DNA of 64,000 nt, taken from Gemmatimonadota bacterium. GTDB taxonomy: Bacteria > Gemmatimonadota > Gemmatimonadetes > Longimicrobiales > Gaopeijiaceae. Below are positions 1 through 64,000 of this stretch, in pieces. A model generated the notes under the pieces. That model did no database searches. It saw nothing but the letters and a program-made list of their open reading frames with translations, and was not told the origin of the DNA. Where the stretch lies: NCBI GenBank assembly GCA_028873595.1, contig JAPPOV010000028.1:1-64000 (forward strand), given 5' to 3'. Each line of letters begins with the position of its first letter. Positions within the stretch are counted from its first letter, which is position 1. Position numbers and translations under genes: made by a program.

Positions 1-894
1 CTCGTGGCGCGGGAGGCGATACTCACGGCGGTCGTCGACATTCTCACCGAGCGGCTGGAGTTGACCGAAGACCGGTACCAGCGTGGCGTGGCTTCCTCGA
101 TCGAGCTGTACCAGATCCAGCAGGACCTGAACGCCACGCGTGCAGGCCTACCCCTTCTGGGGAGCCAGATCATCGCGTCACGCGGTCGTCTCGGAGTCCT
201 CCTCGGGCGCTACCCACAGGAGGTCGAACCTCTACTCGCAGGCGAAGATTTCCCGGTCATAAGTCTCGACCCGATTCCCGCTGGTCTACCCGCAGACATT
301 CTGACCGCTCGGCCAGACCTGGTCGCGGCGGCGTTCCGTCTGGAAGGAACACGGCAGCGCGTCGGCGAGCGCAAGGCTGCCCGTCTGCCGGCGATCAACC
401 TCACCGGCTCCACCGGAACGCAAAGCTCCGACCTGTCGGACATCGTTCGCGCCGACCAGTGGTTCACCAATTTCGTTGCCTCACTCACGGCTCCGATCTT
501 CTCGGGAGGTCGTCTCAAGGCCGACCAGGAAGCAGCCGAGGCACGGTACGAACAGGAAGCCGCTCGCTACGCGCGCTCCGTACTGACCGCGTTCCAGGAA
601 GTCGATGCCGCAATCGCGGCATTCAACGCTCAGCGTGAACGGAAGCTCGTGCTCGACGAGCAGCTGTCGGTCGCTGAAGCATCAGCGGACGCAGCGCTAC
701 TCAGGGTACAACAGGGCGTCGGCGATTACGTCGGCTATCTGGATGCCCTGCGGACGGTCTTGAACGTTCAGGACACTCAGGCATCAGCGGAACGCGAACT
801 CGCCACCGCCCGACTCAACGTACACCGCGCCCTCGGTGGCAGCTGGATCCCCGAGCAGGCCGATACGCAGGACTCCGAAGGAGACCTCTCATGA
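1..894 (+). CDS. RND efflux outer-membrane factor (TolC/OprM/NodT type), 5' end cut off
   Basis: This is the C-terminal 297 codons of an outer-membrane channel that would dock onto the adaptor and RND pump encoded next. The frame is open to the first base of the window, so the true start lies upstream; family members are about 450-500 residues, so roughly the first third is missing. Visible family marks are the conserved stretch LPADILTARPDL (about residue 95), followed by a long helical part rich in Ala, Glu and Arg, then a second helical half after APIFSGGRLKADQEAAEARY. The stop overlaps the adaptor start as ATGA (891-894), so the genes should be translated together. The substrate cannot be told from the sequence. 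Confidence 0.9.
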   Translation, partial: LVAREAILTAVVDILTERLELTEDRYQRGVASSIELYQIQQDLNATRAGLPLLGSQIIASRGRLGVLLGRYPQEVEPLLAGEDFPVISLDPIPAGLPADILTARPDLVAAAFRLEGTRQRVGERKAARLPAINLTGSTGTQSSDLSDIVRADQWFTNFVASLTAPIFSGGRLKADQEAAEARYEQEAARYARSVLTAFQEVDAAIAAFNAQRERKLVLDEQLSVAEASADAALLRVQQGVGDYVGYLDALRTVLNVQDTQASAERELATARLNVHRALGGSWIPEQADTQDSEGDLS

Positions 895-2213
895 CGACCC
901 CCGACCAGAACACACAACCCCGCCGCTCCCGTCGGCGACTCGTTCTGCCCGCCCTCATCCTCATCGGCGGACTCGTCGTTGCAGCGGGACTGGTCGTCAG
1001 CCGACCCACCCCGGAACGTGTTGCCGCCCCACGGCTTGCCCCGATCGTCTCGACCGAGAGACTGTCACCACGGACGGAACCACTGATGGTCGAGGGGACC
1101 GGCACCGTGAGACCAACATCAGAAATCACGCTTTCAGCCGAGGTCGGGGGCCGCGTGGTGATGGTCTCCCCGCAGCTCGTGCGTGGTGGGGCATTCGCGA
1201 AGGGTGATGTCCTCATGCAGCTGGACGACCAGAGCTACCGCAACGCCGTCGCGATCGCACGGGCCGAGGTAGAGCAGCGACGCGTCGACCTCGCATTGGC
1301 CGGTCAAAATCAGGCGATCGCCCAGCGGGAGTACGAACTCCTGCGTCAACGCCTCGGCACGGACGCCCCCTCGGATACCAGTCTGGCCGCCCGGCTGGCG
1401 CGTCAGCAGCCGCAATATGAGGCAGCTGAAGCTTCATTGCTGCGCGCGGAGGCCCAGCTCGCCGATGCCGAACTGAGTCTGGAACGCACCGTGGTCGTCG
1501 CCCCCTTCGCAGGCCGGGTCCGGTCCGAGACGGTCGACGTCGGGCAGTTCATCTCACCGGGTCAGGCCGTCGCCGACATCTATGGCACGGACGCGGTTGA
1601 AGTCGACATCTCTCTGAGCACGCGCCAAGCCTCACTCATCGACAACCTCTGGGACAAGACAGGCACCAGCCGGATTCCCGCTGAGGTTCGGGCAGAGTTC
1701 GGTGGCATATGGCATACCTGGAATGGCTTCGTCGAGCATGCCTCGGGTGCGCTCGACGAAACGACACGGACCGTCGAGATCGTCATTCGCGTTCCCGCGC
1801 CATTCGACACATCGGATGAGCGCCCTCCCCTCCTCATCGGCTCCTACGTTCGAGCCGATATCGTCGGCCGAGCGACCGAAGCCCACTATGCGGTCCCACG
1901 TGCGGCACTTCGAGACGGCCCGGCAGTCTGGGCCGTGACGGATCAGGGCACACTCGTCACTCGCCCGGTGCACGTGATCCAGGAAGTCCAGGACACGGTC
2001 TTCGTACGTGCGGACATGGCCTCGGCTCCCGAAATCGTAGTGAGTGATCTCTCCGTCATGACCGAGGGAATGGAGATCCGTATCGACGGCTTCGACGATC
2101 CTTCTGCTCGTACGGCCATGGATGACGAGGACGAGCCGTCCTCGAACGACGCGGAGTCGACACGATCCGCGAGCGACAATGAACACATGAACGCCGGAGG
2201 AGGCGGGCCATGA
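891..2213 (+). CDS. RND efflux periplasmic adaptor (membrane fusion protein, HlyD/AcrA type)
   Basis: The 440-residue adaptor would bridge the inner-membrane pump and the outer-membrane channel. Residues about 16-38 form one hydrophobic N-terminal anchor and no lipobox is present, so it is membrane-anchored rather than a lipoprotein. Then come a first lipoyl half (SAEVGGRVV around 83-91), an alpha-helical hairpin of about residues 110-190, and a second lipoyl half with the family motif VVVAPFAGRV. The C-terminus has an acidic, Ser-rich tail. It sits between the channel gene and the permease, with 4-nt overlaps at both ends. Family assignment is firm; what is pumped is unknown. Confidence 0.93.
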   Translation: MTTPDQNTQPRRSRRRLVLPALILIGGLVVAAGLVVSRPTPERVAAPRLAPIVSTERLSPRTEPLMVEGTGTVRPTSEITLSAEVGGRVVMVSPQLVRGGAFAKGDVLMQLDDQSYRNAVAIARAEVEQRRVDLALAGQNQAIAQREYELLRQRLGTDAPSDTSLAARLARQQPQYEAAEASLLRAEAQLADAELSLERTVVVAPFAGRVRSETVDVGQFISPGQAVADIYGTDAVEVDISLSTRQASLIDNLWDKTGTSRIPAEVRAEFGGIWHTWNGFVEHASGALDETTRTVEIVIRVPAPFDTSDERPPLLIGSYVRADIVGRATEAHYAVPRAALRDGPAVWAVTDQGTLVTRPVHVIQEVQDTVFVRADMASAPEIVVSDLSVMTEGMEIRIDGFDDPSARTAMDDEDEPSSNDAESTRSASDNEHMNAGGGGP

Positions 2214-5200
2214 ACGGCGCCATCCGCTGGATGATCAACAACGGAGTGACGGCCAACCTCCTCATGCTGTTCATCCTGGTCGCAGGTGCGTTCGGTGCGA
2301 TCTCTCTGCGAAAGCAGGTCTTCCCCGAGTTCTCACCCGACCTGATCAACATCTCTGTGGCCTATCCCGGCGCGTCTCCGGTCGAGGTCGAAGAAGCGAT
2401 CGTAATTCCGATCGAAGCCGCCCTCGAGTCGATCGACGAAGTCGACGAGGTGAACGCCACCGCATCACAGAACCTCGCGGTCGTCACGGCCGAGCTACGC
2501 AGCGGCATCGACAAACAGCAGGTTCTCGACGAGGTGAAGTCCGCGGTCGACCGCATCCGTACCTTCCCCGTCCAGATCGAGCGCCCGATCGTGAACCTCG
2601 CGTCGCCGCGCTCGCAGGTGATTCAGCTTGTCGTCGCTGGGGACGTGGGCGAACGCGCTCTGAAAGTCCTCGCGAAGGAGGCCAGGGACGACTTGATCGC
2701 TCTGGGCCCGATCTCCGACGTCCAGATCTCGGGTGCGCGAGACTACGAACTCTCCATCGAGGTCTCGTCGGACGTTCTGGATGCGTACGGCCTGTCACTC
2801 GCCCAGCTCGCTACGATCGTCCGTCGCGAGAGCCTCGAGCTTTCCGGTGGTGAGATCGAGACGCGCGATGGACGAGTCCTTCTGCGAACGCAGGGCCGCA
2901 ACGAGACAGCGGAGGACTTTCAGGACATCGTAGTTCTCGGTCAGGTCGATGGGACCAACGTCCGGCTGAGCGACATCGCCACCGTAACCGACGGCTTCGC
3001 CGATTCCGATCTTGCCGCGGTATTCAATGGCGAGCCGGCTGTTGTCGTCACGGCGTATCGGGTCGGTGAAGAAAGTGTCCTCGAAGTCGCAGATGCCGTA
3101 CACGCGTACGTCGAAGAGTTCTCGACGCGACTTCCCGAAGGTGTGTCCGCTTCGGTCTGGCAGGATCAGTCCGTCGTCCTCGACGGGCGCCTGAAGCTCC
3201 TGATCAAGAATGGAATCCTGGGCCTGACGCTGGTCCTGATCGCCCTCACGCTCTTTCTCGACCTCAAGCTTGCTGCATGGACCGCGATCGGGATCGGGAT
3301 CTCGTTCGTGGGGGCATTTGCACTGCTCGCGCCTCTCGGCGTGACGATGAATACCATTTCACTCTTCGGTTTCATCCTGGCCCTCGGGATCGTCGTGGAC
3401 GATGCCATCGTCATGGGCGAGAACATCTTTGCCGAGCGTGAAAAGGGTCGCTCGTTGCTCCAGGCGGCCGAGGTCGGTGCCATCCGGATCGCACGCCCTG
3501 TTGTCTTCGCGGTGCTGACCACGGTGGTCGCGTTTGCTCCTCTCCTCTTCATCGAAGGGACACTGGGTCGGCTTCTGATCGACCTGCCACTCGTCGTGAT
3601 CACGGTGCTGCTCCTGTCGCTCGTGGAAGCGCTCTTCATCCTCCCGATGCACCTCGCACACACCGACACGCCAAAACGTCCACCGAACATCATCATCCGG
3701 GGGATCAGCGCAGCACGCGCGCGCGTAGACGCAAGCCTCCAACGTTTCGTGCACGGCCCTCTCACGCGGGCTGTCCGGTACAGCATCGGAAACCCGGCGG
3801 TGATCATGTCCGGGGCCACGGCATCGATCTTCATCTGCTTCGGACTGATCGGTGGAGGTCGGCTGCCGTTCTCGTTCCTCCCGTCGATTCAGGGAGAAAC
3901 GGTCGTCGCAAACCTCCAGATGCCTCCGGGTACGCCGGTCGAGCGTACACTCGAGGTCATCCAGGACATCGAGGCTTCCGTACTGCGCGCAGGTGAACGG
4001 ATGACGGAGAGGCTCCCCGAAGACCACCCCGCACCCATCCAGAACCTGTACTCCGTGGTCGGCGGCGGCGGAGTTAGCGGAGGTCCCGGCCAGACGGACA
4101 CTCCGCGCGGCTCGGCATCGAATCGTGCATCCCTCACGGTCGAGCTTCCGAACCCCGAAGCCAGCTCGTTTACCCCTTCACAGTTCGAAGCGGCCTGGCG
4201 CGAGGAGCTCCCCGAGCTCACGGGCGCACGATCGTTCTCGATCACCTCCGACTTCTTTCGGGTCGCCGAAGCGATCGCCGTTCAGCTCGCCTCCGACGAC
4301 ACCGAGGCGCTCGACGCAGCTTCGGTCGACGTCGCCGCTGAACTCGCCCGGTTTTCAGGGGTGTTCGACATCCTCACGGCAGACGATCTGGGAGAGCAGG
4401 AATTCCAGCTCGACCTCCGGCCGGAGGCTCGGTCACTCGACATCACGCTCGACGACCTGGCCAACCAGGTCCGCAGCGCCTTCTTCGGTTCGGAAGTCCA
4501 GCGCCTCCAGCGTGACGGTGAAGAGGTGCCGGTCTACGTGCGCCTGCCCGAGTCTGAGAGAGATGCAATCGCCGACCTTCTCTCGTTCCGGGTCTCGACC
4601 CCTCAGGGAACGCGAGTCCCTCTGGACCAGGTCGCAACCGTATCATTGGGGAGTACCCCCACGAGCATCTCGCGACGAGATGGAGAACGAATCGTCTCGG
4701 TGACAGCCGATGCCGACGAGACCATCGTCCGCACCGACGAGGTCAACCGTCAGCTAGGCCGTACGGTGCTCCCAGCGCTCCAGGAACGTCACCCGAACGT
4801 CTCCTTCAGCCTCGGTGGCGAGCGTGCCGAACAGGATGACACGTTCGCATCGCTGGGGCGTGGATTCCTTCTGGCCTTGCTCGGGATCTTCGCCCTGCTC
4901 GCGATCCCGCTGAACTCCTACGTGCAACCTCTCGTCATCATGTCGGCGATCCCGTTCGGGGTCATCGGCGCACTCATCGGGCACGCTCTGGTCGGGGTAC
5001 CTGTGGGCCTCTTCAGCATGTTCGGGATCATCGGACTCACCGGCGTGGTCGTGAACGACACGCTCGTCTTCATGGACTTCGTGAACTCGGAGCGGGCGGA
5101 GGGCCGGTCCACCGAGGATGCACTGCTGAACGCCGCACGAAAGCGCTTCCGGCCGATCTTCCTGACGTCGCTCACGACGTTTCTCGGCATCTCACCGCTG

Positions 5201-5410
5201 ATCTTCGAGCGCAGTGTGCAGGCTCAGTTCCTGGCGCCGACCGCAGTGAGTCTGGGCTTCGGGATCCTCTTCGCTACCCCTCTGATCATGATCGTGGTAC
5301 CGGCGCTGGTCGTTCAGAAGGAGCGGGCAATGACACGACTGGGTCGTGGACGGACGACGATCGTCGCCACTCCAGCTTCCATCGAGACCCTGGTTCCTGC
5401 CGGAGACTGA
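2210..5410 (+). CDS. RND family efflux permease (AcrB/MexB-like)
   Basis: This 1066-residue inner-membrane, proton-driven pump has the usual two-fold repeat: one N-terminal helix, a large periplasmic loop, six helices, then the same again. The fourth helix has GIVVDDAIVMGEN, with the acidic residues expected for proton relay; the matching second-half segment is GVVVNDTLVFMDFVN. The length fits hydrophobe/amphiphile efflux members. The first-half periplasmic part includes the typical FPEFSPDLINISVAYPGASP region. The ATG at 2210 overlaps the adaptor stop by 4 nt. A 135-nt gap follows, so the operon probably ends here. No local regulator gene is visible in the window. Confidence 0.95.
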   Translation: MNGAIRWMINNGVTANLLMLFILVAGAFGAISLRKQVFPEFSPDLINISVAYPGASPVEVEEAIVIPIEAALESIDEVDEVNATASQNLAVVTAELRSGIDKQQVLDEVKSAVDRIRTFPVQIERPIVNLASPRSQVIQLVVAGDVGERALKVLAKEARDDLIALGPISDVQISGARDYELSIEVSSDVLDAYGLSLAQLATIVRRESLELSGGEIETRDGRVLLRTQGRNETAEDFQDIVVLGQVDGTNVRLSDIATVTDGFADSDLAAVFNGEPAVVVTAYRVGEESVLEVADAVHAYVEEFSTRLPEGVSASVWQDQSVVLDGRLKLLIKNGILGLTLVLIALTLFLDLKLAAWTAIGIGISFVGAFALLAPLGVTMNTISLFGFILALGIVVDDAIVMGENIFAEREKGRSLLQAAEVGAIRIARPVVFAVLTTVVAFAPLLFIEGTLGRLLIDLPLVVITVLLLSLVEALFILPMHLAHTDTPKRPPNIIIRGISAARARVDASLQRFVHGPLTRAVRYSIGNPAVIMSGATASIFICFGLIGGGRLPFSFLPSIQGETVVANLQMPPGTPVERTLEVIQDIEASVLRAGERMTERLPEDHPAPIQNLYSVVGGGGVSGGPGQTDTPRGSASNRASLTVELPNPEASSFTPSQFEAAWREELPELTGARSFSITSDFFRVAEAIAVQLASDDTEALDAASVDVAAELARFSGVFDILTADDLGEQEFQLDLRPEARSLDITLDDLANQVRSAFFGSEVQRLQRDGEEVPVYVRLPESERDAIADLLSFRVSTPQGTRVPLDQVATVSLGSTPTSISRRDGERIVSVTADADETIVRTDEVNRQLGRTVLPALQERHPNVSFSLGGERAEQDDTFASLGRGFLLALLGIFALLAIPLNSYVQPLVIMSAIPFGVIGALIGHALVGVPVGLFSMFGIIGLTGVVVNDTLVFMDFVNSERAEGRSTEDALLNAARKRFRPIFLTSLTTFLGISPLIFERSVQAQFLAPTAVSLGFGILFATPLIMIVVPALVVQKERAMTRLGRGRTTIVATPASIETLVPAGD

Positions 5411-5545
5411 ACCCCTCTGGCGTCCTCACGCCGCCACCGGGACATTGTCGGGCCACATCGACGCGCAGAGGGCTGACGCTCACTTGCACGTCGACGCCCT
5501 CACGGCCGGTGACGGACCTCCGTCGAGCCGGTCGGGATCCCGACG

Positions 5546-6529
5546 ATGGAGCAAGGTTTGGAGCACGCGACTGCCGGATCCGACACGAACATTCTCACCA
5601 GTGTGTCCGAAGCCGTTCACGAACGGGTCGTAGGACAAGATGAAGCGGTCGAGGGGCTCCTCGTCGCGCTCCTGACCGGCGGCCATATCCTCCTCGAAGG
5701 ACTGCCCGGGCTCGCAAAGACGCTGATGGTCCGAACGCTGGCGGAGGCTATACACACTGGCTTTCGAAGGATCCAGTTCACGCCGGACCTGCTGCCTACG
5801 GACATCGTCGGCACTCCGGTCTTCGACCAGTCATCAGGAGAGTTCAAGGTTCAGAAGGGCCCGATCTTCTCGAACATCATCCTCGCCGATGAGATCAACC
5901 GCGCACCACCAAAGGTCCAGGCCGCACTCCTCGAGGCGATGGAAGAACGCCAGGTCACGATCGCGGGGGAGACGTTCCATCTGGAGAGCCCGTTCATGGT
6001 CCTGGCGACCCAGAACCCTGTCGAACTCCACGGGACCTACCCGCTTGCCGAGGCGCAGCTCGACCGCTTTGCGATGAAGCTTCACATCGGTTATCCGGAC
6101 CGCACGGAAGAGAAGGAAATCGTCCGAAGGGTCGCGAAAGGCACACCGATTCCTGTCGACACCGTGATCACGGTCGACCAGATCGCCGACGCTCGGACGG
6201 CCGTCTCGAACGTTCGACTCGAAGATGAAGTGCTCGACTACATCGTCGAGCTCACCTTCGCCTCGCGTGAGCCGTCGGCATACGGTCTTTCGGACCTCGA
6301 GACCCTCATCGAATACGGGGCATCGCCTCGAGCAACGATCTTCCTGACCCGAACAGCCCGAGCCCGAGCCTTCCTCCTGGGACGGGACTACGTCCTGCCT
6401 GATGATGTGAAGGCGATGGCGCCCAAGGTCATGCGTCACCGGCTGCGAACCACGTACGAAGCGGACGCCCGCGGTATCGATTCAGACCAGATCATCGCGC
6501 GCGTGCTCGAGGCCGTACCCGCACCCTGA
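5546..6529 (+). CDS. MoxR family AAA+ ATPase
   Basis: A 327-residue AAA+ ATPase of the MoxR group, chaperone-like enzymes that usually act with VWA-domain proteins. Walker A is GLPGLAKT (52-59), Walker B reads ADEIN (about 114-118), and the sensor-1 region is ATQNP. The C-terminal lid helices follow. It is the first gene of a Bat-type operon: DUF58, a BatD-like protein, two VWA proteins and a TPR protein follow directly. Its stop and the next start share one base (TGATG at 6527-6531). Family members are thought to ready VWA partners or envelope complexes; the client here is unknown. Confidence 0.94.
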   Translation: MEQGLEHATAGSDTNILTSVSEAVHERVVGQDEAVEGLLVALLTGGHILLEGLPGLAKTLMVRTLAEAIHTGFRRIQFTPDLLPTDIVGTPVFDQSSGEFKVQKGPIFSNIILADEINRAPPKVQAALLEAMEERQVTIAGETFHLESPFMVLATQNPVELHGTYPLAEAQLDRFAMKLHIGYPDRTEEKEIVRRVAKGTPIPVDTVITVDQIADARTAVSNVRLEDEVLDYIVELTFASREPSAYGLSDLETLIEYGASPRATIFLTRTARARAFLLGRDYVLPDDVKAMAPKVMRHRLRTTYEADARGIDSDQIIARVLEAVPAP

Positions 6530-7443
6530 TGTCGGTCGATTCGCACCACGTCTTCACCCCTGAGGTCACCGCTCAGCTCAAGCGAATCGAGCTGACGACT
6601 GCGGGTCTCGTCGAGTCTCTGTTCTCCGGCGAGTATCACTCGATTTTCAAGGGCCGTGGCCTGGAATTCGCCGACGTTCGGGAATACCAGCCAGGGGACG
6701 ACGTGCGTTCGATCGATTGGAACGTGACCGCGCGGCGTGGCCGCCTGTTCGTGAAGGAATTCGTCGAGGAACGCCAGCTCGAGGCTCTGGTCATGGTGGA
6801 CCTCTCGGCGTCCAAGTCGTTCGGGACCGGATCGAAGCACAACGCTCTGATCGCATCAGAGATCGCAGCGATTCTCGCGCTCGCCGCGACCGCAAACAAC
6901 GACCGCGTGGGATTGCTGCTCGTCACGGACCGCGTCGAGTACTTCATCCCCCCCGACACCGGTCGGCGCCACGCGATGCGTCTGGTCCTGGACCTGCTCG
7001 CTCACAAGCCGGAGGGTCGAGGTACCGCCCTTTCGCAAGGGCTGCGCTACGCCGACAAGGTCCTTCGACAGAGAACCACCGTATTCCTGATCAGCGACTT
7101 CCTTACCGGTGAATCCGCCGACCCGGAGCTGACCCGATCAGCACGAAAGCTCGCCTGGTATCACGACCTCGTGCCGATCCGGCTCATCGACCCGTCCGCG
7201 GGGCAGCTACCGAACGTGGGCATGCTCGCGGTCGACGACCCGGAGACAGGGTTGCGACGTGTCGTGAACACAAGTCGCAGGACGGTACGCAACGCATGGA
7301 AGGAGCACACCGAGCACACGCGTGAGCGCATGGACGAGCTCTTCCGAGATCTCCAGCTCGACGTCGTCGACATCGATACACGCGAGGAGTACCTGCCACC
7401 GCTGATCGGCTTCTTCCGACACCGTGCAAGGATTCAGCGGTGA
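6529..7443 (+). CDS. DUF58 domain protein of the Bat/MoxR operon
   Basis: A soluble 304-residue DUF58 protein with a VWA-like fold. The family core is visible as FADVREYQPGDDVRSIDWN (about residues 47-65), then a hydrophobic strand ending in MVDLSASKSFGTG, which resembles a MIDAS DxSxS site. There is no signal peptide or membrane helix, so it should be cytoplasmic. It lies between MoxR (1-nt overlap) and the BatD-like gene (4-nt overlap using GTG). DUF58 proteins nearly always accompany MoxR ATPases and are presumed partners; a biochemical role is not established. Confidence 0.92.
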   Translation: MSVDSHHVFTPEVTAQLKRIELTTAGLVESLFSGEYHSIFKGRGLEFADVREYQPGDDVRSIDWNVTARRGRLFVKEFVEERQLEALVMVDLSASKSFGTGSKHNALIASEIAAILALAATANNDRVGLLLVTDRVEYFIPPDTGRRHAMRLVLDLLAHKPEGRGTALSQGLRYADKVLRQRTTVFLISDFLTGESADPELTRSARKLAWYHDLVPIRLIDPSAGQLPNVGMLAVDDPETGLRRVVNTSRRTVRNAWKEHTEHTRERMDELFRDLQLDVVDIDTREEYLPPLIGFFRHRARIQR

Positions 7444-8477
7444 GGGCCGCACAGACCCTGGCCGCGACGCTCGTCATCGGCGTCGCCCTGCTCCTGAGTC
7501 CGGTCCAGACCTTCGGTCAGGACAGCGGCGGAACCGTCTCGGTATCCAGCCTCACACTCTCGCACGACACCGTCGGGATCGGAGATCTGGTCGACCTCTC
7601 CTTCGTGCTCGACATGGCGCCGGGCATCCTTGTGTTCGTGCCCGACTCGCTCGACTCCTCCGACTTCGAATCCTTCGCACCGGTGCGCTGGAGTTCCACC
7701 GCCACTGCGGACGGCGACACCCGGCTCACGGTCACTTACCCGCTGATCGCATTTCAGGTCGGCGGAATCGCCGTCCCGGAATTTCCGATCTTCGCCGCGC
7801 GCAGAAGCGAAGCCATCTCAGCGGGCTTCGCGAACGAGGGGGACCTTGTCGGGAGCTGGTCCTCGTTCCGAGCCGAGCCCTCCAGAACGCCGTCCGCACG
7901 GATGCTCATCATCCCTCCCCAGCCCCTCTGGGTCGCGTCGGTACTGGAGATTGAGGACGCCTCGAATGGGGTCCAGCCCAGGCCGGTCGCGGACGTCGTG
8001 GGTGGCGAACGGCACTGGCCGGCAACCCTGCTCGTCATGTTCTTCGGTGTCCTGTTCACCTGGATCGCTACTACGTCGGCGCATGCTGCCTGGGTCGCGT
8101 ACCGGAATCGACCCGCACCTCCGCCCGATCCCCGTCTCGCCGCGCTCGCTGCATTTGACGCTCTGCTCGAGGAAAGCCCGCATCGAGGCGGTGACATCCG
8201 AGGCTTCTACACTCGTGCAAGCGACATCACACGCCGCTTTGTGGAAGTCCTCGATCAGCGATGGGGTCCGGCGAGTACGAGCACCGAGCTGATGACCGAA
8301 CTCGAGGGCGCGGTGCGCCGCCCGGACTTCGCGTCCACACCGGAAGTCGGCCCCCTGACCGGAGTGATGGAGCACGCAGAAGCGGTGAAGTTCGGCGGGG
8401 ACCGGCCAAAGGCCGACGAAGCCGAGCGGGAGCTGAGTGCTGTACGTAGCTGGGTCGAAGGGACGCAGTCACCATGA
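7440..8477 (+). CDS. BatD-like exported membrane protein of the Bat operon
   Basis: 345 residues starting with GTG in a GTGA overlap with the DUF58 stop. A signal peptide of about 26 residues ends near FGQD. A beta-rich periplasmic region follows, then one transmembrane helix around 198-220 (TLLVMFFGVLFTWIATT) and a cytoplasmic helical tail ending with a conserved-looking VKFGGDRP segment. This layout (signal, Ig-like region, one helix, cytoplasmic tail) is that of BatD and DUF4381-type proteins found between DUF58 and VWA genes. Sequence identity to a named BatD could not be tested, so the call rests on topology and position. Confidence 0.7.
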   Translation: MRAAQTLAATLVIGVALLLSPVQTFGQDSGGTVSVSSLTLSHDTVGIGDLVDLSFVLDMAPGILVFVPDSLDSSDFESFAPVRWSSTATADGDTRLTVTYPLIAFQVGGIAVPEFPIFAARRSEAISAGFANEGDLVGSWSSFRAEPSRTPSARMLIIPPQPLWVASVLEIEDASNGVQPRPVADVVGGERHWPATLLVMFFGVLFTWIATTSAHAAWVAYRNRPAPPPDPRLAALAAFDALLEESPHRGGDIRGFYTRASDITRRFVEVLDQRWGPASTSTELMTELEGAVRRPDFASTPEVGPLTGVMEHAEAVKFGGDRPKADEAERELSAVRSWVEGTQSP

Positions 8478-9409
8478 TGTTGGACTTCGCTCAGCCACGC
8501 TGGCTTCTCCTGCTGATCGCGCTACTACCGCTCGCGGTACTCCTGAGACCCGGGCCGGCCTCCGCCCTCACAATGGCAGCGTCGGGTGAGGGATTCGGGC
8601 GCGCGGCCAGACGAAGTTGGCTGCAGTGGGTGCCTCTTCTTCTTCGCATCGGTTCCTTCATTGCGCTCATTGGTGCACTCGCGGGTCCACAAGCCGTACG
8701 CACGTTCGACGAGCCGCAGGTCGAGGGCATCGGCATTGCTTTGGCACTCGACCTCTCGACGTCGATGTGGGCCGAGGACATGGGTGCACGAGTGAGTCGC
8801 CTCGATGTCGCCAAGACGACTGCGATGTCATTCATCGATGCACGAGACGATGACATCGGCCTCGTCGCCTTCGCAGGAGAAGCGCTGACACGACTGCCGC
8901 TCACGCACGACGGCTTCGTCGTGCTGGACGCAGTCGACCAGCTCGAAGTCGGACTCCTTACCGACGGCACCGACATCGCAGGAGCGATCGCTGCAGGAGC
9001 CGGTCTGCTCGAGGACGCTCCTCATGAGTCCAAAGTCCTGATCCTCGTGACCGACGGCGCGCACAACAAGGCAGGCGTGATGCCCGACCTCGCTGCCCGG
9101 GCGGCGGCGGCTGTAGGTATCACGATCTATCCGGTCGCAATCGGCCAGGAGCGGGGCCGTGACCAGACCGCGATGGAGACCGTTCTGACGCAGGCAGCTC
9201 GTATCACCGGAGGAGAATACTTCCAGGCGACGGACGTGAACGCTCTGAACGAGATCTATGACGAGATCGATCGGCGCGTGCAGCCGTCTGAGGCCACGAT
9301 CCAACGCGTTGAGGTCACCCCGTATCGGTGGCTCCTCACGATGGTCGGGCTCGTGATGGCAGTCATGGCCATCGCTTTGCGCGGCTCCCCGCTCGGGGTC
9401 CTCCCATGA
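8474..9409 (+). CDS. VWA domain membrane protein, BatA-like
   Basis: The 311-residue protein has two N-terminal hydrophobic segments (about 10-20 and 55-75), a VWA domain with an intact MIDAS motif DLSTSMWAEDMG and the later VTDGAHN strand, and a C-terminal membrane helix. This is the BatA plan: the VWA domain is exposed and anchored at both sides. ATG at 8474 overlaps the BatD-like stop by 4 nt; a second ATG at 8477 is also possible. It overlaps the next VWA gene by 4 nt. Bat proteins were named for aerotolerance in Bacteroides; that phenotype is not shown for this lineage. Confidence 0.9.
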   Translation: MMLDFAQPRWLLLLIALLPLAVLLRPGPASALTMAASGEGFGRAARRSWLQWVPLLLRIGSFIALIGALAGPQAVRTFDEPQVEGIGIALALDLSTSMWAEDMGARVSRLDVAKTTAMSFIDARDDDIGLVAFAGEALTRLPLTHDGFVVLDAVDQLEVGLLTDGTDIAGAIAAGAGLLEDAPHESKVLILVTDGAHNKAGVMPDLAARAAAAVGITIYPVAIGQERGRDQTAMETVLTQAARITGGEYFQATDVNALNEIYDEIDRRVQPSEATIQRVEVTPYRWLLTMVGLVMAVMAIALRGSPLGVLP

Positions 9410-10416
9410 CGTTCGAGCGCCCCGACCTCCTCGGCCTGCTTCCAACCCTGAGCCTCGTCGTCGTGCTCGCGCTGCTGCTCCAGTGGCGGCGAAGCGTCCG
9501 GCTCGTCGCTGCGTACGGGGGGCCGGACGCAGCCCTCCGGCTGATCGGACGTCGACTCGAGCGCTTCCCGGTGGTCCGGCTCGTCGCCGGGCTGATCGCG
9601 GTGGTCGCACTCGTCGCCGTCGCAGCCGGCCTGACTCCCGAGACACCGGAAGAAGCACCGGTCACGCCTGTCGACCTGCTGATCGCAATCGACGTCTCGC
9701 ACTCGATGACGGGAACCGACCTCGAACCCAGTCGCATGTCCTGGGCGCAGAGGCTCGTGGAAGAAGTCGTCGATGCGGGAATCTCTGACCGGGTCGCCCT
9801 GAGTGTCTTCGCCGACTGGTCCTACCGCCTCGTGCCCCTTACAGACGATGGAGACGTGGTGCGGTTCTTCGCGCCATGGCTCGTCCCTGACCTGGTGAAT
9901 ACGAGAGATCAGGGGACGTCGCTCAGCGTTCTCATCGACGATGCCGTCGACGCATGGGACGATCGCATGCAACCCGACGCAGTCCCGATCGTCCTCGTTG
10001 TATCCGACGGAGAGACGCACGACGGCGCCGATGCCGTGATCGCATCGACGCGCGCGGCCGTAGAGTCCGGAGTGACCGTGTGGACGGTCGGTGTCGGGAC
10101 CCCCTCCGGCTCACCTCTCACCCTCACCGGATCCAGCGCACCGCTCCTCGACGGCTCCGGCACACCCGTCGTCGCCGGCTACGACGAGGGCATGCTTCGG
10201 CAGATCGCTGACGCCGGTCGCGGTGCCTTCCACGAAGCCGACGGCGAGGATGGCATCCGATCTCTGATCGCTGATCTGCGCACGATCTCCGGACGGACCG
10301 ACGCAGTCCCGCAGGCCAAGGAAGATCCCACGAACTGGCTCGTACTTCTGGGCCTCGTATTTCTGTTGCTCGATGCGGTGTTCGATACCGGCATCGCCTT
10401 GCGGAGGCGGTCATGA
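9406..10416 (+). CDS. VWA domain membrane protein, BatB-like
   Basis: I start this 336-residue protein at the ATG at 9406, which overlaps the previous stop as ATGA; the frame is open further upstream but that stretch lies in the preceding gene. It has a hydrophobic N-terminus, a second helix about 60-80, a VWA domain with MIDAS motif DVSHSMTGTDL and a VSDGETHDG strand, and a C-terminal helix (LVLLGLVFLLLDAVF). It pairs with the VWA gene before it, as BatA and BatB do. The two differ enough in sequence that this is an old paralogue pair rather than a recent copy. Confidence 0.9.
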   Translation: MTFERPDLLGLLPTLSLVVVLALLLQWRRSVRLVAAYGGPDAALRLIGRRLERFPVVRLVAGLIAVVALVAVAAGLTPETPEEAPVTPVDLLIAIDVSHSMTGTDLEPSRMSWAQRLVEEVVDAGISDRVALSVFADWSYRLVPLTDDGDVVRFFAPWLVPDLVNTRDQGTSLSVLIDDAVDAWDDRMQPDAVPIVLVVSDGETHDGADAVIASTRAAVESGVTVWTVGVGTPSGSPLTLTGSSAPLLDGSGTPVVAGYDEGMLRQIADAGRGAFHEADGEDGIRSLIADLRTISGRTDAVPQAKEDPTNWLVLLGLVFLLLDAVFDTGIALRRRS

Positions 10417-11183
10417 CACGCGTCTGGTGGATGCGGATCGGGGCTGGGACCCTTGCCTGCGCCGGTCTCTTCTTCGCCTGGTCGGTCGAGCGTGGGAGCG
10501 TCGAACGCGGGAATCGTCTTCAGCGCTCGGGAGAGCATCGTGCCGCAGCGGCCCTATACGCCGAGCGGACCCGAACTGATGCTGTAAGTCCGGAGCTGCG
10601 CTACAACCTCGGCACGGCTCTGGCACAATCTGAGGAGCCGACTGCGGAAGACGAGTTGGCACGAGCTACGCTGACCTCCGATCCCGAGGTACGGGGTCTC
10701 GCACATTACAACACGGGGGTCCTGCGCCTCGACCGTGCACTATATGCAGACGTTGCAGACTCGGTGCGCATCCATGCAGCCGCCTCTGCACAGGCCAATC
10801 GCCTGGCGCTGCGCCTCCACCCCGACGACAACAACGCCAAGTGGAACCTCGCGATGGCACTCCGCCTCCTCGACTCTGTCAGTGCGCAGGAACGCCGTAG
10901 TGGCCGAGAGATGACGGAGGGAGCGGTCGAGGCCGATGTGGTCACCCGATCGGTAAACGTACCGGACGCCGAAGAAGACGAGCGGGCGGAAGACCCACCG
11001 GCTCAGGGTGAGAGTGAGACCACCGTCGTCCTGGGCGACGAGACGCCGCTGTCGCCGGAGCAGGCAGCCGAAATTCTCGGGCGTTCCCACCTCGACCCGA
11101 CGTTGATGCTCACGAAGCTGCTCGCGCTCGAGAGTCGTTCACGGTTCGGGCGGCGGCCGTCGCGTGGTGCGCGCCGCTGGTAG
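10413..11183 (+). CDS. TPR protein at the end of the Bat operon (BatC-like)
   Basis: 256 residues with an N-terminal membrane anchor (about 8-24) and tetratricopeptide-type helices in the middle, visible in RYNLGTALAQSEEPTAEDELARA and HYNTGVLRLDRALYADVADS-type repeats. An acidic low-complexity stretch follows, and the tail is basic (RFGRRPSRGARRW). It starts with ATG in a 4-nt overlap with the VWA gene. TPR proteins are the usual third VWA-side partner in Bat loci. It is the last gene; a convergent gene begins 27 nt downstream. Confidence 0.8.
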   Translation: MTRVWWMRIGAGTLACAGLFFAWSVERGSVERGNRLQRSGEHRAAAALYAERTRTDAVSPELRYNLGTALAQSEEPTAEDELARATLTSDPEVRGLAHYNTGVLRLDRALYADVADSVRIHAAASAQANRLALRLHPDDNNAKWNLAMALRLLDSVSAQERRSGREMTEGAVEADVVTRSVNVPDAEEDERAEDPPAQGESETTVVLGDETPLSPEQAAEILGRSHLDPTLMLTKLLALESRSRFGRRPSRGARRW

Positions 11184-11210
11184 CGTAGCGCACCGCCCCG
11201 AGGCGCTAGC

Positions 11211-11954
11211 TCACCCCTCCGCACCCTTCGGCGTACGAGTCGCCCAGCCCACGATCTGAACGACCTCACCCGCGCCCGCACACGTTCGCCCCCGGAACCG
11301 GAGCGCTGTCCCGAATAGACGAAAATCCTCACGCACCGTGTCGGCTGCTGACTCGTCCGAAACAACCACATCGTAGGGACCACCCCGAAGCCAGGCTTCG
11401 AGAGGTCTCGGGTCGTTCGACGCATCGACTTCGACGTCGACCGTTCTGACCCCGGTCAGTTCCACACAGTCGAGCGTCAGACGGCGCACGACCGGTCGTC
11501 CTCGCCGGATCCGAATGTCGTCCATCGCCGGAGGCATCGACGGGTCCCACTCCCGGATCGACACTTCCTCGAACTCTCGAAGCTCATCGCCCGGTGCAAT
11601 CGGCACACCCTCGACGTCATCGGGCAGCGGGATCCTCCAATGCCAGGTGCTGACGGAGATGTGGGCTCGCAGAAGCCAACTGGCACGATCTCGAAACTCC
11701 GGATCGACGAAGACCAGCCGGTGCGCCATCGATACGTACGCGATCGGCAGCTCACGCGCTGGGGTTTCGACCTGAACAATCCCGTCCGCCCACTCCGTCA
11801 GGATCGGGCGATCCGTCAGGGGCGACGCGTCGGCATCGCTACGCGCCCGATCCGGCCCGCAGGACACCACTCCTGCAGCTACGCCCGAGCCCGCCGCTAG
11901 ACCCACCAGCCGGACAAAGCCGCGCCGGGACAGCGAGGTCGCTTCGTCACACAT
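11211..11954 (-). CDS. Tat-exported lipoprotein of unknown function
   Basis: 247 residues. The N-terminus carries a twin-arginine motif (SLSRRGFVRLVG) followed by a hydrophobic stretch and VVSC, a likely lipobox, so it is probably exported folded and lipidated. The rest is beta-rich with no motif I recognise; it contains several short charged strands and Cys only near the ends. Its start overlaps the cutC stop by 8 nt on the same strand, so the two are almost certainly co-transcribed. Tat export usually implies a cofactor or fast folding, but none is evident. Function unknown. Confidence 0.72.
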   Translation of the reverse strand: MCDEATSLSRRGFVRLVGLAAGSGVAAGVVSCGPDRARSDADASPLTDRPILTEWADGIVQVETPARELPIAYVSMAHRLVFVDPEFRDRASWLLRAHISVSTWHWRIPLPDDVEGVPIAPGDELREFEEVSIREWDPSMPPAMDDIRIRRGRPVVRRLTLDCVELTGVRTVDVEVDASNDPRPLEAWLRGGPYDVVVSDESAADTVREDFRLFGTALRFRGRTCAGAGEVVQIVGWATRTPKGAEG

Positions 11955-12729
11955 CGACGATCCCCTCCCTGCCGGGGGTAGCTGCGTCCGACAGCCGACC
12001 TTTCGTGGCAGCGATGCGCTCGACGTCTGCTGCTTCGATCAGGTACTCGTCGGGCTCGTACGCCGCGCCCATGGGAACACCGCCTCGCCGATACTTCATC
12101 TCGCTCTCACGTCGCAACGTCGCCCCGATGTGAATCTCGGTCACTCCGGGGACGGCGGCCACGCGATGGATGTTGCGCGGCCGAATGCCTCCACCGGGCA
12201 TGACGACGAGGGCTCCATCGGCCCGCGCCACCAGCGCGGAGAGTTGATCCAGGTCCTCGAGTACCGACGCACAACCTGCCGACGTCAAGACCCGATCGAC
12301 CCCCAGCTCCAACAGCGTGTCCAGGCTTTCGTCGAGGTCGCGCGTGAGGTCGAAGGCCCGGTGAAAGGTGACCGGCAGGGGGCGTGCCGCTTCGATCAAT
12401 CGGAGCGTCCTTTTCCGGTCGACTCGACCGTCTGCATCAAGGACGCCGAATACGAACCCGGATACGCCCACCTGCGCGAGCGCGTCGATGTCACGAAGCA
12501 TCACGTCGAACTCGGACGACGTATACAGAAAGTCCCCACCGCGCGGCCGCACCATGGCCATCACAGGGGCGGACGAACGCACCACGGCCACGTCGACCGC
12601 ACCAACGCTTGGCGTGGTGCCGCCTTCGACGAGGTTGTCGCACAACTCGACTCGATCGGCGCCGGCCCGGGCGGCGGCCACCGCGAAGTCGGCGGATCCG
12701 CAGCACACTTCCAGAATGATGTTCGACAT
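11947..12729 (-). CDS. cutC: CutC family protein
   Basis: 260 residues from the ATG at 12729, giving MSNIILEVCCGS, the conserved CutC start; an upstream extension of 18 codons is open but has no family support. CutC is a TIM-barrel protein once linked to copper homeostasis, and that role is now doubtful. Conserved segments visible are MVRPRGGDFLYT, VTFHRAFD, VLTSAGC and the glycine-rich VMPGGGIRPRN. Divergent from the flavoprotein gene with 47 nt between starts. Overlap with the downstream Tat lipoprotein suggests a joint role not described for CutC elsewhere, as far as I know. Confidence 0.9.
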   Translation of the reverse strand: MSNIILEVCCGSADFAVAAARAGADRVELCDNLVEGGTTPSVGAVDVAVVRSSAPVMAMVRPRGGDFLYTSSEFDVMLRDIDALAQVGVSGFVFGVLDADGRVDRKRTLRLIEAARPLPVTFHRAFDLTRDLDESLDTLLELGVDRVLTSAGCASVLEDLDQLSALVARADGALVVMPGGGIRPRNIHRVAAVPGVTEIHIGATLRRESEMKYRRGGVPMGAAYEPDEYLIEAADVERIAATKGRLSDAATPGREGIVDV

Positions 12730-12776
12730 GATTCGGGCAGGTTGGCACCGCGGCACGGTGCACGCCAGCTTTCCGC

Positions 12777-14018
12777 ATGGCATCCCCCGACCCCCAACGC
12801 ACCGTCGCGGTCATCGGCGCCGGAGCAGCCGGACTGCTCGCTGCTCTCAGCGCGGCCCGAGGCGGCGCTGAGGTCGTCCTGATCGAACGCACAAGAGACG
12901 GCGGCCGGAAGATCCTCATCAGTGGTGGAGGGCGCTGCAACATCCTTCCAGGCGTCGCACAGCCCGAGCGGTATGTGACCGACTCGTCTCCCAACACTCT
13001 GCGGAAGATTCTCCGTTCGTGGCCACTCGCAGAGCAGCGCGCATTCTTCGAGCGAGAGCTGGCCATGCCGCTGGAGCTCGAGCCGGAAACGGGGAAACTC
13101 TTCCCTTCGAGTCACCGAGCGCGCGACGTACGCGACATGCTGGTTCGCCGCGTCCGAGAAGCACGCGCCAAGATCTGGTTCGATGCAGCGGTCGCCGATA
13201 TACGCCCTTCGGACTGGGGTTGGGAGGTCGAACTCGAGGGGGCCCCCTCCCTGCAGGCGACGCGCGTAATCCTCGCCACGGGCGGGCTGTCCGTGCCGAA
13301 GACCGGTAGCGACGGGAGAGGGCTCCACATCGCAGAAGCGCTCGGTCACACGATGCACCCGACCTACCCCGCGCTGACTCCACTGACCGCGTCCCCACAT
13401 CCGCACGCACATCTCGCAGGGATTTCTCGGACCGTGACGATCCGGTCACATGACACCAAGCCGACGTTCACGACTACGGACGGCTTCCTTTTCACGCATG
13501 ACGGATGGAGTGGCCCATCGGTTCTGGACGCGTCACATCTCGCGATTCGCGGTCGTGCCGGCGGAGCGCGACAGGACCTTCTCGTCCAGTGGACCGAGCA
13601 CGACGCAGACGCATGGACCAGCCTGCTCAAGATGTCCCGAGGCATGGTCCGTTCGATGGTCGGGGCTGCCCTCCCACGTCGGCTGACGGACCAGTTGCTG
13701 AGCGAGGCCGACGTGGATGGAACGACGGCGCTCTCACAACTCAGGAAGGCCGACCGACGGGCTGTCGTCGACGTGCTTACCCGATATCCGATCCCATGGA
13801 CGGGAGACGCCGGGTACAAGAAGGCCGAAGTAACCGGTGGAGGCGTCGCCCTCTCCGAGATCGACCCCATCACGATGGAGTCACGACGATGCCCTGGCCT
13901 GCACCTGTGTGGAGAAATCCTCGACGCGTTTGGCCCTATCGGGGGGCACAACTTCCTGTGGGCCTGGGCGACGGGGCGCGCCGCGGGTGCGCACGCAGCG
14001 GCGGGTGTCACAAACTGA
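12777..14018 (+). CDS. HI0933/BaiN family FAD-dependent oxidoreductase
   Basis: 413 residues with an N-terminal Rossmann dinucleotide site (GAGAAGLLAA, about 11-20) followed by the signature GRKILISGGGRCN of the HI0933/YhiN group and a C-terminal FAD-binding closure ELDAFGPIGGHNFLWAWATG-type segment (CGEILDAFGPIGGHN). Members are soluble flavoproteins; one has been linked to bile acid reduction, but the substrate for most is unknown. It starts at ATG 12777 divergent from cutC. The gene stands alone, followed by about 100 nt before the esterase gene. Confidence 0.92.
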   Translation: MASPDPQRTVAVIGAGAAGLLAALSAARGGAEVVLIERTRDGGRKILISGGGRCNILPGVAQPERYVTDSSPNTLRKILRSWPLAEQRAFFERELAMPLELEPETGKLFPSSHRARDVRDMLVRRVREARAKIWFDAAVADIRPSDWGWEVELEGAPSLQATRVILATGGLSVPKTGSDGRGLHIAEALGHTMHPTYPALTPLTASPHPHAHLAGISRTVTIRSHDTKPTFTTTDGFLFTHDGWSGPSVLDASHLAIRGRAGGARQDLLVQWTEHDADAWTSLLKMSRGMVRSMVGAALPRRLTDQLLSEADVDGTTALSQLRKADRRAVVDVLTRYPIPWTGDAGYKKAEVTGGGVALSEIDPITMESRRCPGLHLCGEILDAFGPIGGHNFLWAWATGRAAGAHAAAGVTN

Positions 14019-14122
14019 GCCATACGCCACGCGGCTGTTCCGACATGCCACGGGCACGCGTCCAGGCTAGGTTGGCGGCTCGCTGCGGACCGGCGGATCC
14101 AGGCACGTCACGAGAAGAACGC

Positions 14123-14959
14123 ATGATCCTTCCACTCTCTGCGCAGGGTCAATCCGACGACGGACGACAGTGGTCCCGTCGTGCGTTCGTCCTCAGCCTC
14201 GTCGGGGTGCCAGCCACCCTCCGACCTCGCCGTCGAGGGCGACCTGGAGCAAACGGCTCGAAGGACCGCATGCGGCGCACCACGGAGACCCACGCCCGCA
14301 ATCCACGACTGACGGCGCGTCCCAGGCGTCCGTTTCGGCCCGTGGCACCAGGTCAGACACGGGTCGGGGAGGGACTCCAGCGAGGAGGATACCTGTTCGT
14401 TCCTCAGTCATACCGCGAAGACACCCCAGCGCCGCTGATCGTCGCTCTGCACGGTGGCGGCGGACATGCGGGCCGCTGGTCGGATCTGTACGCATCCTGC
14501 GAGCGAGCAGGCGTGATCCTCGCCGCGCCCGACTCTCGCGGGAGAACCTGGGATCGTGTCACGGGAGCCTTCGGGCCGGACGTCGCCTTCATCGATGCAC
14601 TCATGCGCTACACCTTCGAGCGCTGCGTCATCGATCCGACGCGGGTGGCACTGGTCGGGTTCTCCGACGGAGCCTCATACACACTCTCGCTCGGGCCCTC
14701 GAACGGCGACCTGTTTACGCATCTGATGGCGTGGTCTCCGGGATTTTCGGATCCGGAGGCGCCGATCGTGGGCCAACCGAACGTGTTCATTTCGCACGGG
14801 TCGGAAGATCGCGTCCTTCCCGTACGACTGACCCGCTCCGGCCTCGTCCCGATGTTCGAGATGGACGGGTACGATGTGACCTACCTCGAATTCGCCGGCC
14901 GTCATGAGCTCACCGACGAGGTCGTACAAGAGAGCTTCGACTGGTTCCTCGGCGGCTGA
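14123..14959 (+). CDS. Exported alpha/beta hydrolase (LpqC/feruloyl-esterase-like), Tat signal likely
   Basis: 278 residues from ATG 14123. The N-terminus has WSRRAFVLSLVGVP, a twin-arginine-like signal, and then a long basic linker of about 60 residues (RPRRRGRPG, PRLTARPRRPFRP). The catalytic part shows the oxyanion motif HGGGGHAGRW, the nucleophile elbow GFSDGAS, a likely Asp in SHGSEDRVLP and His in FAGRHEL. This matches polyhydroxybutyrate-depolymerase/feruloyl-esterase-type hydrolases of the LpqC group. The open frame runs further upstream to 13505 inside the flavoprotein gene and is rejected. Converges on queG with 20 nt between the stops. Confidence 0.8.
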   Translation: MILPLSAQGQSDDGRQWSRRAFVLSLVGVPATLRPRRRGRPGANGSKDRMRRTTETHARNPRLTARPRRPFRPVAPGQTRVGEGLQRGGYLFVPQSYREDTPAPLIVALHGGGGHAGRWSDLYASCERAGVILAAPDSRGRTWDRVTGAFGPDVAFIDALMRYTFERCVIDPTRVALVGFSDGASYTLSLGPSNGDLFTHLMAWSPGFSDPEAPIVGQPNVFISHGSEDRVLPVRLTRSGLVPMFEMDGYDVTYLEFAGRHELTDEVVQESFDWFLGG

Positions 14960-14979
14960 CGTCTGCCACGGCACAACGA

Positions 14980-16173
14980 TCAGTCGCTCGCGATGGCGTC
15001 CTCGATTTCGTCCCGTACGAAGGGGTCGCTCTCGACCTGCACGCGCTGCCGCAGGACACTCGAACCTCTATCCGTCTGACCCAAAGCCCATGCCGCATGG
15101 CCCCGGACAAGCGGCTGATCGTCGAGCAACGCACGTTCGAGCACATCGATCACAGCGGAATGCTCATCTGGACCGTACGCACCGCTCGCCAACGCGTTGC
15201 CGATACCCACCAGGAGATTGCGCAGCATCCCCTTCCTCTTCGGACGTGCGAGGGGAGAATTGGCGTACAGACGCCGATACCCTTTCTCAGACAAGTGCAG
15301 TAGCCGGTCGGCAAGATCGACGAGCGTGTGTGGCGTCGTCTCCACGGCATACGCCTCGTCCCCCGAGGGACTCGCAAAGCGGGCGTTCCACGGGCAAACC
15401 TCCTGACAGATGTCACAACCGAACACCCGGTTTCCGATCGCGGAGCGAACGTCACGCGGGATCGGCCCCTTCAGTTCGATCGTCAGGTACGAGATGCAGC
15501 GGCGCGCATCCATCACCGGTGCACCGGCTTCATTTCGCCCAAGCAGCGCTCCGGTCGGACACGCGACGACGCACGCCTCACACGTTCCACACCGATCGGC
15601 CTCGAAGGCCGGTGTGACATCGAGCTCGACATCGACCATCAGGAACCCGAGCAGGACGTATGATCCCCTGCGTGGGTGGATCAGCATCGTGTTGCGCCCG
15701 AACCACCCGAGGCCGGCTCGTCGAGCGAGTTCTCGCTCGAGGATCGGAGCCGTATCGACCAGAGATCGCCCTCTGACACCGCCCTCAACGCGCGCGTCCA
15801 GCCAGGAGAGCAGCTGCTGTAGTCGTTCGGGGATGACCTCGTGATAGTCGGAGCCCCGAGCGTAGCGGGCGATCACGGCGTCGGTTACCGACGTGTCGGT
15901 ACTCTCTGCGGCCGTCCCCCGCCCATACTCGTGCCCGACGACGATGACCGATCGAGCCCCGTCGAGCGAAGTCGCCGGCTGTGCTCGACGTGCCCGGGCG
16001 TCCTCACGGCCCAGATAAGCCATCTCACCGTGGTATCCGCTGGCGAGCCAAGCCTCATAGAATGCCACGTGCTCTGACGGCCGAGGCCGCGTCACGCCGA
16101 ACAGCGAGAAGCCGAGGCCGAACGCTTCCTCACGCAGTTGAGTGAGCAGATCTGCGTCGTCCAGCACGGTCAT
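14980..16173 (-). CDS. queG: Epoxyqueuosine reductase QueG
   Basis: 397 residues starting at ATG 16173, which overlaps the upstream glycosyltransferase stop as ATGA. QueG makes the last step of queuosine, reducing epoxyqueuosine in tRNA with cobalamin and two [4Fe-4S] clusters. Visible are the N-terminal DUF1730 region (GRSLVDTAPILERELARRAG, GWFGRNTMLI), two ferredoxin-type cluster motifs (CGTCEACVVACPTGAL and CDICQEVCPWN), and a short C-terminal HEAT-like tail. The longer frame start at 16338 lies within the glycosyltransferase gene and is not used. QueE is encoded 4 kb away on the other strand. Confidence 0.95.
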   Translation of the reverse strand: MTVLDDADLLTQLREEAFGLGFSLFGVTRPRPSEHVAFYEAWLASGYHGEMAYLGREDARARRAQPATSLDGARSVIVVGHEYGRGTAAESTDTSVTDAVIARYARGSDYHEVIPERLQQLLSWLDARVEGGVRGRSLVDTAPILERELARRAGLGWFGRNTMLIHPRRGSYVLLGFLMVDVELDVTPAFEADRCGTCEACVVACPTGALLGRNEAGAPVMDARRCISYLTIELKGPIPRDVRSAIGNRVFGCDICQEVCPWNARFASPSGDEAYAVETTPHTLVDLADRLLHLSEKGYRRLYANSPLARPKRKGMLRNLLVGIGNALASGAYGPDEHSAVIDVLERALLDDQPLVRGHAAWALGQTDRGSSVLRQRVQVESDPFVRDEIEDAIASD

Positions 16174-17348
16174 GCCCGCTCGGAGACTGGGGGCACTCGA
16201 TACGCGCGCCCCTTCCATTCCACGTTCGATCCGCGCATCCAGGAGCGGAGAAAGATCCAGGAGCCGACGACGGCAGCGACTGGGTAGAGGAGTCCGTACC
16301 AGCCGGCTACGCGCATACGCCTCGAAAACCAGACCCACAGACCACTACTCGCAGTGTATGCGCACCCGGCCCACACCACCCAGTTCGCACCGAGCGCTCT
16401 CTCAACTCCGATGACGGACTGCACGCCTGCTACGATGAGCACCAGGGGAGCTACAATCCACAGCGCGATGCCACCGATAAACGAGGCGGGCGCGACCAGA
16501 GGACGAACCGCTCTCGGAAAGCTCTGGAGCCCACCGGTCACGATATTCTTCGACCAGCCGGCGACGAGTTCGGGCAGCGAGCGATACATGCGGGTCGCCA
16601 GATCGTCTTCCGCGCTCCGGATGCGAAGCGCCAATCCCGCACGCTTCACATGCTGGGCGAGCGCCAGATCTTCCACCACTTCATCCCGAACCGCCTCGTG
16701 CCGCCCGATGCGATCGTACGCACTCCGACGAAACAGCAGGAACTGTCCATTCGCGATCGCGTCCCGCCAGCGGTCATTTCGAGCGGTCTGTTCGAAGTTC
16801 GGAAACCGAATGAGCATCATGAGAAAGATGTGCGGCTGCACCAAGCGCTCCCAGAAGCTTTCCATGAGCTGACGGCCACTGAGCGTCAGCAGGTCCGCGT
16901 CATCTTCAAGCAACCCGGCAACGGCCTTCCCGAGCAAATCCGGAGTATGCGTCGTGTCAGCGTCCGTGAAGAGAAGCAGTTGCCCGCTCGCATGCCGCGC
17001 GCCCTGAGCACACGCCCAGGGCTTACCCAACCACCCCTCGGGAAGCTCCTCGCCGTCCAGAACGAGAAGACGACGTGCTCCCCCCTTCGCCACGGAACGC
17101 GCCAGCACAGCGGTCTCATCATCACTTCGGTCGTCTACCACGACGATGTCGAACTCCGGATACGTCGATGCAGTGATCGACTCGAGGCACGCGACGATGT
17201 TGAGCGCTTCGTTCCGTGAAGGCACGATCACCGACACGGGGAGCGTGACGTCAGCCGACGCCGGCGGCAACGGGGACGGGAACCGGACGAAGAGTCGTAC
17301 AAGGATCGAGAGGACGAACCAGGGCGCCGCAAGGAGGAGTGAAGTCAT
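16170..17348 (-). CDS. Membrane glycosyltransferase family 2 (HpnB/CrtQ-like)
   Basis: 392 residues from ATG 17348 (MTSLLLAAPWFV); an alternative ATG at 17387 adds 13 residues. An N-terminal helix is followed by a GT2 domain with VSVIVPSRNEALNI, VVVDDRSDDET and the metal-binding LFTDADTTHT (DxD), and an EDLALAQHVKRAG acceptor-loop motif. The C-terminus has three to four helices. The plan fits GT2 enzymes acting on lipid acceptors, as in hopanoid or carotenoid glycosylation. No hopanoid gene is near, so the substrate is open. Its 5' end faces the PLP enzyme gene at 17438 on the plus strand. Confidence 0.82.
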   Translation of the reverse strand: MTSLLLAAPWFVLSILVRLFVRFPSPLPPASADVTLPVSVIVPSRNEALNIVACLESITASTYPEFDIVVVDDRSDDETAVLARSVAKGGARRLLVLDGEELPEGWLGKPWACAQGARHASGQLLLFTDADTTHTPDLLGKAVAGLLEDDADLLTLSGRQLMESFWERLVQPHIFLMMLIRFPNFEQTARNDRWRDAIANGQFLLFRRSAYDRIGRHEAVRDEVVEDLALAQHVKRAGLALRIRSAEDDLATRMYRSLPELVAGWSKNIVTGGLQSFPRAVRPLVAPASFIGGIALWIVAPLVLIVAGVQSVIGVERALGANWVVWAGCAYTASSGLWVWFSRRMRVAGWYGLLYPVAAVVGSWIFLRSWMRGSNVEWKGRAYRVPPVSERA

Positions 17349-17437
17349 GTCGAGTGAAACGCTCTGGCCTGCGGGGAGTAGCCGCATGTCGCAGTTCCAA
17401 CGTACCGTCGTGGACGATACCCCGAAGGAGAGAAGGT

Positions 17438-18565
17438 TTGCCCGACTTCGAAGCCCTGCGTGACGAGTTCCCGATTCTCGCCCGCAAGACGTATTTGAAC
17501 TCATGCTCCCTCGGAGCCCTTTCGAAACGCTCGGAAGCGTATCTCGGCGAGTTCGTCGAGCGGTGGCACGACATGGGAGCGTCCGCCTGGTACACGCACT
17601 GGCTGGGTAGGGTCGAGGACCTCCGAGGCCGGGTGTCGACATTTCTCGGGACCACCACCCGCGAACTCGCCCTCCTCCCGTCCACATCGACCGCTCTGGC
17701 TGCGGTGACCGAATCGGTAGATGCGGCAGGACGAAATCGAGTGGTCTGCACCGAGCTTGACTTCCCGACGTTGGCGTACCAATGGGCCGTAAAGCCCGAA
17801 ATCGAAATGGTCGTTCTGAAAAGCCCGGATGGCGTCAGAATCGATCCGGAACAGTTCGCGGAGGTCGTCGACGAGCGCACCCTCTTCCTTGCCACGAGTC
17901 ACGTCTTCTTCGCAACCGGGTACGAGCAGGACTTGACGGCATTGGCCCGGATTGCTCGCGACGCGGGAGCGTACTCCCTCATCGACGGCTACCAGGGTGC
18001 GGGACAGACCGACCTGTCGTTGCCGGAGACGGGCGTCGACTTCTACACCACCGGACCCCTGAAATGGCTACTCGGCGGACCGGGGCTTTCCTACCTCTAC
18101 GTACGTGCCCCGTTGGTCGAAGCGCTCAAACCCAGGCTCACGTCCTGGTTTGCCACCAAGCACCAGTTCGACTTCGACCTCGGGGGCTTCGAGTACCGCG
18201 ATGACGCTCGCAGGTTCGAGCTTGGAACGCCCGCGCTCCCGACTGTGCACACAGCCCTTGGAGGTCAGGAGATCATCGATGAAGTCGGCCTTCCGGCAAT
18301 CCTGGAGCGGAATCGGACCCTCACCGACCACCTGATCGACACGGCTGAGGATGCCGGCATGTCACTCACGCTTGCCGAACCGGCCAACCGAACCTTCATC
18401 CTCATGATCCAGCACGACGACCCGCCCGGAGCGGTGAAGCACCTCGCAAGCCACGGGATCATCGTAGACTACCGGCCGGGCCATGTGCGCGTGAGTCCGC
18501 ACTTCTACAACACCACGGAAGAGTTGGACCGGTGCATCGACGTGCTGGCGAGCTACACGGCTTAG
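17438..18565 (+). CDS. Class V aminotransferase-fold PLP enzyme (kynureninase/desulfurase-like)
   Basis: 375 residues. I choose the TTG at 17438 because GAAGGAG lies at 17424-17430 with a 7-nt spacer, and the resulting MPDFEALRDEFPIL opening matches this fold; the ATG at 17339 would add 33 unlikely residues. Fold-type I features are the SLIDGYQGAGQ strand with the cofactor Asp and TTGPLKWLLGGPG, where the Lys should bind PLP. It could be a lyase, desulfurase or aminotransferase; the second-substrate site cannot be read from sequence. Its stop overlaps the opposite-strand mazG-like stop by 4 nt. Confidence 0.82.
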   Translation: MPDFEALRDEFPILARKTYLNSCSLGALSKRSEAYLGEFVERWHDMGASAWYTHWLGRVEDLRGRVSTFLGTTTRELALLPSTSTALAAVTESVDAAGRNRVVCTELDFPTLAYQWAVKPEIEMVVLKSPDGVRIDPEQFAEVVDERTLFLATSHVFFATGYEQDLTALARIARDAGAYSLIDGYQGAGQTDLSLPETGVDFYTTGPLKWLLGGPGLSYLYVRAPLVEALKPRLTSWFATKHQFDFDLGGFEYRDDARRFELGTPALPTVHTALGGQEIIDEVGLPAILERNRTLTDHLIDTAEDAGMSLTLAEPANRTFILMIQHDDPPGAVKHLASHGIIVDYRPGHVRVSPHFYNTTEELDRCIDVLASYTA

Positions 18566-18921
18566 GACGTCTTCCTTGTCCATCGGTCCGAGTCCCTTAG
18601 CCGGTACTTTTCCAACACCCGCCCCAGCGCGTCGTCCAAGTCGATCTGCTGTTCGTTGGCTATGACAAGCAGCACGAACAGGATGTCGGCCAGCTCCATT
18701 GCGAGATCCTGTTCTGGCTCGTCGGGCTTTTTCGGTTTGTGACCGAAGCGATGGTTCATTTCCCGCGCGAGTTCGCCCACCTCTTCGATGAGCCGGGCCA
18801 GATTGCTGAGCGGGGGCCAATATCCCTCCTCGAACTGCGAGATCCACGCATCCACGCGTTCCTGAGCCTCGCGTAACGTCAACTCGCCAGCCGAGTCCAC
18901 CGACGTACGCTCGTCGCTCAC
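18562..18921 (-). CDS. MazG-like nucleotide pyrophosphohydrolase
   Basis: 119 residues, GTG start overlapping the dehydrogenase stop by 4 nt. The all-alpha NTP pyrophosphohydrolase motif is visible: LIEEVGELAREM (first metal-binding Glu pair) and ELADILFVLLVIANEQ (second acidic pair). Single-domain members of this group hydrolyse NTPs or modified dNTPs for pool cleaning. Cytoplasmic, no signal. Likely co-transcribed with the dehydrogenase upstream; a functional link between them is not obvious. Confidence 0.88.
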   Translation of the reverse strand: MSDERTSVDSAGELTLREAQERVDAWISQFEEGYWPPLSNLARLIEEVGELAREMNHRFGHKPKKPDEPEQDLAMELADILFVLLVIANEQQIDLDDALGRVLEKYRLRDSDRWTRKTS

Positions 18922-19955
18922 GGCACCAGCACCAGCTTTCCGAAGATCTTTCCTTCCTCGAGGATTTCATGGGCACGGCGGGCGTCGGCCAGCGGCATGA
19001 CTTCCTGAATCACCGGATCGAACACCCCGTCGAAGACCAGGCGCATGACGTTCCGAAACTCCGCCGGCGTCCCCATGGTGCTGCCGAGGATCTCGAGCTG
19101 TTTCCAGAACACCAGTCGGATCTCGGTGACCCCACGCGAGCCCGAGGTCGCGCCTGATGTCACGAGCCGGCCACCCCGGGACAGGGCACGCAGGCACGGG
19201 GACCAGATGTCCTCACCGACCGTATCGAAGACGACATCTACACCGCGCTTGTAGGTGTCCCGCCAGACCTCCCTAGAGAAATCCACCTCGAACCGGTCGT
19301 AGACGATATCCGCTCCGAGCGCCTTGGTGCGCGTCACGTTCGCCACACCTCCCGTGACCGCGAACACCTTTGCGCCAGCACGGCGAGCGATTTGAACCGC
19401 GGCGGTCCCGACACCCCCCGAGGCGCCCGTGATCAAAACGGTCTCGCCAGGGCGCAAGCGCCCTCGGGTCATCAACGCCCGCCAGGCCGTTACGAAGACG
19501 AGCCCGGCAGCGGCGGCCTCGGTGGCCGCAAAATTCTTAGGAATCTCGAGCAGGTTGTTGGCCGGTACCACGGCATACTCTGCGAAGCCCCCCTGGGTGT
19601 GCTCACCGATGATACGAAAGGGGAGTTCGTCGAAGGATTCTCCGCGGTCCTGAGCGTCATACCAGTCGTATCGAAGGGATGGGTCGACGACCACACGCGT
19701 ACCGATGGGCACATCGTCCGCACCCGGACCGACAGCATCGACCACCCCAGCCATGTCGGACCCGCCGATATGCGGCATCGGGGTCTCGATCGGAAGTCCA
19801 CGGCGCACCCAGAGATCGAGATGGTTCATCGCAGCAGCCTCGACCTTGATCCTGACCTCTCCAGGCCCAGGCTCCGGTACAGGCATCTTCTTCACGTCGA
19901 CAACCCCGGGACCACCGAAATCCTCGAATACGGCGGCTCGCATCATTTTTGGCAT
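18918..19955 (-). CDS. Zinc-type/quinone oxidoreductase-like medium-chain dehydrogenase
   Basis: 345 residues from ATG 19955 (MPKMMRAAVFEDFGG), preceded by a GAGAGGA ribosome site; upstream codons to 20093 are not supported. This is an MDR-superfamily NAD(P)H enzyme: N-terminal GroES-like domain, then a Rossmann site LITGASGGVGTAAVQIARRAGA with the glycine-rich GASGGVG and a second-half VFDTVGEDIW. Structural-zinc cysteines are absent, which favours the quinone-reductase/enoyl-reductase side over alcohol dehydrogenases, though the conserved NHLDLW motif is shared. It precedes the mazG-like gene with a 4-nt overlap. Confidence 0.88.
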   Translation of the reverse strand: MPKMMRAAVFEDFGGPGVVDVKKMPVPEPGPGEVRIKVEAAAMNHLDLWVRRGLPIETPMPHIGGSDMAGVVDAVGPGADDVPIGTRVVVDPSLRYDWYDAQDRGESFDELPFRIIGEHTQGGFAEYAVVPANNLLEIPKNFAATEAAAAGLVFVTAWRALMTRGRLRPGETVLITGASGGVGTAAVQIARRAGAKVFAVTGGVANVTRTKALGADIVYDRFEVDFSREVWRDTYKRGVDVVFDTVGEDIWSPCLRALSRGGRLVTSGATSGSRGVTEIRLVFWKQLEILGSTMGTPAEFRNVMRLVFDGVFDPVIQEVMPLADARRAHEILEEGKIFGKLVLVP

Positions 19956-20073
19956 CGTGTGGGTCCTCTCAGAGTCCGAGCGGGAGCGCACGAAGCTACG
20001 CTGTGTGTCATCGTGCTCAAAACCAGCTGGCCCCACCGGTGGATCGGTTTTTCGGCTTCTTCTAGCTTCCGGC

Positions 20074-20400
20074 ATGAGCCAGGAAGACACCACGCTGGGG
20101 GGCTACTTCAGCGTGCACGACCGTCCACCCGCCTGGGAGGGCTCGGATGGTCACCCGTATACGGTCTCACTCGAGGCCGAGAAGACCGCGGACCTCTCCG
20201 CGCCGTGGGAAGGATATCTCGTCTTTCCCCGCTGGGCGCAGAACGGCGTTGGCGTCGTGGGGCACGTCGAGACGCCGACGATCGCACGCGACCGAACGGA
20301 AGACGCGGTGCTCGCAACACTCCGGGACCTGGACCTGCACGAGGTCAAGGAGTTGCTCGAACGCGCCATCCGAGTCAGCGAGGAGTCCCGCATTGGCTGA
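20074..20400 (+). CDS. Conserved-looking 108-residue protein coupled to queE
   Basis: A small soluble protein from ATG 20074 with no recognised domain. It has a beta-type first half (YTVSLEAEKTADLSAPWEGYLVFPRW) and a helical end (VLATLRDLDLHEVKELLERAIRVSEES). Its stop overlaps the queE TTG start by 8 nt, and queE's ribosome site (AGGAG, 20381-20385) lies inside it, so the two must be co-expressed. Function unknown; position suggests a role near queuosine or deazapurine synthesis, which is inference only. It is not a QueD (no pterin-synthase zinc motif). Confidence 0.72.
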   Translation: MSQEDTTLGGYFSVHDRPPAWEGSDGHPYTVSLEAEKTADLSAPWEGYLVFPRWAQNGVGVVGHVETPTIARDRTEDAVLATLRDLDLHEVKELLERAIRVSEESRIG

Positions 20401-21061
20401 GCCCTTCCTGCGGATCACCGAGATCTTCCATTCGATCCAGGGAGAATCGACCTGGGCCGGGGTGCCATGCACGTTCGTGCGCGTGACCGGATGCCCACTC
20501 CGCTGTACCTGGTGCGATACCGAATACGCCTTCCACGGCGGGACTCGGATGACCTTCAAAGAGATCCTTGCCGAAGTGGCGAGGCACCACAGCAGAGTGG
20601 TAGAGGTCACCGGCGGGGAGCCGCTCGCTCACCCCGGGGTGATACCTCTGACCGAGCACCTGCTCGACGCGGGATACACCGTGCTCCTGGAAACCTCCGG
20701 AGCCTTCGACGTCGCACCCCTCGACGACCGTGTCCACAAGATCATGGATCTCAAGTGCCCCGGCTCGGGCGAGGTTGAGAAGAATCTCTACTCGAACCTC
20801 GATCACCTCACCTCACGCGACGAAGTGAAATTCGTTGTGAAAGATCGAGCGGATTACGAGTGGGCAAAGTCCGCGATCGACTCCTACGGACTCGACCAGC
20901 GGATCTCCGACGGAGGACTTCGTGCACTCCTGATGTCCCCCGTCTGGGGCGATATCGATCTGCAGGATCTGGCGAGCTGGATTCTGGAGGACGGACTACC
21001 GGTCCGCTTTCAGGTACAGGTGCACAAGTTGATCTGGGGCGCGGAGGCGACCGGAGTGTGA
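20393..21061 (+). CDS. queE: 7-carboxy-7-deazaguanine synthase QueE
   Basis: 222 residues from TTG 20393, preceded by AGGAG at 20381-20385. The opening MAEPFLRITEIFHSIQGEST is the QueE start, where EIFxSIQGE is diagnostic. The radical-SAM cysteines are C34, C38 and C41 (CPLRCTWC), and VTGGEPL binds SAM. QueE contracts carboxytetrahydropterin to CDG, the deazaguanine precursor of queuosine. Together with queG at 14980 the window holds two queuosine steps, but queC, queD, queF and tgt are not here. It overlaps the Nudix gene by one base. Confidence 0.93.
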   Translation: MAEPFLRITEIFHSIQGESTWAGVPCTFVRVTGCPLRCTWCDTEYAFHGGTRMTFKEILAEVARHHSRVVEVTGGEPLAHPGVIPLTEHLLDAGYTVLLETSGAFDVAPLDDRVHKIMDLKCPGSGEVEKNLYSNLDHLTSRDEVKFVVKDRADYEWAKSAIDSYGLDQRISDGGLRALLMSPVWGDIDLQDLASWILEDGLPVRFQVQVHKLIWGAEATGV

Positions 21062-21711
21062 TGTCCGCATGGACCCGTGACCCACGGCTGGGCCAGCTCC
21101 GCCGGGCACTCGGCGACATGGAGTCGCCCAAAGCGTCACTCGCGGCCGCCCCGGGAGGCCGGATGGAGGCTGCCGTCGCCCTCGTTTTGCGCCCTCGGCC
21201 CGAGCTCGACGTCCTGCTGATCAAGCGAGCCGTGCACGAACGGGATCCATGGTCCGGACACATGGCACTTCCTGGCGGTCGCTGGGAACCGGGCGACCCG
21301 GGCCTGCGGCATACCGCTGCGAGGGAGACATGGGAAGAAACGGGCGTGGACCTCAGGGTCGATGGCGTAGACCTCGGTAAGCTTGATGACGTTCAGCCGG
21401 CCAACCCGACGCTCCCTATCGAGCGAATCGCTCCCTTCGCCTTCGCCGTGCCTCCCGAGACTGAAGCCATCGTTGCGAGCCACGAGCTCGAGAGCGTCCA
21501 TTGGGTCCCGATCGACCTGCTCGCACACCCCGGGACGGCCAGCACCACGCGGATCCATTTCTCCGGATTTTCCAAGGTGTTTCCGAGCTACCACGTGGTA
21601 GGGGAGCATGTGTGGGGCCTGACCCACCGAATCCTGACTCGCTTTCTCGAGGCCTACCGAGAAACTCCCTGGGCGACGCCCCCCGAACGGGAAAGGAGCC
21701 AGGAGCGTTGA
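21061..21711 (+). CDS. Nudix hydrolase, CoA pyrophosphatase type
   Basis: 216 residues; ATG 21061 shares one base with the queE stop (TGATG). The Nudix box reads ETWEETGV after LPGGRWEPGDPGL and TAAR, which is the form seen in CoA diphosphatases (NudL/YeaB-like). Such enzymes cleave CoA or related nucleoside diphosphates to 4'-phosphopantetheine-type products. Soluble, no signal. Because of translational coupling it is the third gene of the unknown-queE-Nudix operon. Confidence in Nudix is high; substrate is inferred from the box. Confidence 0.88.
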   Translation: MSAWTRDPRLGQLRRALGDMESPKASLAAAPGGRMEAAVALVLRPRPELDVLLIKRAVHERDPWSGHMALPGGRWEPGDPGLRHTAARETWEETGVDLRVDGVDLGKLDDVQPANPTLPIERIAPFAFAVPPETEAIVASHELESVHWVPIDLLAHPGTASTTRIHFSGFSKVFPSYHVVGEHVWGLTHRILTRFLEAYRETPWATPPERERSQER

Positions 21712-21783
21712 GTCAGGCGAGAACAGGCCCCCTGAGCACATGCGGAGGCCTGAGGCTTCACCCACATGTGCGCGCGACGTCGG

Positions 21784-23538
21784 TCAGCGACGCCCGAGGA
21801 TGACACTCAACGTCACGCGTTCACCGTCTCGTTCGACGACGATCACCACCTCGTCTCCGGGCTTCTTGTCCCGAAGAGCGTAGGTGTAGGAGTAGATGTC
21901 GGTGACCTCTACTCCATCGAACTCGACGACGACATCGCCACCCCGGAGACCGCCCACGTCCGCCGGGCTCCCCTCGCGTACCCCTGTGAGGCGTAGCCCC
22001 GAATCCCGGGGCGTCATGTCCGGGATAGAGCCCAAGTAGGGTCCATACCCACTGCTGGACGAGGAGCCTCCTCCGGGCGCAGACGGTTGCTCCATCTGAA
22101 TCGGTGTGAGAGCAACCGCGTCGGCACCACCCTCCGCCAGACGCCGCGCGACACGCTCTGTCAGCTCGGTAACCCGGTTCAGACCGTCCTCGTTGATCTT
22201 GTCCCAGTCGTCCGACGGTCGGTGATAGTCGGTGTGGGTGTTGGAGAAGAAGTGAAGAACAGGGAGACCCGCAGCGTGGAATGACGAATGATCGGACGGG
22301 CCATAACCGTCCGGGGCCTTCGCCAATCGCAGTGGATTCGCGAGTGCGACGTTCGCTCCATCCACAATCTCGTCCCACTCATCTGCCGTCCCGAAGCCGA
22401 AGATCGTGATCGCGTCGTCGACGACCCGACCCACCATGTCGAGATTCAGCATGGCGATCGCTTTGTCCAGCGAGACGCTCGGTGCCTCGACCCAGTACGC
22501 CGATCCCCACAGACCACGCTCTTCGCCGGTAAAGGCGAGAAAGAGTACGCTCCGCTCAGGCGGGTTCTCCGCCATCAACCGAGCAACCTCGATGACAGCA
22601 GCCGTGCCGCTCGCGTTGTCATCCGCGCCGTTGTGGATGTCGCGCGAACCCGGCGCGAGAGAACCTTCACCGCCGTACCCAAGGTGGTCGAAGTGGGCGC
22701 CGACGATGACGTAATCATCCCACTGCATCGGGTCCGAACCCCGCAATATCGCAGCCACATTTCGTGCTTCGGCGACGGTCGGCCGAACGTCCGTGCTGAG
22801 TCGGACCGGAGCCTCCGCCAGTGCCGCAGCCCGAACTGCATCGACGCTCGCACCCGACACGACCACGACCGGCACGGGCAGCGCGCTCCGGACTTCACCC
22901 TCCATAGTGGGAAGGCTCCTTCCCTCGGGAGCGAGAATGATCACACCGAGCGCATCACGACCAGCGGAGACGGTCCCCTTGAAGTGGGGGTCACCACGCA
23001 TTCCACCACCGTTCGGCCCCTCGGGGTCTCCCCATTCAAGGACCACGACCCGCCCCGAGATGTCCTGGCGGAAGTAGCGATCCTCCTCCACATCTGCAGG
23101 ATTGCTCAATCCGTAGCTACCGAAGATCAGCTGTCCCTCGACGTCGGTGCTGGCGGAGAACCCGAGTGGAACCCATTCGGTCCCGACGCCCATGGATGTC
23201 CCGTCGACGGTGAGTCGATTGTCGGGGCCCATTTCCGCGCCTTTTCGGATGCTGAAGGCATGGAAGTAGTTATCTTCGTCCCCTGCCGGATCCAGACCAA
23301 TCGCGTCAAATTGTGCGGCGATGTATTCCGCTGCGCAGTGAGCGCCCTTGGTCCCGACGGCTCGACCTTCGAGGCGGTCGTCCGCAAGATACCGGACATG
23401 GGCCATCGTCCCGTTCATCCCCTGGATGAGCGAGGCGGGCTCTGGGCAGGACTGGCCAGCGAGGCCACTGACCGTAGTCAGTGACATCGCCAATACGAGA
23501 AAACACGTCGGAACAGAGGAAGAGAAGCTGTGAATCAT
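21784..23538 (-). CDS. Secreted M28 family metallopeptidase with PA and PDZ domains
   Basis: 584 residues. A signal peptide (about 1-28) leads to a PA-type insert (about 120-245), the M28 catalytic part with zinc-site segments AHFDHLG (281-287), GADDNASG (304-311), TGEERG (337-342), LNLDMVG (364-370) and a final His near 435-439, and a C-terminal PDZ domain (about 498-582). Members are exported aminopeptidases or carboxypeptidases. PDZ at the end is seen in this subgroup. Its ATG (23536-23538) lies inside the start of the divergent propeller gene, so the two 5' ends overlap by 9 nt. It follows a 72-nt gap from the Nudix gene stop. Confidence 0.92.
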
Positions 23539-24633
23539 CGAACGCTTTCTGGTTTAACCCTGGCGGTCATCGTTCTTGCGGGCTGCTCGGATGAGGGTGC
23601 GGAAGATACACCGCGGGCGGCTTCGGGTCCCGCCGCCAACCTCGCAGGAGACGGTGTCGCGCTCACCTACGAAGGTGAATCCCGACTGCAGAACGTGCGT
23701 CAACTGACGGCAGGTGGAGAGAACGCCGAGGCCTACTGGGCCTTCGACGGCTCGCAGCTCATCTACCAGGCGAAGAAGCCGGGGGCAGAGTGCGATCAGA
23801 TCTTCCTGCTCGACCCGCACACGGCCGAAACGCACATGGTCAGTACGGGTGAGGGCCGGACCACGTGCTCGTACTTCTACCCGTCGGGCGACGAGATCCT
23901 CTATTCGTCGACGCACCATCACGATGCGTCGTGCCCACCCAACCCGGACATGTCGATGGGTTACGTCTGGCCGATCTACAAGACGTACGATGTGTTCGTG
24001 GCGAACGCGGACGGTACGAACCTTCGACAGTTGACGACCGAAGACGGCTACGACGCGGAGGCCACCTTCTCGCCTCAAGGTGACCGGATCGTCTTTACGA
24101 GCGATCGCAACGGGGACCTCGATCTATACTCGATGAACCCCGATGGATCCGACGTTGTCCAGCTCACCGATCGCCTCGGCTACGACGGCGGTGCGTTCTA
24201 CTCACCCGACGGCTCGAAGATCATCTGGCGTGCGCACTACCCCGAGGAGGGTAGCGCCGAAGCCGAAGACTACGTGCGTCTCCTGGAACAGGGTCTGCTT
24301 CGCCCCGGCGAGCTCGAGGTGTATGTCATGGATGCCGACGGTTCCAACGTTCGCCAGGTGACCGACGTCGGCGGCGCGAACTTCGCTCCATACTGGCACC
24401 CGGACGGCGACAAGATCCTGTGGAGTTCCAACCACCACGATCCCGCCGGACGTGACTTCGAGATCTACATGATCAACCTCGACGGCACGGGCCTCGAGCG
24501 GATCACGCACTCCGAGGGCTTCGACGGTTTCCCGGTGTTCAGCCCGGACGGTAAGCACCTCGTATTCGGATCGAACCGAAACAACGGTGGGACGTCCGAC
24601 ACCAACGTGTTCATCGCAGAATGGGGTCACTAG
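23530..24633 (+). CDS. PD40/TolB-like beta-propeller lipoprotein
   Basis: 367 residues from GTG 23530 with GGAAGAG just upstream. Signal peptide with lipobox VLAGC gives a lipoprotein. About five or six repeats of the TolB/PD40 type follow, each with D-G-x-x-[IV]-F-x-S-x-R/N-x-G features: [55 protein letters not shown]. These propellers bind peptides or proteins in the periplasm or on the outer membrane. It pairs divergently with the M28 peptidase; similar pairings hint at joint protein turnover, which is inference. Confidence 0.85.
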
Positions 24634-24673
24634 GCGACTCCAGAGTCGACACTCTGGCCAACCCCATCTGACA

Positions 24674-24707
24674 GCGGGGAGGGGCGCTGCTCGGCGCCCC
24701 TCCCCGC
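24674..24707. terminator. Strong hairpin between convergent propeller and gyrA-type genes
   Basis: Perfect 14-bp stem: 24674-24687 pairs with 24694-24707 around a 6-nt loop. There is no clear T tract on either side. It lies between two convergent genes and would serve both. Confidence 0.75.
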
Positions 24708-24801
24708 GTCACATATCGACGGTTCGCAGCAGGTCAGATCGGTCCAGCCATCGGCCGACCACACAACTTCAGACCCCCATGGTTCGCTCGTCCGAGACGT
24801 C

Positions 24802-27306
24802 TCACAGTAAGTCCAGCTGCGAGTCACCATCCGCGGGCAGCGCAGTCGCCGGAGCACCCCCACGCCCCTGCGCTCGAGTCACTTCGACCACGCGGTCCCC
24901 CGTGGATACATCCGCGATGCGCTTCCCCGCGGTCCTCCTGCCCTGCACCGGTACCGAATCCGCCGCGGCCCGTGTGACAGCTCCTCCGGCCGTCACGATC
25001 ATGACCTCGTCGGCCTCCACAACCTCGAGCGCCGCGACGATCGGTGCGTTCGTGTCACCGCCGGGCACCGCCAGATTGCCCATCCCTCCCCGGTTCTGAA
25101 GCGGAAAGTCCGAAATGGGAGTCCGCTTCCCGAGGCCGTCCTCGCTCACAGTGAGCACAGTGGCATCCCGACGGATCATGAGCATGCCGGCTACTTCGTC
25201 GTCGCCCTTGAGGGACATGCCCTTGACCCCCTGAGCCGTTCGTCCGACCACGCTGACCTGATCCTCTTCGAAGCGTATCGCCCGGCCACCTCGAGAGAGG
25301 AGCATCACCTCAGCGGTCCCATCTGAGAGCACGACATCCATGATCCCGTCGCCCGACTTCACGCCCGCAGCCTTCACGCCACCCGATCGTGGATGGGAAA
25401 ACTCGTTGAGTTGCGTGCGCTTCATCACACCTTTCCTCGACAGGAAGACCAGGTAGCGGCCCTCCGCGCTCAGATCCTCGACGGCGATCATCGAAATGAT
25501 CCGGTCCGATCGATCGGCTCCGTCCAGGAGCGCATACACGGACTGTCCTCTCGACGCGCGAGCACTCTCGGGTACATCGAGAACCGGAAGGAAGTGACAA
25601 TGACCCTGCTCGGTAAACGCGAGGATCCAGCCCTGTGCCTTCGCCACGAAGAGTCGTTCGAGATAGTCGTCTTCGTACCGTTCCATCCCGGCGAGCGCCT
25701 TACCTGAGCCAACACGGCGACGGTACAGATGCATGGGAATGCGTTTTACGAAGCCCTCGTGAGACAGCGTAACCACCACGTCTTCGTCCGCGACCTGCTT
25801 CTCGAGTTCGGGTGTCTCGACCTCGGCTTCGTCGTCATCCAGGAGCACGGTCCGGCGCTCGTTCCCGTACTTCTGAACGACCTCCCCCAGCTCCTCGAGC
25901 ATGATCTCGAGCTGACGCTCCTCCGACTCCAGAATCGCGCGCAGCTCGGCGATACGCGCTTCCAGCTCGGCGAGTCGATTCTCGAGCTGAGTCCGTTCGA
26001 GAGCCGTGAGCTTCGCCAGTCGCATGTTCAGGATCGCGTCCGCCTGGACCTCGCTCAGGCCAAAGCGATCCTGCAGTCGCTCCGAAGCATCGGCCCGATC
26101 CTGGGACGCCCGAATGATCTTGATGACCTCGTCGATGTGGTCCAGCGCCGCCAGCAAACCCTGAACGATGTGCCGCTCGGCCTCCGCCTTCTCCAAGTCA
26201 TGCCGGCTCCGCCGACGGATGACGTCGAGGCGGTGATCCCTGAATCGCTCCAGAATCTGCTTGAGGTCGAACCCCTTGGGCTCACCGCCATCGAGCGCGA
26301 GCAGGTGAGCCCCGAACGTCGTCTGAAGTGACGTACCGCGAAGAATCTTCTTCAGTGTGGCGCTCGCGTTGGCCCCACGCTTCAACTCGATGACCAGGCG
26401 TATGCCGTCACGGTCCGTCTCGTCACGAATGTCCGAGACGTCGTCGACCTTCCCCTTCTTCGCGAGGCCCGCGATCTGCTGAATCACCTTGGCCTTATTG
26501 ACGGTATACGGAAGCTCGGTGACGACGAGCTGCTCCTTGCCGCCCCGGAGCGCTTCCTTCACGACTCTGGCGCGCATGATGATTCGACCACGTCCTTCGC
26601 GGTACATCTTCTCGATGCCCTCCCGCCCGACGACAAACCCCGACGTCGGGAAGTCCGGACCGGGGATGTGTCGCATGAGATCGTCGACCGTGCAGTCGGG
26701 GTCGACGACGAGCTGACGCACACCGGCCGCGACTTCCGCCAGGTTGTGTGGCGGCACATTCGTGCTCATCCCAACCGCGATCCCGGACGACCCGTTTACG
26801 AGCAGATTGGGGAACCGACTCGGCAGCACCGTGGGCTCGAGCCGCTGATCGTCGAAATTCGGCTGGAAGTCGACCGTCTCCTTCTCGATTTCGGCCAGAA
26901 GTTCCAGTGCAATCGCGGTCAGGCGCGCTTCCGTGTACCGGTATGCGGCTGCCGGATCTCCGTCGATCGAACCGAAGTTGCCCTGTCCGTCGACGAGCGG
27001 GTTCCGAAGCGAAAACTCCTGAACCATCCGCACGAGCGCATCGTAGACCGCGCTGTCACCGTGAGGATGGAACTTGCCGAGCACGTCCCCGACGACGGCA
27101 GCACTCTTCTTGTATGGTCGGTCAGGGTTCAGCCCCATCTCGTGCATGGCGTAGAGAATCCGCCGGTGCACGGGCTTGAGTCCGTCACGAACATCCGGCA
27201 GCGCACGCTGCACGATGACGGACATCGAATAGTCGAGGAACGATTCGCGCATCTCCTCTTCGAGGCTGCGCGGGAGGATCCGCTCCCGTGTGGAGGCCGT
27301 GGCCAT
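24802..27306 (-). CDS. gyrA: Type IIA DNA topoisomerase subunit A (GyrA/ParC)
   Basis: 834 residues from ATG 27306 ([12 protein letters not shown]) with TTGGAG 6 nt upstream; earlier codons to 27354 are not supported. The N-terminal breakage domain has [10 protein letters not shown], with Ser85 and Asp89 in the quinolone positions in wild-type form, and the active Tyr124 in [10 protein letters not shown] coiled-coil region (about 430-480) and a six-bladed C-terminal propeller follow. The blade that should hold the GyrA box QRRGGKG reads RRRVGSGK (529-536), and no acidic tail is present. By overall likeness this is GyrA, but the lost box means ParC-like activity is possible. No gyrB or parE is in the window. 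Confidence 0.9.
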
Positions 27307-27609
27307 TCCAGCTCCAAACCGAGTCGAGAAAGGAGCGCGGCGAGTGCCGCGCAAAGGGTGTGCGCGAGCGATTTCGGGCGAAACAGCCGCGCCGCGGCCG
27401 TAGCTTCTATCAAATCAGAAGGCCCCGCAACCCAAGGGTCGCGAGGCCCTCGCATGCTCTGGGCACAGCCGACCAGTGTCACGGAATCAGCCGTCGTCCC
27501 AAGCCTCCTCGTGCATGACCGTCACCTGGCCGAAGAGCTACGGAGGAGCAGTCTCGCCGCTGTCGTCGACGTCACGTCCTGGCCGGACACGTCCTCGACA
27601 GGGCTTCGT
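27307..27609. other. Intergenic region upstream of gyrA, no gene
   Basis: Holds the terminator at 27405-27448 and the gyrA leader. No convincing promoter match and no coding sequence was found; open frames here are antisense extensions of neighbouring shadows. Confidence 0.6.
27405..27448 (-). terminator. Rho-independent terminator of the TPR gene, minus strand
   Basis: Read on the minus strand, 27448-27436 pairs with 27433-27421 as a 13-bp stem with two G-U wobbles and a 2-nt loop, followed by the T-rich run TTCTGATTTGATAG. It separates the 27610-28357 genes from gyrA. Confidence 0.8.
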
Positions 27610-27969
27610 TCACGACGTGAAATCCTCCAGCGATTCCCTGAACTCGTCCGCCATCGTCGGGTGACCGTGCCGCAGCGCGGACGCGATCCCCGTCTCGAAG
27701 GCTGCACGGGCTTCGTCCTCTCGCCCGAGATCGAGCAAGGCTGCGCCCAGGCGCCCCCACCCATTGCCCTCGTCGTCGGTCTGGTCGAGGTAGAGCCGAA
27801 GCTCACGAACCCCATCTTCCGTCCGGCCGGCGTTCAGATACTCGAGCGCCAGCCCGAACCTGAGCCTCGGGTCGTCAGGGCGGTTCCCGAGCATCCGCTC
27901 GAGCGCCCCGAGCCGTCTTTCGGACGACACGCGATCAGTCAGGAAACTGGAAGGTCCGGGCAGACTCAC
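27610..27969 (-). CDS. Small TPR protein
   Basis: 119 residues of tandem tetratricopeptide helices: RLRFGLALEYLNAGRTEDGVRE and WGRLGAALLDLGREDEARAAF carry the W/L-G-Y/A-A-F-P-like pattern. No signal peptide, so cytoplasmic. With ATG 27969 it overlaps the upstream gene by 35 nt; a GTG at 27930 would remove the overlap and loses only 13 non-TPR residues, so the true start is uncertain. TPR units bind other proteins; the partner is unknown, most likely the product of the overlapping gene. Confidence 0.78.
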   Translation of the reverse strand: MSLPGPSSFLTDRVSSERRLGALERMLGNRPDDPRLRFGLALEYLNAGRTEDGVRELRLYLDQTDDEGNGWGRLGAALLDLGREDEARAAFETGIASALRHGHPTMADEFRESLEDFTS

Positions 27970-28357
27970 CCGTCACCGGTGACCCTGTCACCACTTCGAT
28001 GAGAGCTTCCATTTCGGATGCCATGCCTCCGAGCCTGTGCGCCACCGCGAAGCCGTGCGCGAAGTCGAAATACGCCGCAACAGCTCCCTCGTCTGCAGCA
28101 TGCATCGTGACGACGAGCGATTCCATTTCAGCCCGGAGCGCGGCGACGACCGCGTCTACCGCCGTCTTGACCGCGCGAAGCTCTTCCAGTGTGGAAAGCG
28201 AAAGGTCACCCTGGAGCATGGGGAGCAGAGCCTGAACACGCGCTCGTTCTTCGGGGGGCGCGAGTACGCCACCACCGACGTCTCCCTCGCGATCGAGGAA
28301 GGCCTCGGCGCCCGCCCGCAGGGCGGTCAGTTCTTCGTAGTTGAAATGCAGAATCAC
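27935..28357 (-). CDS. Unknown helical protein
   Basis: 140 residues from GTG 28357, with GGGAG 7 nt upstream. It is almost all alpha-helical and rich in Ala, Glu and Leu (TALRAGAEAFLDREGD, LEELRAVKTAVDAVVAALRAEMES), possibly a helical bundle. No signal peptide, no Cys and no recognised motif. It is followed by the overlapping TPR gene, so the two should be one transcript ending at the hairpin at 27421-27448. Function unknown. Confidence 0.65.
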   Translation of the reverse strand: MILHFNYEELTALRAGAEAFLDREGDVGGGVLAPPEERARVQALLPMLQGDLSLSTLEELRAVKTAVDAVVAALRAEMESLVVTMHAADEGAVAAYFDFAHGFAVAHRLGGMASEMEALIEVVTGSPVTGESARTFQFPD

Positions 28358-28476
28358 CTGAAGCTCCCGTGTGCGTCTCTACCCGTTTGTACTATCTGGA
28401 CCCCACAGAGGTTTCGACGTGCGTCATCCGACCAGGATGTCCCGCGACACATCGTCCACGGCACTTCGCGGATTCC

Positions 28477-28890
28477 TCAAGCCTGAGCAGAGCGTGTCGG
28501 TCCATCGACCGTGAGCGGAATCGCGACGTGATGCTCCCCATCCACGATCACGTCGAAGGCGTAACGGCCCGGAACCGGAAAGACGAGCCCGTCCAGGTTG
28601 AGAACGTGCGGGACCAGCACACCGCTCGATACCTGACCAGGCCCTGCAGCGAGGTTCATCTCACCGTCGATTCTCACCACTTCACCGCCATCCGGTGCCT
28701 TGAGAACGATCCCGATCTCGTGCTTCCCAACTTCATGGACGCCCGCAGAGAATCGGAGCACCAGCGCCATCCGTGGATGACGTGTGGGGAACGCCGCTGT
28801 TCCGAGGCGATCGAAGATCCCGAGGATGTTCAGCTTACCGGAGCCGTCGATCGTGGCAGCGTCCGCCAGCAGTGCAAGGTCAATTTCCAT
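28477..28890 (-). CDS. DUF6941-like protein
   Basis: 137 residues beginning MEIDLALLADAATIDGSGKLNILGIFDRL, the opening of small cytoplasmic beta-sandwich proteins annotated as DUF6941, with HPRMALVLRF and the closing GRYAFDVIVDGEH strand pair. Function of the family is unknown. It lies 10 nt below the CPBP gene stop on the same strand and 119 nt above the helical protein. The family name is from memory of the opening motif and needs a profile search. Confidence 0.7.
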   Translation of the reverse strand: MEIDLALLADAATIDGSGKLNILGIFDRLGTAAFPTRHPRMALVLRFSAGVHEVGKHEIGIVLKAPDGGEVVRIDGEMNLAAGPGQVSSGVLVPHVLNLDGLVFPVPGRYAFDVIVDGEHHVAIPLTVDGPTRSAQA

Positions 28891-28900
28891 CCGACGTCCG

Positions 28901-29683
28901 TCAGGAGAGCGAGGATTCTGCGTCGTCTACACGGTAGTCAGGCTCGGGTGACAGAAGCCAGTCACCGATGGCGATGCCGGCAATGAGATCAATCGCCGTG
29001 TGCGCGATCATTGCGGGTATCAGGCTGCCAGCCGCGAGGAAACCCCATGCGAGGACCGCTCCCATGAGCGTCGTGCGCAAGATTCCAAGACGGCCCTGAT
29101 ATCCGTGCATCAGCCCGAAAACCACGGTCGTGAGTGCTGCAGCACCGCCCACTCCGAGGACCGGTGCCAGCATGGGAATCGCATACCCTCGGTACGCCAG
29201 CTCCTCTCCCGTACCCGCGGCGATCGACAACAGCGCAAAGACACGACGCTCTTCACCCGTGCGCGGTAACAGACTCCGGAGCAGGAGTGTCTCGGCCACA
29301 CCGACCCTGCTGCCGATCCAGCGGAAGAGCAGGATGATGGCCATGCCGGCGACCGTGAGCGTAACGGACCAGCCGATCATCGCACCAGGCGGTAGCGGGA
29401 CGATCCCGATCGCACTCAGGCCGTCGTTTCGCGTGCCGACCAGCCAGCACCCGGTACCGAGGAGCCAGAGAGTGAGAATCGAGCTCCAGTACGCCGGCAG
29501 CCGATCCACGGTCATGCCCTTGATCAAGGGCACCTGCGCCATTGCTAGCCCGGGGACCGCGGCAAGGAGCGTTGCGAGAAGAACGGCGTCGAGCACAGGG
29601 TACTCCGCGCCGACCGTGAGCCATAGCAAGACCCCCCAGAACGCCAGAACGCCAATCGCGGCATAGTTGCGCGCCTGGGCCAT
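28901..29683 (-). CDS. CPBP family intramembrane metalloprotease
   Basis: 260 residues from ATG 29683; an in-frame GTG/ATG start at 29734 would overlap the decarboxylase stop by 26 nt. About seven to eight membrane helices. The Abi/CPBP motifs are present: EELAYRGY (EExxxR), FGLMHGYQG (FxxxH) and HTAID (third site). Members are prenyl-protease-like enzymes used in bacteriocin self-immunity and other processing; here no bacteriocin gene is near, so the substrate is unknown. Its start follows the decarboxylase gene by 25 nt. Confidence 0.85.
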   Translation of the reverse strand: MAQARNYAAIGVLAFWGVLLWLTVGAEYPVLDAVLLATLLAAVPGLAMAQVPLIKGMTVDRLPAYWSSILTLWLLGTGCWLVGTRNDGLSAIGIVPLPPGAMIGWSVTLTVAGMAIILLFRWIGSRVGVAETLLLRSLLPRTGEERRVFALLSIAAGTGEELAYRGYAIPMLAPVLGVGGAAALTTVVFGLMHGYQGRLGILRTTLMGAVLAWGFLAAGSLIPAMIAHTAIDLIAGIAIGDWLLSPEPDYRVDDAESSLS

Positions 29684-29708
29684 GGCCGTGGGACCCCGCG
29701 TGGACTCC

Positions 29709-31157
29709 TCAGTCGCCACCCGAGACCTCGTCAAGACCGAATCGTTCGATGGCTTCCAGCGTCGATCGTACGTCCTCCCACGACGTCGTGTGGTTGAGAA
29801 TACAAAGCCGAAGAGAGTAGACCCCCCGAAGGCGGGTCGATGACATCATCGCCGTCCCCGTGTTGATCACTCTCGACTGAATCCGGTCGTTGAGCTTTTC
29901 CAACTCGGTCGACCCCAGATCACGGCCGGCCGGGTTGAAGCGAAAGCATACCACGCTGAGCGACGCCGGATTCGCGATCTCGAGGTTCTCAGAATCCCGT
30001 ATCCACTCCTCCGCCCGGGCGGCGAGCTCGATCCCGCGAGCCACGGCAGAGCGAAACGCCTTCATTCCGAAGGTCTGGATCGACATCCACACCTTCAGCG
30101 CCCGGAACGAACGGCTCAGCTGCAAGCCGCGGTCTCCGAAGTTGGGGTGATCCCTTCCCCACTCCGTATCCTGCAGGTACTCCGGCCGAACGGAGAACGC
30201 AGACTCCAGACGACGAATGTCCTTCACCATCAGGCACCCCGTCTCGAACGGCTGAAAGAGCCACTTGTGCGCGTCCATCGCGATCGAATCAGCACGTTCA
30301 ATGCCCACGAAAAGCCTCTTCCCTTCATCGGCGAGCACTGCGAATCCACCGTACGCGGCATCGACGTGGAGCCAGAGCCCCTCACGCTCGCAGAAGTCGG
30401 CCATCGCATCGAGCGGGTCGACCGCTCCCGTGTTGGTCGCGCCCGCATTGCCACACACAGCAATCGGCGACAGTCCTGCGGCACGGTCTTCCGCGACCAT
30501 CGTGACAAGCGCATCCATGTCGAGGCGGTAGCGATCGTCCGTCGGGACCTTCCTCACGCGCTCCGGGCGCACGCCGACGATTGTGGCGGCCCGACTGAGG
30601 GCCGTGTGGCTCTGGTCGGACATGTACACGGATGCGCGATCCGGCGCGCCGGCCGCCTCCCGTGCAGCAACGAATGCGTCGAGACTCGCGGCGGACCCGC
30701 CGCTCGTGAACAGGCCCCCCGCAGAATCGGGGTACCCGATCCAGTCGCGGAACCAGTCGATCACGACGACCTCGAGCTGGCTCGGCCCGGAGGCTCCAAG
30801 CCATGTCCCCTGAAAGACGTTGTGCCCTGCGGCCATGTAGTCGGCGAGGACGCTGGGCCAGGTGGGTGACGACGGAACGAAGGCAAAGAAGCGTGGATGA
30901 TCGGTACGCCCGGCGACCGGAAGGATCTCACGCGCGGCCCGCTCGAGGACATGTTCCGCCGGGCGCCCCTCTTCCGGAGGAGGCTCCCGCATGAGGGGCT
31001 CGAGTTCCGCCCGGGTCCCTCCTCGCCAGGCCGGCTCCGTCGGAAGCCGTTCGCAGCGCTCCACAATGAGCCGTGAAGCAAGTTCCGCGAGCTCCATCAT
31101 CCGGTCCGCCGAAAGCTTCATCTGACCCTCGGGCGCGTCTTCCGTCGACGGCGTCAT
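29709..31157 (-). CDS. Pyridoxal-dependent decarboxylase (group II, aromatic-L-amino-acid type)
   Basis: 482 residues from ATG 31157, preceded by AGGAAG; upstream frame to 31244 is rejected. Group II decarboxylase marks are TSGGSAASLDAF, HVDAAYGGFAVL (cofactor Asp) and DAHKWLFQPFETG, in which the Lys binds PLP. These enzymes act on tyrosine, tryptophan, DOPA, glutamate or cysteine-sulfinate-like substrates; the deciding residues cannot be assigned by eye. It is the first gene of a run with the CPBP gene and is divergent from a small gene only 18 nt away. Confidence 0.9.
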   Translation of the reverse strand: MTPSTEDAPEGQMKLSADRMMELAELASRLIVERCERLPTEPAWRGGTRAELEPLMREPPPEEGRPAEHVLERAAREILPVAGRTDHPRFFAFVPSSPTWPSVLADYMAAGHNVFQGTWLGASGPSQLEVVVIDWFRDWIGYPDSAGGLFTSGGSAASLDAFVAAREAAGAPDRASVYMSDQSHTALSRAATIVGVRPERVRKVPTDDRYRLDMDALVTMVAEDRAAGLSPIAVCGNAGATNTGAVDPLDAMADFCEREGLWLHVDAAYGGFAVLADEGKRLFVGIERADSIAMDAHKWLFQPFETGCLMVKDIRRLESAFSVRPEYLQDTEWGRDHPNFGDRGLQLSRSFRALKVWMSIQTFGMKAFRSAVARGIELAARAEEWIRDSENLEIANPASLSVVCFRFNPAGRDLGSTELEKLNDRIQSRVINTGTAMMSSTRLRGVYSLRLCILNHTTSWEDVRSTLEAIERFGLDEVSGGD

Positions 31158-31175
31158 ACCGGTAATCTTCCTGCC

Positions 31176-31493
31176 ATGTCTGCTGAAACCAGTTCCCGTA
31201 AAGGCATCTCGTACCGTGTCCTCGACGCGATGGATGCGCCTCACTCGGGCCGTATTCTACGCCTTCGCCTCCAGTCCGGCGAAGCGCCCTCGGTGCGATC
31301 ACTCAAGGGCTCCGAAATGAGGGCTACGTCACCCGAGGGTGTCCAATGTCGCTTTCGTGTTCTCGGCTTCGCCATCTTCGGCGGTAAGCCCAGCAACGAC
31401 CGGTTCGCACGCACTGGCCGGGTCGATGTTCATGTTGAGGAACTCGACGAGAACGGTCCCATCGGATTGCAGTGGGAGGTCGTGCCGGACTGA
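31176..31493 (+). CDS. Unknown 105-residue protein
   Basis: Soluble, no signal, no known motif. It has an odd number of beta-like strands (GRILRLRLQSGEAPSV, CRFRVLGFAIF, VDVHVEELDENGPIGLQWEV). The start ATG at 31176 is only 18 nt from the divergent decarboxylase start and no ribosome site is visible before it, so translation may be leaderless or start elsewhere. It ends 9 nt from the convergent lipoprotein gene. Codon pattern looks coding; the function is unknown. Confidence 0.6.
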   Translation: MSAETSSRKGISYRVLDAMDAPHSGRILRLRLQSGEAPSVRSLKGSEMRATSPEGVQCRFRVLGFAIFGGKPSNDRFARTGRVDVHVEELDENGPIGLQWEVVPD

Positions 31494-31502
31494 CGGCCTC
31501 GA

Positions 31503-32216
31503 CTACTCGTTCGCGCGAATCCCCGGTGGCTCGCGGTTGAACGTTTCCAGAAACCACTCCCGATACTCATCCGTGCGCCCGGGGTTTGCGCGCGCCCACT
31601 CTGTACGTGCAGACCCAAAATCTCCCGGGCGCGCGGTGAAGATGAACGCGTCCAGATACCCGAAATGCTTTGCATAGGCCAACTCGTCCATCGGCGCGAA
31701 CGGCTGGGTGTCGAAGACGGTCCGCCCCAGAATCCACGCGTCGGCAACTCGATCCACAATGGCCCGCTCGAGCTCGAACCCGACGGCCTCGGGTGCTTCG
31801 GGTAACCACTCCTCCTGGCGCCCCATCTCCACCATCAAATGCAGATGGCCATAGATCTGATAAACGAGCTGGGCATCACGGCCTGCGAGGGGCTGATTGA
31901 CGAACACACTGTCTTCAGCCACACGCATGCCTTCCCAAGGGAAGCTTTCCGCGATGGTGTTGTTGGAGACAACCCAGAACGACGGATCATTGACGATGTT
32001 CGCCTGCTCCCGCGTGACCCATTCGTTGACGCGCTTCATCTCTTCGTGGTCCGCGCGGATACGAGCCCCCTGATGGTTCACGATCGGTCGAGGGGGCGGC
32101 AGAGTGGGCGCGGAAGCGGCGCACGCCGACATGACCGCGACTGCCCCGAGGATGCCACTCCGTACAAGGGTTCCAGGCGATCGAGTATGGCTCGCACGGC
32201 CGGTCGGCGACGACAC
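31503..32216 (-). CDS. Putative lipoprotein of unknown function
   Basis: About 237 residues from the GTG at 32216. A hydrophobic run with VMSAC forms a likely lipobox; alternative starts are TTG 32285 and GTG 32249, which only lengthen the N-terminus. The mature part has no known motif but is ordered and acidic with many Trp/Tyr (NEWVTREQANIVNDPSFWV, WILGRTVFDTQPFAPMDELAYAKHFGYLDAF). It has the look of an unstudied lineage-specific periplasmic protein. Divergent from the gene at 32312. Confidence 0.6.
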   Translation of the reverse strand: MSSPTGRASHTRSPGTLVRSGILGAVAVMSACAASAPTLPPPRPIVNHQGARIRADHEEMKRVNEWVTREQANIVNDPSFWVVSNNTIAESFPWEGMRVAEDSVFVNQPLAGRDAQLVYQIYGHLHLMVEMGRQEEWLPEAPEAVGFELERAIVDRVADAWILGRTVFDTQPFAPMDELAYAKHFGYLDAFIFTARPGDFGSARTEWARANPGRTDEYREWFLETFNREPPGIRANE

Positions 32217-32311
32217 GGAGAGGGCTGTCTGAATCTTCAACCTTGACACTGTAGCTTCCAAAGTCCGAATTGGAGGATACTTCAAACATATGTCACGTAC
32301 GGGATATCACG

Positions 32312-32875
32312 GTGGACACCATACTCACCGATGAGCTGCACGAGTTTCGCGCACCTCAGACCATGACAACCCTCGAGCTCGGCGACAGTCTCGCCCGGCT
32401 CGTCTGGGAGAGCTTCTCCGACTTCATCTCTCAAGACGACGTCGAGACGCCCCTCGCGGACATGAGTACCCTCTATGACGACGATGGTACCAATGCTCGC
32501 ACAGCTGAAGAAGCTCTGATCTTCTTCATGTGGGCCCATACCCGCGGTGTCCAGCTCGCGTTCTTCGGACGCACACCCGACGAACGGATTCGTCAGGGCC
32601 TCGACGCATTGCACGCCGCAGTGTTCGAGGACATGGTGGACAACGGGACGCCCAAGTCTCAGCTGCCACTCTTCGAGCAGCGCGTCAGCGCACGCTACGC
32701 CGAATACCATCAGGCAGCCGCCGAGTCCGACACCAAGCTCGGCGAGGCAGTCTCACGTCACATCCTCGGCGGCATCGTGCGTGACACGACGTCCGCCGCG
32801 ATTCAAGAACGGGCGATCGCCGTCGCGAACCCACTGAAGGATTTCCTGGAAGACGTGGAATTGATCGAGGCCTGA
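32312..32875 (+). CDS. Unknown soluble helical protein
   Basis: About 187 residues if read from GTG 32312; an in-frame TTG at 32270 and ATG 32363 are alternatives, and none has a good ribosome site. It is alpha-helical with no signal peptide: SLARLVWESFSDFISQDD, ARTAEEALIFFMWAHTRGVQLAFFG and KDFLEDVELIEA. No catalytic motif was seen. It ends at a hairpin terminator shared with the convergent oxygenase cluster. Function unknown. Confidence 0.62.
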   Translation: MDTILTDELHEFRAPQTMTTLELGDSLARLVWESFSDFISQDDVETPLADMSTLYDDDGTNARTAEEALIFFMWAHTRGVQLAFFGRTPDERIRQGLDALHAAVFEDMVDNGTPKSQLPLFEQRVSARYAEYHQAAAESDTKLGEAVSRHILGGIVRDTTSAAIQERAIAVANPLKDFLEDVELIEA

Positions 32876-32882
32876 GACGGCC

Positions 32883-32921
32883 AAGCTGGGCCTGACTCCA
32901 CTCTTACGTCAGGCCCGGCTT
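32883..32921. terminator. Hairpin terminator between convergent genes
   Basis: 14-bp stem (32883-32896 with 32908-32921, one G-U) with an 11-nt loop, followed on the plus strand by TCTCCACTTC. It overlaps the end of the zinc-ribbon gene and would stop both the 32312 gene and, read in reverse, the oxygenase operon. Confidence 0.7.
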
Positions 32922-33151
32922 CTCCACTTCATCATCTCGAACGGACTCCGGCACGATCGGCACCAGTAGGTGCTGACGGACGCGTGTGACCCAAATGAGT
33001 TCATGATTTCGGTCTCATTCTGATCACAAAACGGGCACGACGGCGCACTCGGCAACACGTCGGGTGATTCCTCGCGCCGTTCTTCGGCGCTGTAGGAAGA
33101 CGTGCGGACTTCGCGGTTCAGCCGGCCCCGAAAGGGAGGTCGGATCGCCAT
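32909..33151 (-). CDS. Zinc-ribbon protein equal to the C-terminal half of PaaD
   Basis: 80 residues from ATG 33151 (MAIRPPFRG). The C-terminal half has four cysteines C39, C42, C64 and C67 (CPFC and CRSC) around a FGSHAS segment and ends PFEMMKWR. Spacing and the aromatic tail match the zinc-binding end of phenylacetyl-CoA epoxidase accessory protein PaaD, which normally follows a DUF59 domain in one chain. Here the DUF59 part is a separate gene at 34176-34535, with paaB and paaC between. It starts 4 nt after the paaC stop, so it is last in the operon. Confidence 0.75.
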   Translation of the reverse strand: MAIRPPFRGRLNREVRTSSYSAEERREESPDVLPSAPSCPFCDQNETEIMNSFGSHASVSTYWCRSCRSPFEMMKWRSRA

Positions 33152-33155
33152 CGCC

Positions 33156-33944
33156 CTACTCGACCAGCAGGGCGCGGTTGCGGTCTCCCCGCGCGCGTTC
33201 GCAGGCTTCTTCGTCCGGCCGGCCGCCGGTGCGGCCACGAGCCTCGTCCCAGTCCGTCGCCGCGTGAACCGCGTCAACGTTGATACCGACAAGTGATACG
33301 AGGTCTCGTACCGCATTGCGGAAAGCCGCGAGCCGGTCCTCGGCAGGGTCGATGACGCCGGCATCAACCATCGCTCGAGCGGATGCGTCATCTGCGCCGA
33401 CCCACGCAAGGAGAGCTGGGAGCATCTCTTCACTCGCGGACGTCAACAGGTCTCTCGCCTCGCCTTCTGTCTCGGCAAGTCGACGATACCAGGCCGAACC
33501 GAGGCTCGCGTGGTATTCCTCCTCCGCGAGCATCTTGGGCACGCGATTCTGCGCCAACTCGACACGACCTACGGCAAAGGACCGAAGCATCGTGGACAAC
33601 GCGCCATCTGCGAGCGCCATCAGCGCGACTAGGCCCGCCCAGTCGCCCCGTTCGTGGTCGAGCGGAGCGATCGACGCGAACTCTGCGCCCGACCGATCGT
33701 ACTCGACTGGACCCGGATCGATGTCGAGGCCCTTGAGCATTGCGTACAGCAATCGGGCGTGGCCCCACTCGTCTTGCGCCATCGACGCGGTGGAAACCCC
33801 GGTCTCGATCGACGGAGCCCCGAGAGTCCAGTCCGAGTAGCGGATCCCCATCAGGCGCTTCGAATCCGCGAGCGTGATGATCAGCCGGGACAGCGCGTTA
33901 CGCAGGGCGCTGTCAAGCGTCGAAAGATCGAGGGGCTCAGACAT
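33156..33944 (-). CDS. paaC: PaaC-like subunit of a multicomponent diiron oxygenase
   Basis: 262 residues with the ferritin-like helical fold of PaaC, the structural partner of PaaA. Recognisable are RLIITLADSKRLMGIRYSDWTLGAPSIE, QDEWGHARLLYAMLKG and MLAEEEYHASLG. PaaC keeps some acidic/His remnants but does not carry the working iron site in the known enzyme. Its C-terminus is Arg/Glu-rich and unusually charged (GRTGGRPDEEACERARGDRNR). It overlaps paaB by 8 nt and is 4 nt from the zinc-ribbon gene. Soluble cytoplasmic. Confidence 0.82.
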   Translation of the reverse strand: MSEPLDLSTLDSALRNALSRLIITLADSKRLMGIRYSDWTLGAPSIETGVSTASMAQDEWGHARLLYAMLKGLDIDPGPVEYDRSGAEFASIAPLDHERGDWAGLVALMALADGALSTMLRSFAVGRVELAQNRVPKMLAEEEYHASLGSAWYRRLAETEGEARDLLTSASEEMLPALLAWVGADDASARAMVDAGVIDPAEDRLAAFRNAVRDLVSLVGINVDAVHAATDWDEARGRTGGRPDEEACERARGDRNRALLVE

Positions 33945-34164
33945 CGGCGGTCCGCTGGGCTTCGACGAACAACCCGTCCGTCCGGTTCACGGGAAGGACG
34001 TTCGTGCGCTTCACTACGCACATCTCGAACCACTTCTCTTCGCTGTATGTCGTCCACGCATAAATCTTGGCGGTCTCATCGTCGAAGGCATCGACGTAGC
34101 CGACATGTTGGAGACGGTCGCCGCGTTCTTTGCGCGTGAAGACGTCGTAGACGAACTCTTTCAT
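33937..34164 (-). CDS. paaB: PaaB-like small subunit
   Basis: 75 residues starting MKEFVYDVFTRKERGDRLQHVGYVDAFDD, matching the PaaB opening (xYEVFVRxKRGxxHxHVGSxxAxD), with SEEKWFEMCVV in place of the VSIWVV segment. It is shorter than the about 95 residues usual for PaaB, ending before the C-terminal tail. PaaB bridges PaaAC units in the phenylacetyl-CoA epoxidase. It lies 11 nt after the DUF59 gene and overlaps paaC by 8 nt. Confidence 0.82.
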   Translation of the reverse strand: MKEFVYDVFTRKERGDRLQHVGYVDAFDDETAKIYAWTTYSEEKWFEMCVVKRTNVLPVNRTDGLFVEAQRTADV

Positions 34165-34175
34165 TGTTCTCTTGA

Positions 34176-34535
34176 TTAGGCACTCACGCCGAGTTTCTTC
34201 AGCTTGTCTCGCCCTTCGGGCGTAATCCGCTCACTCGTCCACGGGGGATCCCACACCTCGACGAGCTCGACGGAATCGATCCAGTGTTCCAATTCGAGTC
34301 GGTCGGTGATGTCCTCCCGAATGAACTCCATGCACGGACAGGCAGTCGCCGTGAAGGTGAGATCGATCCGCGCGACGCCGTTTTCATAAGCGACGCCATA
34401 GATCAGCCCCAATTCGGGCAGGCTAATCGGAATCTCCGGATCCAGCACTTCCTGCAGCAGGTTCCACGTCCCCTGAACTCGATCTTCCGGAGGCTCATCG
34501 AGCGGTGCGGACCAGAGATCGCGACCGCCGCTCAT
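34176..34535 (-). CDS. DUF59 protein equal to the N-terminal half of PaaD
   Basis: 119 residues from ATG 34535; the frame upstream to 34667 lies in paaA and is rejected. Diagnostic stretches are VLDPEIPISLPELGLIYGV, a reactive-Cys loop TATACPCME, and DPPWTSERITPEGRDKLKKLG, which is the PaaD end-of-domain sequence. In canonical PaaD a zinc-binding domain follows, but here the chain stops (GVSA) and that domain is encoded at 32909-33151. DUF59/MIP18 proteins help load Fe-S clusters or metal. It lies between paaA (67 nt) and paaB (11 nt). Confidence 0.82.
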   Translation of the reverse strand: MSGGRDLWSAPLDEPPEDRVQGTWNLLQEVLDPEIPISLPELGLIYGVAYENGVARIDLTFTATACPCMEFIREDITDRLELEHWIDSVELVEVWDPPWTSERITPEGRDKLKKLGVSA

Positions 34536-34602
34536 GTGCGAGGTGACCGACTTGGGAAGACCGGCATGACGCCGAGGCCCGACTACGGGGAGCGTCGCCA
34601 CC

Positions 34603-35544
34603 TCAGGCAGCCAGCCAGCGCTCGACATCCATGCGCGAGCGCTGTACGGACTCCACGTAGATCTCATTCATGGGGCCACGCCCCTTCCAACGCTCGAACA
34701 CGGCATCCCACGAGATCTCGCCCTCATCGAACGCCCAGTGTTTGTCGACGGCGTCGTACTGACACGGGAACGGATAGTCGAGGACGTACTCGCCCTTCGC
34801 CTCGTCCCAATGAGCCGGCGCATCCAGACCGAGCTCTTCGCAGAGCGGTACGGTCGAAGCCATCCAGACCTGACGCAGCTGGTCATTCGTAAGTCCCTTC
34901 AGCTTGAAGTCGAGCTGACCCGAGTGCCGCTTCATGTCGTCCGGAAGACCGAACCATTCGATCGTCATCGGGAACATCCAGTCGACGGCGCGCTGCACGA
35001 GCTCACGGGCTTCACCGCCCGCCTTCGCCAGGCGGCGCATCCAGACCTCGCCGTGCCGCAGATGGAAGGTCTCCTCCATCCCGATCTTTACGAGGGCCCG
35101 CTTCAGTGGCGCATACGATGTGTTCTCGTGCACGTCGGTGAGCAGCGTGATGCCGGCACGGTCAAAGAACCCCGTCGCAACCACGAGCTCAGCCCAGTTG
35201 TCGAGCGGCTGATCGAAGCCGTACGGATGCTTGAACTCGTGAGGCTGACGCCCGTACACGAGGTGCTCCTTTGATTCGCCGATATCCTCGAGCAGGCGGT
35301 ATGCGATGTTCGCGTGCGCGAGCTCATCCTGAATGATCGCATGCGCGCTCACCTGGGTGTTTGTCGACGGCGCGTACCGAGCTGCCATCCAGTACGACGG
35401 CGCACTCATGAGTTCCGTGTCGGCCTGGACGGTAAGCTGAACCCGAAGAGCCTTTCGGTACCCTTCGGTCATGTCCTCGGGGCCTTCCACCATATAGCCC
35501 GCCTGGACCTTCTGCATCAGTTCTTCGTCGGTGAACCGGCTCAT
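34603..35544 (-). CDS. paaA: PaaA-like catalytic diiron subunit
   Basis: 313 residues of ferritin-like helices with the six residues expected for the diiron site: Glu44 (TEL), Glu74 and His77 (DELAH), Asp128 (FDRAG), Glu158 and His161 (ETFH). Numbering is mine and the ligand match is from family memory. The known enzyme, phenylacetyl-CoA epoxidase, needs PaaABC plus reductase PaaE. The acyl-CoA pocket cannot be judged here, so the substrate may differ. Promoter-like elements precede it (35559-35624). First gene of the core operon. Confidence 0.85.
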   Translation of the reverse strand: MSRFTDEELMQKVQAGYMVEGPEDMTEGYRKALRVQLTVQADTELMSAPSYWMAARYAPSTNTQVSAHAIIQDELAHANIAYRLLEDIGESKEHLVYGRQPHEFKHPYGFDQPLDNWAELVVATGFFDRAGITLLTDVHENTSYAPLKRALVKIGMEETFHLRHGEVWMRRLAKAGGEARELVQRAVDWMFPMTIEWFGLPDDMKRHSGQLDFKLKGLTNDQLRQVWMASTVPLCEELGLDAPAHWDEAKGEYVLDYPFPCQYDAVDKHWAFDEGEISWDAVFERWKGRGPMNEIYVESVQRSRMDVERWLAA

Positions 35545-35558
35545 CGCTCTCTCTTGTT

Positions 35559-35624
35559 TATGACACTTTCGTCACGGTCGACGACAGAGTGTAAGAAATC
35601 TATGACACCCCTCTGGGCCTTCAA
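35559..35624 (-). promoter_or_regulatory. paaA promoter with paired direct repeats
   Basis: On the minus strand, TTGAAG (35624-35619), a 16-nt spacer and TAGATT (35602-35597) form a plausible sigma-70 promoter. The octamer GTGTCATA occurs twice in the same direction, at 35608-35601 (overlapping the -10) and 35566-35559, with starts 42 nt apart, close to four helical turns. They could bind a regulator or be chance. Confidence 0.5.
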
Positions 35625-35661
35625 GGTGCCCCGGGGCGACTTCGGTCTCCTGCATCGACGC

Positions 35662-35961
35662 TCAGAGTCCCAGCGAGGCACGAATCAGCGGACTGATTCT
35701 CTCAGGCGTCCACGGCGGATCGAACGTAAGCTCGACCTCCGCAGACTCGACCCCATCTACGGCTTCGATCGCCGTCTTCACGTCTTCGACGATCTGCCCG
35801 GCGACCGGACACATCGGTGACGTGAGCGACATGACAGCATCGACGTGATCACCGTCGACCTCGATATCGTAAATGAGCCCGAGTACAACGAGATCAAGCC
35901 CCAGCTCGGGGTCTTTCACTCCTTTGAGCGCGGTGCGGATGTCCTTCTCGGTCACGGCCAT
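35662..35961 (-). CDS. MIP18/SufT-like DUF59 protein
   Basis: 99 residues, single DUF59 domain, typical of bacterial MIP18/SufT/PaaD-related proteins: VKDPELGLDLVVLGLIYDIEV, SLTSPMCPVAG (Cys probably reactive) and DPPWTPERISPL. Such proteins help deliver Fe-S clusters. It is distinct from the PaaD-like DUF59 at 34176: sequences differ and both are kept in one cluster. Its start overlaps the HupE-family stop by 10 nt, and 117 nt separate it from paaA. Confidence 0.88.
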   Translation of the reverse strand: MAVTEKDIRTALKGVKDPELGLDLVVLGLIYDIEVDGDHVDAVMSLTSPMCPVAGQIVEDVKTAIEAVDGVESAEVELTFDPPWTPERISPLIRASLGL

Positions 35962-37385
35962 GATCGATCTTTGTTATTCGGTGACGGGGTACGTGAACTA
36001 GGCGATACCCGGGGTATTGGTATTGGTGCGGGTGATGACGCATGCGCTCGCCTCGACGCTTCAGATGTCGGCACACCCAACCAGCCGAACGCAGCACGCA
36101 GGCCCCACAGCGTTCCAGCTACGATCAAGAACAGCACGACCCAGCGCAGAGCTGTCGCCCCCAGTCCACTCGTGACCGGAGGCATTGCAAGATTGTATTG
36201 GAGCAGTGCCCCACCTCGATCGAGCATCCAGTGCCAGCCGGTGTGTGCAAGAACTGCGGACAGCACGATCACTCCGGCGACCTCGGGCAGCCATCGGCCG
36301 AATGCGAGCCTCAGAATCGGGACGACCAGAGCGAGCACGAAGAGCTGGCCAAACTCCACTCCGATGTTGAACGACAAGAGCGAGGTCAGCAGATGGGCGC
36401 CTGCAAACTGAAGTGATTCGGACAGGGCGAACGAAAAGCCAAAGCCGTGGACGAGCCCGAAGCCGAAGGCGACGACCCACCGTTCGGCGACCTCGGAGCC
36501 CATGATGTTCTCGAACGCCATGAACACGATCGATAGCGCGATGAGCGTCTCGATCAACGGTGGAAACCAGAGCGCCTGTGGCGCCAGACCCATCGCTGCA
36601 GCGATGAGTGTGATCGAATGGGCAATGGTAAACGAGGTCACGATCGGAATCAGAGCCCAAAGACTGCGAACGGGGATCACCAGACAGAGAAGGAAGAGGA
36701 TGTGGTCGATCCCGTCGAGAATGTGATCGAAGCCGAACACCACGAAGCGCCACGCTGCCTGGTGCCATCGAGGATCGAGACGCACCACGCCGGGATCCCC
36801 CGAGTACTGGAACGCCCGCTCGGCACCTCCCGCTGGAAGGAAGCGGAGAACCGTGATGGTGCTTAGCCCGAGGTGGTTCAGCCCAGATGCGATCGAGAAG
36901 TCGGAGGAATCCGAGGTGATCGACCACTCCAGCAATACATCCACCATCGCCTGCCCCGGCGGGAGTTCGATGCCGTCCGGAAGCGGATCAGAGAGGACGT
37001 TTTCGTACGCCCGCTCCCAACTCCGGAACGCTCGATCGCCGGGGATCGCCACCCGAACCGCCGCCAGGGCCGCCCGCCCCAGGGACTCCCCGTTCTCGAG
37101 CATCGACACATAATCCCTGACCCAGACATCGGCCGCCTCGAGCACCATGTTCTCCGATTCGGAGATCTCCAGGTACCCGGGCTCGCGGGTCGCGAAGTTG
37201 TAGTCGCGCAATGAAGCAAGGGGAACACGCACAAGCATCCGCAGCGTTCCTCCTTCCGGCTTCACAAAGGCCTGTACGGTGACATCGGACGGGATCTCGT
37301 GAGCTTCTCCCGACCAGGTGGGCATGAGAAGAACGAGGGCAACTGCGATGGCCGCGATGCGGCGTGTGGGCTGTTGATCAATCAT
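35952..37385 (-). CDS. HupE/UreJ_2-family membrane protein
   Basis: 477 residues. Signal peptide about 1-29 and an extracytoplasmic N-terminal domain of about 170 residues, then seven or so helices with the HupE/UreJ_2 sequence FGFDHILDGIDHILFLLCLV, TSFTIAHSITLIAAA, GFGLVHGFGFS and FNIGVEFGQL. The His and Asp-rich helices are suited to divalent metal. Some HupE-like proteins carry nickel or cobalt; the two-domain type has no proven role. It opens the cluster with DUF59 (10-nt overlap) and the oxygenase genes, so a metal supply role for the diiron enzyme is possible but unproven. Confidence 0.82.
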   Translation of the reverse strand: MIDQQPTRRIAAIAVALVLLMPTWSGEAHEIPSDVTVQAFVKPEGGTLRMLVRVPLASLRDYNFATREPGYLEISESENMVLEAADVWVRDYVSMLENGESLGRAALAAVRVAIPGDRAFRSWERAYENVLSDPLPDGIELPPGQAMVDVLLEWSITSDSSDFSIASGLNHLGLSTITVLRFLPAGGAERAFQYSGDPGVVRLDPRWHQAAWRFVVFGFDHILDGIDHILFLLCLVIPVRSLWALIPIVTSFTIAHSITLIAAAMGLAPQALWFPPLIETLIALSIVFMAFENIMGSEVAERWVVAFGFGLVHGFGFSFALSESLQFAGAHLLTSLLSFNIGVEFGQLFVLALVVPILRLAFGRWLPEVAGVIVLSAVLAHTGWHWMLDRGGALLQYNLAMPPVTSGLGATALRWVVLFLIVAGTLWGLRAAFGWLGVPTSEASRRAHASSPAPIPIPRVSPSSRTPSPNNKDRSWP

Positions 37386-37601
37386 CGCGCGAAGCTATCG
37401 CGAGCCTCCGCTCCGACAAGTCGAGCCGGCATTGGACAAACCCACACATGAGAACCGTATTCGACGTCTCGAAACACACCGCACGGTACGGATTGCAACA
37501 ATTCCCTGTGGCAAGTAGCGTGATGAGGGGCCGAAACGTTGATTCGGCCACTGGGCGGGCCCAATGGACGTGGCTCGCTTCCCTCCACGAGGTAAGGAAA
37601 G

Positions 37602-38834
37602 ATGCAGAAGCGCGTTCTCCTGGGCGGTGCGGCCGTCGTCACCCTCATCGTCGCAGCTGCGTGCTCGTCCGAGGGCATGGGCGACCAGGCCATGAACACG
37701 GATTACGCGGCCGAGGGCATGGCTCCAATGTTCGAGGTCGATCCGTTCTGGCCCAAGCCGTTGCCGGATCACTGGCTCATGGGTGCCACGATCGGTGTCG
37801 ATGTGGACTCGCACGACAATATCTGGCTCGTGCACCGAAACACACCGGACCAGTTCGCGGCCAGAACCGAAATCGGGCTCGCGCAGGACCCACCGCTGAG
37901 CGAGTGCTGCCAGCCGGGGCCTCCTGTCCTCGCCTTCGACCAGGACGGAAACCTGATCCAGTCATGGGGTGGCCCCGGGACGGAAACGGGTGACTACGTT
38001 TGGCCTGGATCGAACCACGGTCTGACCGTCGACGCCATGGACAACGTCTGGATCGGTGGAAACGGCCGGACCGAAGCAGGCACCGACCGTCACATCCTGA
38101 AGTTTACCGCCGATGGTCAGTTCCTCGCGCAGTACGGTTCACCGGGGCAGGAGCTCGACAACACGAGCATGGATCACTTCGGGATGGTGGCGAAGGTCTT
38201 CGTCTCCGATGAAGACAACGAGGTCTACGTGGCCGACGGGTACGCGCACCAACGCGTGGTCGTGATCGATCAGTCGACGGGTGAGTTCAAGCGCATGTGG
38301 TCGGCGTATGGCAACGAGCCAACCAACGATCGCCCGACGCGCTACGAGCCCGGTGAGACGCCCCCGCAGCAGTTCCGTACTCCGGTGCACTGCGCCGAGA
38401 TGGCGAACGACGGGCTGGTCTACGTATGCGATCGTCCCTCGAATCGTATCTCGATCTTCCAGAAGGACGGGACGTTCGTCAGCGAGCACATCATCGCGCC
38501 GGCGACCCTCTCGCAGGGCTCCACGTGGGACCTCGACTTCTCACCCGACGAGGCGCAGACGTGGATGTACGTGGCCGATGGTCAGAACATGAAGGTCTAC
38601 GTCATCCGTCGTGAGACGATGGAGGTCGTCTACACCTTCGGCGACGGGGGACGCCAGCCAGGTCTCTTCTTTGCGGTCCACTCGATTGCGGTGGACTCCG
38701 AGGGCAACATCTACACGACAGAGACCTACGAGGGGACGCGTATCCAGAAGTTCAAATTCATGGGTATGGGTCCAGCACCGAGCGGTGACACCGGACCCGC
38801 ATGGCCCTCAGACCGGCGTCGTATCGGAAGCTGA
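37602..38834 (+). CDS. NHL-repeat propeller lipoprotein, peptidylglycine alpha-amidating lyase-like
   Basis: 410 residues, ATG 37602 with GAGGTAAGGAAAG directly before it. Signal peptide with lipobox VAAAC gives a lipoprotein. Six-bladed NHL/SMP-30-type repeats are seen in IGVDVDSHDNIWLVHR, NHGLTVDAMDNVWIGGNG, EVYVADGYAHQRVVVID, LVYVCDRPSNRISIF and HSIAVDSEGNIYTTETY. Many bacteria carry such lyase-like propellers without the monooxygenase partner needed for amidation. A metal-binding Tyr/His pattern is suggestive. A strong hairpin terminator (38865-38895) follows. Confidence 0.85.
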   Translation: MQKRVLLGGAAVVTLIVAAACSSEGMGDQAMNTDYAAEGMAPMFEVDPFWPKPLPDHWLMGATIGVDVDSHDNIWLVHRNTPDQFAARTEIGLAQDPPLSECCQPGPPVLAFDQDGNLIQSWGGPGTETGDYVWPGSNHGLTVDAMDNVWIGGNGRTEAGTDRHILKFTADGQFLAQYGSPGQELDNTSMDHFGMVAKVFVSDEDNEVYVADGYAHQRVVVIDQSTGEFKRMWSAYGNEPTNDRPTRYEPGETPPQQFRTPVHCAEMANDGLVYVCDRPSNRISIFQKDGTFVSEHIIAPATLSQGSTWDLDFSPDEAQTWMYVADGQNMKVYVIRRETMEVVYTFGDGGRQPGLFFAVHSIAVDSEGNIYTTETYEGTRIQKFKFMGMGPAPSGDTGPAWPSDRRRIGS

Positions 38835-38864
38835 TCGCGCTACTCCGACCGGCGTCAACAGAAG

Positions 38865-38895
38865 AGCGGCCCCGCCCGGTATGGGCGGGGCCGCT
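38865..38895. terminator. Hairpin terminator after the propeller gene
   Basis: 13-bp perfect GC-rich stem (38865-38877 with 38883-38895) and 5-nt loop, followed by TCGTATTCATG, only modestly T-rich. It ends the propeller gene and lies between convergent genes. Confidence 0.8.
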
Positions 38896-38965
38896 TCGTA
38901 TTCATGTCCCCACGGGTGACCGCCGCGGAGCGCGATCCGTTCGCTCCATCATCTCCAGGTGGCTG

Positions 38966-39385
38966 TTATCCCCAACCGATCTGCCGCATCGCCCAAACGT
39001 CGTTCCAGATCTTTGTCATGTGGCGGATCCCATCGCCGTCGAACTCCATCACGTAGACGTAATCGCTGTCTACTGTCTTCCCCGTAGCCGGGACCGGTCC
39101 GCCCTCCCCAGTGTGCGTAGCCTTGAAGACGGCATACGCGCTCACGTTCCCGCGCTCCTCATCGACCGCGAGCGACTTCAGGTCGTACGTTGCGTCGGGT
39201 AACGGGCCGGCAATCATTCCCTTCATCGCCTCGGTATAAACTTCGAGTCGGTCGATTTCGGCGAAGGTGTCGGCCTGCGCCGTGAACGTCGCGTCCGGGT
39301 GGCAGTACTTATGGCAGACCTCCCACCCTTTGCCGGACTCACACGCTTCGAGGAATTGTGCGGCGGTTTCCTTCATCGAACTCAT
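38966..39385 (-). CDS. NTF2-fold/SnoaL-like protein
   Basis: 139 residues from ATG 39385 with AGGAGGA just upstream. The cone-shaped NTF2 fold is shown by CHPDATFTAQADTFAEIDRLEVYTEAMKG and the closing SDYVYVMEFDGDGIRHMTKIWND. Such proteins are ester cyclases, isomerases or ligand binders; no catalytic pair is clear, so only a fold-level call is possible. Its 5' region holds a sigma-70-like promoter and a 20-bp palindrome (39438-39478). Soluble, cytoplasmic. Confidence 0.82.
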   Translation of the reverse strand: MSSMKETAAQFLEACESGKGWEVCHKYCHPDATFTAQADTFAEIDRLEVYTEAMKGMIAGPLPDATYDLKSLAVDEERGNVSAYAVFKATHTGEGGPVPATGKTVDSDYVYVMEFDGDGIRHMTKIWNDVWAMRQIGWG

Positions 39386-39796
39386 ACTTCCTCCTGTGCT
39401 TCCCTATCGAGGGGACTACCATATCGGACCAAGAAGACTTGTACGTCACGAAACCAGTTCAGGCAATCGATTGCCTGATTCGGCACCCGCATGGCGTGCC
39501 CTCATCCATGAGCCATCGTCTGTTGAGCATCGCACCACCCAGAAACGAACCATGTCCGCAGACCCTTGAGTGACGGCAGTTCGGGAGAACTCCATCTGCC
39601 TCGTGGTTCTGACCTCGCAGCGTGCGCCCTCGAAAAGGAACGGGCTGCGAATCGACATCGACGACACAACCGAAGGCCCCAAAGGTCCTGAATCATAGGG
39701 TGCGCACACGAGCCAGCACGCCCTGATTGTCGTATGATCGACTCGGAGCCGGGTCAACACAGTCGACCCAATGCCGACCTTCAGCCGGAGATTCGT
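39386..39796. other. Intergenic region between divergent genes
   Basis: 411 nt with no convincing gene; short frames lack ribosome sites and motifs. It holds the palindromic operator candidate and promoter for the NTF2-fold gene, plus the leader of the Tat PLP gene with GGAG at 39787-39790. Confidence 0.6.
39438..39478 (-). promoter_or_regulatory. Promoter of the NTF2-fold gene with a 20-bp palindrome
   Basis: 39459-39478 is a perfect palindrome, TCAGGCAATCGATTGCCTGA. Its half supplies TTGCCT (39466-39461, minus strand) as a -35; a 17-nt spacer and TACAAG (39443-39438) form the -10. A repressor bound there would block the promoter. Palindrome seen directly; regulation inferred. Confidence 0.6.
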
Positions 39797-41095
39797 ATGG
39801 CAAACTCGCCGAGGTGCGACTCGTTCGACCGACGAGCGTTCTTCCGCACTTCTGCGGCGGGCATCGCAGGCGCGTCCCTCATGGGAATGACCGCCTGCTC
39901 CGAAGAAACAGACGGCCCCGCCCCTGACCGCTCAGCCATCCTTCCCGACACGCCCGCCTCCCCTACCGACGAAGCCTGGGCCCCCGTCCGTGCCCACTTC
40001 ATTCTCGAGCGCGGCACGGCGTACATGAATAACGCAAGCCTCGGTATGCCGCCGGGTATCGTGGCCGAGGCGGTCGCCGACGGGTACAGAGCCATCTCCA
40101 CCGAGCCTCTGCATGGGAAACACGACCTGCAGGACCAGATCGCTCAGGTCGTTCTACCGACTCTGGCCCGGACGTTTGGTGCGGACGTCACGGAGATGTC
40201 TCTCACTCGAAATGCCACGGAGGCGCTTCACCTCCAGTCGCTCAGCTTGGCGCTCAGCCCCGGTGACGAAGTCCTTATCACCACCCAGGAACACCCCGCC
40301 GGACACAAGCCCTGGATGGTCCGCGCCACACGGCAAGGCATCACAGTCCGTGAGGTCTTCATCCCCAGTCCGCTGGTGTCGACCGAGGACGTGATCACCC
40401 GATTCGCGGCCGAAATCACAGAGCGCACCCGCGCGGTCGCCTTCTGCCACGTCACACGCGGCGGGCACCGGTATCCCGTGCGAGAGCTCTGCGCCTTCGC
40501 GCGGACCCGCGAGCTGGTCAGTCTAGTCGATGGAGCTCAGGCAGTCGGACAGTTCCCGATCGACCTCCACGATCTTGGATGTGACGCATACTCGGCTAGT
40601 ATGCACAAGTGGATGTTCGGGCCGGTCGGCACCGGCTTTCTCTACATCCGAGCCGGAGCGCGCGATCGGTTCATCCCCGAATTCGTGCCGGGTCCAGCGA
40701 CCACAGGGGCGGAATATGCTCCACCCGGCACTGCGGACTTCCCCGTCCGGGCAGCGTTGGCTACCTCACTCGCCTTCGTGGAGCGTATCGGCCTGGAGAA
40801 CGTCGAGGCTCGCTGCCGCTATCTGTCAGACTACTTGAAGGAGAGCCTGTCCGGGCTGGACGGCTGCACACTGCTGAGTGGTCCCCGGGAGCGCTCTGCC
40901 CCGGGGTCCACGATCTTCCACCTCGACGGGCTGAATGCACTGGAGTCGGTGCCACTCCTGGAAGAACTCGCTCGGACGCATATCGACGAACACCAGCGGG
41001 ACGGGCATGACGCGATTCGCGTTTCGACCCACGTGTACAACACGCGCACGGAAATCGATCGTCTGATGGAGGGACTGCACGCGGCTCGAAGCTGA
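39797..41095 (+). CDS. Tat-exported class V aminotransferase-fold protein
   Basis: 432 residues from ATG 39797, GGAG at 39787-39790. A twin-arginine signal (SFDRRAFFRTSAAGIAGASLMG) ends in MTAC, a lipobox, so the enzyme is likely exported and lipidated. The mature part is a fold-type I PLP enzyme near isopenicillin-N epimerase/cysteine desulfurase: SLVDGAQAVGQ holds the cofactor Asp and ASMHKWMFGPVGTGF the PLP Lys. PLP must be loaded before Tat export. It is unlike the cytosolic gene at 17438, which has no signal. Function and substrate unknown. Confidence 0.85.
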   Translation: MANSPRCDSFDRRAFFRTSAAGIAGASLMGMTACSEETDGPAPDRSAILPDTPASPTDEAWAPVRAHFILERGTAYMNNASLGMPPGIVAEAVADGYRAISTEPLHGKHDLQDQIAQVVLPTLARTFGADVTEMSLTRNATEALHLQSLSLALSPGDEVLITTQEHPAGHKPWMVRATRQGITVREVFIPSPLVSTEDVITRFAAEITERTRAVAFCHVTRGGHRYPVRELCAFARTRELVSLVDGAQAVGQFPIDLHDLGCDAYSASMHKWMFGPVGTGFLYIRAGARDRFIPEFVPGPATTGAEYAPPGTADFPVRAALATSLAFVERIGLENVEARCRYLSDYLKESLSGLDGCTLLSGPRERSAPGSTIFHLDGLNALESVPLLEELARTHIDEHQRDGHDAIRVSTHVYNTRTEIDRLMEGLHAARS

Positions 41096-41176
41096 GGCGA
41101 AACGGGTGACACACCTCGGGCACCCTCGATATACGATTCCTCATCCGTCAAAGGGAAACGAGAGCCTTCGTCCTCC

Positions 41177-41217
41177 CTCGGGTCGGCCAACGACGCACTG
41201 CGCTAGCGGCCGACCCG
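41177..41217. terminator. Possible hairpin terminator between convergent genes
   Basis: 11-bp perfect stem (41177-41187 with 41207-41217) and a 19-nt loop between the Tat PLP gene and the PP2C gene. No T tract. Position supports a terminator. Confidence 0.45.
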
Positions 41218-41281
41218 ATGGAGTCACAGGGACTCGAGATCACCTTCATGGACGACACTGTCCTGAGACTGTCGGGACGCC

Positions 41282-42178
41282 TCAAAAGACGAAGATCGCG
41301 AGAAGGACTCCGACCATCACCAGTACTGCGATCACAGGCCCAATCCTGACTTCCCGAGGTGTCGTCACTGCACCTGCGTAGGCTGAGGTCGCCACCACCC
41401 GCGCGTCGTCCTCTGCGGCAGACGCCACGAAGCCCGTGGGCATCGTGTCCTCGAGCGCCGCGCGAGGTAGCTCACCGTATTCCACGATGGCCACCGAGAT
41501 GTTGTCGTCCGAGCCATCACCGAACGCGGTGTTGACGAGCGCCTGAGCGGCTTCCCGCGGGCCACTCGACTGCACATAGATCCAGTACAGCGCGTCGTCG
41601 TCGAGCACCCTGTATAACCCGTCTGAACAGATCAGAAAGGCCGTGTGGTCCTCGACCGGAAACGGACCGAAGACGTCGACCTCGACGTCCTCCTCGGTCC
41701 CGATCGAGCGCGTAAGCGCGTCCCTGTAGCGAAGGGCCACCTCTTCGGCGATCGGCTGCCCACGTCGCGCTGCCTCCGCCGCGAACGAATGGTCGAGCGA
41801 GATCTGGCGGATGCCGTCCGCAGAAAGCACGTATCCACGGCTGTCTCCGACGTTGGCGATCGTATACTCACCGTCGTCGACCAGAGCCGCGATCATCGTC
41901 GTACCCATGCCCTTCTTCCCCGGCTCACGAGCTTTCTGCCAGACCCCGCTGTTCGCCTTCACGAAGGCCTCGTTCAGCGCATCGCCTTCTTCGAGCGAGG
42001 CAACCAACGTCTCGAGAGCGAGCGCACTCGCGACTTCGCCCGCTGCGTGCCCCCCAATACCGTCTGCGACTGCGACGAGGGTACGCCCGTCTGAGAGCTG
42101 CTGGGCGACGAGGGAATCCTCCTGGTATTCTCGTCTGCCAGCGATGGATTCGACCGCAAGCCGGGGCTCGTGCGCCAC
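41282..42178 (-). CDS. PP2C family Ser/Thr phosphatase with C-terminal membrane helix
   Basis: 298 residues from GTG 42178, preceded by GGAGGT at a good distance; an open upstream extension to 42304 lacks support. PP2C motifs: REYQEDS, ADGIGGHAAGE, GTTM, VGDSRGY, CSDGLYR and DDNIS, with the acidic metal residues in place. The final 25 residues form a membrane helix, so the catalytic domain faces the cytosol with a C-terminal anchor. PP2Cs usually reverse Ser/Thr kinases, but no kinase gene is within the window. Confidence 0.9.
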   Translation of the reverse strand: MAHEPRLAVESIAGRREYQEDSLVAQQLSDGRTLVAVADGIGGHAAGEVASALALETLVASLEEGDALNEAFVKANSGVWQKAREPGKKGMGTTMIAALVDDGEYTIANVGDSRGYVLSADGIRQISLDHSFAAEAARRGQPIAEEVALRYRDALTRSIGTEEDVEVDVFGPFPVEDHTAFLICSDGLYRVLDDDALYWIYVQSSGPREAAQALVNTAFGDGSDDNISVAIVEYGELPRAALEDTMPTGFVASAAEDDARVVATSAYAGAVTTPREVRIGPVIAVLVMVGVLLAIFVF

Positions 42179-42358
42179 GCGGTGACCTCCGAGGAGCTGC
42201 TGATGGGGTCCGTACAGATAGGTTTCGCCGCAGGAGGGAGCAAGCAGAATCGCGGCAACGGCACCGGGCCGATTTCCACATGGTGTCGACCGTGGAGCAC
42301 CCACCGTGTAGCTTCTCCAATTCAGCCCAAACGCAAATCGATGAATTCAGGAGTGCTC

Positions 42359-43003
42359 ATGCGACAAATATCGACCTTCTCTGCCCTCATCATGGGAGGT
42401 CTCGTTGTCGCCGCCTGCGGCGGCGGTGGAGACACCATGGAAGAAGGCTCAGCCGCCGCCAGCGATATGGATGTCGCAGCCGGTTCCGCGCTGGAGTGCT
42501 ACCTCGCTCGCGGCACGATGGCCGAGGCCCAGGAGCGCCCGAGCCCACTGCACTCCACGGATCTCAGTGTCGGAGGGAACGACGGCCTGCTGTGCTATGG
42601 AGCCCCGTCCGCCCGCGGACGCGAGATCATGGGAGGACTGCTCGTCTATGGGCAGCCCGAGCGTATCGGTGCGAACGAGGCGACCACCATCCATCTCGCC
42701 GGCCCAGCGAACATTGGCGGTGTCGAGGTCGGTGCCGGCAGCTACTCGCTCTATGCGATCCCGGGCCCCGACGAGTGGACCTTCTTCGTGAATTCGAACT
42801 CGGAGCGGTGGGGTATTCCGATTGACGAAACGGTGCGCTCCGACGACATCGGAACGTTCACTGTTCCTGTCGAAGTGATCGACGATTACGTCGAGACGCT
42901 CCAGTACCGGTTCGAGCCTTCGGACAACACCATGGGTGACGTCATTCTCGAGTGGGAGAACACGCGAGTGAAATTCCACATGCACCCGGGTGCTGGCACC
43001 TGA
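42359..43003 (+). CDS. DUF2911 lipoprotein
   Basis: 214 residues from ATG 42359 with AGGAG 6 nt upstream. Signal peptide and lipobox VAAC; a Gly-rich spacer follows. The DUF2911 core is recognisable in GANEATTIHLAGPANIGGVEV, AGSYSLYAIPGPDEWTFFVN and WGIPIDE. Family function is unknown; it is abundant in Bacteroidota and Gemmatimonadota-like genomes. Divergent from the PP2C gene and ended by a strong hairpin at 43031-43066. Confidence 0.82.
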   Translation: MRQISTFSALIMGGLVVAACGGGGDTMEEGSAAASDMDVAAGSALECYLARGTMAEAQERPSPLHSTDLSVGGNDGLLCYGAPSARGREIMGGLLVYGQPERIGANEATTIHLAGPANIGGVEVGAGSYSLYAIPGPDEWTFFVNSNSERWGIPIDETVRSDDIGTFTVPVEVIDDYVETLQYRFEPSDNTMGDVILEWENTRVKFHMHPGAGT

Positions 43004-43030
43004 TCACGGCGGAAACTCGGCGTTAGTTCC

Positions 43031-43066
43031 AGACGCCTCCCGAGCCAAGTGGCTCGGGAGGCGTCT
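43031..43066. terminator. Hairpin terminator after the DUF2911 gene
   Basis: 16-bp perfect stem (43031-43046 with 43051-43066) and a 4-nt loop, the strongest hairpin in this part. It separates the DUF2911 gene from convergent mscS. Confidence 0.85.
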
Positions 43067-43099
43067 CACGTTACCGACGTCCGTATCGATGACCCCGAG

Positions 43100-44170
43100 T
43101 CAGGGATCCCCGTCTGACCGCGCATCCCCACGTCCGCCCTTCATCACCACCGTTCGAACGGGGAACGGGATCTCGATGCCCTCCTGACCGAAGCGCCGAT
43201 GGAGACGCTTGATGAACTCGTGCCGTATCGGGCCCTGGCTTCTGAACTCACGTACCATCATGCGGATCTCGAAGTTGACGCTCGAGTCCGCGAAGGCATT
43301 GAACAGGAACACCGGCTCTTCCCCCGGGACCCCGCCTTTCAGATCCTCGAGGACCCCCCGCGCAACCTCGAGGGCAACATGCTCCACATGCTCGAGGTCG
43401 GATTCGTAGCTCACCCCGACGCCAACAGTCACCCAGAGCGCGGGATGTGGCAGGTTGTAATTCTTCACGCTGGCAGAGGCGAGCGACGAATTCGGGACGG
43501 AAACGAGATTGCCGTCGGGGAAGGTCTGGATCGTCGTGTTTCGCGCCCGAACGTCGGTCACCCAACCCTCCTCTCCGGAGCTGAGCTGCACGTAGTCTCG
43601 CGGCCGCACCTGCCGCGACAGGATGATCTGTACGCCGGCGAAGAGATTTCCGAGCGTGTCCTGCAACGCCAGCGCGACCGCCAGGCCACCGATGCCGAGG
43701 GCGGTGATCAGCGGAGTAATGTCGATCCCGAGGTTCTGCAGGATGATGAACAGCCCGAGAACCGCGACTGCGCCCTGAGCGAGGTTCACGACAAGCGACG
43801 GCGAAGCAACGGCCCCTTTCGACGACGCGGACACGGACTCCACAGCACCTTTCGCCAGGCGCATGCCCCCGATCGCCACAGAGCCGATCAACGTGATGAT
43901 GATCACGTCCGAGAGAATCGGAACTACCCACGCAGGTTCGTCTCCCAGCGTACCAGCCAGGTACACGCCCGCCGCGGAAAGCCAAACGGTCGGAAGCCAT
44001 CGGATCGAGGAAACCAGCAGATCGTCCCACGTGAACTGCGTCTTGAGGGCGAGCGCCTGGAGACGGGTCACCACGAGGCGCTCGATCAGATAGCCTAGGA
44101 CGAATCCGCCGAGGACGAAGACTGAGCGCTGAACCCAGCGAGACTGCAGGAGTTCGGTAATCTCGGGCAT
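43100..44170 (-). CDS. MscS-type mechanosensitive channel
   Basis: 356 residues with about four to five helices (VFVLGGFVLGYLI, ILSDVIIITLIGSVAI, AVAVLGLFIILQNLG) and the pore segment LGIGGLAVALALQDTLGNLFAGV, followed by the beta domain with RPRDYVQLSSGEEGWVTDVRARNT and a C-terminal alpha/beta part. This is the MscS family, opened by membrane tension on osmotic downshift. Single gene, convergent with DUF2911 and divergent from prfC, 155 nt between starts. Confidence 0.92.
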   Translation of the reverse strand: MPEITELLQSRWVQRSVFVLGGFVLGYLIERLVVTRLQALALKTQFTWDDLLVSSIRWLPTVWLSAAGVYLAGTLGDEPAWVVPILSDVIIITLIGSVAIGGMRLAKGAVESVSASSKGAVASPSLVVNLAQGAVAVLGLFIILQNLGIDITPLITALGIGGLAVALALQDTLGNLFAGVQIILSRQVRPRDYVQLSSGEEGWVTDVRARNTTIQTFPDGNLVSVPNSSLASASVKNYNLPHPALWVTVGVGVSYESDLEHVEHVALEVARGVLEDLKGGVPGEEPVFLFNAFADSSVNFEIRMMVREFRSQGPIRHEFIKRLHRRFGQEGIEIPFPVRTVVMKGGRGDARSDGDP

Positions 44171-44325
44171 AGTAGATCCGATGAGTGTTCAAGGCGGGGT
44201 GACGCGTTCCTGGAAACCGAGCATCTTACTCCCGTTCCGCGTTCCGCGCCGCTTCCGTGACTACGGCGCTCGCCCTCGAGACGAAGGACGCCGAGCCCCT
44301 CATTCTCACGACCTGAACGAGATCC

Positions 44326-45945
44326 TTGGCCCTACCCTCAGCCGCGCTCGCCGACGAAATCGGCCGACGCCGTACGTTCGCCATCATCAGCCACCCGGAC
44401 GCGGGAAAGACGACCCTCACCGAGAAGCTGCTTCTCTATGGTGGGGCGATTCGCGCAGCGGGCTCGGTGAAGGGTCGTCGTTCGGACCGACACGCGACGT
44501 CCGACTGGCTGGAGATGGAGCAGGAGCGCGGCATCTCGATCACCGCCTCGGTGCTGCACTTCGACTACCAGGGCTTTCGGATCAACCTTCTCGACACTCC
44601 CGGCCATCAGGACTTCTCGGAGGATACGTACCGAGCTCTGACCGCAGCCGACAGCGCAATCATGTTGCTCGACAACCGAAAAGGCGTCGAGACACAGACC
44701 CGAAAACTCTTTAGTGTCTGCCGCAAGCGGCGGCTTCCGATTCATACGTTCGTGAACAAATGCGACCGTGTCGGCGAGGATCCCCTCGGCCTGCTGGACG
44801 ATGTTCAGGCGGAGCTCGGAATCGACTGCTTCGTGTCTACATGGCCGGTCCGCCGGGACGGTCGCCTGATCGGCGTCTACGATCGCGCGCGGAGCAAGGT
44901 CTGGCTCTACGAGGAGACCGGGGATCACGGCCGTTCGCGGCCTGATGCTCAGCTGGTCGATCTGGCTGGCGATGAGCTGAACGAAGCGATCGGACACGAG
45001 GGCGTGGAACGACTCTCGGAGGAAGTCGAACTGCTCGAGATCGCCGGTGCCGAGGCCGACTTCGAAGCGGTCGCCAGAGGTGAGGCCAGTCCGGTGTGCT
45101 TTGGATCGGCACTGACCAACTTCGGTGTCGACGTATTCCTCGAGCGGTTCCTGTCCCTCGCGCCGCCACCAGCTCCCCGACAGAGTACCGAGGGTCTGGT
45201 CGAGCCCGCCGAACATCCGTTCTCCGGCTTCGTCTTCAAGGTGCAAGCCAATATGGACCCCCGCCATCGCGATCGTGTCGCGTTCGTGCGGGTCTGCTCC
45301 GGAGAATTCGACGAGGGCGCCGAAGCCGTGGTGTCGCGCACCGGGCAGAAGCTTCGGCTTGCCCAGCCTCAAGAGTTCATGGCCAGGGAGCGTGTCCACG
45401 CGGACGCCAACGCAGTCGCAGGTGACGTGGTGGGACTGCTCGATCGTGGCAGCCTCCGGGTCGGGGATACGGTGGCCCTCGGCGGGCAGATCGAGTATCC
45501 GGGAGTACCGCGATTCTCCCCCGAGCACTTCGCCCAGGTCCATATCGAAGACGCGCTTCGACGAAAGCACCTCGACAGAGGGTTGAGTCACCTCGCCGAA
45601 GAAGGGACGATTCTGCTCCTCTTCGCTCCATCGATCACGGGCCCGATCCCAATCGTTGGCGCGGTCGGCAGCTTGCAGTTCGATGTGCTCCTCGACCGAC
45701 TCGAACGCGAGTACGGCGTCTCGGCACGGCTGGAGCGACTTCCGTTCCACTGCGCACGTTGGGTCACCGGACCTGACCAGGCCATCGACAAGGTGGCCAA
45801 TGCCTACGGTCGTCGTCGTGTGGAGGATGCCGATGGGGCAGCCCTGATCCTCTTCGACAACGAGTGGACCCTCAAGCGCAGTGTCGAGCAGGAGACAGAG
45901 CTCACTTTTCACGACGTGCAGCCGAGAGTTCCGGTCGAACGCTAG
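44326..45945 (+). CDS. prfC: Peptide chain release factor 3
   Basis: 539 residues from TTG 44326, the only in-frame start below the stop at 44314-44316. G-domain motifs are SHPDAGKTTLTEKLLLYGG (P-loop), DTPGHQDFSEDTYRA (G3) and NKCDR (G4); the RF3-specific C-terminal part ends VPVER. RF3 is a GTPase that recycles RF1/RF2 from the ribosome and is dispensable in many bacteria. The stop overlaps the minus-strand PHP gene stop by 4 nt. Confidence 0.93.
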   Translation: MALPSAALADEIGRRRTFAIISHPDAGKTTLTEKLLLYGGAIRAAGSVKGRRSDRHATSDWLEMEQERGISITASVLHFDYQGFRINLLDTPGHQDFSEDTYRALTAADSAIMLLDNRKGVETQTRKLFSVCRKRRLPIHTFVNKCDRVGEDPLGLLDDVQAELGIDCFVSTWPVRRDGRLIGVYDRARSKVWLYEETGDHGRSRPDAQLVDLAGDELNEAIGHEGVERLSEEVELLEIAGAEADFEAVARGEASPVCFGSALTNFGVDVFLERFLSLAPPPAPRQSTEGLVEPAEHPFSGFVFKVQANMDPRHRDRVAFVRVCSGEFDEGAEAVVSRTGQKLRLAQPQEFMARERVHADANAVAGDVVGLLDRGSLRVGDTVALGGQIEYPGVPRFSPEHFAQVHIEDALRRKHLDRGLSHLAEEGTILLLFAPSITGPIPIVGAVGSLQFDVLLDRLEREYGVSARLERLPFHCARWVTGPDQAIDKVANAYGRRRVEDADGAALILFDNEWTLKRSVEQETELTFHDVQPRVPVER

Positions 45946-47285
45946 CCTGGGTTCCCGCCTGCGTACGATTCGCGGCGAAGGGCACGTCGTCTCCCGAGAA
46001 GTGTGAAGAGGCTGATCCAGACGAGCCAGCTGATGCGCTCGGGCCAACTCATCATTCGCAGGTGCGCGATCCCGACCCACGGAAGTGTCGTGGCCACCAG
46101 GAACGGTGATCCACCGTGATACGGGATGCGGCGCTCAATCACCTGAACGGCTCGCCGCCGCTCCTCGTGGAGCGTCTCTTCGATTCGATCTGCGAGCTCC
46201 TCCGGTCTGAGCTCTTGCCAGCCGGGAATCCGCATCAAGCTCCACGAGGCCACAGTCCGGCCCCAGCCGTGGAGATTCGACGCCCCGATCAGCGCGAGAT
46301 TCATCGAGTCGGCGAGGGCCAGGATTTCCACCCTCTCGCCCTTCACCTGCTCGAGACCTCGAGGCGAGCCGTCGTTGATCTCGATCCCGATCATCCCGGA
46401 CGGAACCTCGTCCGAGAACGGAACCACTCGCATGAGATCGCCGGGCATCGTGAAAAAGAGCGTCGGTGGCGACCCACCGTGGCCAGGTGGGTAACGTTCG
46501 CTCAACGCATCAGGATCCATGAAGACGGAGTCTTCATCCAGCGCGAAGACGTACCGATCCCGACTCCCGAGGATGTTCGTCGGGCGACGATAGATCCGTA
46601 TTTCCGCTCCCTCCAGGAGGACGGTACGCTCTCCCGAAGTTGCCGGGTTCTCCACTGCTGATTCGTCGAAGCCCCGCCACGTGTAATGGTCGGTCACGTA
46701 CGCCACGTCGAAGCCACCTGCCTCGTGCCATGCGCGGTTACGCTGGGGTGTGAAGAAACTCCAGCCGTCGTGCGAGTACTTCGTATGGGAGTGGAAGTCG
46801 ATCGCGACCAGATCCTCGTCGAGGATTTCAACACCTGTCATCGGGCGGGGAAGGAGCATTCCGGCGGCATAGAACGTGAGCAGCAGCAACAGGGCGGCAC
46901 TTGCGCTGGCGATCTCACGGAACCCGGCGTGACCAAGGCGCGTCCAGCTCAAGGGGGGCGCGACCCGGCCAGAGCGTTCTGCCGCAACCGTGACCGCCTC
47001 TCGCAGGCGTCGCCGAGCACGTGACCTCCAGGACACGTACAGGGCGACAAGCGTGACCAGAACCGCGTAGTGCTGAGACAGCGTGAGTAGCGAGAGGGTG
47101 TCCCAGACCGCAAAGAGTGGTGCGAGCAGCACCCACACGAGCGGCTCCGTTTTCACCGCAAACGTGATCGATGAACCTGTCGCAGCGTCTTGAAGTGGGG
47201 ACAGCGAAGCGAACCCGCATAGCAGCACGACGGCCGCCATGCTGCCCCCGACGTGAACGATCGTGGGCTTGAATCTGCCCGACAT
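45942..47285 (-). CDS. Membrane protein with extracytoplasmic PHP-like domain
   Basis: 447 residues: N-terminal helices (about 12-30, 48-68, 70-88, 128-150), then a PHP-like region with IDFHSHTKYSHDGW (HxH-type metal motif) and VAYVTDHYTW, and a final helix near 410-430. PHP domains are metal-dependent phosphoesterases. Topology puts the domain outside the cytosol between helices, which is unusual. It is the second gene after the CsgG-like gene (53 nt gap) on the minus strand. Conserved His and Asp match several but not all PHP ligands; activity is uncertain. Confidence 0.72.
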   Translation of the reverse strand: MSGRFKPTIVHVGGSMAAVVLLCGFASLSPLQDAATGSSITFAVKTEPLVWVLLAPLFAVWDTLSLLTLSQHYAVLVTLVALYVSWRSRARRRLREAVTVAAERSGRVAPPLSWTRLGHAGFREIASASAALLLLLTFYAAGMLLPRPMTGVEILDEDLVAIDFHSHTKYSHDGWSFFTPQRNRAWHEAGGFDVAYVTDHYTWRGFDESAVENPATSGERTVLLEGAEIRIYRRPTNILGSRDRYVFALDEDSVFMDPDALSERYPPGHGGSPPTLFFTMPGDLMRVVPFSDEVPSGMIGIEINDGSPRGLEQVKGERVEILALADSMNLALIGASNLHGWGRTVASWSLMRIPGWQELRPEELADRIEETLHEERRRAVQVIERRIPYHGGSPFLVATTLPWVGIAHLRMMSWPERISWLVWISLFTLLGRRRALRRESYAGGNPG

Positions 47286-47338
47286 CAGTGCTGTGGTTCG
47301 TTCACGGTCCTCGCCACAGGCGTGGTCTTGAGACGCAT

Positions 47339-48028
47339 CTAGGCTCCCCCTCGAAGACGCTCCAGAGCCCTCAGGGCGTCACGGTGAGTCGGATGGATCT
47401 CGAGCACTGCCTCGTACCCTTCAATGGCCTGTTCGACCTGCCCCTCGTCCTCGTAGGTAAGCGCCCGACTGAGTGCGATCGTGGCCGCGACCGGAACGTC
47501 CTCCACCCGGGGACGCTCCGACGGTGGTGCAAGATTCAGTGCCTCACCGAACTCATCGGCCAGTTGCACGACGACATTGAGGAGCTGGACTGTCTCGTCG
47601 GTCTTCTTCATGACCGCGACGACCTCGGATGTCTCGACATCGACTGCGCGGATATCGATGCGAAGATTGTCGACAATGCTCATCGCCTGACCGAGCAGGA
47701 CGTACTGGACGCCAAGCAACCTCCCCACCTCGACCGCTACGGCGTCGTCGATTCGTCCGGAAAGGAACAGACCCTGGTCCTCGATCAGGTCGTTCAGCTT
47801 CTGGCGCTCCACGATCCGCATGCCATCTCGGCCGCTGAGTTCGGTGACGAGCATGGCACTGATCGCCTTGCCCAGATTCACCGAGGCACCGCCTTCTCCC
47901 ATCATGAATGCGCTGAAGTCCATCACGGCAACGGACGGGATGTCTTGCTGACCCTTCGCCTGAGTCACCTGAAGGCCCAACGCCATGATCGCTGCCGCGG
48001 TAGCCAGGACGAGGGAGGGTCTGCGCAT
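47339..48028 (-). CDS. CsgG/curli-type protein with C-terminal TPR
   Basis: 229 residues. Signal peptide about 1-27 (ends AKGQQ). The CsgG/FlgO/TolB-N alpha-beta core reads VAVMDFSAFMMGEGGASVNLGKAISAMLVTELS, then MRIVERQKLNDLIEDQGL and a GVQYVLLGQA strand. The end (VEQAIEGYEAVLEIHPTHRDALRALERL) is one TPR unit. CsgG-type proteins form outer-membrane secretion pores or localise to the periplasm. ATG 48028 has GGAG just upstream. It likely shares a transcript with the PHP membrane protein. Confidence 0.85.
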   Translation of the reverse strand: MRRPSLVLATAAAIMALGLQVTQAKGQQDIPSVAVMDFSAFMMGEGGASVNLGKAISAMLVTELSGRDGMRIVERQKLNDLIEDQGLFLSGRIDDAVAVEVGRLLGVQYVLLGQAMSIVDNLRIDIRAVDVETSEVVAVMKKTDETVQLLNVVVQLADEFGEALNLAPPSERPRVEDVPVAATIALSRALTYEDEGQVEQAIEGYEAVLEIHPTHRDALRALERLRGGA

Positions 48029-48507
48029 TCATTTCTCCAGGAACGGGGGCCTGAAACACCCCACAGAGCTCTGCTTGCTGGGGGCGCGAAAGGCAGGAGG
48101 GATCGGAACATTCCCTTTGTCCGCCCACCTGTACCCTGCCATAGCTTACGGCAGGGTCGACGGGGATGCGAGGACATTCAATGCATCTCGCCACCCGTTG
48201 ATCCTTCGCACGATTTGTCGCTCACTCCCGAAGGAGTCCCGCCATGACGCACGCTTCCGGACACCTCTCCGGGAACTCCTTCTCACCCACTGTCGAGGTC
48301 GGAGTGGCGCCTTCGTCATGGATGGTCACCGCAGCGGGTGACCTCCTGATGCCGTGAGCCCATGACCAAGAGGCACTCTGCGAAGCGCAGGCTGATGCCC
48401 AAGTCGGCTCACAGCCACTAGAATGGGCGTCCGATCGTCCGCGGTCGGGTGCCTTTTCGAATTCGGCTTCGGCCGAGTCATGTCGACGACCCTTCTACAC
48501 CCTCGCC
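48029..48507. other. Intergenic region between CsgG-like gene and pfk
   Basis: 479 nt. It holds a hairpin (48133-48140 with 48150-48157), a short reading frame at 48244-48357 with a strong ribosome site, and no other convincing gene. A weak TAGAAT at 48419-48424 may be a -10 for pfk. Confidence 0.5.
48244..48357 (+). CDS. Possible 37-residue small protein
   Basis: ATG 48244 preceded by AAGGAGT and a 7-nt spacer, one of the better ribosome sites in the window, followed by 37 codons and a stop. The product is not hydrophobic and matches nothing I know. The frame is short, so chance cannot be excluded; only the ribosome site argues for it. Confidence 0.3.
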   Translation: MTHASGHLSGNSFSPTVEVGVAPSSWMVTAAGDLLMP

Positions 48508-49599
48508 ATGTCCGATATCCGCCGCATCGCTGTGAACACCGGAGGCGGCGACGCCCCTGGGCTCAACGCCGTCATCCGGGCCGTCGTCCTGTCCGCCGAA
48601 CAGTTGGGTTGGGAGGTCTACGGCATCAAGGACAGCTACGACGGTCTGTTCGAAGACGACGGCGTCATCCGTCTCGACCGCCACTCCGTCCGTGGCATCA
48701 CACATCTTGGTGGCACCATCCTCGGAACCACCAACCGTGGCAACCCACTCAACTGGCCTGTAACGGCTCCGGACGGAACCGTCACCTACGAGGACCGCTC
48801 GCAGCGCGTCGTCGATGCGATCAAGGGTCACGACATCGACGCGCTGATCGCGATCGGCGGTGATGGCTCACTCGCCATCGCGCACGTACTCTCCGAACTC
48901 GGCCTCCCGGTGGTCGGTGTACCGAAGACGATCGACAACGATCTCGCCGCCACCAACCTGACCTTCGGCTTCACCACCGCTGTGGAAACGGCCACAGACG
49001 CCATCGGCAAACTCCACTCCACCGCCGAAGCTCACGAGCGAATCATGGTCGTCGAGCTCATGGGCCGCTCGGCCGGATGGATCGCTCTGTACGCGGGAAC
49101 CGCCGGCACCGCTGACGTCATCCTGATCCCGGAAATCGCTTATGACATGGACGTCGTGTGTCAGAAGACCGAAGACCGGTACGCAGCAAAGGGATCGCAG
49201 TTCGCGATCGTGGTCGTGGCGGAAGGAGCCCACACGGCAAAGGGTTCGATGAAGTACCGTGAGACGGCTGAAGGGCAGCAACGACTCGGTGGCGTCGGCA
49301 AGATCGTCTCCGACCAGATTCATGAGATCACGGGCAGGGAAACCCGTGAGCTGGTGCTCGGCCACCTGCAACGCGGAGGAGGACCCAACGCCTACGATCG
49401 CCTGCTGGCGCTCCGCTTCGGCACTGCAGCGGTCCGGATCGTTCAAGCCGGGACGTTTGGGACCATGGTGGCTCTGGATCCCCCCAACGTCCTTGCCGTA
49501 CCGCTCGAAGAGGCAGTCTCGCGCATCAAGACGGTCCCGCTCGACTCCGATGTCATACAGACCGCCCGGTCCCTGGGAATCTGCCTGGGAGATCAGTAG
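48508..49599 (+). CDS. pfkA: 6-phosphofructokinase (group III-like signature)
   Basis: 363 residues with VNTGGGDAPGLNAVIR, IGGDGSLAIAH and VPKTIDNDLAATN. The residue after GGD is Gly120 (Gly in ATP enzymes, Asp in PPi enzymes) and Lys140 replaces the Gly of PGTIDND, so the pair is Gly/Lys, seen in mixed or ATP-using group III enzymes. Catalytic Asp143 and MGRSAGW are present. Likely ATP-dependent, but PPi use cannot be excluded. Cytoplasmic glycolytic enzyme; the gene is followed by 119 nt. Confidence 0.9.
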   Translation: MSDIRRIAVNTGGGDAPGLNAVIRAVVLSAEQLGWEVYGIKDSYDGLFEDDGVIRLDRHSVRGITHLGGTILGTTNRGNPLNWPVTAPDGTVTYEDRSQRVVDAIKGHDIDALIAIGGDGSLAIAHVLSELGLPVVGVPKTIDNDLAATNLTFGFTTAVETATDAIGKLHSTAEAHERIMVVELMGRSAGWIALYAGTAGTADVILIPEIAYDMDVVCQKTEDRYAAKGSQFAIVVVAEGAHTAKGSMKYRETAEGQQRLGGVGKIVSDQIHEITGRETRELVLGHLQRGGGPNAYDRLLALRFGTAAVRIVQAGTFGTMVALDPPNVLAVPLEEAVSRIKTVPLDSDVIQTARSLGICLGDQ

Positions 49600-49718
49600 G
49601 CGGTAACCGCGACGTCGGATGAACGAAGCTCATCCCACAAAGAAGCACCCTGTTGCGTGGTCCCGGTGACGTCGGGAGCTTCTCTTCGCACCCTCTGACA
49701 TCCTTCGCCCGGGCCCGC

Positions 49719-49844
49719 ATGACCGACCCCTCTCCCGACAGCGTGTCGTCCCAGGACCGCTTCAGGCGCACGCTGATCCAGGTTCTCATCGTCCAGTCCG
49801 TCGCACTCGGCGTTCTCGGACTCCTGCAAATCCTCTACTCCTGA
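49719..49844 (+). CDS. One-helix miniprotein preceding the symporter
   Basis: 41 residues (MTDPSPDSVSSQDRFRRTLI...), a charged start then a single hydrophobic helix (VLIVQSVALGVLGLLQILY). It ends 10 nt before the symporter ATG, so it is likely co-translated. The order of a small one-helix protein before a sodium:solute symporter recalls YjcH/ActP and YhdT/PanF pairs, though the sequence is different. Its role is unknown; it may be a small subunit. Confidence 0.65.
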   Translation: MTDPSPDSVSSQDRFRRTLIQVLIVQSVALGVLGLLQILYS

Positions 49845-49854
49845 GACTGCGGAT

Positions 49855-51525
49855 ATGCACTGGATCAACTGGGTCATCGTCGTTGCGTACCTGACGTACG
49901 TCGTCGTCGACGGCATCCGGAAATCGAAGGGGACTGACACCATCGCCGGATACTTCGCGGCGAACAAATCTCTGTCATGGTGGGTGGTCGGCCTCTCTGT
50001 CATGGCCACGCAGCTCTCAGCCGTCACGATGATCGGAACGACGGGTCAGGGTGCCACAGACGGCCTACGCTTCGTGCAGCTGTACTTCGGACTTCCCCTC
50101 GCGATGGTGATCCTCGGGGTCACACTGGTCCCCCTACTTCACGGCTCGGGCGTCTACACAGCCTACGAATATCTCGAGCGGCGCTTCGACGCGAAGACAC
50201 GGTCGTTCACCGCGTTCCTCTTTCTGCTTTCGCGAGGGATGAGCGTCGGCACCATCATGGCTGCGCCCGGGGTCGTCCTGAGCGCCATCTTCGGCATCCC
50301 GCTTGTGTGGGCCGTGGCCCTGATCGGCATTCCGACCGTCGCCTATACCATGATCGGCGGCGTTCAGGCTGTCGCGTGGGCCGATGTGAAGCAGATGATC
50401 CTCATCGTCGTCGCACTCGTGGCGATCATGGTCGTTCTGCTGGTTCAGATGCCGGTGAGCCCACACGACGCCTTGCAGATCGCCGGTGCCACGGGACGCC
50501 TCAAGACATTCGATTTCGGCTTCGACATCAATGAGCAGTACACCTTCTGGTCCGGTGTACTCGGCGGCACCTTCCTGATGCTCTCGTACTTCGGAACGGA
50601 TCAGAGTCAGGTTCAGCGATACCTGGCCGCGCGTTCCGTGGAGGAGGCGAACACGTCACTCCTCGTCAGCGCATACTGGAAGATCCCGCTGCAGGCTCTG
50701 GTGCTCTTCGTCGGCGTGGGCGTCTTCGTGTACTACCAGTTCGTTCAACCTCCCCTGCTGTACAATCCAGCGCACGAAGAAGCCGTAGTGACGGAGCGGG
50801 GAGCCGCGTACGACGCGCTGCAGAGCGAGTACGCATCGGCATTCACGCTCAGAGAGTCTGCGGCCCTCGAGGTCGCGGCCGCCGGCGATGAAGCAGGTGC
50901 GGCGGAGGCGATGGAAACGTTCCTCGCCCGGGAAGCCGATATCCAGACGATTCGCGGCGAGGCGCTAGCCATGGCCCAAGAGGTCACGGGCGAGTCGTCT
51001 CGAGACGTAAACTACATCATCCCCCGCTTCGTCCTGAGCGAGCTTCCGATCGGCCTTGCGGGGCTCTTCATCGCCGGGGTCATCGCTGCGGCGATGTCGA
51101 GTATCTCCTCAGAGCTGAACTCGCTCGCCACAACGAGCGTGATCGACTTCTATCGCCGATGGGTGGAGCCGGGGGCAACGGATACCCACTACCTCGCAGT
51201 CTCGAAGGGAGCGACGGCCCTCTGGGGCCTCTTCGCCTGTGTGGTGGCGACCTATGCAGCTACGCTCGGATCACTGATTGAAGTGGTGAACCGCTTCGGT
51301 TCATTCTTCTATGGCTCGATCCTCGGCGTCTTCCTGCTGGCCATGATTCCCCGCGCACGAGCCAACGGCGCCTTCGTCGGACTCATCGTCGGCATGACCG
51401 TCGTGGGCATGGTGAACTTCGGCACCGGCGTCGCGTTCCTGTGGCAAAACGTCATCGGAGCCGTCGTTGTCGTCGCAGTTGGCGTGGCGCTGAGTGGGGG
51501 AGGTCGGACGACGGCTTCGTCCTGA
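49855..51525 (+). CDS. Sodium:solute symporter (SSS family)
   Basis: 556 residues, about 13 helices. Family sequence is seen in GYFAANKSLSWWVVGLSVMATQLSAVTMIGTTGQG and GAGLFIAGVIAAAMSSISSELNSLAT-type segments (GLFIAGVIAAAMSSISSELNS), which contain the Ser/Thr of a sodium site. A loop of about 110 residues rich in Glu and Ala (near 300-400) sits between helices and is larger than usual for this fold. Substrate is not predictable. Downstream it converges on the solute-binding gene with 9 nt between stops. Confidence 0.92.
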   Translation: MHWINWVIVVAYLTYVVVDGIRKSKGTDTIAGYFAANKSLSWWVVGLSVMATQLSAVTMIGTTGQGATDGLRFVQLYFGLPLAMVILGVTLVPLLHGSGVYTAYEYLERRFDAKTRSFTAFLFLLSRGMSVGTIMAAPGVVLSAIFGIPLVWAVALIGIPTVAYTMIGGVQAVAWADVKQMILIVVALVAIMVVLLVQMPVSPHDALQIAGATGRLKTFDFGFDINEQYTFWSGVLGGTFLMLSYFGTDQSQVQRYLAARSVEEANTSLLVSAYWKIPLQALVLFVGVGVFVYYQFVQPPLLYNPAHEEAVVTERGAAYDALQSEYASAFTLRESAALEVAAAGDEAGAAEAMETFLAREADIQTIRGEALAMAQEVTGESSRDVNYIIPRFVLSELPIGLAGLFIAGVIAAAMSSISSELNSLATTSVIDFYRRWVEPGATDTHYLAVSKGATALWGLFACVVATYAATLGSLIEVVNRFGSFFYGSILGVFLLAMIPRARANGAFVGLIVGMTVVGMVNFGTGVAFLWQNVIGAVVVVAVGVALSGGGRTTASS

Positions 51526-51534
51526 TCGACGTTC

Positions 51535-52560
51535 CTAGCGCCCCCGGACGTGACGCTCCCATCGATCCAGCCATCCGGCTCGCTCGCGCTCGATATGGTC
51601 GGCCGCCAGTTCGTAGGGCCTCCACGACTGTTCCAGCTCAAAGCCCAACGGCACCCGGATTTCGTCGACGTCGCCATAAGCCGGTTGCCACCGCGTCTCG
51701 AGCTTGGCCATCGTCCGTACGTCGAGCGAACCGAGGTGGTCGACGAGCGCTTCCGCACGTGCTCGGTGCTCGACCCCTGCGATCACCGCAACACCTCTCG
51801 CCAGCACTGGGGTCCCGGACTCGGGGAGTCGGTAGTGCAACCAGGAAGCGCCATCGAATCTCGTCGCTTCAGCGTCGGCGCGCGGGATCAGAGCCAGTCG
51901 AGACCGACCCGACTTGAGGGCACGCAGAGCGTCATCAGAAGATGTGGCGTACGCCTCGACCTGCCCATCGAGAGCGGCCAACCAGTCGAACCCCATATCC
52001 AGGTCCGACTCGCGCTCATACCGTGCGAGGAGCGATGTGACCATCCACGCACCCGCCGAAGAGCGTATGGGATCGAGCACCTCGATGTCATCCACCCACC
52101 GAAAGTGACGTAGGTCATTCCAGTCACTCGGAGCCCTGTTGAGCTGAAGGTCGTCTCGACTGAAGGCAATGACGAACGGTGTCACCAGAAGGGCCTGCCA
52201 GGCATCATCACCACTCGGCTCGACCAGACTCGGCTCTCCGATCCAGACGGGACGGTACGGCACCAGAAGGTCGGCGTCGGCCGCAACCTCGAGACCGGCC
52301 ACGTCCGCACCCCACCACACGTCGAACGGTGGCTGCCCGTCCACCCTGGGCGACTGTAGGTCCGAGAGCGATGCCTCGGTCGACTCGACGGTAAACCGCA
52401 CATCGGTGTCGAGGTGAACCGCCTCGAAGCTCTCCTCCACGTAGTCGCGCAATGCCTCAGGCAGATCGGTGCGCACTTCGAGCGTAACCGGCCGAGAGTC
52501 CCCGCCGCAGCCGGCGAGGACCGCGACTGCGGCCGTCCCGAACAACACGCTCCGCTCCAT
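51535..52560 (-). CDS. Solute-binding lipoprotein without its own ABC transporter
   Basis: 341 residues from ATG 52560, sharing one base with the PIG-L stop (TAATG). Signal with lipobox VLAGC. The mature part has the periplasmic-binding fold: VTLEVRTDLPEALRDYVEESFE, FDVWWGADVAGLEVAADADLLVPY, RSSAGAWMVTSLLARYER and GVAVIAGVEHRARAEALVDHLGS. It resembles iron- or sugar-type binding proteins, but no permease or ATPase of that type is nearby; the only ABC genes here belong to the BmpA set. Function as a sensor or as an orphan receptor is open. Confidence 0.8.
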   Translation of the reverse strand: MERSVLFGTAAVAVLAGCGGDSRPVTLEVRTDLPEALRDYVEESFEAVHLDTDVRFTVESTEASLSDLQSPRVDGQPPFDVWWGADVAGLEVAADADLLVPYRPVWIGEPSLVEPSGDDAWQALLVTPFVIAFSRDDLQLNRAPSDWNDLRHFRWVDDIEVLDPIRSSAGAWMVTSLLARYERESDLDMGFDWLAALDGQVEAYATSSDDALRALKSGRSRLALIPRADAEATRFDGASWLHYRLPESGTPVLARGVAVIAGVEHRARAEALVDHLGSLDVRTMAKLETRWQPAYGDVDEIRVPLGFELEQSWRPYELAADHIERERAGWLDRWERHVRGR

Positions 52561-55244
52561 TACCGGGCCGAAAATGCCCTCCACTCTTCCGCATCGAGCG
52601 AAATCAGGTTCGCGAAGAGCCGATAAGCTCCCGGGACCTGCCCCGCCCACTGGCGAAAGAAGGAGAGCGCTGAGTAGACGAAGACACCGTTTCCTACAGA
52701 CGTCGCCAACATTGAACCGTGACGCGGTTCCTCACCCGGATCATTCAACTCCAGAAGGGGCGTGTACCGATCGTCCCACGCCGAGGCGAAGTACAGCCCA
52801 CGCTCCTGAACCCAGCCGTCGAAGTCGGCGGCAGAGATCCGATTCGGAGACGCGAACATGGGGGCATCCGGATGCAGCATGCGCACCGGGACAGTTTCGT
52901 CCGAAACCCGAGGCGACCCCCGACCAACCGTCATTTCCCAGGGCGTGAGACTCCCGAGCGGACCACGGTTGTACTGCACGACAACTACGCCGCCCGAGCG
53001 GACGAAGTCGAGAAGCTGCGCGGACGCGGCCTGCACGTCGGGGCGTGTCTCGTACGCACGCACACCAAGCACGATCGTCGTGAAACCATCGAAATCACCA
53101 TCGCGTACCCGTGCCTCGTCGAGCATCTCTATCGCCGCACCCATTTGCCGGATGGCTTCGGGCCCGTCGTCTCCCGAACCCATGATGTACCCGACACGAA
53201 CACCTTCACGGACCTCTACCGGGACCACCGAGACCGTCGCCTCAGCATCGGTATACAGGGCCGTGCGTTCGATGTGCTCGTAGTCGATGAGCGCGTATCC
53301 CTCGTCGTACACGCGACCTTCGTCGGTCCGAGCCACGACCTCGAAGGTGTGCCGCCCGGAAGCCAAAGCTCCGTCTGGCCGGACCTGGAAGGTCATCGAC
53401 CGCTCAGCGCCGGCCTCGTCCAACGCATAGCGTTGCGATCCTGGGGTAACCGTCCATCCGGTCGGTGCAGACATCTCCACCGAGCCGCGACTCCCCTCTT
53501 CGCCCTCCGCACGAACCACCACCGAAATGTCCTGCGCGCCCGACTTGTTTTGCGGCCATGTGACGCCCGCAGGCGCTACTGCGACGGAGACCTCCGGGAC
53601 GACCAGGACCGGCTTTTCGAACTCACCAAACGCCGGGTTAACCCCGACATAGCGCCAGTCAGCGGTGATCGTGCTACGGCCCGAACGCTGAAGGGTGGAT
53701 GCAACCGAGGCGTCGTCCGAAACGAAGCCGAACGACGCAGAGCCTCGAACGAGCTCCGGGTCGCGCGCACGCCCCCAGAGCTCCGGCTCGTCAGGCCACA
53801 CGTAGCTCGCTCCATCCCGCGCCTCACGAAGAAAATACTGGCGAGACAATTCCGAAGTCTCCGAAAGCGTCACGTGGTACGTGAAGACCGCGAGGCCACC
53901 CGGCGCCAAGGTACCCTCGACGGAACGACCTTCCGACTCGACCAATTCGGCGGTCCAGGCCTCCGGAAGCGAAAGAGCGGGTTCGGGGTCGACGAGTGTG
54001 TACGGGCCGCCGTTCCACAGTTGCGCGCGGACCCTGACCGTCTGCCCGGGAACAAGGAGGTCGTCTTCAGCGCGGACGTCGAAGGACACACCCGTTGCCG
54101 CGAAGATGGCGTGATTCGTGACATCGAGACGTGCGGTGATCGCCGTCGCAAACTCCGTATCTGCCGCGTCTCCTGCTGCGTCCTGAGCCATGCGCAGGTG
54201 TGTGCGTGCCTCGAAGAGGTGCGGAGCGACCGGCGTCGGGTCGAGGCCGAACTCATCAACCCCTGAACGGACGGCGCTTCGATATGCCTCGAGGTGTCTG
54301 CGGGCCAGGTCCGCCTCGCCGGCAGGAAGGCCCGAAGTAATGCCGACCAGCGTGGTGTCGATCCCGGCGAAGATCTCCTGCTCGTCAGGACCGACGCGAC
54401 TCTCAACCAGAATCACGCCGGTCATGCGTGGGCCGGGAGGCTGGGCCGCACCCATATCCTGAGATCGGTGCTGGCTGCGGCTCTCCATCGAAAGCTGGAG
54501 GAGAGAGCGGCCGAGGAGCGGATCATGCACTCCGGTCGGAATGTCGAGCGACCCGTCATCCATCGTGTTCTCAGGAAGGAAACGTCGGCGCGAGGTCTGG
54601 TACAGCTTCGATGGGGCCCACACCTCTACACCCTGCTGAAGCTGCTCGGGAAAACGCGTCGGATCTCCTGCGGCAGCGAACGCCTCACGCGCCATGATGC
54701 CGGCGGCCTGATGCTGACCGTGACCGTCCGAGGGTGTTCCGCTGAAGACAGATACAATCACGTGAGGGCGGAAGGACCGGACGACCCACACGACGTCGGA
54801 CAGGAGCTCCTCACGTGGCCAGAACGATAGAGCCTCCTCGGCGCTCTTCGAGTAACCGTAGTCGAAGGCACGGGTGAAGAACTGCTGCCCACCGTCGAGC
54901 TCACGCGCGGCAAGAAGCTCACCCGTACGAACAATGCCGAGGCCTTCCCATAGCTCTGGCCCGATCAGATTCTGCCCTCCGTCGCCACGTGTCAGCGCCA
55001 GATAAGCCGTCTCGGCACCCTGCCCGCGAGCGAGTGTCGTCAACAAACTGGTGTCTTCGTCGTCGGGGTGGGCGGCAATCATCAGCACGCGCTTGACCCC
55101 GTCCATCTGCCGTAGCAGCAGGCCCGTCGCAACGGTGCCCGTGCCTTCAAGGCGCTGGGCTTCGATCGGTGCAACGAGTACGCAAAGACCGAAAAGAACG
55201 GTGGCCGCAGACGAGCGAATCGTCCGAATATCGAATGACGTCAT
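52560..55244 (-). CDS. Large exported PIG-L/LmbE deacetylase with C-terminal amidotransferase-like region
   Basis: 894 residues from ATG 55244. Signal peptide (about 1-30). The PIG-L zinc site is HPDDED (59-64) with the paired segment GTPSDGHGQHQAAG. Long beta-rich segments (NEW3/NPCBM-associated-like, about 390-700) follow and the end has a ThuA/GATase-like fold (AYETRPDVQAASAQLLDFVRSGGVVVVQYNRGPLG) without a clear Cys nucleophile. PIG-L enzymes remove N-acetyl groups from sugars. It is followed by a solute-binding lipoprotein and lies 112 nt below the nucleoside importer on the same strand. Confidence 0.85.
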   Translation of the reverse strand: MTSFDIRTIRSSAATVLFGLCVLVAPIEAQRLEGTGTVATGLLLRQMDGVKRVLMIAAHPDDEDTSLLTTLARGQGAETAYLALTRGDGGQNLIGPELWEGLGIVRTGELLAARELDGGQQFFTRAFDYGYSKSAEEALSFWPREELLSDVVWVVRSFRPHVIVSVFSGTPSDGHGQHQAAGIMAREAFAAAGDPTRFPEQLQQGVEVWAPSKLYQTSRRRFLPENTMDDGSLDIPTGVHDPLLGRSLLQLSMESRSQHRSQDMGAAQPPGPRMTGVILVESRVGPDEQEIFAGIDTTLVGITSGLPAGEADLARRHLEAYRSAVRSGVDEFGLDPTPVAPHLFEARTHLRMAQDAAGDAADTEFATAITARLDVTNHAIFAATGVSFDVRAEDDLLVPGQTVRVRAQLWNGGPYTLVDPEPALSLPEAWTAELVESEGRSVEGTLAPGGLAVFTYHVTLSETSELSRQYFLREARDGASYVWPDEPELWGRARDPELVRGSASFGFVSDDASVASTLQRSGRSTITADWRYVGVNPAFGEFEKPVLVVPEVSVAVAPAGVTWPQNKSGAQDISVVVRAEGEEGSRGSVEMSAPTGWTVTPGSQRYALDEAGAERSMTFQVRPDGALASGRHTFEVVARTDEGRVYDEGYALIDYEHIERTALYTDAEATVSVVPVEVREGVRVGYIMGSGDDGPEAIRQMGAAIEMLDEARVRDGDFDGFTTIVLGVRAYETRPDVQAASAQLLDFVRSGGVVVVQYNRGPLGSLTPWEMTVGRGSPRVSDETVPVRMLHPDAPMFASPNRISAADFDGWVQERGLYFASAWDDRYTPLLELNDPGEEPRHGSMLATSVGNGVFVYSALSFFRQWAGQVPGAYRLFANLISLDAEEWRAFSAR

Positions 55245-55356
55245 CCAGCACTCCAACGGGTCAATTCCCATCGTCAAGCCATGCAATCTAGAGAGGGAAC
55301 TCCAGAACATGGACACCCAATGTCCGAGTTGCGCTTCCTCGATTCATCTCGACCCC

Positions 55357-56283
55357 TCACCGATGCGGCTCCCACGGAAGAGCCAGGGCAGCTGGCGCGC
55401 GAGACGTACCGACCCAGCCCGCGAGCGCCGCGAGTGTGAGTACATATGGGAGCGCCAGAAAGATCTGATATGCGATATCGAAACCAAGTGCCTGGAGAAA
55501 GAACTGGAGCGCGGATGCGGCTCCAAAGAAGAGCGCGGCGAAGAGAACCAGCACAGGATTCCAACGTCCGAGTACGACGACCGCGATCGCAATGAAGCCT
55601 TTGCCCGCACTCATGTTCTCAGCAAACGTGCCCGCGTGCGCCAACGCGAGATGTGCGCCCGCGATACCCGCCATCGCCCCGCCGAAAAGCGTGGCGACGA
55701 ATCGAACCCTGCGGACCCGGACTCCCGCGGCTTCGGCGGCTGCCGGGGCCTCCCCGGTCGCACGTAACTCGAGCCCCCAGGCGGTGCGGAATATTACGTA
55801 CCACGCGATCGGAGCCATGACATAAGCCAGATATGCGGTCGGCGCCTGAGCGAAGAACGCAGTCCCCACGATTGGGATCTCCGAGAGACCCGGGATCGCA
55901 ACCGGTGCGAGCGTCGGGAGAGAAAGCTCCGTCCCGGTCGCTCCGAATTGAGCCTGGTAGATCGCACCGGTCATACCCAGCCCCCCGATCGTGACCGCCG
56001 TTCCCGTGATGATCTGATCTGCACCGAGGCTGATGGCGAACACGGCGAAGATGAGCGCAACGAAGAGACCGGCCATGGCGCCGGCGATGATTCCAAGTCC
56101 CGCACCCTCGAATGCAAGAGCCCCGAGAGCTCCACCGAGCGCGCCCGCGATGATCGATCCCTCGAGGCCGATGTTGATGACGCCGCTACGCTCAGTGAGC
56201 GTCTCGCCCATTGCCGCGAGGGCAAGAGGGATGCCGAGGCGGACGGCCGACTCGAGAAAGAGCACCAGCTCGACCTGACTCAA
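55357..56283 (-). CDS. BmpA-type ABC importer, permease 2
   Basis: 308 residues from TTG 56283, preceded by GGAGGG and overlapping the first permease stop by 4 nt; upstream frame is shadow. About eight to nine helices with GETLTERSGVINIGLEGSII, the EAA-like loop ELRATGEAPAAAEAAGVRVRRVR and GKGFIAIAVVVLGRWNPV. This is the NupQ/RbsC-like permease that pairs with the other permease at 56280. With the BmpA lipoprotein and ATPase the unit should import nucleosides or similar compounds. Confidence 0.9.
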   Translation of the reverse strand: MSQVELVLFLESAVRLGIPLALAAMGETLTERSGVINIGLEGSIIAGALGGALGALAFEGAGLGIIAGAMAGLFVALIFAVFAISLGADQIITGTAVTIGGLGMTGAIYQAQFGATGTELSLPTLAPVAIPGLSEIPIVGTAFFAQAPTAYLAYVMAPIAWYVIFRTAWGLELRATGEAPAAAEAAGVRVRRVRFVATLFGGAMAGIAGAHLALAHAGTFAENMSAGKGFIAIAVVVLGRWNPVLVLFAALFFGAASALQFFLQALGFDIAYQIFLALPYVLTLAALAGWVGTSRAPAALALPWEPHR

Positions 56284-57347
56284 GAGTCGCCCTCCCTGAT
56301 GTCGGTCACGATGCGAGCCGCACGCACACGCTCCAGGCCGAGCACGCCCAGGATCACCAGCGCTTCGACGACGTCCACCCACGCCGACGGGATCCCGGCG
56401 TCGCGCTGCATCGCACCGGCCCCCGCCCTGAGTGAGCCGAAGAAGATCGCGGTGACAACGACGCCACCCGGACGCAGTCCGGCGAGCAGTGCGACCGCGA
56501 TCGCGGTATAACCCCAACCCTCGGAAAGATTCTCGTAGAGCGCATACGTAAGGCCCGAAACCTCCACGGCACCTGCGAGACCGGCGATCGCCCCTGACGC
56601 CAGAAACGTGATGAAGATCACCCTAGAGGGCTCGATTCGACCCGCCACCGCAGCTGCCTCCGGCGATGCACCAACCGCCCGGATCTGGAATCCGAAACGG
56701 GTCCGGCGGAAAAGAACCGCCAACCCGATGGCGATGACGAGCCCCAACGCGAACCCGAGGTGCAGACGCGTACCCGGGATGAAGGATGGAAGCCGCGCTG
56801 CCTCGACGATCCGGTCGGTCTGAGGGAAGATCCCCCGCTCCTCCTGCAGCGGGCCATGCACCATCCACGCGGCCGTGTAGATCCCGACGAAATTCATGAG
56901 AATCGTCGTGATCACCTCGCCGATCCCAAGCCGCAGACGCATGAGCGTCGGAATCAGAGCCCACGCCGCACCGGCGACGCACGACATTGCCAGCATCGCG
57001 GGGATCAGAATGAGCGTGGGAAAGCCGTCGAAGGTGAGCGCGACCCAGACACCCGCGATGGCACCGGCGTAGAGCTGTCCTTCGGCGCCGATGTTCCACA
57101 CACCCGCCCGAAACGCGAGGGCCACCGCGAGTCCTGCGAAAAGCAGAGGAACGGATCGGACGAGCGTAATGGACACGAAGGTGTTCCAGCTCCCTACAGA
57201 GCCGCGCAGCATCGCCGCTCCGGCAGCCCCTGGATCGTAGCCACCTGCCAGAAGCAGCAGGCCCCCTGCGCCCAAGGTGAGCGCCACCGCCCCGAAGCCG
57301 AGGAGTGCCACCTCCCGTGCTCGCGCTGGCGCGATTCCGCCACTCAT
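56280..57347 (-). CDS. BmpA-type ABC importer, permease 1
   Basis: 355 residues of an eight- to ten-helix permease with AGVWNIGAEGQLYAGAI, RLGIGEVITTILMNF, and the cytoplasmic contact loop FQIRAVGASPEAAAVAGRIEPSR. Overlaps the ATPase stop (ATGA) and the second permease start. Family members are nucleoside importers (NupP/YufP). The contact loops of both permeases suit the two-domain ATPase. Confidence 0.9.
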   Translation of the reverse strand: MSGGIAPARAREVALLGFGAVALTLGAGGLLLLAGGYDPGAAGAAMLRGSVGSWNTFVSITLVRSVPLLFAGLAVALAFRAGVWNIGAEGQLYAGAIAGVWVALTFDGFPTLILIPAMLAMSCVAGAAWALIPTLMRLRLGIGEVITTILMNFVGIYTAAWMVHGPLQEERGIFPQTDRIVEAARLPSFIPGTRLHLGFALGLVIAIGLAVLFRRTRFGFQIRAVGASPEAAAVAGRIEPSRVIFITFLASGAIAGLAGAVEVSGLTYALYENLSEGWGYTAIAVALLAGLRPGGVVVTAIFFGSLRAGAGAMQRDAGIPSAWVDVVEALVILGVLGLERVRAARIVTDIREGDS

Positions 57348-58861
57348 GTGGCCTCAGCTCCACCGGAGAGCATGAGCGCACCCACGCCCTCTCGCGATCG
57401 TTCGCTCTCCGGAACGTCGACGGCCCGTCCGCGCGTCATCACCACCACGCGATCGGCCAAGCCGAGTACCTCGTCGAGATCCGTGGAGATCAACACGATG
57501 GCGAGGCCCTCCGACGCGAGCCGGGTGAGCTCTCCGTGCACGTACGCAGCCGCGGCTACGTCGAGCCCGCGAGTCGGATTCTCAGCAACCAGCATGGGGG
57601 CTCCGAGGGCCAACTCTCGACCGATGATGACTCTCTGCTGATTCCCGCCGGATAGCGCACCGGCCAACGTCTCCGTTGAGGGCGCTGCAACGTCGAAGCG
57701 GGTACGGATGCGCTCCGCCTCTTTCTCCAAGTCCTCCCACGGCATCAGAGCACCCGTGCCAAAGCGGTCGAGGCGACTCAGGGCAAGCGCGACATTCTCC
57801 GTGAGGTCGAAGTCGACCACGAGCCCTTCCCTCTGCCGATCCTGCGGAATGAATGCGACTTCTTCGGGCACGTGGGCCTGCCCCGCGATCGGCGCACGAC
57901 GACCGGACAAGACGAGGGCCAGTTCATGCTGGCCGTTTCCTTCGACGCCGGCCACGCCGAGCACCTCTCCGGCGTGCACCTCCAGCGTCACGTCGACGAG
58001 AGCATCATCGTGAACGTCGACAACGCGGCCCACCAGCGGTGCAGCATCCGCCACGCCCGCCGTCGTCTCGTCCCCTTTGGGGTTCCCGTGCGCCCCTCCG
58101 CTCGAGCCAGGCCGATCCTTTCGATACACTCCCACTGCGATCTCGTCGGCGACTCCGTCACCAACCATCGCCGCGACCAGACCTCGGACGGACACGTCGG
58201 AACGCTGTGCTGACAAGACCGTCTCCCCGGTCCTTAGAACGGTCAACCGATCTGAAACCGCGAGAACCTCGTCGAGCTTGTGCGCGACCAGAGCGACAGC
58301 CTTCCCTTCTCTGGCCAGCGTTCGCAGGAGCGTGAAGAGCCCGTCCACCTCCTCGGGTGTCAGTACGGCAGTCGGCTCGTCCAGAACGAGCAACTTGGGG
58401 TCGCGCAGAAGCGTCTTGAGGATTTCGGTGCGCTGGCGATCACCAACCCCGATCGACCTGACCGGGGCATCGAGGGGCACCCAGAGGCCCGTCTGCTCGA
58501 TCGTCACGTCGACGATCTGATCAATCTCCTGGAACGAGCGACCGCGAAGTCCCAGGGCGAGGTTCTCCCGTACGGTCAGCGCTGGCACGAGCGTGAAGTG
58601 CTGATGCACAAGGCCGATACCGTGGGACCAGGCGTCACGAGGGCTGCCGATCGCGGTGGGGGCACCTGCGATCTCAATGGTACCACCGTCCGGCGCCAGG
58701 AGACCCCCGAGCACGTTCAGGAGGGTGGACTTACCCGCTCCGTTGGAGCCAATGACGCCGTGGACCTCGCCCGCATGAAGCTCCAGGCTTGCACCTGCCA
58801 ACGCCCGGACGCGGCCGAACCACCGCTCAATACCACGCAGTCGGACGAGCGGGACGCTCAC
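57344..58861 (-). CDS. BmpA-type ABC importer, two-domain ATPase
   Basis: 505 residues with two ABC domains. The first has Walker A GSNGAGKST, a weak signature SIGVGDRQRTEIL and Walker B LLVLDEPTAVLTP; the second has GVEGNGQ in place of a full Walker A, which is normal for sugar/nucleoside types, and an intact signature LSGGNQQRVIIGREL. This is the RbsA/NupO style. It lies one base after the BmpA lipoprotein stop region and overlaps the first permease. Confidence 0.93.
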   Translation of the reverse strand: MSVPLVRLRGIERWFGRVRALAGASLELHAGEVHGVIGSNGAGKSTLLNVLGGLLAPDGGTIEIAGAPTAIGSPRDAWSHGIGLVHQHFTLVPALTVRENLALGLRGRSFQEIDQIVDVTIEQTGLWVPLDAPVRSIGVGDRQRTEILKTLLRDPKLLVLDEPTAVLTPEEVDGLFTLLRTLAREGKAVALVAHKLDEVLAVSDRLTVLRTGETVLSAQRSDVSVRGLVAAMVGDGVADEIAVGVYRKDRPGSSGGAHGNPKGDETTAGVADAAPLVGRVVDVHDDALVDVTLEVHAGEVLGVAGVEGNGQHELALVLSGRRAPIAGQAHVPEEVAFIPQDRQREGLVVDFDLTENVALALSRLDRFGTGALMPWEDLEKEAERIRTRFDVAAPSTETLAGALSGGNQQRVIIGRELALGAPMLVAENPTRGLDVAAAAYVHGELTRLASEGLAIVLISTDLDEVLGLADRVVVMTRGRAVDVPESERSREGVGALMLSGGAEAT

Positions 58862-58862
58862 A

Positions 58863-59909
58863 CTACCGGCCTTCGACCTCGCCCTCTACGACGATTACGC
58901 GCGGCAGGTCGACCTCTCCCTCGCGGATGGCGGACTTGGTCACCGCGACGCGCTCGATCGCCTCGGCCGGCACCCGATCGATCAGCTCCGGATTGAACAC
59001 GAAGTCGATCACATCCTGCTCGGTGTTCACATAGATCGGCGCGCCGCCAACGCCCTCGGCCTGCCAGCGACGCGCTGTACTCAGGAAGGCCTCCGGAATG
59101 CGGATCACCGCGCTTCCGAGAATCACATCCGGCGCCACAGCATTCTGGTCACCGTTCATTCCGATGGCGTACGCGACCCGTCCGTCATCGACGACCTCAC
59201 GAACGGCCTGAAAGACGGCGAAAGACGCGGCATCGAGATTGTGAATGATGACGTCTGCACCTCGACTGAGCTGGGCCACTGTCGCTTCCTTCGCGGCGGC
59301 CACGTCGTCCCAGTCACCGGTAAATGCCTCGAGAACCTCAATACCCGGATCGACAGCGCGAACGCCGGCCTCGAACGCGCGGAACGCCCCCTCCGCTGGT
59401 GGGATCGCGACCCCGCCCACCATGCCGACAATTCGCGACTCCGTCATGTACGCGGCGGCCATGCCCGCCAGATAGGTCCCTTCCTCGAGGCGAAAAATGA
59501 GCGGGACGACATTTTCGGACACTCGGCCCCCACCGGACACGATGATCCGTACGTCCGGGAACTGCTCACCGGCCCGGATCGCTGCGTCCTGGTACTCGTT
59601 CCCGTGGGCGAAGATGATGTCGTAGCCCGCGGAGGCATACGCGATGAAGGCCTCGTCGTATTCGGCCGGGGTTGCAGTCTGCTGGTGGCTGACCGAAGCG
59701 TCCATCGAGTCCTCGATCAGGAGCAGACCGTCGTAGGCACCGGCATACCATCCCGCATCGCTGACCGGTCCGGACGTGAGCAGAGCTGCGCGAAGCGCGC
59801 TGGACGGCTCATCCATGTCCTCACCGCACGCTCCGACTGCAGCGACACATAGAAGGGCGACGACGCAGCGGGTTCGCCATGAACGACCGTGCCCTTTGAC
59901 CGAATGCAT
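58863..59909 (-). CDS. BmpA/Med family substrate-binding lipoprotein
   Basis: 348 residues from ATG 59909. Signal and lipobox VGACG. Binding-domain segments include LLTSGPVSDAGWYAGAYDGLLLIE, FAHGNEYQDAAIRAGEQFPD, LEEGTYLAGMAAAYMTES and GMNGDQNAVAPDVILGS, typical of the nucleoside-binding BMP (PnrA-like) family. It heads the importer cluster and delivers ligand to the two permeases. Divergent from the NSS gene with 149 nt between starts. Confidence 0.9.
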   Translation of the reverse strand: MHSVKGHGRSWRTRCVVALLCVAAVGACGEDMDEPSSALRAALLTSGPVSDAGWYAGAYDGLLLIEDSMDASVSHQQTATPAEYDEAFIAYASAGYDIIFAHGNEYQDAAIRAGEQFPDVRIIVSGGGRVSENVVPLIFRLEEGTYLAGMAAAYMTESRIVGMVGGVAIPPAEGAFRAFEAGVRAVDPGIEVLEAFTGDWDDVAAAKEATVAQLSRGADVIIHNLDAASFAVFQAVREVVDDGRVAYAIGMNGDQNAVAPDVILGSAVIRIPEAFLSTARRWQAEGVGGAPIYVNTEQDVIDFVFNPELIDRVPAEAIERVAVTKSAIREGEVDLPRVIVVEGEVEGR

Positions 59910-60058
59910 CACCGTTCGTTCCAGGCAGGAGGGAGAAGGAAGGTTGAGTAAACCGGTGTCTGTCGGAGGTTCAGCCCGCCGGATATGTTCGGGCCGCATC
60001 CCCCGCCAGGGGAAAACCTACTTGTTGCGTGACGCCACCGTTACCACCCGGAGTGTAC

Positions 60059-61444
60059 ATGACAGAGCAGCGTGGAAACTGGACCTCCAGCGCGGGCTTC
60101 GTCCTCGCCGCCACGGGGAGTGCCATCGGGCTCGGAAACCTGTGGAAGTTTCCTTTCATCACGTGGGAAAACAACGGCGGCGCGTTCGTTCTGGTATACC
60201 TGGTCTGCATCGCCGCGGTCGGTCTACCGATCATGATGGCCGAGCTGCTCGTCGGTCGCAAAACTCAGAAAAGTGCGGTGGGTGCCCTGAAGGAAGCGGC
60301 CGGTCCGGCATGGGGCCTCGTCGGTCTCTGGGGCGTGCTCTGCGGTTTCACGCTCCTCAGCTATTACACGGTCATCGCCGGGTGGTCGCTTTTCTACTTC
60401 GTGCAGACGATCGGGTGGACCGCCAGTGGATTCCCGGCAGGTCTGGCAACGGGCGACCTGTTTGGCGAGCAGGTCTCGAACGCCCCACTGCAGCTCATGA
60501 TGTCGCTCGGCTTCTCCATCGCCACGGTCTCCGTCGTCTATTTCGGAGTCCAGAGGGGCATCGAGCGAATTGCTCGCCTCTTCCTGCCGATCCTCTTCGC
60601 AATCCTGGTGCTGATGCTTGTCAGCGCCCTCGGCATGAGTGGAGCCGGAGAGGCAATCGCCTTCATCTTTCGGCCCAGCTTCAGTGAGCTCGAGCCGGTG
60701 GGCGTGTTGGAGGCGCTCGGGCACTCGTTCTTCACGCTGTCCCTCGGGATGGGCGCGATGATCACGTACGGCTCCTATATCGCACGCAATCAATCACTCG
60801 TGAAAGCAGCCGGGACCATTGTCCTGCTCGATACGGTTATCGCGCTGGTGGCGACCGTGATCATGTTTTCCGTGATCTTCTCCGTCGCCGGCATGGCGGA
60901 GCAGGTCGGCGGCTCGACGGTCGGCATGCTCTTCATCTCACTACCCGAGCTCTTCTATACCGAGGTCCCGTTCGGAATCATCCTCGGGCCACTCTTCTAC
61001 GTCCTCGTGGCACTCGCGGCCCTGACGTCGACCATGTCGCTGCTGGAGGTGGTCACCTCCTATGTGATCGACGAGCATGGGATTGAACGCCACAAGGCAA
61101 CCGTCATGTGCGGCAGTGCGGTCTTCGTCTTCACGATCTTCGCTGCACTCTCGTTCAGCGATGTGCCGTTCCTCTCGACCCTCGCGGTGTTCGAGGGTAA
61201 GACGGGCTGGTTCGAAACGGCGGACCACTTCGTGTCCAACTGGATGCTGCCGACTGGAGGTCTCGCGATCACGATTGCCGTCGGCTGGTTCATGACGCGC
61301 GAGCAGAGCGAGAGCGAGCTCGTGGACGAGACGACGCCCGGGTGGTTCAGCTATGGCGTATGGCGGTTCTTCATTCGCTACGTCGCCCCCGTCGCGGTTG
61401 CGGCCATCGTCATCGCGGTTCTGCGTGGGACGGATTTCAGCTGA
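60059..61444 (+). CDS. Sodium-dependent neurotransmitter-symporter-family transporter
   Basis: 461 residues, ATG 60059 with GGAG 6 nt upstream. LeuT-like fold: the first-helix signature GFVLAATGSAIGLGNLWKFPF is complete, and the later sodium-site helices are seen (LSLGMGAMITYGSY, LAALTSTMSLLEVV). Twelve helices expected. Bacterial members carry amino acids or amines; the substrate here is not readable. Lies next to the nucleoside importer. A hairpin at 61461-61490 ends it. Confidence 0.93.
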   Translation: MTEQRGNWTSSAGFVLAATGSAIGLGNLWKFPFITWENNGGAFVLVYLVCIAAVGLPIMMAELLVGRKTQKSAVGALKEAAGPAWGLVGLWGVLCGFTLLSYYTVIAGWSLFYFVQTIGWTASGFPAGLATGDLFGEQVSNAPLQLMMSLGFSIATVSVVYFGVQRGIERIARLFLPILFAILVLMLVSALGMSGAGEAIAFIFRPSFSELEPVGVLEALGHSFFTLSLGMGAMITYGSYIARNQSLVKAAGTIVLLDTVIALVATVIMFSVIFSVAGMAEQVGGSTVGMLFISLPELFYTEVPFGIILGPLFYVLVALAALTSTMSLLEVVTSYVIDEHGIERHKATVMCGSAVFVFTIFAALSFSDVPFLSTLAVFEGKTGWFETADHFVSNWMLPTGGLAITIAVGWFMTREQSESELVDETTPGWFSYGVWRFFIRYVAPVAVAAIVIAVLRGTDFS

Positions 61445-61460
61445 TCCGATGACAGGATAA

Positions 61461-61490
61461 CGAGGGCGAGATTCTCGGATCTCGCCCTCG
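61461..61490 (+). terminator. Terminator of the NSS gene
   Basis: 12-bp perfect stem (61461-61472 with 61479-61490) and a 6-nt loop, 17 nt after the stop. Followed by AGCGTAG rather than a T tract. Confidence 0.75.
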
Positions 61491-61550
61491 AGCGTAGCGT
61501 GAAGTCATCACGATTCGAGCAAGATCGTGATGAGCCTTCGGCTACGCTCG
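61489..61550. repeat. Long imperfect inverted repeat (REP-like candidate)
   Basis: Outer arms 61489-61498 and 61541-61550 pair over 10 bp, then GAAG/CTTC (61501-61504 with 61536-61539), then an inner 10-bp stem (61505-61514 with 61524-61533). About 24 paired bases with two small bulges. Shares two bases with the terminator stem, so the two hairpins compete. Confidence 0.65.
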
Positions 61551-61772
61551 TGCGGCTTGGATCAAGCGACCCAGCAGCACCTCGGATTCCACATGCCTCT
61601 CGAGTAGATGAGCCAGGTCGAGCGCGCTCCCGGGCGTGAGCGTCATGCTTGTGTCGAAGCGACGTCTGCATTCCCTACCCGTATGGTCGGCACAACCCCG
61701 CACCCGACACGACATCGCTTCATTGAAGCGCATCGAACGTCTGATCGACGTTCCCCTTGCGGCAGGGTGTTT

Positions 61773-61788
61773 CAGAATTAGCATTCTG
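61773..61788. promoter_or_regulatory. Palindromic operator candidate at the TetR start
   Basis: CAGAAT-TAGC-ATTCTG, perfect 6-bp arms with a 4-nt centre, 16 nt before the GTG of the TetR gene and just ahead of its ribosome site. Typical position for autorepression; binding is inferred. Confidence 0.5.
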
Positions 61789-61804
61789 TTTCAAAGGAGA
61801 CGCC

Positions 61805-62473
61805 GTGGCCAAGCCCAAGCCTGCACAGATTCGCCCCCCAAAGCAGTCACGGTCCCGACGCACGCTGGAACGGATCGTGGCAGCTTCGCTGGAGCTGCTG
61901 GCCACGGAAGGGCTCACCGGCCTCACGGTCCACAAGGTTGTCCGAAAAGCGAATTCGTCCGTGGGTTCCTTTTATGCCCGATTCGACGGCAAGGACGATC
62001 TACTCGAGTACCTCGGTGAGCGGGTATGGGCAGAGGCTCTCGAGCGCTGGAACAACGCTCTCGAGGCCCGTGCCTGGTCGGAACTGGACCTTTCCGAGGT
62101 GGTCGAGGGAGCGGTTGGCCTTCTCATCGACGCGCAGCGCTCACGATCCGCCTACCTCAAAGCACTGGACTGGGCCTCCGGGCGTCAAAACGACGCATAC
62201 GAAGCATTCCGAGCGGAACTGCTCTACGGACTCGGACATCTGCTCCTCGAACACCGGACTGCCATCGCACACGAAGATCCTGCGCTGGCGGTCCGACTCG
62301 GGCTTCGCGCCGTGCTCGGCGTCGTGGATGCGGAGTTCCGCGCAACCCACGACCGGATCGAGCGGACCGTGCTCGTGGAGGAGTGCAGGGCTATGCTTCT
62401 CGGCTATCTGACCGGAGAAGCAGGCGAGTCTTCGGGGGCGTCCGGTGTCGAATTCTTCGATGTGTGGGGCTGA
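61805..62473 (+). CDS. TetR/AcrR family transcriptional regulator
   Basis: 222 residues from GTG 61805, preceded by AAAGGAG (61793-61799); the ATG at 61757 lies within the operator region and is rejected. The DNA-binding helix-turn-helix reads LTVHKVVRKANSSVGSFYARFDGKDDLLEY (about 45-75). The C-terminal part is ligand-binding and all helical, ending with a low-complexity Gly/Ser tail. The 16-nt palindrome next to its start suggests it represses itself and possibly the divergent or nearby genes. Target and ligand unknown. Confidence 0.9.
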   Translation: MAKPKPAQIRPPKQSRSRRTLERIVAASLELLATEGLTGLTVHKVVRKANSSVGSFYARFDGKDDLLEYLGERVWAEALERWNNALEARAWSELDLSEVVEGAVGLLIDAQRSRSAYLKALDWASGRQNDAYEAFRAELLYGLGHLLLEHRTAIAHEDPALAVRLGLRAVLGVVDAEFRATHDRIERTVLVEECRAMLLGYLTGEAGESSGASGVEFFDVWG

Positions 62474-62662
62474 GACAGCGCTGGACGGTGCAGGACCCAG
62501 AGCGGTTTGACCTTTTCCGGCATCCGGGGTCTTCTATCTTCAAAGGTTTCGTCGTCGGCTTCGCCGCCGCGCGGCAACGATTCTGGAATCCCGGCGTATG
62601 ATGTTTCGCCGGCGACGAGGATCGTCCGGGACGGCTGGGGCGCAGGATCTGAGTGACCTTCT

Positions 62663-64000
62663 ATGAGTGACAAGTCGGGCAACAGGCGGACGGCATTCCG
62701 CGCGACGCTTTGGGCGGTCGCTGCGGTCACACTTGCCGGATCAGGCGCCGCGGCGCAGGACCAGCCGACGTCGGCACTCGCTGGCCTCGTCTTCGACAGC
62801 ACCGCCATGGCGCCGCTAGCCGGTGCCAACGTTGCTGTTCTGGGAACCAGCGCCATCGGCACGACTGACGAGAGCGGCCGCTTCCTGCTGAGGGACGTGC
62901 CGGCGGGTGACTATTGGGTGTCGTTCTTCCACCCGAGGCTGCAGGAACTGGGTGTCAGCGCGCCCCCGCGCCAGGTCGAGTTGAGCCCGGGGATCACGGC
63001 GAATGCGATCCTCGCGGTGCCGTCGGAAGAGACTCTGTTGATGGGCTGGTGTCTTGCCGAACAACCTCCGGCAGGGTCGGCTGCGATTGCCGGGTTCGTG
63101 ACGGATTCGATCACGGGCGTCCCCATGCCCCGGGCCATCGTGACCGCCGAGCCGATCAGCCGTTTTCCAGGACTGCGCCCGGTGGAGGTCCGTACCGACG
63201 ATTCAGGGTATTTCCGCATGTGCTCGGTCCGCGGAGACGTGGACATCAAACTCCAGGCGCAATTCGGAGTGAGTGCCGGCCGCAGCGTCGAAGTCTATAT
63301 GCCAGCTGGCACGGCACGGGTGCAGGACCTGGTCCTGATGATGTCGGCAGAGGGAACTCTGGCAGGATTCGTTCGAGACTACGTGACCAACGACCCGGTC
63401 TCCGGAGCCGTCGTGTCCGTGGTGGGGACGACGAGTTCGACGCTGACGGACATCACGGGCGGCTTCGTCCTCGATGATCTTCCGCCCGGTCGCCACCTGG
63501 TCACGACCGACCATATCGCCTTCGAAGAGCGAACCGACTCAGTGACGATCTTCAGTCAAGAGACCGTCGACATCGAGGTCCGGATGGCGACGGAGGCACT
63601 CGAGGTCGAGGGGCTCGTCGTCACCGCACGAACCCGGTTCGGTCGGACGAGCCTGGCTGGAGACGCCAAGCGCGCCGACTTCATTTCCCGAGAAGAGATC
63701 GAAGTCCTGTTGCCTCGCGTCACGGCGACTGAGGACCTCCTTCGAAACATGAATGCTCCGGGGCTGCGGATTCGCAATGTGTATCAGGTCGACGAAATCA
63801 CCGGAGTGACGATACCTGCGCTGTGTATCGAGGTGAGCCGCCGATCGGGCGGAGAGGGGTGCACTCCGGCCGCAGTGGCATTGAATGACGTACTCATCCC
63901 CTATCCCGACCAGTTCCTGCAGGACCTCGACCCAAACATCATCGACAGGATCGAGATTCTGAGCCCGATCGACGCGCAGTTCCAGTTTGGGGCTGCTGCC
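62663..64000 (+). CDS. Exported protein with carboxypeptidase-regulatory repeats and plug-like end, cut by window
   Basis: 446 codons from ATG 62663 and still open at the window end. Signal peptide (about 1-32, ending AAAQD). Three carboxypeptidase-regulatory-like beta domains are visible at about 35-115, 145-230 and 230-315, each with a G-x-V/A-x-D...G-x-F/Y...D/G-L-P core (GRFLLRDVPAGDY, GYFRMCSVRGDVD, GGFVLDDLPPGRH). A TonB-plug-like stretch follows (EVEGLVVTARTRFGR, TEDLLRNMNAPGLRIRN, DRIEILSPIDAQFQFG). It may be a plug-only protein or the start of a receptor; the barrel would lie outside the window. Confidence 0.75.
   Translation, partial: MSDKSGNRRTAFRATLWAVAAVTLAGSGAAAQDQPTSALAGLVFDSTAMAPLAGANVAVLGTSAIGTTDESGRFLLRDVPAGDYWVSFFHPRLQELGVSAPPRQVELSPGITANAILAVPSEETLLMGWCLAEQPPAGSAAIAGFVTDSITGVPMPRAIVTAEPISRFPGLRPVEVRTDDSGYFRMCSVRGDVDIKLQAQFGVSAGRSVEVYMPAGTARVQDLVLMMSAEGTLAGFVRDYVTNDPVSGAVVSVVGTTSSTLTDITGGFVLDDLPPGRHLVTTDHIAFEERTDSVTIFSQETVDIEVRMATEALEVEGLVVTARTRFGRTSLAGDAKRADFISREEIEVLLPRVTATEDLLRNMNAPGLRIRNVYQVDEITGVTIPALCIEVSRRSGGEGCTPAAVALNDVLIPYPDQFLQDLDPNIIDRIEILSPIDAQFQFGAAA

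Follow-up and report, generated by a model that had tools for sequence, protein, structure and literature searches.

Does an oxygenase operon of a Gemmatimonadota bacterium carry a PaaD protein that was broken in two, or does it keep apart what PaaD later joined? An earlier note on this DNA had described PaaD as divided over two genes inside a paa-type operon and had taken this for a stable rearrangement. Excerpts of PMC4498308 and PMC9493321 list PaaD as a protein of unknown function, reported to be needed in vivo and not in vitro, with a suggested role in maturation. We were interested whether the two genes are indeed the halves of PaaD and which of the two states is the older one. In the window, i.e. 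the whole stretch of 64,000 nucleotides that was analysed, the genes are arranged on the minus strand as DUF59(S)-A-DUF59(D')-B-C-ribbon(Z):

35662..35961, minus strand: S, a SUF-type DUF59 protein of 99 aa, upstream of A
34603..35544, minus strand: A, a PaaA-like diiron catalytic subunit of 313 aa (PF05138, 195.9 bits)
34176..34535, minus strand: D', a stand-alone DUF59 half of PaaD of 119 aa (PF01883, 48.3 bits)
34338-34340, minus strand: codon of the conserved Cys66 of D'
33937..34164, minus strand: B, a short PaaB-like bridging subunit of 75 aa (PF06243, 23.8 bits, below the cut-off of 27)
33156..33944, minus strand: C, a PaaC-like subunit of 262 aa (PF05138, 101.7 bits)
33858-33860, minus strand: codon of residue K29 of C, at one diiron ligand position
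32909..33151, minus strand: Z, a stand-alone PaaD zinc ribbon of 80 aa (PF23451, Zn_ribbon_PaaD)
32951-33037, minus strand: cysteines Cys39, Cys42, Cys64 and Cys67 of Z

The open reading frames confirmed the places and strand given before for D', B, C and Z, and Z is the last gene of the operon because the next ORF (32270-32875) lies on the opposite strand. No electron donor gene is encoded in the window operon. A promoter scan found 0 sites (0.7 expected), and 4 terminator-like sites were found, with 1.9 (sd 1.6) expected. A second DUF59 gene, S, had been omitted from the earlier note; its product scores 78.6 bits with PF01883 (Pfam) and 96.6 bits with TIGR02945 (NCBIfam; below the cut-off of 143.4), and the gene is present in 66 of the 96 complete cassettes of the order A-D'-B-C-Z (the family in what follows), contig ends truncating some of the remaining ones.

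Profile searches with PaaD, DUF59 and zinc-ribbon models, as proposed in the earlier note, matched both products to PaaD domains. On the 146 positions of TIGR02159 (PaaD), D' aligns to 1-89 with 64.3 bits and Z to the complementary positions 97-144 with 41 bits, both under the whole-protein cut-off of 108.15 bits, the domains being in separate genes. With PF23451, Z reaches 49.6 bits (cut-off 27), which identifies it as a PaaD zinc ribbon, and the same model is matched by 35/35 family ribbons; the score with NF041869 is 24.9 bits (below 100). The best NCBIfam match of D' is NF041868, haloarchaeal PaaD (88.3 bits, below 180), a model matched by 34/34 D' members of the family. The conserved DUF59 cysteine is kept in 92/92 family, 43/43 fused and 2/2 haloarchaeal rows, and Z has the spacing CxxC-21-CxxC with four invariant cysteines, as in bacterial PaaD. 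The two products thus have the same two domains as bacterial PaaD, but here each domain has its own gene, and B and C separate the two. Two outcomes named beforehand as speaking against this identity, a ribbon from an unrelated family and a full-length paaD elsewhere in the genome, were both looked for and neither occurred. Another zinc-ribbon family was rejected for Z, all remaining Pfam matches lying under their own cut-offs; a second, full-length paaD was rejected likewise, Z being the sole PF23451 match above cut-off in the whole genome (six weaker ones at 11.9-14.4 bits), while PF01883 has three matches in total, one inside a 474-aa frame. When 72,556 plasmid records were searched by tblastn with Z, 51 of them matched; among the 40 listed, the annotated features under the matches are paaD/paaJ or 'hypothetical protein'. 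A solved DUF59 protein, TTHB138 (2cu6), is related to the D' of the Thermus cassette (61.3 bits over 87 residues, not identical), and no mention of TTHB138 was found in the literature searched.

A search of other genomes for the same gene order, also proposed before, led to A-D'-B-C-Z in 96/96 complete family cassettes (95 distinct; seven haloarchaeal loci of the order A-B-C-D'-Z were removed by hand and nine incomplete loci left out). Hosts are Gemmatimonadota, one Neomarinimicrobiota record, Thermus, haloarchaea and Agrobacterium. In all 96 cassettes B and C lie inside the gap between the matched stretches of D' and Z, which measures 892-1265 nt. The earlier statement that this is not a frameshift therefore holds: a frameshift or assembly error was rejected because B and C intervene and 96/96 family cassettes agree. 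Among 117 genomes of the order, A was above cut-off in 85, Z in 83 and both in 80 (12 Z rows below cut-off left out), and in 79 of these 80 Z lies on the contig and strand of A, 1398-1829 nt downstream. The exceptions are all at contig ends: in five genomes with A only and in the single unlinked one, 0.1-1.8 kb of contig follows A on the side where Z would lie (in one genome, G400, a truncated Z below cut-off is visible), and in three genomes with Z only, C-Z is cut by the contig end. The linkage of A and Z in the order is not due to chance. The chromosomal neighbours of the cassette are conserved as well (clustering with the cassette excluded), the commonest being shared by 58 loci out of 80 (L041-L120), and no aromatic-pathway gene was recognised among them by eye.

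This conservation also bears on the possibility that the two do no joint work, D' serving as a SUF-type factor of general use and Z being a small, unrelated zinc protein that persists through operon inertia. D' belongs to the same DUF59 domain family as the SUF-associated DUF59/SufT proteins, which S resembles, and scores with their models (TIGR02945, 63.4 bits; TIGR03406, 66 bits). However, its score is best with haloarchaeal PaaD, and in a DUF59 tree built without SufT and other DUF59 families the S clade stands apart from D'/PaaD with support 100/100, D' grouping with the DUF59 domain of PaaD. As the linkage is in addition conserved across bacteria and archaea, we consider such independence of D' and Z very unlikely.

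Separate PaaD halves as such are already known, since NCBIfam holds models of both for haloarchaeal paa operons (NF041868 and NF041869, the ribbon being named PaaE). The assertion that the two domains form one chain in known PaaD found no support: in 7/7 haloarchaeal loci read, D' and ribbon are adjacent, separate genes. These operons share the separate genes with the window but differ in that D' and Z adjoin after C (A-B-C-D'-Z), in that their PaaA has the lysine of the lysine bridge (7/7), and in that L125, L149, L160 and L161 have an annotated paaK in the vicinity. Their ribbon differs too: a fifth cysteine at ribbon loop position 16 occurs in 0/92 family members, compared to 43/43 fused and 2/2 haloarchaeal ribbons counted, and is visible in five more of the latter. 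Excerpts of PMC13186573, PMC4498308, PMC9493321 and PMC2653477 describe neither separate PaaD halves nor the A-D'-B-C-Z cassette.

In a tree of A and C rooted by the PaaA/PaaC duplication, haloarchaeal and fused loci together form one clade (A 100/100, C 100/99.8), as do the fused loci alone (A 100/100, C 100/98); both the A and the C half leave the seven haloarchaeal loci paraphyletic with respect to the latter. A single clade of all separate-domain loci was rejected with AU p = 3.9e-5 (A) and 0.005 (C), p-values that are not strictly prior as the groups were picked after the first tree. The family as one clade has weak support in the C subtree (81/78), Natribaculum (L162) is placed differently by the A and C halves, and long branches affect three or four of the C rows. 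Within this sample, in which plasmid records and Gemmatimonadota are the sole sources of fused and haloarchaeal loci and haloarchaea the only archaea, fused PaaD is one clade within separate-domain lineages, and the separate state is therefore more likely the ancestral one. The alternative would be fission, with an ancestral fused PaaD breaking into D' and Z once here and again in haloarchaea. Fused PaaD is the form described in excerpts of PMC4498308 (about 170 residues) and was found in 38 distinct loci, as this alternative would have it; the rooted tree, however, demands at least two fissions compared to one fusion, the rejected clade and the paraphyly contradict it, and the haloarchaeal loci show both the PaaD-type fifth cysteine and the gene order expected of a stage before fusion. 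Fission is thus improbable, and the trees suggest that the familiar single-chain PaaD arose by fusion of halves that are older. Of the 'stable rearrangement' proposed earlier, stability stood (96/96 cassettes, 79/80 genomes linked) and the rearranged PaaD did not, the fused clade being nested.

The catalytic subunits were compared with E. coli PaaABCE, with which the cassette shares PaaA-type diiron positions, a PaaA/PaaC pair and a PaaB-like subunit, and from which it differs by the place of D' between A and B. All three scores are short of the equivalog level, with 127 bits for A (TIGR02156, cut-off 280), 22.4 for B (TIGR02157, cut-off 85.45) and 69 for C (PaaC model, cut-off 133.35). The six diiron ligand positions of A, assigned from the E. 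coli PaaA ligands named in an excerpt of PMC4498308, are all retained (E44, E74, H77, D128, E158 and H161), by alignment also in 95-96 of the 96 family loci, and the best PDB matches of A are the E. coli PaaA entries 4ii4 and 3pvr. Unlike E. coli PaaA, A has no lysine bridge, Y51 and I70 standing at those positions. In the family neither bridge residue (K68/E49) is found (K 0/95, E 0/95, one row gapped), compared to K 13/13 and E 13/13 in fused loci and K 7/7 and E 6/7 in haloarchaeal A-B-C-D'-Z loci. C retains five of six diiron positions (E59, H62, D113, E142 and H145) and has K29 at the sixth, a lysine present in 96/96 family loci and in 35/35 of a second alignment; its AlphaFold2 model (pLDDT 96.3) is closest among solved structures to PaaAC entries and PaaC 1otk. 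Across C subunits, all six ligand positions are kept in haloarchaeal loci and five plus lysine in the A-D'-B-C-Z family, and most are lost in bacterial C.

Could the cassette then be an ordinary, diverged phenylacetyl-CoA epoxidase? Subunit types and the six positions of A agree, and most family members retain the counterparts of K103 (K 90, R 5; n=95) and F108 (F 92/95) of E. coli PaaA. Sub-cut-off matches to PaaZ occur in 14/14 genomes of the window's genus and to PaaK in 1/14. Against this, the scores of A and C fall far below their cut-offs, the lysine bridge is lost, and in the same 14 genomes (6/14 at least 90% complete) PaaK and PaaZ above cut-off were found in 0/14 and PaaE in 0/14, neither above nor below cut-off. 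Control genomes gave PaaK in 1/14, PaaZ in 2/14 and PaaE in 0/14 above cut-off, which leaves the PaaE search without a positive control. An ordinary epoxidase is therefore unlikely in our view, and the label 'paa-type operon' of the earlier note is apt in a wide sense and not at the level of equivalogs or of the accompanying PaaE, PaaK and PaaZ.

The missing PaaE match also fits a different role for Z, as a rubredoxin-like electron-transfer component instead of a maturation domain, in which case the haloarchaeal name 'PaaE' would be functionally right. Z has four invariant cysteines, and no PaaE-type reductase is annotated beside two haloarchaeal paa operons. Yet PaaD retains its ribbon where a PaaE reductase is annotated in the operon, the system does not require PaaD in vitro according to an excerpt of PMC4498308, and a 2Fe-2S protein gene lies near 5/6 haloarchaeal cassettes of the family. 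Zinc ribbons (NrdR, Elf1/ELOF1, RNA polymerase subunits) head the structures that the Z model matches by fold, though none reaches E < 0.001, and no rubredoxin is among the 50 matches listed of 506. Electron transfer by Z is thus quite improbable.

From the domain identities, conserved order, trees and retained ligand positions, the operon probably encodes a PaaABC-type diiron oxygenase whose maturation domains D' and Z are separate, PaaD being a later fusion. A would carry the diiron site of the oxygenase, with an acyl-CoA as probable substrate, and B and C would form a scaffold. D' and Z may jointly support loading or assembly of the metal site of A in vivo, a task that they would perform in trans and the domains of PaaD within one chain, and S may aid Fe-S or iron handling. 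The cassette would represent an ancient family and the sister group of the phenylacetyl-CoA epoxidases known so far, with separate D' and Z as the ancestral state; PaaD would derive from a single fusion in the lineage of the bacterial epoxidases. A wider reading is put forward tentatively and at somewhat less than even confidence: the cassette may define an undescribed bacterial and archaeal diiron oxygenase family, sister to the sampled epoxidases, which would use another electron route (no lysine bridge or PaaE) and another acyl-CoA, with a modified metal site in C, and D' and Z as the ancestral parts of PaaD, fused in the lineage in which bacterial C lost its metal site.

A fusion origin would correct the split-gene interpretation, as PaaD looks like a fusion and not like a protein that was split here. 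The cassette marks an oxygenase family in which plasmid-borne members bear the annotation of phenylacetic acid catabolic proteins or of PaaA, while the window's genus is without the standard pathway above cut-off, and the ligand series of C represents a graded path by which a catalytic subunit may have become structural. With the PaaD domains as two proteins, each of which can be deleted, purified and assayed alone, the role of PaaD becomes directly testable.

As D' and Z had been taken in the earlier note for a PaaD rearranged into two genes, we were interested in their domain identities and neighbours. Six co-directional genes on the minus strand at 35961-32909 have the order S-A-D'-B-C-Z:

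Genes of the operon (window positions, minus strand)
S: 35662-35961, -, SUF-type DUF59 protein, 99 aa, PF01883, directly upstream of A
A: within 35961-32909, -, PaaA-like, 313 aa, PF05138
D': within 35961-32909, -, DUF59 half of PaaD, 119 aa, PF01883
B: within 35961-32909, -, PaaB-like, 75 aa, score slightly under the Pfam PaaB cut-off
C: within 35961-32909, -, PaaC-like, 262 aa, PF05138
Z: within 35961-32909, -, zinc ribbon, 80 aa, PF23451 (Zn_ribbon_PaaD), 49.6 bits, cut-off 27

The ORF after Z lies on the opposite strand (32270-32875, +); among the 80 loci L041-L120, 30 have a relative of this convergent 201-aa ORF adjoining the cassette, as matched by eye. S, a second DUF59 gene absent from the earlier note, was seen in 66/96 cassettes ordered A-D'-B-C-Z (hereafter the family). 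The PF23451 match confirmed that the ribbon belongs to the zinc-binding end of PaaD, and as positions 1-89 and 97-144 of the PaaD model TIGR02159 (NCBIfam, 146 positions) were matched by D' and Z respectively, both together correspond to one nearly whole PaaD. Family samples agreed, with PF23451 matched by 35/35 ribbons and NF041868 (haloarchaeal PaaD) by 34/34 D' proteins. A whole-genome profile search led to one PF23451 match above cut-off and three for PF01883, so no intact paaD was found elsewhere in the genome that would make D' and Z redundant. That known PaaD is one chain is not supported, since NCBIfam already has models for the separate haloarchaeal halves, which as such are thus catalogued. 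In the literature searched, which lay mostly outside subscription journals, neither a description of the A-D'-B-C-Z cassette nor one of the fusion order was found.

A protein search of genome contigs with A led to 84 relatives, of which 80 were kept, nearly all titled as Gemmatimonadota groups; cassettes from Thermus, haloarchaea and Agrobacterium were added from plasmid records. Among the 146 loci annotated, including the window, 92 were complete A-D'-B-C-Z cassettes (66 of these with S in front), 43 carried a fused, single-chain PaaD after C, two showed the haloarchaeal order A-B-C-D'-Z, in which the D' and Z genes are separate but adjoining, and nine were incomplete. With ten further loci, the family totalled 96 loci (95 distinct), the haloarchaeal arrangement 7 and the fused one 44 (38 distinct, six being longer copies from the same genomes). 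The family loci came from the genome-contig search (72), other Gemmatimonadota genomes (13), plasmid records (10) and the window (1), and the order had no exception in all 96, the 7 haloarchaeal loci having been separated by hand as a different arrangement. Independently of the operon, Z and A were searched for separately in 117 genomes of the order: Z was above cut-off in 83, A in 85 and both in 80. In 79 of these 80, A was followed on its own strand by Z, at a downstream distance of 1398-1829 nt. Genomes that depart from this pattern do so where a contig stops: A is 0.1-1.8 kb from the contig end in the unlinked genome and in five genomes with A only, and C-Z is truncated by the end in three genomes with Z only. 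The arrangement with B and C between D' and Z is therefore stable, as the earlier note had proposed. Fused PaaD exists elsewhere in the phylum, the best 30 PF23451 matches of a phylum search all being joined to a DUF59 domain. Gemmatimonadota-like cassettes were also detected in L041, a record titled Rhodospirillaceae whose A shares 99% identity with the window's, and in L070, L072, L073 and L074, titled Gammaproteobacteria (80%); these MAG titles may be wrong. In seven plasmid loci (L121, L122, L123, L124, L164, L165 and L167) no separate feature is listed for the ribbon frame downstream of C, which may reflect only the incomplete PLSDB gene table; in L167 the frame overlaps with a listed hydratase feature.

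A joint tree of the paralogues PaaA and PaaC allows each half to be rooted by the other. Two A/C trees were calculated, the first with 90 rows from 45 loci, including two haloarchaeal ones, the second with 86 rows from 43 loci, more haloarchaea and Deinococcus; some C rows are long, and archaeal sampling is of haloarchaea only. In both trees and both halves the fused loci form one clade, and haloarchaeal and fused loci a larger one (second tree: 100/100 in A, 100/99.8 in C). In the first tree its two haloarchaeal loci grouped as a pair, sister to the fused loci; in the paralogue-rooted second tree haloarchaeal loci with separate domains are paraphyletic to the fused ones in both halves. Natribaculum (L162) is placed differently, in the A half below other haloarchaea and fused loci, in the C half beside the fused loci (96/77). 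The family as one clade in the C half is weak (81/78). The DUF59 tree agrees, with fused loci as one clade (100/98) and S apart (100/100). A split of an ancestral fused PaaD, as implied by the earlier reading, would require at least two fissions, and one clade of all separate-domain loci was rejected (AU p = 3.9e-5 for A, 0.005 for C; groups named after the first tree). Because the fused loci are one clade to which haloarchaeal separate-domain loci are paraphyletic, and a clade of all separate-domain loci was rejected, the trees favour fusion of separate halves, and a single PaaD fusion explains their pattern.

Both CxxC pairs were present in 138/138 ribbons checked, with an exact CxxC-21-CxxC spacing in all 137 counted. 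In canonical PaaD ribbons position 16 of the loop holds a fifth cysteine (43/43 fused, 2/2 haloarchaeal), whereas family ribbons have none there (0/92; S 87, M 3, A 2); other loop cysteines occur in the family at position 20 (20/92) and position 2 (1/92). The model of Z is confident in its ribbon part (blocks scoring 93 and 94) and less so in the first 30 residues (60-67); zinc ribbons led its fold matches, although no match reached an E-value below 0.001, and no rubredoxin was among the best 50 of 506. The haloarchaeal ribbon, named 'PaaE' in NCBIfam, matches the PaaD zinc ribbon and not a reductase in the following genes, for which the name looks misleading:

Haloarchaeal genes annotated 'PaaE'
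L125: 11533-11700, PaaD zinc ribbon match
L149: 7288-7458, PaaD zinc ribbon match
L160: 8732-8899, PaaD zinc ribbon match
L161: 8532-8696, PaaD zinc ribbon match

For E. coli PaaA the expected iron ligands are Glu42, Glu72, His75, Asp126, Glu155 and His158 (PMC4498308); their equivalents in A (E44, E74, H77, D128, E158, H161) are kept in 95-96/96 aligned family loci. The substrate-facing Lys103 and Phe108 equivalents are K in 90/95 (R in 5/95) and F in 92/95. The Lys68/Glu49 lysine bridge, with a suggested role in electron transfer (PMC4498308), is missing from family A (K 0/95, E 0/95), in contrast to fused (K 13/13, E 13/13) and haloarchaeal PaaA (K 7/7, E 6/7). This fits the lack of PaaE matches in 14/14 genomes of the window's genus, a search without positive control as control genomes were above cut-off in 0/14. 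PaaK and PaaZ were likewise above cut-off in 0/14, and matches below cut-off were found for PaaK in 1 and for PaaZ in 14; 6/14 of the genomes searched are at least 90% complete. Family C keeps five ligand positions in 93-96/96, and the sixth is lysine in 96/96:

Altered ligand position of C
K29: 33858-33860, -, lysine in place of one diiron ligand

Haloarchaeal C, by contrast, keeps all six (one D for E in 1/7), and in PaaC of fused operons (n=44) Glu is retained in 1, 1 and 0 proteins at its three positions, His75 in 11, Asp126 in 34 and His158 in 44. The model of C (pLDDT 96.3) best matched PaaAC entries and PaaC 1otk among solved structures. The Sulfolobus protein SSO1313, whose structure is solved (PDB 4mud), matches A at 31.2 bits and C at 25.1 bits; it may represent another branch of their superfamily.

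The neighbours of the Gemmatimonadota cassette are conserved, and no aromatic-pathway gene was recognised among them by eye. A 2Fe-2S protein gene lies near 5/6 haloarchaeal cassettes of the family that were inspected. Thermus, haloarchaeal and Agrobacterium cassettes adjoin, in varying combinations, genes for enoyl-CoA hydratase, aldehyde dehydrogenase, thioesterase and ABC transporters, with acyl-CoA synthetase or CoA-transferase genes also nearby, which points to a cassette in acyl-CoA catabolism. PaaD is reported to be needed in vivo and dispensable in vitro, and a role in maturation has been suggested (PMC4498308, PMC9493321). We infer that D' and Z would be the two halves of PaaD function and would mature the diiron site of the predicted oxygenase in trans.
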